Assembly: GCA_031276915.1 (NCBI GenBank)
Contig: JAISME010000169.1
Location: 1 to 33,858, forward strand
Direction: 5' to 3'
DNA from: Zoogloeaceae bacterium
Lineage (GTDB): Bacteria; Pseudomonadota; Gammaproteobacteria; Burkholderiales; Rhodocyclaceae
Length of the DNA stretch: 33,858 nucleotides
The notes under the pieces are model-generated. The model was not told the origin of the DNA, searched no databases, and saw only the letters and a list, made by a program, of their open reading frames with translations. Below, one piece after another: positions 1 through 33,858 of the stretch. The number at the start of each line of letters is the position of its first letter. The stretch's first letter is position 1. The translations under genes and the position numbers were made by a program.

Positions 1-62
1 GAACCAAAAAATGTCACTTCGCCTCTCTTCAAAAGAACAAAACCGTACAGCGGCAATTCCCC
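1..62 (-). repeat. Partial further copy of the same repeat (upstream-site end) at the window's left edge
   Basis: 'gaaccaaaaaatgtcacttcgc' followed by 'agaacaaaaccgtacagcggcaattcc', matching 9113 onward ('gaaccaaaaaatgtcacttcgc...agaacaaaaccgcacagcggaaattcc'). Confidence 0.85.
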
Positions 63-233
63 GAAATGGAGGGTTCGTGGCAAGCGCGTCCAAGGAATCT
101 GTCTCGAAGGCGCGGGCGCGTTCGCCTGTCTTTCTGTTGGCCTCTCGCGCGCGCACAAGGAAGACCCGACAACCGTCTTTTCCACTTTTCGTTCCTGTCC
201 TGTCATGTTCCGCTTCATCATGGCAATCTACAT

Positions 234-248
234 GCAATACATGTGCCA
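234..248 (-). promoter_or_regulatory. Sigma-54 (-24/-12) promoter, copy 1
   Basis: Minus strand TGGCACATGTATTGC(A), matching TGGCACR-N4-TTGCW. Confidence 0.75.
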
Positions 249-265
249 GAAACACTCAAATCCCT

Positions 266-278
266 TAACCCCTTGATT
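266..278 (-). promoter_or_regulatory. IHF-binding-site consensus, copy 1
   Basis: Minus strand AATCAAGGGGTTA = WATCAANNNNTTR exactly, just upstream of the -24 element. Confidence 0.65.
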
Positions 279-431
279 ACCCTTCCTTATCCATTCTCCC
301 ACCCCCACCCCAACAACACAGGAAGTGACAATATTCGTCACCAATGAACCAAAAAATGTCACTTCGCCAGAAAATTCGGCCCGCGCGTCGATGATTTCCG
401 TCAGGGCGTGTCATCAAGATTTTGCAAGAGG

Positions 432-1370
432 TCAGGTTTTCCTTTTTTGACGGGATGCGACACCAGGGAATCCTGGCTTGCCGCCTGCATGATCCCGGGC
501 GAATTGCCAGGCGACGCGGCCGCTGCGGGAACCCCGGCTCAAGGCCCAGTTGAGGGCGTCTCGTTCGGCGGCGGCAATCTCTTTCCTGGAAAAGCCGAAA
601 GTGGTGAGCCAATGCGCGACGATGGCGAGATAATCGTCCTGGTCGAAGGGATAAAACGAAATCCAGAGACCGAAACGTTCCGAGAGAGAGATCTTCTCCT
701 CGGTGGCCTCGCCGGGGTGAATCTCGCCGTCGACGCGCGAGGAATCGAGATTTTCCGAGAAAAATTCGGGCATCAGGTGACGACGGTTGGATGTGGCGTA
801 GATCAGCACGTTGTCCGGTGGCGCGGCAATCGAACCATCCAGAACCGATTTCAGTGCCTTGTAGGCGCTTTCGCCTGCCTCGAAGGAAAGATCGTCGCAA
901 AAAACCAGGAATTTTTCAGGACGGTCGCGGACCCGTTCCACCACATCCGGCAAGCCAATGAGGTCTTCCTTGTCGATCTCGATCAGGCGCAGGCCCTGCC
1001 CGGCGAATTCGTTCAGTAGCGCTTTCACCAGCGAGGACTTGCCGGAACCGCGCGCGCCGGTGAGAAGCGCGTTGTTGGCGGGACGTCCCGCGACAAACTG
1101 GCTGGTGTTGGCGAGGATGCGCGCCTTCTGGTCGTCGATGCCGGAAAGATCCGCCAGGCGGATGGGATGCGTGTGCCAGACGGGGATCAACGCGCCGTGA
1201 CCGGAACCGGGAGAATGCCGCCAGCGGCAGGCGACGACCTTTTCCCAGTCCGGATCGGAAACAAGCGGTGGCAATTGCGCCTCGTAACGGGCGAGCACCG
1301 CCTCGGCGCGGGACAGGAAGCCTTGCAGACGGTCAAGGAATTGCGGGGGGAACAGGGGCGAATCGGACAT
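432..1370 (-). CDS. DUF815-family AAA ATP-binding protein
   Basis: Minus-strand ORF; Walker A 'LLTGARGSGKSSLVKALL', 'LVFCDDLSFE', and the 'GHGALIPVWHTHPIRLADLSGID' motif typical of the family. Start moved from 1430 to internal ATG at 1370 (MSDSPLFPPQ). Confidence 0.88.
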   Translation of the reverse strand: MSDSPLFPPQFLDRLQGFLSRAEAVLARYEAQLPPLVSDPDWEKVVACRWRHSPGSGHGALIPVWHTHPIRLADLSGIDDQKARILANTSQFVAGRPANNALLTGARGSGKSSLVKALLNEFAGQGLRLIEIDKEDLIGLPDVVERVRDRPEKFLVFCDDLSFEAGESAYKALKSVLDGSIAAPPDNVLIYATSNRRHLMPEFFSENLDSSRVDGEIHPGEATEEKISLSERFGLWISFYPFDQDDYLAIVAHWLTTFGFSRKEIAAAERDALNWALSRGSRSGRVAWQFARDHAGGKPGFPGVASRQKRKT

Positions 1371-1415
1371 GGCGGCGGTTATACTTGCGGACAAAATCGG
1401 AATGTAGCCAAAGTC

Positions 1416-2777
1416 ATGCCGCAAAGCCAAGTTTTTTCCATGTGTTTCCCCCGGTTTTCACCCATTTTTTCGCGCCGGACAGTTCTTTCCGGTCCGGGTT
1501 TCCGTCTGGCGTTCCTTGGCGGCCTGTTCGCGTTGCAAGGCTGCGTCTTCACGACGCCGCGCGCGCCGGATGCCGCTCCTGCTCCAGCCTGTCCACCCTG
1601 TGCGGTTTCGCCCGTCACCCCGCCTGTCAACCCGCCCGCGGAAACGCAACCGTATCTGGAACCCGGAGACTGGACGGATTTGCCGGGCTGGCGGGAAGAC
1701 CGGCTGACGGAGGCGTGGAACGCTTTTCTCATGTCCTGCAAGGCAATGCGGACCAGGGAGGAAACAGCGCGCGCCTGGTCGCCGGTTTGCGCGGCGGCAA
1801 CGCGCGTCGACAACCGGAACGCGCGCGCGGTGCGCGCCTTTTTCGAGCGCGAACTCAGACCCTACGCGGTGGTCGAAGGCGACGGGCGGCGCGAGGGTAC
1901 GATCACCGGCTACTACGAGCCGCTGATCCGGGGAAACCGACAACGCGACGCCCGGAACATCACGCCGGTCCTGGGCGTGCCGCCGGACCTGCTGACCATT
2001 GACCTGGGCACGCTCCATCCCGATCTGAAGCACCGTCGCCTGCGCGGACGGCTGGATGGCAACAGGGTGACGCCCTACTGGAGCCGCGCGGAAATCGACG
2101 CTCGCCTGGAGCGGGGCATGTGGCCGGAACAGCCCATCCTCTGGGTTGCCGATCCGGTGGAATTCTTCTTCCTGCAAATCCAGGGATCCGGGCGGGTGGA
2201 ATTGCCCGACGGCAGTCAGGTACGCATCGGCTACGCCGACCAGAACGGCCATCCCTACCAGTCCATCGGGCGGCTTTTGGTGGAACGGGGCGAACTGAAA
2301 CTGGAAGAAGCCTCGATGCAGGGTATACAGGCATGGGGACAGGCGCATCCGGAAGCGCTACGCGATCTGCTGCGCGCCAATCCGAGTTACGTGTTTTTCC
2401 GCGAACTTTCCGGCGATCCGGGCGACGGACCCATCGGCGCGTTGGGTGTGCCGCTTACCCCCGGACGCAGCATCGCCGTCGATCCGCGTCACATTCCGCT
2501 GGGTGCCCCGGTCTGGCTTGCCACGACACGCCCCAACAGCCGTGAACCCCTGAACCGGCTGACGCTGGCGCAGGACACCGGCGGCGCGATCCGGGGTGGC
2601 GTGCGCGCCGACTTTTTCTGGGGATTCGGCAAGGCGGCGGGCGAACAGGCTGGACGCATGAAACAGACCGGACGCATGTGGGTGCTGCTACCCGCGGCGG
2701 ATACTGGCGGCGACGGCGATCGTGAAACCGGGAGCGTCCATCACTCACGAAAGGGAAGATACAGGACCGGCGTATAA
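1416..2777 (+). CDS. mltA: Membrane-bound lytic murein transglycosylase A (lipoprotein)
   Basis: Signal peptide with lipobox 'LFALQGC'; 'GTITGYYEPLIRGNRQRD', 'FFLQIQGSGRVELPDG', 'AQDTGGAIRGGVRADFFWGFG' are MltA/3D-domain motifs. Start at 1416 or 1440. Confidence 0.92.
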   Translation: MPQSQVFSMCFPRFSPIFSRRTVLSGPGFRLAFLGGLFALQGCVFTTPRAPDAAPAPACPPCAVSPVTPPVNPPAETQPYLEPGDWTDLPGWREDRLTEAWNAFLMSCKAMRTREETARAWSPVCAAATRVDNRNARAVRAFFERELRPYAVVEGDGRREGTITGYYEPLIRGNRQRDARNITPVLGVPPDLLTIDLGTLHPDLKHRRLRGRLDGNRVTPYWSRAEIDARLERGMWPEQPILWVADPVEFFFLQIQGSGRVELPDGSQVRIGYADQNGHPYQSIGRLLVERGELKLEEASMQGIQAWGQAHPEALRDLLRANPSYVFFRELSGDPGDGPIGALGVPLTPGRSIAVDPRHIPLGAPVWLATTRPNSREPLNRLTLAQDTGGAIRGGVRADFFWGFGKAAGEQAGRMKQTGRMWVLLPAADTGGDGDRETGSVHHSRKGRYRTGV

Positions 2778-2808
2778 TGCTCGCGCTTCGCGCTCACCGC
2801 ATGTTTTC

Positions 2809-4668
2809 ATGACGCCTTCCCCCCGCCTGCTGCGCTTGATTGCCGCCACGCACGATTTCTGTGCCCTGATCCTGTGCTGGTATTTCGCCTACCTGTTGCG
2901 TTTCAACCTGGCGTTGCCAGCCGATTACGCGCGCGGATGCTTCGGGATGCTGCCTTTCGTGGCCGTCGCGCACATGACGATTTACTGGACGCTCGGCCTT
3001 TATCGCGGCATCTGGCGCTATGCCAGCCTCCAGGATTTGCTGCGCATCATCGGTGCCGTGGCGCTGGGGGCGCTGGTTACGACCTTTGCCGTTTACATGC
3101 TGCACCCCCCGCACTTGCGCCAAGTCCCCCGCTCGGTGCTGGTGCTGCATCCCCTGTTGCTGATTCTGGTCATGGGCGGAAGCCGCTTTGTCTATCGTCT
3201 TGCCAAGGACTGGCGGCAATATGGTCATTTGGGTCTGGCTGGCGAATGGGTGCTGGTGGTGGGCGCGGGCCATGCCGGAGCGCGTCTGGCGCATGAATTG
3301 CGGGGATCGAACGAGTGGCGGGTCGCGGCCTTTCTGGACGACGACGCCAGCAAGCATGGGCAGGAAATCCACGGCATCCGGGTGCGCGGGCCGGTCCGGG
3401 AAATGGCGCACTGGGCCCGGAAACTGGAGATTCGGCACGTCATCATCGCCATGCCTGGCGTACCGCAACGGGGGCGGCAAGACACGATGGAGCTCGCCAT
3501 CCAGGCCGGTCTCAAGGTAATGACCGTTCCCGCCGCCGAGGATCTGCTTTCCCGGCGGGTAACGATTTCCCGCTTGCGCCGGATCGACCTGGAGGATTTG
3601 CTCAAGCGTGACGCCGTGCAACTGGACAAGGCCGGTATTCTGGAGATGCTGACGGACGCGGTCGTGCTCATTACCGGAGCGGGCGGTTCGATCGGCGGCG
3701 AACTTGCCCGGCAAATCGCCGGCTTCCGGCCGCGCTGCCTGGTGCTCTATGAACATGCCGAATTCGCGCTTTTCCAGATCGAACAGGAATTCCGGCAAAG
3801 GTTCCCCGAAACGCCGATCCGCTGTCTCATCGGCGACGTGAAGGATGCGGAGCGCCTGGACCAGGTGTTCGGTGAATTCCGGCCCGCTTTCGTGTTTCAT
3901 GCGGCGGCCTACAAGCACGTGCCGCTCATGGAAACCGACAATGCCCGCGTGGCCGTGCAGAACAACGTGCTTGGCACACGCGCCGTGGCGCTGGCCGCAC
4001 AGCGGCACAACGCGCGCAAGATGGTGTTCATTTCCACGGACAAGGCCGTCAATCCGGTCAATGTCATGGGCGCGACCAAGCGACTTTCGGAAATGCTGCT
4101 GACGACGCTGTCGGACGCGGGATCCACAACCCGTTTTATCTCCGTGCGTTTCGGCAACGTCCTGGGTTCCAACGGTTCGGTGATTCCCACATTCCAGGCA
4201 CAGATCGAGAAGGGCGGCCCCGTCACCGTTACGCATCCGGACGTCATCCGCTACTTCATGCTGATTCCGGAGGCCGTGCAACTGGTGCTGCAGGCCGCGC
4301 TCATGGGACAGGGCAACGAAATCTTCGTGCTGGACATGGGCAAGCCAGTCCGTATCCTGGATCTCGCCCGCGACATGATCCTGCTTTCCGGCCACACCGA
4401 AGCGGAGATACCGATCCGGATCACAGGCTTGCGCCCCGGCGAGAAACTCTATGAGGAACTCCTGGCGGACGACGAAACTTCCTTGCCGACGCCACATGCC
4501 AAATTGCGCATTTCCAGGACGAATGCCGTTCCAGCCCCCGCCTGGCGAGCGGAACTGGACGCCTGGCTCGACAACCTGCCGGCGACAAACGCCGAAATCA
4601 AGGCGGATTTGCGAAAACTGGTCCCGGAATACAACCCGGAAGACAGGCGAGAAACGCCACCGGCATGA
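2809..4668 (+). CDS. Nucleoside-diphosphate sugar epimerase/dehydratase, membrane-anchored (WbpM/CapD/FlaA1-like)
   Basis: N-terminal transmembrane segments, two Rossmann regions ('VVGAGHAGARLAHELR', 'ITGAGGSIGGELARQI'), 'FHAAAYKHVPLME', 'FISTDKAVNPVNVMGATKR'. Confidence 0.9.
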   Translation: MTPSPRLLRLIAATHDFCALILCWYFAYLLRFNLALPADYARGCFGMLPFVAVAHMTIYWTLGLYRGIWRYASLQDLLRIIGAVALGALVTTFAVYMLHPPHLRQVPRSVLVLHPLLLILVMGGSRFVYRLAKDWRQYGHLGLAGEWVLVVGAGHAGARLAHELRGSNEWRVAAFLDDDASKHGQEIHGIRVRGPVREMAHWARKLEIRHVIIAMPGVPQRGRQDTMELAIQAGLKVMTVPAAEDLLSRRVTISRLRRIDLEDLLKRDAVQLDKAGILEMLTDAVVLITGAGGSIGGELARQIAGFRPRCLVLYEHAEFALFQIEQEFRQRFPETPIRCLIGDVKDAERLDQVFGEFRPAFVFHAAAYKHVPLMETDNARVAVQNNVLGTRAVALAAQRHNARKMVFISTDKAVNPVNVMGATKRLSEMLLTTLSDAGSTTRFISVRFGNVLGSNGSVIPTFQAQIEKGGPVTVTHPDVIRYFMLIPEAVQLVLQAALMGQGNEIFVLDMGKPVRILDLARDMILLSGHTEAEIPIRITGLRPGEKLYEELLADDETSLPTPHAKLRISRTNAVPAPAWRAELDAWLDNLPATNAEIKADLRKLVPEYNPEDRRETPPA

Positions 4669-4758
4669 TCGGGTCCGGCGCGGCCGGGCTTGTTCGCGGA
4701 TCACTGTCCGCGGACCATTGCCACGCGCAAGATTCGGTTTTTTTCTTTTTCCCCCGCT

Positions 4759-4786
4759 CTTGAAATTTCGAAGTGCCATCCCTATT
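4759..4786 (+). promoter_or_regulatory. Candidate sigma-32 (heat-shock) promoter upstream of groES
   Basis: CTTGAAA (4759-4765) - 14 nt - CCCTATT (4780-4786), close to CTTGAAA-N11-16-CCCATNT; located just upstream of the CIRCE element. Confidence 0.55.
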
Positions 4787-4787
4787 A

Positions 4788-4814
4788 TTAGCACTCGTTG
4801 GTGACGAGTGCTAG
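4788..4814 (+). promoter_or_regulatory. CIRCE operator (HrcA binding site)
   Basis: TTAGCACTC-N9-GAGTGCTAG, 65 bp upstream of groES; differs from consensus TTAGCACTC-N9-GAGTGCTAA only at the last base. Confidence 0.95.
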
Positions 4815-4878
4815 CACACTGTTGGCCCGCACCCGCCTTTCATCTCATTGTCTGACAGAAACAGAAGGAGTTTCATCC

Positions 4879-6880
<2,002 letters not shown>

Positions 6881-6911
6881 TTCCCTTCTTTCCAGTCGTC
6901 TCCATCAACGG

Positions 6912-6956
6912 GACGGGGCCGGTCGGTTTGGCTGACCGGCCCCGTCTTGTCTTGTT
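6912..6956 (+). terminator. Rho-independent terminator of groESL
   Basis: 13-bp perfect stem GACGGGGCCGGTC (6912-6924)/GACCGGCCCCGTC (6934-6946) followed by TTGTCTTGTTT. Confidence 0.88.
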
Positions 6957-7121
6957 TCGCCCTGTCTCGCCTCTCGTCCCGATCTCACCAAGGATTCCCC
7001 CTTTCGCGCGTTCCGCGCCGCTGGCGGGCGCAACGCCGCCGGATTTCGCGGACTGCCTCTTCGTAGCGGCCTTGCCCGATCAGACCGGGCGTCCGCTCGC
7101 TTCCCGCTTCCACCCGCAACG

Positions 7122-7480
7122 CCGAATGCGCCAGCCAGCCACGACGCGTTCCTGGGGAATCCGCGGCATAAACCTGGAGGGGCCTGGACGCTGGCGCTGG
7201 AAGCCCGATACCGGGAATTTTCCTGGAACGCGGTGCGGCGGCAGGAAAATCCAGGCGGTTACGTTGTCCATACCCTGATTGCCGTGTTCCCGGCGTTTTT
7301 CGGAACGGACGACTTCGAAACCTGCCTCATCGATGTGGTGAATCGCGGCGACGCCCGCCGATACGACCGGGGCCATCGCGGGCATGCTGGCGGGCGCCTG
7401 GCATGGCGCGGCAGCGATTCCGGCGCGCTGGTGCCACGCCAGAGCCAGCGACTTTTTCTGCGACAGATACCCGGAAGTCG
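7122..7480 (+). pseudogene. Frameshifted remnant of an ADP-ribosylglycohydrolase / DraG-like gene (C-terminal part)
   Basis: Frame of ORF 7233 reads 'GAWTLALEARYREFSWNAVRRQENPGGYVVHTLIAVFPAFFGTDDFETCLIDVVNRG'; the shifted frame from about 7352 continues 'ADTTGAIAGMLAGAWHGAAAIPARW', the hallmark DraG-family DADTTGAIAGxLAGAxxG segment. No intact N-terminal part found; boundaries approximate. Confidence 0.75.
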
Positions 7481-7558
7481 CCGCGTGCCGTTGTGGTCAC
7501 GATCATGCGGGATTCATGCGATAGACTGGATCCGGGATACCCTGCCGGGATACGGGGA

Positions 7559-8158
7559 TCAGGGCGTCACGCCATAACGACAACGGGCAGGTAGGTACTT
7601 GCCATATTTTTTCAAGGAAGCCGAAACGGCCAAGCTACATCCCCAGACCATGTTGGAAAGATTGGAATTGCCAATTGGATTGCCATTTTCATCAAATGAC
7701 AACACCACTTTGGGTCTTCCATCGGCTTGGATTGGGCCAAAGCCTGGCGTCAGCTTGAACGCGAATTTTGGCACCTTTTTGCCGTCCATCTCGATATAGA
7801 TCAAACCGTCATGACCAAAAGTGTCAGAACCTCCACCCGGATTGACCAGAGGATTGAGCTTGATCGCTGCGATTGCGCCGGTGGGCTTGAATTCGAAATC
7901 CGGGAAAGCTCCCTTGGGTGGTTTTCCGGTGCCGGGGTACGCAACAGTGATTTTTGCCGCGTTGCCGCTGGCGATTGTCTCCGTAATGATCATCTTGGCC
8001 TTTCCCGCGATGCTCAACCCTTCGGCGACATAGGCGCGGGCGATATAGTTCTGATAGGCGGGCAGCGCGATGGCGGCAAGGATGCCGATGATGGCGACGA
8101 CGATCATCAGTTCGATGAGCGTGAAGCCACGCTGGAAGGTGTGTACAAGATGTTTCAT
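7559..8158 (-). CDS. Type IV pilin (PilA-like major/minor pilin)
   Basis: [11 protein letters not shown]^[36 protein letters not shown]: class III signal peptide and pilin N-helix; C-terminal Cys pair 'WGC...KYLPARC' (D-loop). ORF track start 8500 is too far upstream; AAAGGAGC RBS precedes ATG at 8158. Confidence 0.95.
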
Positions 8159-8194
8159 GGTTGTGCTCCTTTGGGAAGAAAAAGAAGGAAGAAC

Positions 8195-8233
8195 AAAAAA
8201 AGCCGCGAACATGTACCAAGGCATGTACCCGCG
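8195..8233 (-). promoter_or_regulatory. Terminator-like hairpin plus U-tract directly upstream of the pilin RBS
   Basis: Minus strand: CGCG-GGT-ACATG-N8-CATGT-T-CGCG-GC-TTTTTTT, ending about 20 nt before the SD; counterpart at 33369-33406. Confidence 0.6.
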
Positions 8234-8316
8234 ACCGGAGTGGTAAAACTGGGAAAAACAAGGGAACCGGAAACCCGGAGGGAAAAGAAACCCGGGAAAC
8301 CCGGAAGGAAAAACGA

Positions 8317-8612
8317 GGTCCTGCGGCCGGCAATTTGTCATTCGCGGATTTGCGCCTTCCCGTGGGGGAAACGGCAAGGTGGGGGGAGCATCCTGCTCCC
8401 CCGTGTCCGAACGGGAGCAGGGTGCTCCCGCTACTTTGCCGTCGGTCCTGCGAACGGCGATTGCCCTGCGGGCAGCAATAATTGTTTTGGGGGAATTCAT
8501 TATCCGCAGGACCGATGCGGCAATCCATGAAGTGGTTCAGCAATCCGAAACGCTGGAGCGGACCGCAAGGCTGTCTGGATTGCCACGGGCCTGCGGCCCT
8601 CGCAATGACGAT
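8317..8612 (-). repeat. Pilin-leader repeat, copy 1
   Basis: Colinear with 33415-33708 (294 nt), including a nearly identical block 'gtccgaacgggagcagg.tgctcccgctactttgccgtcggtcctgcgaacggcgattgccctgcgggcagcaataattgttttggggaa'. Confidence 0.92.
8577..8609. repeat. GTCATTGCGAGGGCC...GGCAATCC dispersed palindromic element, copy 1
   Basis: GGATTGCCACGGGCCTGCGGCCCTCGCAATGAC; same as 33674-33706 with loop change; imperfect palindrome. Confidence 0.85.
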
Positions 8613-8781
8613 GTGGGGTGTGATTACAAGAACGAGGGGAAACACGTCCGCAACCGGGACGGTGAAACAAGGAAAAGCAAAAAAACCGGAAAACCCGGAA
8701 AGGAAAGGGAAACCGGAAGGGGAAGGGGAAGGAAAGGCTGGAGAAGAAGAGAGAAAGAACTCGGCGTTATCCAGACGCCGA

Positions 8782-8821
8782 AAAATTTTCTCCGTTATCT
8801 GTGGATAACGGAGAAAATTTT
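8782..8821. repeat. 18-bp perfect inverted repeat with 4-nt loop
   Basis: AAAATTTTCTCCGTTATC-tgtg-GATAACGGAGAAAATTTT. Confidence 0.95.
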
Positions 8822-8824
8822 CAC

Positions 8825-8880
8825 GTTGTGCGTTGTGCGTTGTGCGTTGTGCGTTGTGCGTTGTGCGTTGTGCGTTGTGC
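8825..8880. repeat. Heptanucleotide tandem repeat (GTTGTGC)8
   Basis: Eight perfect consecutive copies of GTTGTGC (GCACAAC on the minus strand). Confidence 0.98.
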
Positions 8881-8925
8881 GCGCGCGATCGCCAGGCTTT
8901 CAGCCTGGCAATCGCGCGCGCACAA
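8875..8925. repeat. 24-bp inverted repeat, 3-nt loop
   Basis: TTGTGCGCGCGCGATCGCCAGGCT-ttc-AGCCTGGCAATCGCGCGCGCACAA; single mismatch that becomes a G-U wobble in minus-strand RNA. Confidence 0.93.
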
Positions 8926-9000
8926 GGAAGACCCGACAACCGTCTTTTCCACTTCTTGCTCCTGTGCTGTCATGTTCCGCTTCATCATGGCAATCTACAC

Positions 9001-9015
9001 GCAAGACATGTGCCA
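9001..9015 (-). promoter_or_regulatory. Sigma-54 (-24/-12) promoter, copy 2
   Basis: Minus strand TGGCACATGTCTTGC(G), matching TGGCACR-N4-TTGC. Confidence 0.75.
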
Positions 9016-9032
9016 GAAACACTCAAATCCCT

Positions 9033-9045
9033 TAACCCCTTGATT
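9033..9045 (-). promoter_or_regulatory. IHF-binding-site consensus, copy 2
   Basis: Minus strand AATCAAGGGGTTA = WATCAANNNNTTR exactly, same spacing as copy 1. Confidence 0.65.
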
Positions 9046-9091
9046 ATCCTTCCTTGTCCATTCTCCCACCCTCACCCCAACAACACAGGAG

Positions 9092-9129
9092 GTGACAATA
9101 TTCGTCACCAATGAACCAAAAAATGTCAC
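9092..9129 (-). promoter_or_regulatory. Candidate upstream activator sites (bEBP), copy 2
   Basis: GTGAC-N7-GTCAC palindrome (9092-9108) plus extra GTCAC half-site (9125-9129) 21 nt away; same layout at 325-341 and 358-362. Confidence 0.5.
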
Positions 9130-9414
9130 TTCGCGTGCCCCCGGGAGAACAAAACCGCACAGCGGAAATTCCTTGTAGCGGCGAGGGAACGGCACAACCT
9201 TCAGCCTCCCAACCTCTCCACCTTGCACACACCTGTCGCCGTCATCCGGCGCGAGAAACCGGCCTGGAAACCGGGCAGTCCCTGACGAATACCCCTTCCG
9301 GGACATGACTGATGATTTCGAACAATCACCCTGGCGTACCCCGCAAGAGTCAATCCGGGTTGTTCGCATCAATATATAATCGACCGCTGCTTTCCAGCAC
9401 GACCACTAACTTCC

Positions 9415-10152
9415 ATGGCGCGAAAATTCAAGGATTGCTTTGACGACTCCTATGCCCGGATGCTGGCGGCGAAACTTTCCGCCGCCGCGCCCGCCTTTCG
9501 GGAAGAAGTGTTCTTGCGGATGCTGATGGGACAACTGGACAACCTGGAATTCTCCGGACGCGTCGACCGGATCGCGCGGGCGCTGGATGCGAGCCTGCCC
9601 GGCGCGTATGCGGAAAAACTCAGCGTGTTTGCCGCGATTCTGGGCGCGCCGCTTGCGACCGAGACCGGGATGTTTACCGAAGGCTGGTGGCTCTGGCCGA
9701 TCGCCCGTTACGTGGAGCATCACGCCACGGAGGATTGCGCGGCATCCGTCGCCTTCATCCGCGAACTCACGCGGCGACACACCGGTGAATTCGCCGTGCG
9801 CCCGCTCCTCAAGGCCAATCCTGAAACCATGATGCGCGTCATGCTGGCCTGGAGCCGGGATGTCGATGTACACGTGCGGCGTCTTGCCAGTGAAGGTGTG
9901 CGCATTCGGCTGCCATGGGCAAGGAAACTCACCGTCGCGCTGGAGCGCTTCGGGGAATTCCGGGCCTTGCTTGCGAACCTGAAGGATGATCCCTCGCGCT
10001 TCGTGCAAAAAAGCGTGGGCAACAACCTGAACGATCTTTTCAAGGAAGCGCCGGACAAGGCGGCAGCCATCATCCGGGACTGGGAGGCGATGCCTTGCTC
10101 CAGGGCGACGCAGTGGATCATCCGGCACGGCAGCAGGAACCTGAAAAAGTAG
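9415..10152 (+). CDS. DNA alkylation repair protein, AlkC/AlkD HEAT-repeat-like
   Basis: HEAT-like helical protein with 'DVHVRRLASEGVRIRLPWARKL' and 'RFVQKSVGNNLNDLFKEAPDKAAAIIRDW' motifs of the COG4335-type family. Confidence 0.8.
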   Translation: MARKFKDCFDDSYARMLAAKLSAAAPAFREEVFLRMLMGQLDNLEFSGRVDRIARALDASLPGAYAEKLSVFAAILGAPLATETGMFTEGWWLWPIARYVEHHATEDCAASVAFIRELTRRHTGEFAVRPLLKANPETMMRVMLAWSRDVDVHVRRLASEGVRIRLPWARKLTVALERFGEFRALLANLKDDPSRFVQKSVGNNLNDLFKEAPDKAAAIIRDWEAMPCSRATQWIIRHGSRNLKK

Positions 10153-10239
10153 AACATCCTGAAACACGCACATCGGCCAGTTTCCATGGAATTCACAGCA
10201 AGAAATGAGCGACAGCCCTCCAAGGCTGTTGGCCTGACT

Positions 10240-10274
10240 CCATTTGGAAGGGGTTTTCCCTTCCTTCCAAATGG
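10240..10274. terminator. Inverted repeat downstream of the AlkC-like gene, possible terminator
   Basis: CCATTTGGAAGG (10240-10251)/CCTTCCAAATGG (10263-10274), loop GGGTTTTCCCT-like. Confidence 0.5.
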
Positions 10275-10361
10275 CTGCGGTCGAAACCCCGGCCTTCTGC
10301 CGGGATTCCAGCCTTCGCACCGCCCTGAAGGGCGGGATTTCAAACCGGAGTTGGTTTTACG

Positions 10362-10811
10362 ATGAAGCCCCCCTTCTTTTTCGCCTGTTTCCTTTCCTGC
10401 CTGTCGCTTGCCGCCTGCGCTCCCGCCACGGACACCCGTCCGGGGCAACCTGTCGCGCACCGGCAACAGGCGTTCAGGGAAATCCTGAAAAGTTTCGAGC
10501 CGATGGGCATGGCATTGCGGGAAAACCGTTACGATCCGGAAACCTTTTTACGGCACGCACGCGCACTGGAGCAGCAAAAAGACGCGCCCTGGCCGTACTT
10601 CGGGCCGGAGACGAACTATCCGCCGACCAGGTCGAAGAATGCGGTCTGGTCGGAAGCCGCGTTGTTCGCCAGCGAGCGGGATGCCTTTCTACAGGCCGTG
10701 ACGCGATTGCGGCAGGCTGCCGAAACACGGGACGAGGCGCAGGCGCGGCCTGCCTACGAGGCAGTGCATGAACGTTGCCGTGTTTGCCACAAGGCGTTCA
10801 AATCGGAATGA
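10362..10811 (+). CDS. Cytochrome c'-like lipoprotein
   Basis: Lipobox 'LSLAAC'; C-terminal haem motif 'CRVCH' in the cytochrome c' position; four-helix-like sequence. Confidence 0.8.
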   Translation: MKPPFFFACFLSCLSLAACAPATDTRPGQPVAHRQQAFREILKSFEPMGMALRENRYDPETFLRHARALEQQKDAPWPYFGPETNYPPTRSKNAVWSEAALFASERDAFLQAVTRLRQAAETRDEAQARPAYEAVHERCRVCHKAFKSE

Positions 10812-10823
10812 CGACGGCTTCCG

Positions 10824-11255
10824 TCATTCCAGCACGACCCGGCTTCCCGCCAGACGATCGTGCAGGAACTGACGGTCGGAATCGAAGAGCGCCCAGAAGA
10901 CGCCAACACCAAACAAGAGCAGCGAGGGCCAGGCGGCCAGATAGCGAAAGACCGCCTGCGCAGGACGCAGGGGACGGCCAGACACATCCACGACACGGAT
11001 TTTCCAGGTCTTCAGGGCGGGCGTCTGGCCACCATGCGTCCAGAACCAGACGCAGTACAGCATGAGCAGCAGCAAGAGATGCAACAACAGCAGTCGGGGC
11101 GGCGCGATGACCGGGACAAAGAGACGGAACAGCACGTGCGGCAGCATGAAGCCGAACATGATGACAGCGAAAAGCAGCAGGCTTTCATAGAACATGGCGG
11201 CAAGCCGGCGGCGAATGCTCGGCACGTCGATGGCGTCGGGGAGGGAATCCGTCAT
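10824..11255 (-). CDS. RDD family membrane protein
   Basis: 'RRRLAAMFYESLLLF', 'GGQTPALKTWKIRVVDVSGRPL', 'DRQFLHDRLAGSRVV'. Confidence 0.88.
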   Translation of the reverse strand: MTDSLPDAIDVPSIRRRLAAMFYESLLLFAVIMFGFMLPHVLFRLFVPVIAPPRLLLLHLLLLLMLYCVWFWTHGGQTPALKTWKIRVVDVSGRPLRPAQAVFRYLAAWPSLLLFGVGVFWALFDSDRQFLHDRLAGSRVVLE

Positions 11256-11302
11256 GATTCATCCACGGGGATTGCGGGAGAGAAGCGCGCAGCGCATGCC
11301 GG

Positions 11303-12826
11303 TCATCCCAGGAAAAGCCTGTAGGCCGGGTTTTCCGTTTCGTCCCAGCAGGGATAGCCAAGCTCTTCCAGGAAGCACCGGAATTTCTTCGTATCCTCGG
11401 GCGGCACCTGCATGCCGACGAGCACGCGGCCTGTATCCGCGCCATGGTTGCGATAGTGGAAAAGACTGATGTTCCAGCCCGTGCTCATGCGGTTCAGGAA
11501 GTGCATGAGCGCGCCGGGACGTTCCGGGAACTCGAAACGATAAATACACTCGTCGATCCCCGTGTCCGGAACATGGCCGCCGACCATGTGGCGCACGTGC
11601 AATTTCGCGGTTTCATCCTCGGAAAGATCGATGGCCGGGTAGCCATGCTTTTTCAGGCTTTCCAACAGGCGCAGGGATTCCGCCCGGTTGGCGACCTGTA
11701 TGCCCACGTAGACATGCGCTTCGGAAGGGCGATGGTAACGGTAATTGAATTCGGTGATGCCGTGCTTGCCGATCAGGGAAACGAATTTCCTGTACGCCCC
11801 CGGTTTTTCAGGCAGCGTCACGGCAAAGACCGCCTCACGCTGCTCGCCAATTTCGGCACGCTCGGCAACGAAGCGCAGGCGATCAAAATTGGCGTTCGCG
11901 CCAGACGCGATGGCGACAAGCGTCTTGTCCCGAAGTTTGTGGCGATGCGCATATTCCTTGGCGCCGGCGATAGCGAGCGCGCCGGCGGGCTCCAGAATCG
12001 AGCGCGTATCCTCGAACACATCCTTGATGGCGGCGCAAGCGGCATCCGTGTCGACCAGCACGACATCGTCCAGCAATTCCCGGCAAAGGCGGAAGGTTTC
12101 CTCGCCGACCAGTTGCACGGCGGTGCCGTCGGCGAAAAGGCCCACTTGCTCCAGCCTGACACGCTTGCCAGCGGCGAGCGAGCGTTTCATGGCGTCCGCG
12201 TCGCGGGTCTCCACACCGATCACCTTGATATCGGGCCGTACCGCCTTGACGTAGGCCGCCACGCCGGAAGCCAGGCCGCCGCCGCCGATAGCGGCGAAGA
12301 TCGCGTGGATCGGCCCGTCCTGCTTCCTGTGCTGGCGCAGGATTTCCATGCCGATGGTGCCCTGACCGGCGATTACGTCCGGATCGTCGAACGGATGTAC
12401 GAAGGTGAGTTTTTCCTTTTTTTCCAGTTTCAGGGCATGCGCGTAGGCGGCATCATAGGATTCACCCGCCAGGACCACTTCGCCGCCGCGTTTCCGGACG
12501 GCCTCTACCTTGATGGCGGGCGTGGTGACAGGCATCACGACAACGGCACGGCAACCAAGATGCGCCGCCGACATGGCGACGCCCTGCGCGTGATTGCCGG
12601 CGGACGCGCAGATGACGCCGCGTTTCAGCCGGTCGGCGGAAAGACACGCGATCTTGTTGTGCGCTCCGCGCAACTTGAAGGAAAACACCGGCTGCATGTC
12701 CTCGCGTTTCAGATACACGCGATTGCCGATACGCCCGGAAAGATTCGGCGCAAAATCCAGTTGTGTTTCCTCGGCCAAATCATAGACCTGGGCATTCAGG
12801 ATTTTCTGTAGGTAATCGGGATGCAT
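11303..12826 (-). CDS. ilvA: Threonine ammonia-lyase, biosynthetic (threonine dehydratase)
   Basis: 'NRVYLKREDMQPVFSFKLRGAHNKIA' PLP-lysine motif, 'AIGGGGLASGVA', two C-terminal ACT-like domains. Start placed at internal ATG (MHPDYLQKIL). Confidence 0.95.
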   Translation of the reverse strand: MHPDYLQKILNAQVYDLAEETQLDFAPNLSGRIGNRVYLKREDMQPVFSFKLRGAHNKIACLSADRLKRGVICASAGNHAQGVAMSAAHLGCRAVVVMPVTTPAIKVEAVRKRGGEVVLAGESYDAAYAHALKLEKKEKLTFVHPFDDPDVIAGQGTIGMEILRQHRKQDGPIHAIFAAIGGGGLASGVAAYVKAVRPDIKVIGVETRDADAMKRSLAAGKRVRLEQVGLFADGTAVQLVGEETFRLCRELLDDVVLVDTDAACAAIKDVFEDTRSILEPAGALAIAGAKEYAHRHKLRDKTLVAIASGANANFDRLRFVAERAEIGEQREAVFAVTLPEKPGAYRKFVSLIGKHGITEFNYRYHRPSEAHVYVGIQVANRAESLRLLESLKKHGYPAIDLSEDETAKLHVRHMVGGHVPDTGIDECIYRFEFPERPGALMHFLNRMSTGWNISLFHYRNHGADTGRVLVGMQVPPEDTKKFRCFLEELGYPCWDETENPAYRLFLG

Positions 12827-13056
12827 GGCGCTCCTGCAACACGCTCGCAAAAGAAGATTGCGATTCTAACGCGGGTTCCGCGAGCGGCTGTCTTTTTACC
12901 TCCCGGACGAAAAAATCTTTCCTGACTTGCCCAACGCCGAGCGCCGCGTGACGCAGGCCGGCATTTACGGCAGGGAACGGCAAGGAAATTGCTGTCCGCA
13001 GAACAGGGAAGCGATCGGGTAAAATGCCGTTTTCTTCAGATTCGAGGTAGGCGTTC

Positions 13057-13776
13057 ATGGCTGGACATTCCAAATGGGCCAATATTCAGCACCGCAAGGG
13101 GCGTCAGGATGAAAGGCGTGGCGCGGCCTTTTCCAAGGTCGCCAAGGAAATCACAGTCGCTGCCCGGATGGGCGGCGGCGACACCGCTTTCAATCCGCGC
13201 CTGCGGCTGGCGGTAGACAAGGCCAAGGCCCAGAACATGCCCAAGGACAGGATCGAAAATGCCATCAAGAAGGGAACGGGAGATCTCGAAGGCGTCGAAT
13301 ATGTGGAGATACGCTACGAAGGATACGGTGTCGGCGGCGCGGCGGTGATGGTGGATTGCCTTACGGACAACAAAACCCGGACCGTGGCCGATGTGCGCCA
13401 CGCGTTCAGCAAACACGGCGGCAACATGGGCGCCGATGGTTGCGTGGCCTTCCAGTTCAAGCACTGCGGCCAGATGGTTTTCGCGCCCGGCGCCGACGAG
13501 GCGGCGCTCATGGATGCCGCCATCGAGGCCGGCGCGGAGGATGTGGTGACGAACGAGGACGGCTCCATTGAGGTGCTGACCGCGCCCGGCAATTTCATCG
13601 CGGTTCGGGATGCCCTGGAGACCGCCGGCTTCAAACCCGAATTCGGCGAGGTCACCATGAAACCGGAGGCGGAAGCCGAGCTTTCCGGCGATGATGCCGT
13701 CAAGATGCAAAAACTCCTGGACGCCCTGGAAAACCTGGATGACGTGCAGGAAATCTACACCACGGCGGTCATGTGA
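13057..13776 (+). CDS. yebC: YebC/PmpR family transcriptional regulator
   Basis: [42 protein letters not shown]. Confidence 0.97.
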
Positions 13777-14020
13777 CCGGGGCCGAAAGGACGAATATGT
13801 CCCGTTGCCCTGCATGCGCCGCGCCGCGTCGCCAACGCCAAGGGACGCAATGCGCGTGGGCATTCGTTTTCGCCCGGGAATTCTCCCGTGTCAACCTGCT
13901 TTCGTTTCCCTTGCCCCTTCCGCGCGGAGGAGACCGCAAGCGCCTGGAAAGCATGGGAAGACATTTCTCGGGGAAATTCCGCAAATCGCTTCCGATTCAA
14001 TCCGGTTTCCGGGTTCCGCA

Positions 14021-14569
14021 ATGCGTCTCATCGGCATCGACCCCGGCCTGCGCGTAACAGGATTCGGTGTGATCGAGAAACATGGCCCTCGCCTGGACTA
14101 TGTCGCCAGCGGTTGCATTCGTTCCGACGCGCGCCACAATCTGCCGGAGCGCATTGCCACCCTGTTTACGGGGATGCGCGACATCATCGCCACCTACGCG
14201 CCCGAAACGGCGGCAGTGGAAAAGGTGTTTGTCAACGTCAATCCGCAATCGACGCTGCTGCTGGGACAGGCACGCGGTGCGGCGATTGCGGCGCTGACGG
14301 CGGCCGGCCTGCCGGTCGCGGAATACACGGCCTTGCAGATCAAGCAGGCGGTGGTTGGACACGGCAAGGCGGCCAAGGAACAGGTGCAGCATATGGTGAC
14401 ATGCCTTCTCTCCCTCTCCGGCGCGCCTGCCGCCGACGCCGCCGACGCCCTGGCCTGCGCCATCTGCCATGCCCACGCCGGATTGGGAGCAATCGGCCTG
14501 GGCGAACAGTCGCAAACCGGGTATCGCACGCGCGCCGGACGCTTGCTTGTACCCGGGAGACGACAATGA
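14021..14569 (+). CDS. ruvC: Holliday junction resolvase RuvC
   Basis: [19 protein letters not shown]; '[26 protein letters not shown]'; '[14 protein letters not shown]'. Confidence 0.96.
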
Positions 14570-14642
14570 CTTTTCCCGAATCCGCCAGCGGAGGTTTCCC
14601 CTCGCACCGCAAGACGCGGGAACAACATCCGCCGGAGTCGCC

Positions 14643-15617
14643 GTGAGTTCCATACTGACCTCCATGCGGCAGCGCTGGCTGCGCCGGATTCGTGTCCCGC
14701 ATCCGTGCGCGGGGACGATTCGCCTGCACCCGCGGCGCGTTTACATCTTTCCCACCTATGCCGGGCTCTTTTATACCCTGACCATCTTCGCCATGTTCCT
14801 GGTGTCGATCAACTACAACCTGGCGCTTGGGCACGCGCTGGTCTTCCTGTTGTTCAGCCTGGGTTTGGTTGGCATGCTGCACACTTGCCGCAACCTGCTC
14901 GGCCTTGAAATCGACGCTCTGGAAAACATGCCGCTCCATGCCGGAGAGACCGCGCACTTTTGTCTGCGTGTCAGGAACACGCGCGCGCGACCACGGCCCG
15001 GGCTGGAATGGTCGGGCGGCAGCCATCCCGAACCGCAGGTCATGCACCTCGCGCCGGAAGCGGACACCATCCTGCGCATCGCGGTTGTCACCAAACACCG
15101 GGGATGGCTGGCGCTTCCCATTCTCAAGGTCTCCAGCCGCTATCCCCTTGGCATTCTACTTACCTGGGCCTATGTCTGGCCGGACGCCCGTTGCCTCGTC
15201 TATCCGCATCCACGCTTTACTCCCTTGCCCGACGCGGTGGAATCAGATGGCGGCGAAGGCGTCGCTTCCGGACGGGACGGCCACGACGACTTCGCCGGTC
15301 TGCGGGAGCGCCAGCCCGCCGACTCGCTGCGCCATGTCGCCTGGAGAATTGCCGCGCGCGAGACCAACAACGCCCGGCCCTTGCTGGTGAAATGCTTCAG
15401 TGGCGGCGCAACCCGGCAGTTGTGGCTGGACTGGCGCATGACCGAAGGCTATGCCGAATTGCGCGTTTCCACATTGACCGGCTGGGTGCTCATGGCGGAA
15501 GAGGAAGGACTGGAATACGGCCTACGCCTCCCCGGCCTGGAAATCCCGCTTGACCGCGGCACATCGCACCGTCATGTCTGCCTGCAGGCGCTGGCGCTTT
15601 TCCGGGAGATGGCATGA
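14643..15617 (+). CDS. DUF58 domain-containing protein
   Basis: N-terminal TM pair, 'SSRYPLGILLTWAYVW', 'DDFAGLRERQPADSLRHVAWRIAARE'; followed by overlapping TgpA-type gene. GTG 14643 or ATG 14664 start. Confidence 0.88.
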   Translation: MSSILTSMRQRWLRRIRVPHPCAGTIRLHPRRVYIFPTYAGLFYTLTIFAMFLVSINYNLALGHALVFLLFSLGLVGMLHTCRNLLGLEIDALENMPLHAGETAHFCLRVRNTRARPRPGLEWSGGSHPEPQVMHLAPEADTILRIAVVTKHRGWLALPILKVSSRYPLGILLTWAYVWPDARCLVYPHPRFTPLPDAVESDGGEGVASGRDGHDDFAGLRERQPADSLRHVAWRIAARETNNARPLLVKCFSGGATRQLWLDWRMTEGYAELRVSTLTGWVLMAEEEGLEYGLRLPGLEIPLDRGTSHRHVCLQALALFREMA

Positions 15618-17545
15618 CAGCCTCCACGCCATACGCGCAAGTCCTGCGGCACGCGAGCCTTCCCTGGCTTCTGGCGGTCGTTTTCGTCACTGCCGCGCCG
15701 CATGCCCTCCATCAGCCCGTCTGGCTGGTGACGGCGGCCGCAGGCGTGCTTGCCGCCGTCCTCTGGCAATGGCGGCGTGGTTACAAGGTTACACAGCCCT
15801 GGCTCAAAATCCTGCTCGTGAGCGGCGGGCTGGTGGGAATCCTGTTGCATTACCGTCCGCTCATCGACTACGAGGCTGGCATCGCGCTCCTGATCCTGAT
15901 GCTTGCCTTGAAGCTTCTGGAACTGAAAAGCCGCCGCGACGCGGTAATCGTGGTCACACTCGCCCACTTTTTGCTGCTCACGCATTTCTTCTATTCCCAG
16001 AGCATTGTCACCGCAGCCTGGCTGGTGCTGGGCCTGCTGGTGGTGATCGCCGCGCTGGTCCGGCTCTATGAAGATCCCGAACGTCCCGGCGTCGCCCTTC
16101 TCGTCCACGCCAGTCGCCTGCTTGTTCAGGCCATGCCCTTCATGGTGCTGCTCTACCTTTTCTTCCCGCGGATAAACGGTCCGCTCTGGGGACTGCCGCA
16201 GGAAAAACTGATCGCGCGCACCGGACTTACCGACAGCATCAATCCAGGCAGCATTGCCGAACTGGCCATGAACGATGAAATTGCCTTCCGGGTCCAATTC
16301 CACAATCAGGTGCCGTTACCGAGGCAGCTTTACTGGCGCGGACCGGTCATGGGGTTTTACGACGGCATGGCATGGCGTGGCGGTTATTCCGTCAACATCC
16401 CGCCCGAACTGGAACGACGCGGCAATCCGATTATCTATACGCTGACCCTGGAGCCACACAACCAGAACTGGATACTGGCGATGGAAATGACACCGCGCCC
16501 GCCGGAGGTCGAGGACGGTATGCGCATGCGCATAAACAACGCGGGCGTGCTCACCAGCTTCCAGCCGATTACCAGTCGCAAGCGCTTTACTTTCGCTTCC
16601 TATCCGGACTATCGCCTGGATGCCCAGGCAAGCACCACGATGCGCAGGACCAACCTGCAATTGCCGCGCGGTCTCAATCCCCGCGCCAGCGCCCTGGCGA
16701 AAGGCTGGCTCGGGGAAACCAGGGATCCCCGGCAACTGGCCAACCGTGCCGTGGCCTGGTTTCGCCAGGGCGGCTTTCGGTACACCCTGGAGCCGCAGGT
16801 CCTGGGCCAGCACGCCGTCGATGATTTCCTGTTCGAGACCCGGGGCGGCTTCTGCGAACACTACGCCTCTGCCTTTGTCTGGCTGATGCGCGCCGCCGGC
16901 GTTCCCGCGCGCATCGTGGCCGGTTATCACGGCGGTGAATTCAACGCCGGCTATTTTGTGGTGCGACAGTCCGACGCGCACGCCTGGGCGGAAATCTGGG
17001 TGGAAAACGAAGGCTGGCTGCGCGTGGATCCCACCGCCGCCGTGCCGCCGGAGATGACAGACGAGAGCGTTCGCAACCTGGCCGCCGCCACTCAGTCCGA
17101 TGACTGGCTCATCGCGCTGCGCAACCGCTGGGAAGCCATCGGCAATCACTGGAATCAATGGGTACTCGGCTACAATCCCGCGCAGCAGTACGATTTCCTT
17201 TCCGCCCTCGGCCTGCGGAAACCGACTTGGCGCAGCCTGAGCGCCGTTCTGATTATGAGCATGACGCTTTGCCTCCTGCTCCTTGTCGCCTGGGTTTTCC
17301 GTCCTGGCCGTGAAACCGACCCGGCGCGCCGCATCTGGCGACAAGCCTGCCGCCGTCTTGAAAAATACGGCATCGTCTGCCCGCCCTGGGAATCCCCGCA
17401 CGCGCTGTCCCGTCGTCTGGAAACCGAGGCGCCGCATGTCGCGCCCGCCGTGCGGCGTCTGGCGACGCTTGTCTGCGCCGCCCGTTACGGCAACGGGAAT
17501 CCACCCGCGAACGCGGTCTTGCGCGCAGCCTTGAAATCCGTTTGA
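15614..17545 (+). CDS. TgpA-type transglutaminase (DUF3488/transglutaminase-like membrane protein)
   Basis: N-terminal TM helices then 'TRGGFCEHYASAFVWLMRAAGVPARIVAGYHGGE...SDAHAWAEIWVENEGWLRVDPTAAV'. Confidence 0.93.
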   Translation: MTASTPYAQVLRHASLPWLLAVVFVTAAPHALHQPVWLVTAAAGVLAAVLWQWRRGYKVTQPWLKILLVSGGLVGILLHYRPLIDYEAGIALLILMLALKLLELKSRRDAVIVVTLAHFLLLTHFFYSQSIVTAAWLVLGLLVVIAALVRLYEDPERPGVALLVHASRLLVQAMPFMVLLYLFFPRINGPLWGLPQEKLIARTGLTDSINPGSIAELAMNDEIAFRVQFHNQVPLPRQLYWRGPVMGFYDGMAWRGGYSVNIPPELERRGNPIIYTLTLEPHNQNWILAMEMTPRPPEVEDGMRMRINNAGVLTSFQPITSRKRFTFASYPDYRLDAQASTTMRRTNLQLPRGLNPRASALAKGWLGETRDPRQLANRAVAWFRQGGFRYTLEPQVLGQHAVDDFLFETRGGFCEHYASAFVWLMRAAGVPARIVAGYHGGEFNAGYFVVRQSDAHAWAEIWVENEGWLRVDPTAAVPPEMTDESVRNLAAATQSDDWLIALRNRWEAIGNHWNQWVLGYNPAQQYDFLSALGLRKPTWRSLSAVLIMSMTLCLLLLVAWVFRPGRETDPARRIWRQACRRLEKYGIVCPPWESPHALSRRLETEAPHVAPAVRRLATLVCAARYGNGNPPANAVLRAALKSV

Positions 17546-17580
17546 ATTTCCCAAACAGTCTTGCCTTTGTGATTCCGGAC

Positions 17581-18621
17581 ATGCTTCTTTTCCCCAATGC
17601 TTTCCCGCCCAAAATTTCCAGACTGCTGTGCGGCTTCGCCATCCTGGCGCACGGCGTTTACGCCAGCGCCCTCGACATGTCCTCCAACCCGGATGTCCAG
17701 GCTTTCATCGCCAACATGGTCGACCTGCACCAGATGGACGCCGGGGGTCTGACCCGGCTTTTTCGCGGACGCGAACCCAACGCCACGGTCCTGAAACTGG
17801 TCGCGCCGCCCGCTTCGCCGTCGCAGCGCTCCTGGCGGCGCTATCGCGCCCGTTTTCTGGATCCCATCCGCATTCAGCGCGGCGTGGAATTCTGGCAAAA
17901 GAACGCCGCGGCGCTCCAACGCGCGCACCAACGTTATGGCGTACCGGAGGAGATCATTGTCGCCATCATCGGCGTGGAAACCATATACGGACGCGACACA
18001 GGCAGTTTCAACACCCTGGAAGCACTGGCGACCCTCGCCTTTTATTATCCGCCGCGCGCGTATTTCTTCCGGCAGGAACTTGAACAATTCCTGCTGCTGG
18101 CGCGCGAAAACCGCCTGCCGCCGGAAAATTACCGCAGCTCCTACGCGGGAGCCCTGGGCATTCCCCAGTTCATGCCGGGCAGCCAGCGCCGCTACGCAGT
18201 GGATTTCGACAGCGACGGTCGCGTTGATTTGCAGGAAAGCGCCACCGACGCCATCGGCAGCGTTGCACACTTCCTGTCCCGACACGGCTGGCAACCCAAC
18301 GCGCCCGTCGCCGTTCCCGCCGATCTGGATCGTGATCCCGATCCAGCCTGGCTGGCGGCTGGAATCCGCCCAACATTGTCGGTGAATTCGCTCCTGACGG
18401 CAGGTGTCCACGCTGATGCCGATCCGGAAAGCAAGGTCACTTTCGTCGATCTGGTCACGCCGGGCGAGAAAACCGAATACTGGCTCGGGCATGAGAATTT
18501 TTACGTCATTACCCGCTACAATCGTTCCAGTTTCTACGCCATGTCGGTGTATCAACTGGCCAGGGAAATCAGGAAACGGAAAACGGCGAACGGCAAGGGA
18601 AGGCAAGGCAGAGTCCAGTGA
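17581..18621 (+). CDS. mltB: Lytic murein transglycosylase B
   Basis: 'YGVPEEIIVAIIGVETIYGRDTGSFNTLEALATLAFYYPPRAYFFRQELEQFL', 'SYAGALGIPQFMPGSQRRYAVDFDSDGRVDL'. Confidence 0.94.
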   Translation: MLLFPNAFPPKISRLLCGFAILAHGVYASALDMSSNPDVQAFIANMVDLHQMDAGGLTRLFRGREPNATVLKLVAPPASPSQRSWRRYRARFLDPIRIQRGVEFWQKNAAALQRAHQRYGVPEEIIVAIIGVETIYGRDTGSFNTLEALATLAFYYPPRAYFFRQELEQFLLLARENRLPPENYRSSYAGALGIPQFMPGSQRRYAVDFDSDGRVDLQESATDAIGSVAHFLSRHGWQPNAPVAVPADLDRDPDPAWLAAGIRPTLSVNSLLTAGVHADADPESKVTFVDLVTPGEKTEYWLGHENFYVITRYNRSSFYAMSVYQLAREIRKRKTANGKGRQGRVQ

Positions 18622-18628
18622 GTGACAC

Positions 18629-19306
18629 ATGGATATCCTGATCGTAGACGACGAGCCCGCCATTGCGGATGTCCTGGCATACGCCCTGTCCTCGGAGGGG
18701 TTCGGGACGGAAATCTGCGCGCTGGGAAGCGAGGCGCTTGCCCGTCTGGCGGACCGCCGTTATGCCCTGGTGATCCTGGATGTGGGTATGCCGGACATGA
18801 GCGGCTTCGACATCTGCCGCGCCCTGCGGCGGCAGTCGGATGTGCCGGTGATCTTTCTCACCGCGCGTACCGAGGAGGTCGATCGCATCGTCGGGCTGGA
18901 GCTCGGCGCGGATGATTACGTGGCGAAGCCCTTCAGCCCGCGTGAACTGGTCTCGCGTGTCCGCGCCATCCTGCGCCGGACAGGCGCGCGTGAAAGCTCC
19001 CCCGCCGCCACCAAGCCGGCATCCGTCTTTCGGGTTGACAAGGAAGGTTTGCGCATCGCCTGCAAGGACCGGTGGCTGAATCTTACCCGCTACGAATATC
19101 TGCTTCTCGCCTGCCTGCTCGAACACCCAGGCCGCGTCTGGAGCCGCGCCGCGCTCATGGACAATGTCTGGCGGAATGCGGAGGAAACCGAGGAACGCAC
19201 GGTAGACACCCATATCAAAACCCTGCGCGCCAAGCTCCGCCCCCATCTGCCGGGACGTGACCCCATCATCACCCATCGTGGCCTAGGCTACAGCATCGAT
19301 CCGTGA
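18629..19306 (+). CDS. OmpR/PhoB-family response regulator
   Basis: Receiver domain (MDILIVDDEPAIADVL, VILDVGMPDMSGFDIC, KPFSPRELVSRV) and winged-helix output domain (ERTVDTHIKTLRAKL). Confidence 0.93.
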   Translation: MDILIVDDEPAIADVLAYALSSEGFGTEICALGSEALARLADRRYALVILDVGMPDMSGFDICRALRRQSDVPVIFLTARTEEVDRIVGLELGADDYVAKPFSPRELVSRVRAILRRTGARESSPAATKPASVFRVDKEGLRIACKDRWLNLTRYEYLLLACLLEHPGRVWSRAALMDNVWRNAEETEERTVDTHIKTLRAKLRPHLPGRDPIITHRGLGYSIDP

Positions 19307-19444
19307 CTATTACGAACGCATTTTCCCGGTAATTCCGTCGAACGGTTGGGATTGCGGGAAAGGACAGCGGAAAACCAGGTCGACCGTGGTCGATGGACAA
19401 GATTTCGGATGCCGGCGCATGGCTGTCGCCACAATAGCCCATTG

Positions 19445-19477
19445 TCAAAAAAACAGGCGGCACACAAGCCGCCTGTT
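19445..19477 (-). terminator. Rho-independent terminator of the atp operon
   Basis: Minus strand AACAGGCGGC-ttgtgt-GCCGCCTGTT followed by a T-rich run (TTTTTTGACAAT). Confidence 0.85.
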
Positions 19478-19496
19478 CTGATATGGCTGGAAACGA

Positions 19497-19919
19497 TCAA
19501 TGCACCTGGTTTTTCAGCTTTTTGATCGCTTGCAACTGCGCGTTCAACTGAGCCAGTTCAGCTTCAGCGGCAACGAAGTTCATTTCGTCGCCCGAGCGCC
19601 TGGAAAGTGTTTCTTCGGCGCGTTTTTTGGCCTCCAGCACCTTGGCCTCATCCAGTTCCGCCGCGCGGAGCGCGGTATCGGCAAGTACCGTAATCATGTG
19701 GGGCTGGACTTCCAGCATCCCACCGGAAACATAGAGCGTTTCAAACTTGCCGCCAGATTTCAGGCGGATCGTGCCGGGCTTGATGCGGGTCAACAGCGGC
19801 GTATGGTTGGGCAGAATACCCAACTCGCCCACTTCGCCCGGGAATACCGCGAACTCGACAAGACCGGAGAAAATCGCTTCTTCGGCACTTACCACGTCCA
19901 CGTGAATGGTCATTGCCAT
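19497..19919 (-). CDS. atpC: F0F1 ATP synthase subunit epsilon
   Basis: [49 protein letters not shown]. Confidence 0.97.
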
Positions 19920-19948
19920 GACGGGCTTCCTCTCTCAAATCCCAGCAT

Positions 19949-21367
<1,419 letters not shown>

Positions 21368-21380
21368 TCATCAAAAAAAC

Positions 21381-22241
21381 TCAAACCGCCGCCGCGCCGC
21401 CGACGATTTCGGACAATTCCTTGGTGATCGCCGCCTGACGCGCCTTGTTGTAGACCAGCTTCAGTTCGCCGATCACGTTCCTGGCGTTGTCGGAAGCCGA
21501 TTTCATGGCCACCATACGCGCCGATTGCTCGGAAGCCATGTTTTCCGCCACAGCTTGGTAGATCAGCGCCTCCACATAGCGCACCAGCAGATTGTCGATC
21601 ACGGACTTGGCGTCCGGTTCATAGACGTAATCCCACTTGGACTTGTTTGCGCCGACCTCCTCGCCGGACAGGGGAAGCAGTTGCTCGATCACCGGTTCCT
21701 GCTTCATCGTATTGATGAAACGGGTATAGGCGATGTGCACGGCATCCAGTTCGCCATTGCGAAATGCGTCCAGCAGAACCTTGATCGGACCGATCAACTT
21801 TTCCAGGCGTGGCATATCACCCAAGGCGATCACCTGCGAAACGATGTTCGCGCCCGCACGCTGCATGAACCCCAGTCCCTTGTTGCCGATGCAGGAAACG
21901 GAAAGCCGGATCCCATCCGCGTCCCATTCCTTCATCCGGAACAGCACCTGGCGCAGCACATTGCTGTTGAGGCCACCACACAAGCCCTTGTCGGAAGTAA
22001 TCACGATGAGGCCAACACTCCTGACCTCACGCCGCGACAGAAAAGGATGGCGGTATTCTGTCAACGCATGGGAGAGATTGGCCGCCACGCGCCGGATTTT
22101 TTCGCCATAGGGGCGAGCGGCCCGCATCCGGTCCTGCGCCTTGCGCATCTTGGATGCGGCCACCATCTCCATGGCTTTGGTGATCTTGCGCGTATTTTCT
22201 ACGCTCCTGATCTTGTTGCGAATTTCCTTGCCACTCGGCAT
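21381..22241 (-). CDS. atpG: F0F1 ATP synthase subunit gamma
   Basis: '[36 protein letters not shown]'. Confidence 0.98.
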
Positions 22242-22256
22242 GGCGCTCTCCTGTTC

Positions 22257-23795
22257 TCAGACCCAGGTTTTCTTGAAGTCCGTAATGGCGGCGGCCAGTT
22301 TTTGCTCGCCGTCGGCATCCAGTTCCTTGGTCGACTCCACCTTGTCCAGGACATCGGCAACGTTCTGCCGCAGGTAGGCCAGCAGGGAGCGCTCGAATTC
22401 CAGGGCACGCTTTACTTCCACATCTTCGCAAAACCCCTTTTCCGCCGCGAAAAGAGTCACGGCCATTTCGGAAACACTCATGGGCGCGTACTGCGGCTGC
22501 TTCATCAATTCGGTCACCATGCGCCCGTGCTCCAACTGCTTTCGCGTTGCCTCGTCCAGGTCGGAAGCAAATTGAGCGAACGCGGCCAGCTCTCGGTATT
22601 GCGCCAGCGCCAAACGCACACCACCACCCAGTTTCTTGATGACCTTGGTTTGCGCCGCCCCTCCCACGCGGGAGACGGAAATCCCGGCGTTGATGGCAGG
22701 ACGGATGCCCGCGTTGAAGAGATCGGTTTCCAGGAAGATTTGACCGTCGGTAATGGAAATCACGTTTGTCGGCACGAAAGCGGAAACATCGCCGGCCTGG
22801 GTTTCGATCACCGGCAGCGCAGTCAAGGATCCGGTCTTGCCCTTTACTTCGCCGTTGGTGAAACGCTCCACCCATTCCTCGGAAACGCGAGCGGCGCGCT
22901 CCAGCAGGCGGGAATGCAAATAAAATACATCTCCGGGATAGGCTTCACGGCCCGGCGGACGCCGCAACAGCAAGGAAACCTGACGATAGGCCCAGGCCTG
23001 TTTGGTAAGGTCGTCGTAGATGATGAGGGCATCCTCGCCGCGGTCGCGGAAATATTCGCCCATCGTGCAGCCGGAATACGGCGCGATGTATTGCAGCGCC
23101 GCGGTTTCGGAAGCGGATGCCGCCACCACGATGGTGTATTCCAGCGCGCCATGTTCTTCGAGCTTGCGCACCACGTTGGCAATGGTCGAGGCTTTCTGGC
23201 CCACTGCCACGTAGATGCATTTCACCCCCGCGCCTTTCTGGTTGATGATGGTGTCTATGGCGATGGCGGTCTTGCCGGTCTGACGGTCACCGATGATGAG
23301 CTCGCGCTGGCCACGACCGATCGGCACCATCGCGTCGATGGATTTCAGACCGGTCTGCACTGGCTGGGAAACGGATTTCCGCCAGATCACGCCAGGCGCG
23401 ACCTTTTCGATCTTGTCGGTGTGCTTGTTATGGAGCGGTCCCTTGCCGTCGATGGGGTGGCCGAGTGAATTCACCACGCGGCCCAGGAGTTCCGGTCCAA
23501 CCGGAACCTCCAGGATACGCCCCGTGCATTTGACGGGATCACCCTCGGAAATGTGCTCGTATTCACCCAGAACAACGGCTCCGACGGAGTCGCGCTCGAG
23601 GTTCAACGCCATCCCGAAGGTGTTGTCCGGAAATTCCAGCATTTCGCCTTGCATGACGTCTTGCAACCCGTGGATGCGGCAGATGCCGTCGGTCACGGAA
23701 ACAACGGTACCCTGCGTGCGGGTTTGCGCGCCCACCTCAAGGTTCTGGATTTTGCTTTTAATCAGTTCGCTGATCTCGGACGGATTCAACTGCAT
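22257..23795 (-). CDS. atpA: F0F1 ATP synthase subunit alpha
   Basis: '[21 protein letters not shown]', '[28 protein letters not shown]'. Confidence 0.99.
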
Positions 23796-23804
23796 TTAAC
23801 TCTC

Positions 23805-24338
23805 CTAGTTCTTGAGGGCGGCGGCCATTGCATCGAGCTTGCCGCGCACGGAAGCATCCAGCACCTGATCGCCGACCGCCACGCGCACGCCGCCGATCAA
23901 TCCGGCATCCACTACCACCCTGGGCGTGAGCCGGGTTTTGAAATGCGCTTCCAGTTGGGGAACGAGCGCTTCGAGGTTGGCCTTGGAAAGCGGAAAGGCG
24001 GTTTCCACCAGGGCTTCCCGGATACCTTCCGCATCCGACTTCTGCGCGTCGAACAGCGTCGCGATTTCCGGCAGCAACGCGAGGCGCTCGTTTTCCGCCA
24101 GAACGCGGATGAAATTGCCAAGGGTGACGTCATTATCGCCGGCAAGCGAAGTGAAAAGCTGCACCAGCGTATCGACCGAACGCCTGGGATCGCCGATGAT
24201 TTCGGCCATTTCCGCGTCCTGGGCAATCAGGGCCAGGCGATGCAGACGCGCCGACCAGACGTCCAGCGCCCCGGACTCCCTGGCCGCACGGAACACGGCC
24301 TCGGCATATGGACGGGCAATGGTGACGGTTTCAGACAT
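23805..24338 (-). CDS. atpH: F0F1 ATP synthase subunit delta
   Basis: 'MSETVTIARPYAEAVFRAARESGALDVWSARLHRLA'; position in operon. Confidence 0.97.
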   Translation of the reverse strand: MSETVTIARPYAEAVFRAARESGALDVWSARLHRLALIAQDAEMAEIIGDPRRSVDTLVQLFTSLAGDNDVTLGNFIRVLAENERLALLPEIATLFDAQKSDAEGIREALVETAFPLSKANLEALVPQLEAHFKTRLTPRVVVDAGLIGGVRVAVGDQVLDASVRGKLDAMAAALKN

Positions 24339-24343
24339 ATGCG

Positions 24344-24814
24344 TTACAGATCCTGTTTGATTGCGGACAGGAGATCGGCATGGACCTTGGCGTTGATCTC
24401 GCGGCGCAGGATTTTCTCCGCGCCGGCCACCGCCAGCGCCGCGACCTGATCGCGCAGGGCTTCCCTGGCGCGCAGGATTTCCTGCTCGGCTTCCGCCTTG
24501 CCGCCCGCGACAATGCGGTCGGCCTCGACCTTCGCCTGCGTCTTGGCTTCCTCGACGATCTGGGCCGCGCGTCTTTCCGCTTGGGCGAGAACCTCCGCCG
24601 ATTTTTCCTTGCCTTCGCGCAAGGCCTCCACAGAACGCCTGGTCGCAAGCTCCAGATCATGCCTGCCACGCTCGGCGGCGGCCAGACCATCCGCTACTTT
24701 TTTCGCGCGCTCATCCAGCGCCTTCACGATGGGTGGCCATACGAACTTCATCGTAAACCACGCCAGAATGAAGAACACAACGAGCTGCGCGTACAGCGTC
24801 GAGTTCAAATTCAC
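24344..24814 (-). CDS. atpF: F0F1 ATP synthase subunit B
   Basis: '[50 protein letters not shown]'. Confidence 0.97.
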
Positions 24815-24851
24815 GGTTCCAGTCCTTTATGAAAAGGTTGCCGAAAGCCGC

Positions 24852-25106
<255 letters not shown>

Positions 25107-25140
25107 TTAGTGGTTAAAAATGGACAGCAAAAAAACAGGG

Positions 25141-26022
25141 TCAGTGCGATTCATGCGCCTGACCGACATACACGAGCGTCAGCATCATGAAGATGAAGGC
25201 CTGCAGCGTGATGATCAAAATGTGGAAAACAGCCCAGATGGAACCGGCAACGACCTGCCCGATCCACAGGAGCGGCCCGGAAACACCGCCGCCTGTCGTC
25301 CAGGCGGCGCCCATGAGAGCGATCAGCATGAAAACGATTTCCCCGGCATACATGTTGCCGAACAACCGCATCCCGTGCGAGAGGGTCTTGGCGGCGAATT
25401 CGATCAACTGCATCAGGAAATTGATGGGTGCCAGAAGCGGATGCTTGCCGAACGGGGCGGAGAAAAGCTCATGCACCCAGCCACCGATGCCCTTGATCTT
25501 GACGTTATACCAGAGGCAAACCAGCAGAACGCCGATCGACATTCCCAGTGTTGCGTTGAGGTCCGCCGTCGGCACCACGCGCATGTAGGCATGGCGCGGG
25601 TCGCCGCCCGCCGCGCCGAAGACGCCCTCCCAGAGACGCGGCAGGAGATCAACGGGCAGGAGGTCCATGGCGTTCATCAGGAAAATCCAGATGAACACGG
25701 TAAGCGCGAGTGGCGCGACGAAACGGCGCGATTCCTCGGGATGGATCAGATCCTTGGCCTGGTTGGAAACGAGCTCCACCAGAATTTCGACGGCGGCCTG
25801 GAACCGCCCCGGCACGCCCGGAGTCGCCTTCCGTGCGGCGCGATGAAGGATGAAAACGGTGAGAAGCCCCAGAAGCAGGGAATAGAAAAGTGTATCGAAA
25901 TTGAGAATGGAAAACTGGACGATGGATTCTTGCGCGTGACCGGTGCTGTTCAGGTGGGTCAGATGGTGGACGATGTACTCGCCTGCCGTGGGACCATGTT
26001 CTGTGATGGCTTCTGTACTCAT
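25141..26022 (-). CDS. atpB: F0F1 ATP synthase subunit A
   Basis: '[19 protein letters not shown]', '[20 protein letters not shown]'. Confidence 0.98.
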
Positions 26023-26023
26023 G

Positions 26024-26365
26024 TCAGGGCTTCTTCCAAAACGCTAAAAAACTTGCTTGCAGGACAACCAGCAGACTGAGCAAGAAGGTTGGCCAATGCA
26101 GGTCCGGGTACAGCTTGACCGCGACGGACAAAAGACCGGCGGTAGCGGCGATCTTGACCAGTTCACCGGCGAGAAACTTCACCGCCGACATGCCGCCGGG
26201 ACGCCTTGCCGACACCTGGAGCCGCCATGCGAACCAGAAATTCGGCAATACTGCCGCCAAACCCGCCAGTCCCGCCGAAACCGCGCCGCGCATGCCAACG
26301 ATCAGGCCGGCCAGAACCACCAGCGACAGGACCGCCCCCCACTGAAAAAGAACCGCCTTGCGCAT
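26024..26365 (-). CDS. atpI: ATP synthase subunit I
   Basis: Short 4-TM protein at the head of the atp operon ('[16 protein letters not shown]'). Confidence 0.85.
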
Positions 26366-26795
26366 TACCGGTCACCGCATGCAAAGTCGGAGAATAATAG
26401 CGAGGAAAGCCTCTTCCCGTCAAACAGAAAAGTGTTGTGCGCCGCGAGGAGCGCATGGGCAGTCGAGCGTGAATGCAAAAGGCATTGAGCGCATGGTCAT
26501 CAATGGGGAGCATTCCGCCTGGACAGGGTGGTCCGGGTCTTTGCCGGCTCAATCGCTTTCCGGCAATACATCTCGCCAACAATGGATGGGCCGGCAGGTT
26601 TCCCGTCCCCTGATGCGGCCGCCTGATGGGTTTCCGGAAAGGCGGGACATGGATCCGGCACAGTCCGAGGATATTTTGTATCCTTTTGATTAAATTGAAT
26701 TTTTATACAAATCCGGTTGCAGGCACATCCGCGTCGCGCGTTCGTGGATGATAGAATTCCACCTTTCTTCGATCCCAGTCTGTTTCCCTGTACGC

Positions 26796-29700
26796 ATGAC
26801 CGTTCCTGCTTTCGTTCATCTTCGCGTCCACAGCGAGTTTTCCCTGGCCGACGGCATCCTGCGGGTGGGAGATGGCAAGGGAAATCCCGGAGACGCGGTG
26901 AAACGCGCGGTGGAGGACGGCATGCCGGCGCTGGCGCTCACCGACCTGATGAATGTCTTCGGTCTCCTGAAGTTTTACTTGGGCGCGCGCGGAAAAGGCG
27001 TGAAGCCTGTTGCCGGAGCGGATTGCTGGATCACGACAGAGGCGCGGACGGGCGCCATGCGCCTGCCGGATGTCCTTCCGGAACCGCGCCGTCTCCTTCT
27101 GCTCGTCAGGAATCATGACGGGTATCTGCAACTTTCGGAACTGCTGACCCGCGCCTACACCGTGCCCGATCGCCTGGAAAGGGCCGAAATCCGTCGCGCC
27201 TGGTTTGCCGAGACCGGATGCGATGGTCTCATCGCGCTCTCCGGCGCGAGGACAGGCGATGTCGGCGACGCCCTGTTGACGGGAAATTACCAGTTGGCGA
27301 AAGCGCGCGCGGAAGCCTGGGCTGCGCTTTTCCCCGGCGCCTATTACCTGGAAATCCAGCGGTACGGCCAGCCGGACGCCGAAACCCTGGTCGAGGCGAC
27401 GCTCGAACTGGCCGCGGAACTCGGATTGCCGGTGGTGGCGACCCACCCCGTCCAGTTCCTGGATCAAGAGGATTTCCGCGCCCACGAAGCCAAGGTGTGC
27501 ATCGCGGAAGGATATACCCTGGGCGACACCCGGCGGCCACGCCGGTTTACCGAGGAGCAATATTTCAAGCGCACGGAGGAAATGGTCGCGCTTTTCGCCG
27601 ATGTGCCGGAAGCGCTGGAAAATTCCGTGGAAATCGCCCGGCGCTGCAATCTGGAACTGACGCTCGGCAAGAACTTCCTGCCGCAGTTCCCCACGCCCGA
27701 GGGGGTAAGCCTAGAGGAATACCTGACCGGGCAGGCCCGGACGGGACTGGAAAACCGCCTCGTCCAGCTTTTCCCGAACCCGGAAGAGCGTGTCCGCCGC
27801 CGCCCGGAATATGACTCCAGACTGAAAACCGAACTTGAAACCATCATCCAGATGGGGTTTGCCGGTTACTTCCTCATCGTGGCGGACTTCATCAACTGGG
27901 GCAAGAACAACGGTGTGCCGGTGGGGCCGGGACGTGGTTCCGGGGCAGGGTCGCTGGTAGCCTACAGCATCGGCATCACCGATCTTGATCCGCTGCAATA
28001 CGCGCTCCTGTTCGAGCGCTTCCTGGACCCGGAGCGGGTATCCATGCCCGACTTCGACATCGATTTCTGCCAGGACAACCGCCACCGCGTCATTGAATAC
28101 GTGCGCGCCCGCTACGGCGCGGACGCCGTTTCGCAGATCGCCACTTTCGGCACCATGTCCTCCCGGCTGGTGATTCGCGATGTAGGCCGTGTGCTGGATC
28201 TCCCCTATACGCTCTGCGACAGGCTTTCCAAGCTGATTCCCGTCGTCCAGAACAAGCCGTTGCCGCTTGCCGCCGCCCTGGCGGAAGAGCCGCTCCTGAA
28301 AGCCATGATGGAAGACGAACAGGATGGCGAGGCCGTCCGCGAGCTCTTCCACCTCGCCCTGCGCCTCGAGGACCTGACTCGCAATGTCGGCATGCACGCG
28401 GGCGGCGTCCTTATCGCGCCCGGACGCATCGCCGATTTTTGCCCCATCTACCAGGCCACCGGCAGTGACGCCGCGCCGGTTTCCCAGTTCGACAAAGACG
28501 ATGTGGAAAAGATCGGCCTTGTGAAATTCGATTTCCTGGGCCTCAGGAACCTCACCATCATCAAGCTCGCGCTCGATTACGTGGAACGGCTGACCGGCGA
28601 ACGCCCCGATCTGGCAGCCCTGGGCTTCGACGACCCGGAAACCTATCGCATTCTGAAGGAAGCCAATACCACGGCCATCTTCCAGCTTGAATCGGAGGGC
28701 ATGAAGAATCTCCTGAAAAAACTCGCGCCCGACCGTTTCGAGGACATCATCGCCGTTCTCGCGCTCTACCGACCCGGTCCACTTGGTTCCGGCATGGTGG
28801 ACGATTTCATCCTGCGCAAGAAAGGACTGCAAAGGATCGACTATTTCCATCCCGACCTGGAGGAAAGCCTGGCGCCGACCTACGGTGTCATCGTCTATCA
28901 GGAACAGGTGATGCAGATTTCCCAGATCATCGGCGGCTATACCCTGGGCAGGGCCGACCTCCTGCGACGCGCGATGGGAAAGAAGAAACCGGAAGAAATG
29001 GCCAGGCACCGCGAGACCATTGCCGAGGGCGCGCAGGAAAAGGGATACAACCCGAAGCTCGCCGAACAACTGTTCGACTTGATGACGAAGTTCGCGGAAT
29101 ACGGTTTCAACAAGTCCCATACCGCCGCCTACGCCGTCGTCACCTACCAGACCGCCTGGCTGAAGGCGCACCACTGCGCCGCCTTCATGGCCGCGACCCT
29201 TTCCTCGGACATGGACAACACCGACGCCGTCAAGGTGTTCCACGACGACGCCCGCGCCAACGGCATCGTCATCCCTGGACCGGACGTCAACGCTTCCGCC
29301 TACCGTTTCGAGCCGGTTGACGCGAAAACCATCCGCTACGGACTGGGCGCCGTCAAGGGAACCGGCGAGCAGGCGGTCAACCTGATTCTCAAGGCGCGGG
29401 AAAAGGGCGGCCCCTTCAGGGACCTGTTCGATTTCTGTGCCCGGATGGACAAGCGGCAGGTCAATCGCCGCACCATCGAGGCACTCGTCAAGGCGGGCGC
29501 GTTCGACAGCATCGACGCCGATCGCGGCAAACTCCTCGCTTCCGTCGGGCTGGCGATGGACGCGGCGGAACAGGCGGAAAGAAACGCCTTGCAGGTCAGC
29601 CTTTTCGATTCCGGCGAGGACGCCGGGCACGCGCCGCAATACGTCAAGGCCAAGCCCTGGGACGAACGGGAGAAACTGGCTTGCGAAAAGGAAGCCCTGG

Positions 29701-30284
29701 GATTTTTCTTTTCCGGTCATCCATTCCAGAGTTTCGCGCCGGAGCTTGCGCGCTTCGTCCGGCGGCGACTGGACCGGCTGGAAGCCTCGAAGGAGCCGGT
29801 CCTGCTCGCCGGCATCGTCGCCGGCGTGCGCACGCAGATGACCCGGCGCGGCAAAATGCTGTTCGTGCAACTGGACGACGGCGGCGCAATGGTGGAGGTC
29901 TCCGTCTTCAACGAACTTTTCGAGGCCGGGCGCGGCAAGATCCGGACGGACGAACTGCTGCTGGTCGAAGGCAAGGTGAGTTTCGACGAATATTCCGGCA
30001 GCAATCGCGTGGTCGCCGAAGCGCTTCTCACCCTGGGCGAGGCGCGCGCGCGTTTTGCCCGCAGCCTGAAACTGACGATGAACGGACAATCCGACGCTGC
30101 TCGCCTGAAAACCCTGCTCGCTCCCTATCCCGGCGTCGCTCCGGTGTGTGTCGCCTACCGCAATGCCCATGCCTGTTGCGAACTCATTCTGGGCGCGGAA
30201 TATCGCGTCAGCCTGGAAACCGAGCTTCTGGAAAGCCTGCGCGCCTGGCTAAAGCCGGAAAACGTGGAAATCCTGTACGCCTGA
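26796..30284 (+). CDS. dnaE: DNA polymerase III subunit alpha
   Basis: PHP domain (FVHLRVHSEFSLADG), polymerase core ('VGPGRGSGAGSLVAYSIGITDLDPLQYALLFERFLDPERVSMPDFDIDF'), OB-fold C-terminus. Confidence 0.98.
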   Translation: MTVPAFVHLRVHSEFSLADGILRVGDGKGNPGDAVKRAVEDGMPALALTDLMNVFGLLKFYLGARGKGVKPVAGADCWITTEARTGAMRLPDVLPEPRRLLLLVRNHDGYLQLSELLTRAYTVPDRLERAEIRRAWFAETGCDGLIALSGARTGDVGDALLTGNYQLAKARAEAWAALFPGAYYLEIQRYGQPDAETLVEATLELAAELGLPVVATHPVQFLDQEDFRAHEAKVCIAEGYTLGDTRRPRRFTEEQYFKRTEEMVALFADVPEALENSVEIARRCNLELTLGKNFLPQFPTPEGVSLEEYLTGQARTGLENRLVQLFPNPEERVRRRPEYDSRLKTELETIIQMGFAGYFLIVADFINWGKNNGVPVGPGRGSGAGSLVAYSIGITDLDPLQYALLFERFLDPERVSMPDFDIDFCQDNRHRVIEYVRARYGADAVSQIATFGTMSSRLVIRDVGRVLDLPYTLCDRLSKLIPVVQNKPLPLAAALAEEPLLKAMMEDEQDGEAVRELFHLALRLEDLTRNVGMHAGGVLIAPGRIADFCPIYQATGSDAAPVSQFDKDDVEKIGLVKFDFLGLRNLTIIKLALDYVERLTGERPDLAALGFDDPETYRILKEANTTAIFQLESEGMKNLLKKLAPDRFEDIIAVLALYRPGPLGSGMVDDFILRKKGLQRIDYFHPDLEESLAPTYGVIVYQEQVMQISQIIGGYTLGRADLLRRAMGKKKPEEMARHRETIAEGAQEKGYNPKLAEQLFDLMTKFAEYGFNKSHTAAYAVVTYQTAWLKAHHCAAFMAATLSSDMDNTDAVKVFHDDARANGIVIPGPDVNASAYRFEPVDAKTIRYGLGAVKGTGEQAVNLILKAREKGGPFRDLFDFCARMDKRQVNRRTIEALVKAGAFDSIDADRGKLLASVGLAMDAAEQAERNALQVSLFDSGEDAGHAPQYVKAKPWDEREKLACEKEALGFFFSGHPFQSFAPELARFVRRRLDRLEASKEPVLLAGIVAGVRTQMTRRGKMLFVQLDDGGAMVEVSVFNELFEAGRGKIRTDELLLVEGKVSFDEYSGSNRVVAEALLTLGEARARFARSLKLTMNGQSDAARLKTLLAPYPGVAPVCVAYRNAHACCELILGAEYRVSLETELLESLRAWLKPENVEILYA

Positions 30285-31396
30285 TGCTCGAGACCGCGCG
30301 TTCCCAAGGCGACATCCTGCAACTCTGCCACGGCTACAGCGCGCCCTTTCTGGATTGCGCGCGGCAATATGCCCGCCTTTTCCGGGGGACCCCGCGCAAG
30401 GTGGTGACGGTCTATCTCACGGGCGCGCCGGATGAACGGGTGACGCGGGAATCGGCCTCGGACGCGGTCGTCTTCCTCGATTACACCAGCGCCGCGATTC
30501 GTGGCCTCAAGCTTGCCGCCATCCGCGATGTGCGCCGTATCGTCGCCGGGCGCGATTTCAGCCTCTGCATCGCGCATCGTTTCAAATCCGTGCATGTGGC
30601 GCTCCTCGCCACCGATTTGCCGGTGATCGGCGTGCATCACGCGTTCGGCGATTACCAACGGCTCTCCCGGAGACTTTTCGCCAATATTTTCCGCGCGCGG
30701 CTGCGACTTCTTGGCGTTTCCGACGCCGTCCGCGACGACCTGCGCGCCGCGCTGCCCGCCTGGACCGCTGGTCGCATCACCACCCTTTACAACCGCATCG
30801 ACCGCGCCGGGACCGAGGCCGCACTGTTCTCCCGCACCGCCGCCCGCGCCGCGCTCGGCCTTCCGCCCGATACCTGGATCGTCGGCAACGTTGGCCGTCT
30901 GCATCCGGACAAGGACCAGTCCACGCTGATCCGCGCCTTCGCCCTGGCCCTGCCCCAACTGCCACCGGGAAGCCTGCTGGCCATCATGGGGAGTGGGCGA
31001 CTGGAAAAAACGCTGAAAACGCTGGCCGCCGAACTGGGTATCCGGGATGTCGTGCGTTTCCTGGGACAAGTGGCGGAAGGTCGCCGCTACTTCCGGGCTT
31101 TCGACGCGTTCGCGCTTTCCTCCGACCGGGAACCGTTCGGCATGGTGCTGCTGGAAGCCCTGGCCGCCGGCCTGCCGGTCATCTGTGGTGATTGTGGCGG
31201 CAGCCGCGAAGTGGTGGAGGGAGTGGGCGCGCTCTTTCCTCCCGGTGATGCCGGGGCGCTGGCGCGGTGCCTGGTGCACGCCGCGGAGCCACCGCCGCCC
31301 GACTACCCGGCGCGCGCGGCGGAATGCCTGGACCAGCGGTTTTCCGATGCGGCGGCGGCAGCGCGCTTTTGGCGCTTCATGGAGGAAAGCGCGTGA
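30284..31396 (+). CDS. Glycosyltransferase family 4-like protein
   Basis: 'IVGNVGRLHPDKDQSTLIRAFALALPQLPPGSLLAIMGSGRLE', 'SSDREPFGMVLLEALAAGLPVICGDCGGSREVV'; start codon overlaps the dnaE stop (TGATG). Confidence 0.9.
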   Translation: MLETARSQGDILQLCHGYSAPFLDCARQYARLFRGTPRKVVTVYLTGAPDERVTRESASDAVVFLDYTSAAIRGLKLAAIRDVRRIVAGRDFSLCIAHRFKSVHVALLATDLPVIGVHHAFGDYQRLSRRLFANIFRARLRLLGVSDAVRDDLRAALPAWTAGRITTLYNRIDRAGTEAALFSRTAARAALGLPPDTWIVGNVGRLHPDKDQSTLIRAFALALPQLPPGSLLAIMGSGRLEKTLKTLAAELGIRDVVRFLGQVAEGRRYFRAFDAFALSSDREPFGMVLLEALAAGLPVICGDCGGSREVVEGVGALFPPGDAGALARCLVHAAEPPPPDYPARAAECLDQRFSDAAAAARFWRFMEESA

Positions 31397-32340
31397 CCAT
31401 TTTCCTTTCCTCCCTGCTTCGCCGTTTTTCCTCCGGTTACCGCGAGCGTGGCTGGACGGAGATTTCCGCCGCCGATTACGCCGAGACCTGGCAACGCCAC
31501 GGCGGCAGCGTTGCCACGCATCCGGCCTTCGTCGAACGGCTTTCCCGCCTCGCGGACATTCCGGTGCGCTACCTGGGCTGGTCACGGGAAAATACACACA
31601 TCGCGGCCATTCCCGTCTGGGGACGACATCTGGCGCTTTCCCGGGCAGCCCTGAAATCGCTGGGCAAAAAGGGCTGCTTCGATCTCGGCAACGCGGAAGT
31701 GATCCTGCCGGTCGCGGAAACAACGGCGGAAACAGCGACAAAAGTGGCCGAAATCCCGCTGCGCCATGCGGGCCGTTATCTGTCAAACCGGCATGCGAGC
31801 GCGTTCACGGGATTGCTGCGCCAGCAAGAGACGCTCGCTGTTCTGAAGCAAACGGAGCGGCTTTCCGCGAAATTCCGCTACAACCAGCGCCGCGAGCTGC
31901 GGCTGTTCATGGACGCGGGCGGCGTCATCCGCCCGGTGCGGGATTTCACGCCCGCGGAACTGGCGGGTTTCTACACGGACCTGTTCCGGCAACGGTGGGG
32001 ATTCCCCGCGACCGGCGCAGCGCGAATGGCGGAGACATTCACCCTGCTGCGCGACTGGATGACGGGTTCGGTTCTTTTCCTGCGCGACGCGCCCGTCGCC
32101 GTGCAGGTGCTCTACCGCGTGGAGTCGCCGCGCTGGGTGAGCGTGGAATTCGTAAACGGCGGCGTCGACCCGCAAAGCCGCGATTTCAGCCCTGGCAGCG
32201 TGCTCACCTGGCTCAACACGGAAACCGAACGGGAAACGGCCCGGACGCTCGGCAAATCGCTCCGCTATTCCTTCGGCCGCGCCGACCGCGACTACAAGAC
32301 GCGCTGGTGCGTAGCGGAACAAGTCCTGCAATCGCCATGA
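31393..32340 (+). CDS. Mig-14-like protein (GNAT-type fold, antimicrobial-peptide-resistance family)
   Basis: 'GWTEISAADYAETWQRHGGSVATHPAFVERL', 'LSAKFRYNQRRELRLFMDAGGVIRPV', partner of a core-type glycosyltransferase; GTGA overlap with the previous gene. Confidence 0.68.
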   Translation: MTIFLSSLLRRFSSGYRERGWTEISAADYAETWQRHGGSVATHPAFVERLSRLADIPVRYLGWSRENTHIAAIPVWGRHLALSRAALKSLGKKGCFDLGNAEVILPVAETTAETATKVAEIPLRHAGRYLSNRHASAFTGLLRQQETLAVLKQTERLSAKFRYNQRRELRLFMDAGGVIRPVRDFTPAELAGFYTDLFRQRWGFPATGAARMAETFTLLRDWMTGSVLFLRDAPVAVQVLYRVESPRWVSVEFVNGGVDPQSRDFSPGSVLTWLNTETERETARTLGKSLRYSFGRADRDYKTRWCVAEQVLQSP

Positions 32341-32388
32341 CCGCTTTCACGGGTAACCCGTATACGCTCTCCTTTCCAGGAGGATGTC

Positions 32389-32529
32389 ATGGCGCGAAAG
32401 GCAAGCGGAGCGGATCAAGCCGCGGCAGCGCGCGCGTTGTCGGGGACGGTGAAAACAGCGGATGAACCGGGGACGGCGCGTATGGTGTCGCTGCCGCTGG
32501 AAAAGCCGGTTCCATCAGGGAAGCCCTGA
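32389..32529 (+). CDS. Small ORF (46 aa), hypothetical
   Basis: Strong SD AGGAGG 5 nt upstream of ATG; MARKASGADQAAAARALSGTVKTADEPGTARMVSLPLEKPVPSGKP*. Confidence 0.4.
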   Translation: MARKASGADQAAAARALSGTVKTADEPGTARMVSLPLEKPVPSGKP

Positions 32530-32580
32530 TCCACGGGCGGGATTCCAGATTGGAGTTCGTTCCACGATGGTGGAAAAAAA

Positions 32581-32611
32581 TCCCCCGGGATTCATTGCCG
32601 GGGGAGATTTT
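32581..32611. terminator. Rho-independent terminator downstream of the dnaE operon (possibly bidirectional)
   Basis: TCCCCCGG-N9-CCGGGGGA, A-run on the left (gtggaaaaaa) and 'gatttt' on the right. Confidence 0.75.
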
Positions 32612-32734
32612 GCTTGCCAGCGGTTCGTGGCGTTGCGCCGCCGGAACGCCCGGAGCCGCTTCCTGCGAGGCGGTGGATTCCGGGCCGGGTCGTCTGCTGG
32701 TTGCGCGCCTGTCACATGCCCGTATATATAAACC

Positions 32735-33334
32735 TCACTTCGGCAGGACTACGCTCCTGTACCGGCATCTGCTGGGAATATATTTGGCAATCTTGGTGAA
32801 AGACTGTATTTGGCTGGAGCCACTCACGAGACAACCCCAGACGATGGAACCACCGCCAGCATAATTTTTCTTGCTACCACCAGCGATACCCGAGGCCAGA
32901 GGCGTTTCGGGAACACCGGAATCACCGTCGATCTTGCCAAACCCCGCGGCCAGCCCAATCACGATCCCCAGTCTATCCAGCGTTTTGTTCCTGCCGCCAT
33001 ACCAGATGCGGACAACAGAGTAGTCATCACTTCCCCCGATCTGGATTTTCTTTACATTGGCCGTTGGCTTGAATTCGTAGTTGAAGCTGCCTTTGATCGG
33101 CTTCCCGGTGCCGGGATAACCCGTTTGGGGAAGTGAGCCATTTTCGGTCCAGTAGTCAACGAAAGCCGCTTTGGCCCCTGCCGAGAGTTGCAGCCCTTCG
33201 GCGATGTAGGCGCGGATGGTGTAAGCCTGATAGGCGGGAAGCGCGATGGCGGCAAGGATGCCGATGATGGCAACAACGATCATCAGTTCGATGAGCGTGA
33301 AGCCGCGCTGGAAAACGCGTACAAGATGTTTCAT
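32735..33334 (-). CDS. Type IV pilin (PilA-like), second copy
   Basis: [11 protein letters not shown]^[37 protein letters not shown]-terminal Cys pair 'WGC...KYIPSRC'. ORF track start 33796 runs through the leader repeat; ATG at 33334 has an AAAGGAGC RBS. Confidence 0.95.
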
Positions 33335-33368
33335 GATGATGCTCCTTTGGAAAAAAAGAAGGAAGAAC

Positions 33369-33406
33369 AAAAAAGGCCGCGGACGCGTGAAAGACACGCG
33401 CCCGCG
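33369..33406 (-). promoter_or_regulatory. Terminator-like hairpin plus U-tract upstream of second pilin RBS
   Basis: Minus strand CGCGG-g-CGCGTG-tcttt-CACGCG-t-CCGCG-GCC-TTTTTT; stem arm sequence differs from copy 1 while the pairing is retained. Confidence 0.68.
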
Positions 33407-33414
33407 ACCGGGGT

Positions 33415-33708
33415 GGTCCTGCGGACGGCATTTGTCATCCGCGGATTTGCGCCTTCCCGTGGGGGAAACGGCAAGGTGGGGGGAGCATCCTGTTCCCTCG
33501 TGTCCGAACGGGAGCAGGATGCTCCCGCTACTTTGCCGTCGGTCCTGCGAACGGCGATTGCCCTGCGGGCAGCAATAATTGTTTTGGGGAAACCCGCCGT
33601 CCGCAGGACCGACGTGGCAATCCACGCGGTGGTTCAGTTTTCCGAAACGCTGAAGCAAATTACAAGGCCGTCTGGATTGCCACGGGCCTTCGGCCCTCGC
33701 AATGACGA
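33415..33708 (-). repeat. Pilin-leader repeat, copy 2
   Basis: Colinear with 8317-8612. Confidence 0.92.
33674..33706. repeat. GTCATTGCGAGGGCC...GGCAATCC dispersed palindromic element, copy 2
   Basis: GGATTGCCACGGGCCTTCGGCCCTCGCAATGAC. Confidence 0.85.
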
Positions 33709-33734
33709 AGATTTGGAAGGTTGCGGGAAAAATT

Positions 33735-33779
33735 GCTGTCCGCAGGGTCGCCGTCCGCAGGGTTGCCGTCCGCAGGACC
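33735..33779. repeat. 15-bp tandem repeat, 3 units
   Basis: GCTGTCCGCAGGGTC / GCCGTCCGCAGGGTT / GCCGTCCGCAGGACC. Confidence 0.85.
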
Positions 33780-33858
33780 GGGCCTGCGGTTCTCACAATG
33801 ATGCGTTGGGGCGTGATCGCAGGAACAAGGGGAAACGCGCCCGCGATCGGAGTGATAA

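Follow-up and report, generated by a model that had tools for sequence, protein, structure and literature searches.

Genes for predicted type IV pilins in the genome of a Zoogloeaceae bacterium are probably independent phase-variable units, in each of which slippage of a short repeat would gate translation-coupled attenuation of the kind known from pil1 of Streptococcus gallolyticus. The window analysed, 33,858 nucleotides long, was the entire contig C162, one of 194 contigs of a MAG of 2.3 Mb (86% complete). Its DnaE was 77% identical to that of a betaproteobacterium and about 65–68% identical to those of Rhodocyclaceae.

An earlier note on this DNA, made from the sequence alone, had described a leader repeat of about 295 bp in front of two pilin genes 25 kb apart. 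This feature is real: positions 8333-8611 and 33430-33708 were 90% identical over 279 nt, gap-free, in direct orientation and 25,097 nt apart, a match that is not attributable to chance. The nearly invariant block, which had been put at about 85 nt, measured about 89 nt (33501-33590 against 8404-8493) with a single mismatch. Both copies lie upstream of minus-strand pilin genes, namely pilin gene 1 (7559..8158; 199 aa; PF07963 N_methyl and TIGR02532), a divergent member of the family, and pilin gene 2 (32735..33334; 199 aa; PF00114 at the cut-off, PF07963). The coding starts adjoining the two copies were 83% identical over 187 nt, and the proteins were 48% identical across the matched length with similarity dropping toward the C-terminus. 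What had been misjudged was the size of the feature. The repeat had been confined to two pilin loci; as a query it gave 113 matches genome-wide, the other window copy being the best, and at least 47 full-length paralogous pilin ORFs (180 codons or more) lay at dispersed sites in the genome. A two-locus duplication was dropped in view of these numbers, and the further pilin cassettes that the earlier note proposed to look for were found in quantity, most of their leaders sharing one plan.

The common order of parts was a sigma-54 module, a leader ORF with a GTG start and a Shine-Dalgarno sequence, a tandem array, a hairpin segment termed D, an optional mosaic block A-B-C, an 80-nt region with a terminator-like hairpin and a second Shine-Dalgarno sequence, and the pilin ATG. 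Promoter, array and pilin were visible together at six loci only, many leaders ending at contig ends. The second leader of the window is such a case, with the right end of C162 lying 524 nt upstream of the ATG of pilin 2; promoter cores elsewhere were found 698-1245 nt upstream. At such distances the sigma-54 module that the earlier note predicted to the right of 33858 would lie beyond the contig.

About 43 copies of the sigma-54 module were counted in the genome. The two that the earlier note placed inside the window were recovered at 112-367 and 8879-9134 (92% identical, about 256 nt), each with a core; the motif TGGCAC-N5-TTGC was located on the minus strand at 234-248 and 9001-9015, with 0.1 occurrences expected by chance. 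The conserved module of locus 1 (8882..9134, minus strand) carries the core TGGCACATGTCTTGC at 9001..9015 and the inverted repeat GTGAC-N7-GTCAC at 9092-9108, which is likely an activator site. TGGCACATGTCTTGC, a -24/-12 core of the form GG-N10-GC, was present in nearly all modules. The module at 112..367 (minus strand) faces the left contig end and presumably belongs to another pilin locus beyond the window. Twenty-six module copies reach contig ends in the direction of transcription, as is expected if the assembly breaks between module and pilin, and about ten pilins with long upstream sequence had no visible sigma-54 module. Motifs of RpoN and activators were absent from the approximately 0.92 Mb scanned (40% of the genome).

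At locus 1 the leader ORF (8821..8952, minus strand; 43 codons) starts with GTG behind the Shine-Dalgarno sequence AGGAG and stops right after a perfect heptanucleotide array, (GCACAAC)8.3, which TRF placed within it at 8824..8881 (minus strand). Among the modules, the GTG was found about 63 nt past the start of the sigma-54 core, and AGGAG or a near variant preceded it in 41. ATGATGAAG was dropped as the leader-ORF start, the frame in the second module type mostly stopping at codon 16, ahead of the array; GTG with AGGAG was chosen because it fits both module types. The encoded peptides were of two types, VEKTVVGSSLCAR and VKRGVEVYRGEPFHC. Using distinct variants, pN/pS of the commoner type was 0.23 in frame versus 1.28 and 2.02 in the other frames; the second type had too few variants to tell. 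At all six complete loci the array lay inside the leader ORF (with only about two copies at one of them), and the stop codon of the ORF lay at the array or shortly beyond it, hundreds of nucleotides short of the terminator.

The arrays sit directly before hairpin D and are mostly perfect. TRF gave 31 near-perfect arrays in pilin leaders or beside hairpin D, built from at least nine kinds of unit, with periods of 7 (26 arrays), 8 (4 arrays) and 4 (1 array) and none that is a multiple of three. The pilins of contig C90 have arrays of their own, (GCAAGCC)9.9 and (GCAA)6. The occurrence of differing frame-shifting repeats at one position suggests that selection acts for frame-shifting itself.

Downstream of the array in leader 1 lies segment D (8612..8823, minus strand), which consists of an 18-bp hairpin at 8782-8822 followed by a pyrimidine-rich tract. 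It is followed by the mosaic A-B-C, which by repeat comparison spans 8317..8612 in leader 1 (repeat copy 1) and 33415..33708 in leader 2 (repeat copy 2; both minus strand), where the remaining leader runs off the contig. A-B-C folds into successive hairpins (z = -9.9, including the 80-nt region), and an Rfam search of the window returned no known RNA family. The mosaic is an optional part of the leader: units A and C also turned up at places other than pilin loci and in relatives that do not have this family, and the leaders of G006, the one genome within the genus with close relatives of the family, lack the full block. Most of the A copies found nevertheless sit in pilin leaders. Occurrence away from pilins, which the earlier note named as refuting its reading, thus applies in part to the repeat; the 80-nt region adjoins a pilin in 42 of its 43 copies.

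The 80-nt region contains a GC-rich hairpin of 15-16 bp, a T-run, the sequence AAAGGAG and the ATG. In front of pilin 1 a terminator-like hairpin with a T7 run lies between promoter and start (8195..8237, minus strand), followed by AAAGGAG at 8166..8172 (minus strand), a position common to about 40 leaders; in front of pilin 2 the corresponding elements are a 15-bp hairpin with a T6 run (33369..33409, minus strand) and AAAGGAG at 33342..33348 (minus strand). A hairpin with a T-run precedes nearly every pilin, and these hairpins are predicted to be intrinsic terminators. In an alignment of 36 distinct copies, 93% of the stem cells were paired, compared with at most 64% in slid controls. Two-sided covariation was slight (3 cells), and changed stem sequences still pair. 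The two divergent pilins of C90 have a wholly different stem in the equivalent place, as do the pilins of G006.

Between array and pilin one reading phase stays open. Segment D of leader 1 has stops in two of the three phases. The open one, phase +2 at hairpin D, continues past the terminator and the pilin ATG in 6/6 complete loci, and in a larger set the D phase was open to the pilin start in 22/22 leaders, compared with 9.3 expected at random phase. In these same leaders the lengths from A to the ATG span all residues modulo 3, usually only one phase is open there, and a single random insertion of 1-2 nt closes the D phase in about half of cases. Lengths from D to A were 122, 125, 131, 140, 152, 158, 164 and 173 nt, equal to 2 modulo 3 in 26 of 28 loci; no pilin turned up at one of the two exceptions, and the other compensates by its open phase. 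Slippage by 3 or 6 nt in the pyrimidine tracts could account for part of the stepping by multiples of three. Without the full mosaic, the leaders of G006 kept array, D, hairpin and open phase (3/3); in two of the three the stop of the leader frame overlaps the pilin start as ATGA.

Open frames by themselves are weak evidence, because the antisense strand is stop-poor and unit A seldom contains stops even outside leaders. Stop-free leaders were dropped as proof of translation after the antisense strand was found to be open in 27 of 31, and the idea that unit A is open only inside leaders was wrong, 19 of 22 outside copies being open in that phase. As evidence, stop-free leaders were replaced by tests of phase consistency, length modulo 3 and codon position. 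The lengths from D to A, the open D phase in 22/22 leaders and the leaders of G006 indicate that the open phase is maintained, with the caveat that the antisense control was open in 11 of the 22 leaders and unit A is stop-poor everywhere; related loci are not independent in these tests. A fused leader-pilin protein was judged unlikely, as the open phase meets all three frames relative to the pilin and the pilin ATG has its own Shine-Dalgarno sequence. In the assembled consensus all six complete loci are OFF, which would be expected if few pilins were ON at a time, or could be due to chance (about 0.09 if phases were random).

The proteins carry the class III prepilin motif and N-terminal helix (PF07963, TIGR02532), and by this motif the family products are predicted type IV pilins, for which a role as major pilus subunit is at most a prediction. 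Neisseria pilins are among the solved structures nearest to pilin 2, with matches at E of about 1e-16. A pilin query gave 83 protein matches in the genome, part of them other pilin-like proteins. Intact pilins adjoin unrelated housekeeping genes (groEL, mig-14, glmS, fumarase, gcvT, lpxC), and the median pairwise identity within the family was 0.58. The expansion looks lineage-specific: a first look for Pfam Pilin candidates gave 54 in this genome and at most 10 in any other listed genome (399 of the order), close relatives within the genus were restricted to three full-length pilins of G006, and in relatives the stretches beside groEL, mig-14 and glmS had no pilin within reach. No member of this pilin family was found in the named genomes searched. 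Close pairs had gene-body dN/dS values of mostly 0.3-0.75 (1.27 in one pair), from which the genes look maintained rather than kept as silent stores. A canonical PilA of 148 aa on contig C108 (L134:1368-1814) has a sigma-54 core 64 nt upstream of its ATG and lacks the array and terminator leader; it is possibly the ancestral single pilin.

Leaders and gene bodies have separate histories. At residues identical between pilins, codon identity was about 0.8 in the first 45 or so codons, versus about 0.48 expected by chance, and dropped to about the chance level in the C-terminal half, in agreement with the earlier note that leader and N-terminus are alike and the C-terminal half has diverged. Leader and gene-body distances were uncorrelated (Mantel r = 0.01 and 0.08; 0.67 for one part of the body against another), which is the pattern that recombination or conversion would give, and pairs with a 3% leader difference can diverge by 42-50% in the C-terminal part. 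These results support an exchange of leader and N-terminus between loci; constraint on the leader could add to the similarity. The conversion proposed in the earlier note is supported in part by the uncorrelated histories, but a duplication of two loci did not stand against at least 47.

The leader anatomy, the number of copies, the conserved frame, the repeat periods, the conserved terminator and the decoupled histories were observed directly; the steps of transcription, termination, switching and conversion we infer as follows. The sigma-54 promoter would give rise to a leader transcript of 0.6-1.2 kb, on which ribosomes would initiate at the GTG behind AGGAG and read the short leader ORF across the 7-, 8- or 4-nt array. 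In the wrong repeat phase they would stop just past the array and leave the downstream leader untranslated, and transcription would end at the hairpins, with the intrinsic terminator before the pilin giving the OFF state; Rho-dependent polarity along the long untranslated leader would probably assist. With the array in the right phase, the ribosome would trail RNA polymerase through leader and terminator to the pilin start (ON). Slippage in the repeat would make each pilin an independent and reversible contingency locus, and recombination of leader and N-terminus would keep the switch regions alike as the gene bodies diverge. The apparent working parts, namely the leader ORF, its frame-switching array and the terminator, had been overlooked in the earlier note. 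We lean, with some reserve, towards the wider picture of about 50 complete pilins, each stochastically ON or OFF by way of an attenuator kept functional by leader recombination, so that single cells would carry random combinations. If this is right, one switch is used about fifty times per genome on a Gram-negative pilin family, combinatorial surface variation could be read from the sequence as the phase of each locus, and a natural set of about 50 variants would be available for attenuation studies.

Repeat-gated, translation-coupled attenuation is itself known. At pil1 of S. gallolyticus the leader ORF stops ahead of a premature terminator or inside it, depending on the number of GCAGA repeats, and the position of this stop was experimentally shown to set pilin transcription (PMC3894217). 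Attenuation by leader-peptide repeats has been described for two pilus operons, pil1 and pil3, of one Gram-positive organism (PMC3894217). The loci described here share with these the non-triplet repeat inside a leader-peptide gene and the intrinsic terminator before the pilin, and on sequence a leader ORF, a non-triplet array, a predicted terminator and a phase-dependent stop were found together at 6/6 complete loci. They differ in being about 50 single type IV pilin loci of a betaproteobacterium rather than two Gram-positive operons, in having sigma-54 promoters and locus-specific units of 7, 8 or 4 nt, and in a leader of up to 1.2 kb that is open to the pilin start. What is new would be the multiplication of such a switch over a dispersed type IV pilin family; the open-access literature yielded no multi-locus or type IV pilus case of phase-variable attenuation by leader repeats.

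Silent pilS copies of Neisseria are not known to have a start codon, Shine-Dalgarno sequence or promoter of their own. Truncated copies of this sort were not what was found here, at least 47 ORFs being full-length, with start and Shine-Dalgarno sequence where the upstream region is visible, and no dominant expression locus of the pilE kind was identified in the genome. The opa genes of Neisseria form a dispersed family of surface-protein genes with a switching repeat at each gene. The present loci resemble such contingency families in dispersal and in having one repeat switch per gene, but the repeats of opa act on the reading frame of the gene that carries them, whereas here a separate upstream ORF is affected, through which transcription would be gated. 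Neisserial intergenic mosaic elements and REP-like palindromic units are short hairpin units in intergenic DNA. A-B-C resembles them and differs in that most A copies lie in pilin leaders. With pilE/pilS (PMC4023411) the present family shares type IV pilins of conserved N-terminus and variable body and signs of recombination; unlike that system, its genes are complete, lie singly at dispersed sites and have a leader and a repeat of their own. Involvement of sigma-N has been studied for class II pilE of Neisseria (PMC6755734).

The leader repeat might instead serve mainly as a recombination substrate, permitting conversion and C-terminal diversification without any role in a switch. Synonymous similarity that is high at the 5' end and at chance level in the C-terminal half speaks for this, as do the uncorrelated leader and body distances and the finding that the window leaders are each other's best matches, although few paralogues resemble pilin 2 less than pilin 1 does. 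As a full account it is unlikely: constraint on the leader could give the similarity signal too, and it would be left unexplained why non-triplet arrays of many different units share one place, why the leader ORF is conserved, why length changes keep the phase and why nearly every pilin has a terminator in front. A substrate or conversion role is probably true in addition to switching, not instead of it. We give very little credence to an arrangement as in Neisseria, with one expressed pilin, many donor copies and leaders that supply homology only. The copies are full-length and have a start, a Shine-Dalgarno sequence and, wherever the sequence reaches far enough, a promoter and switch of their own, the body dN/dS indicates that they are kept as genes, and the canonical PilA, whose separate presence with its own sigma-54 promoter might otherwise recommend it as the expressed pilin beside many relatives with conserved 5' ends and variable bodies, lacks the leader.

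An insulating role for the leaders, as intergenic repeats and hairpins of the ordinary kind with arrays and open frames as by-products of composition, is highly improbable. Units A and C do have copies at other places of this genome and in relatives that do not have the family, and antisense frames are often open; yet none of the array periods is divisible by 3, one position is repeatedly taken by different units, conservation of the commoner leader peptide is confined to frame 0, and G006 keeps the plan without the full A-C block. Assembly of alleles from several strains as separate loci would fit with 194 contigs, many of which end in these repeats, and with six convergent pairs of sigma-54 modules near a palindrome that resemble misjoins. 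With a contamination of 1.46%, intact pilins beside different housekeeping genes and a median pairwise identity far beyond strain variation, we regard such an artefact as next to impossible. The phase-variable attenuator remains the preferred reading.

Several minor observations were made. The convergent pairs, pilin-free between the modules, are on contigs C18, C34, C103, C136, C172 and C187 (L151, L124, L141, L148, L092 and L142); they look like misjoins, by misassembly at the palindrome, or may be genuine promoter pairs. In the window, positions 1-60 and 112-367 hold two sigma-54 pieces of the same orientation close together, representing tandem promoters or an assembly joint. A divergent pilin pair at L111 (C39), 10811-12441, has mirror-image upstream units and is without D, array and sigma-54 module. 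At L144 (C67), 1552-2220, the leader plan, with a degenerate sigma-54 module, hairpin D, terminator and two heptad arrays (ACGGCTC x9 and CAACAAA x9), precedes an ORF of 427 aa that matches no Pfam family and has a hydrophobic N-terminus; it is the sole non-pilin owner of a leader seen. Non-triplet arrays away from pilins, possibly further contingency loci, were found at L167:4780 (C69), L149 (C136:28150) and L169 (C180:7831), with the units CAGAGGA x23.6, CTGTC x13.4 and CTGTCTT x4.4; their neighbourhoods include a type VI ImpA-type gene, a BrnT/BrnA toxin-antitoxin ORF and a PEP-CTERM protein. One related genome that lacks the pilin expansion, G001, likewise has a long (GCACAAC)n array (C170:166-263).
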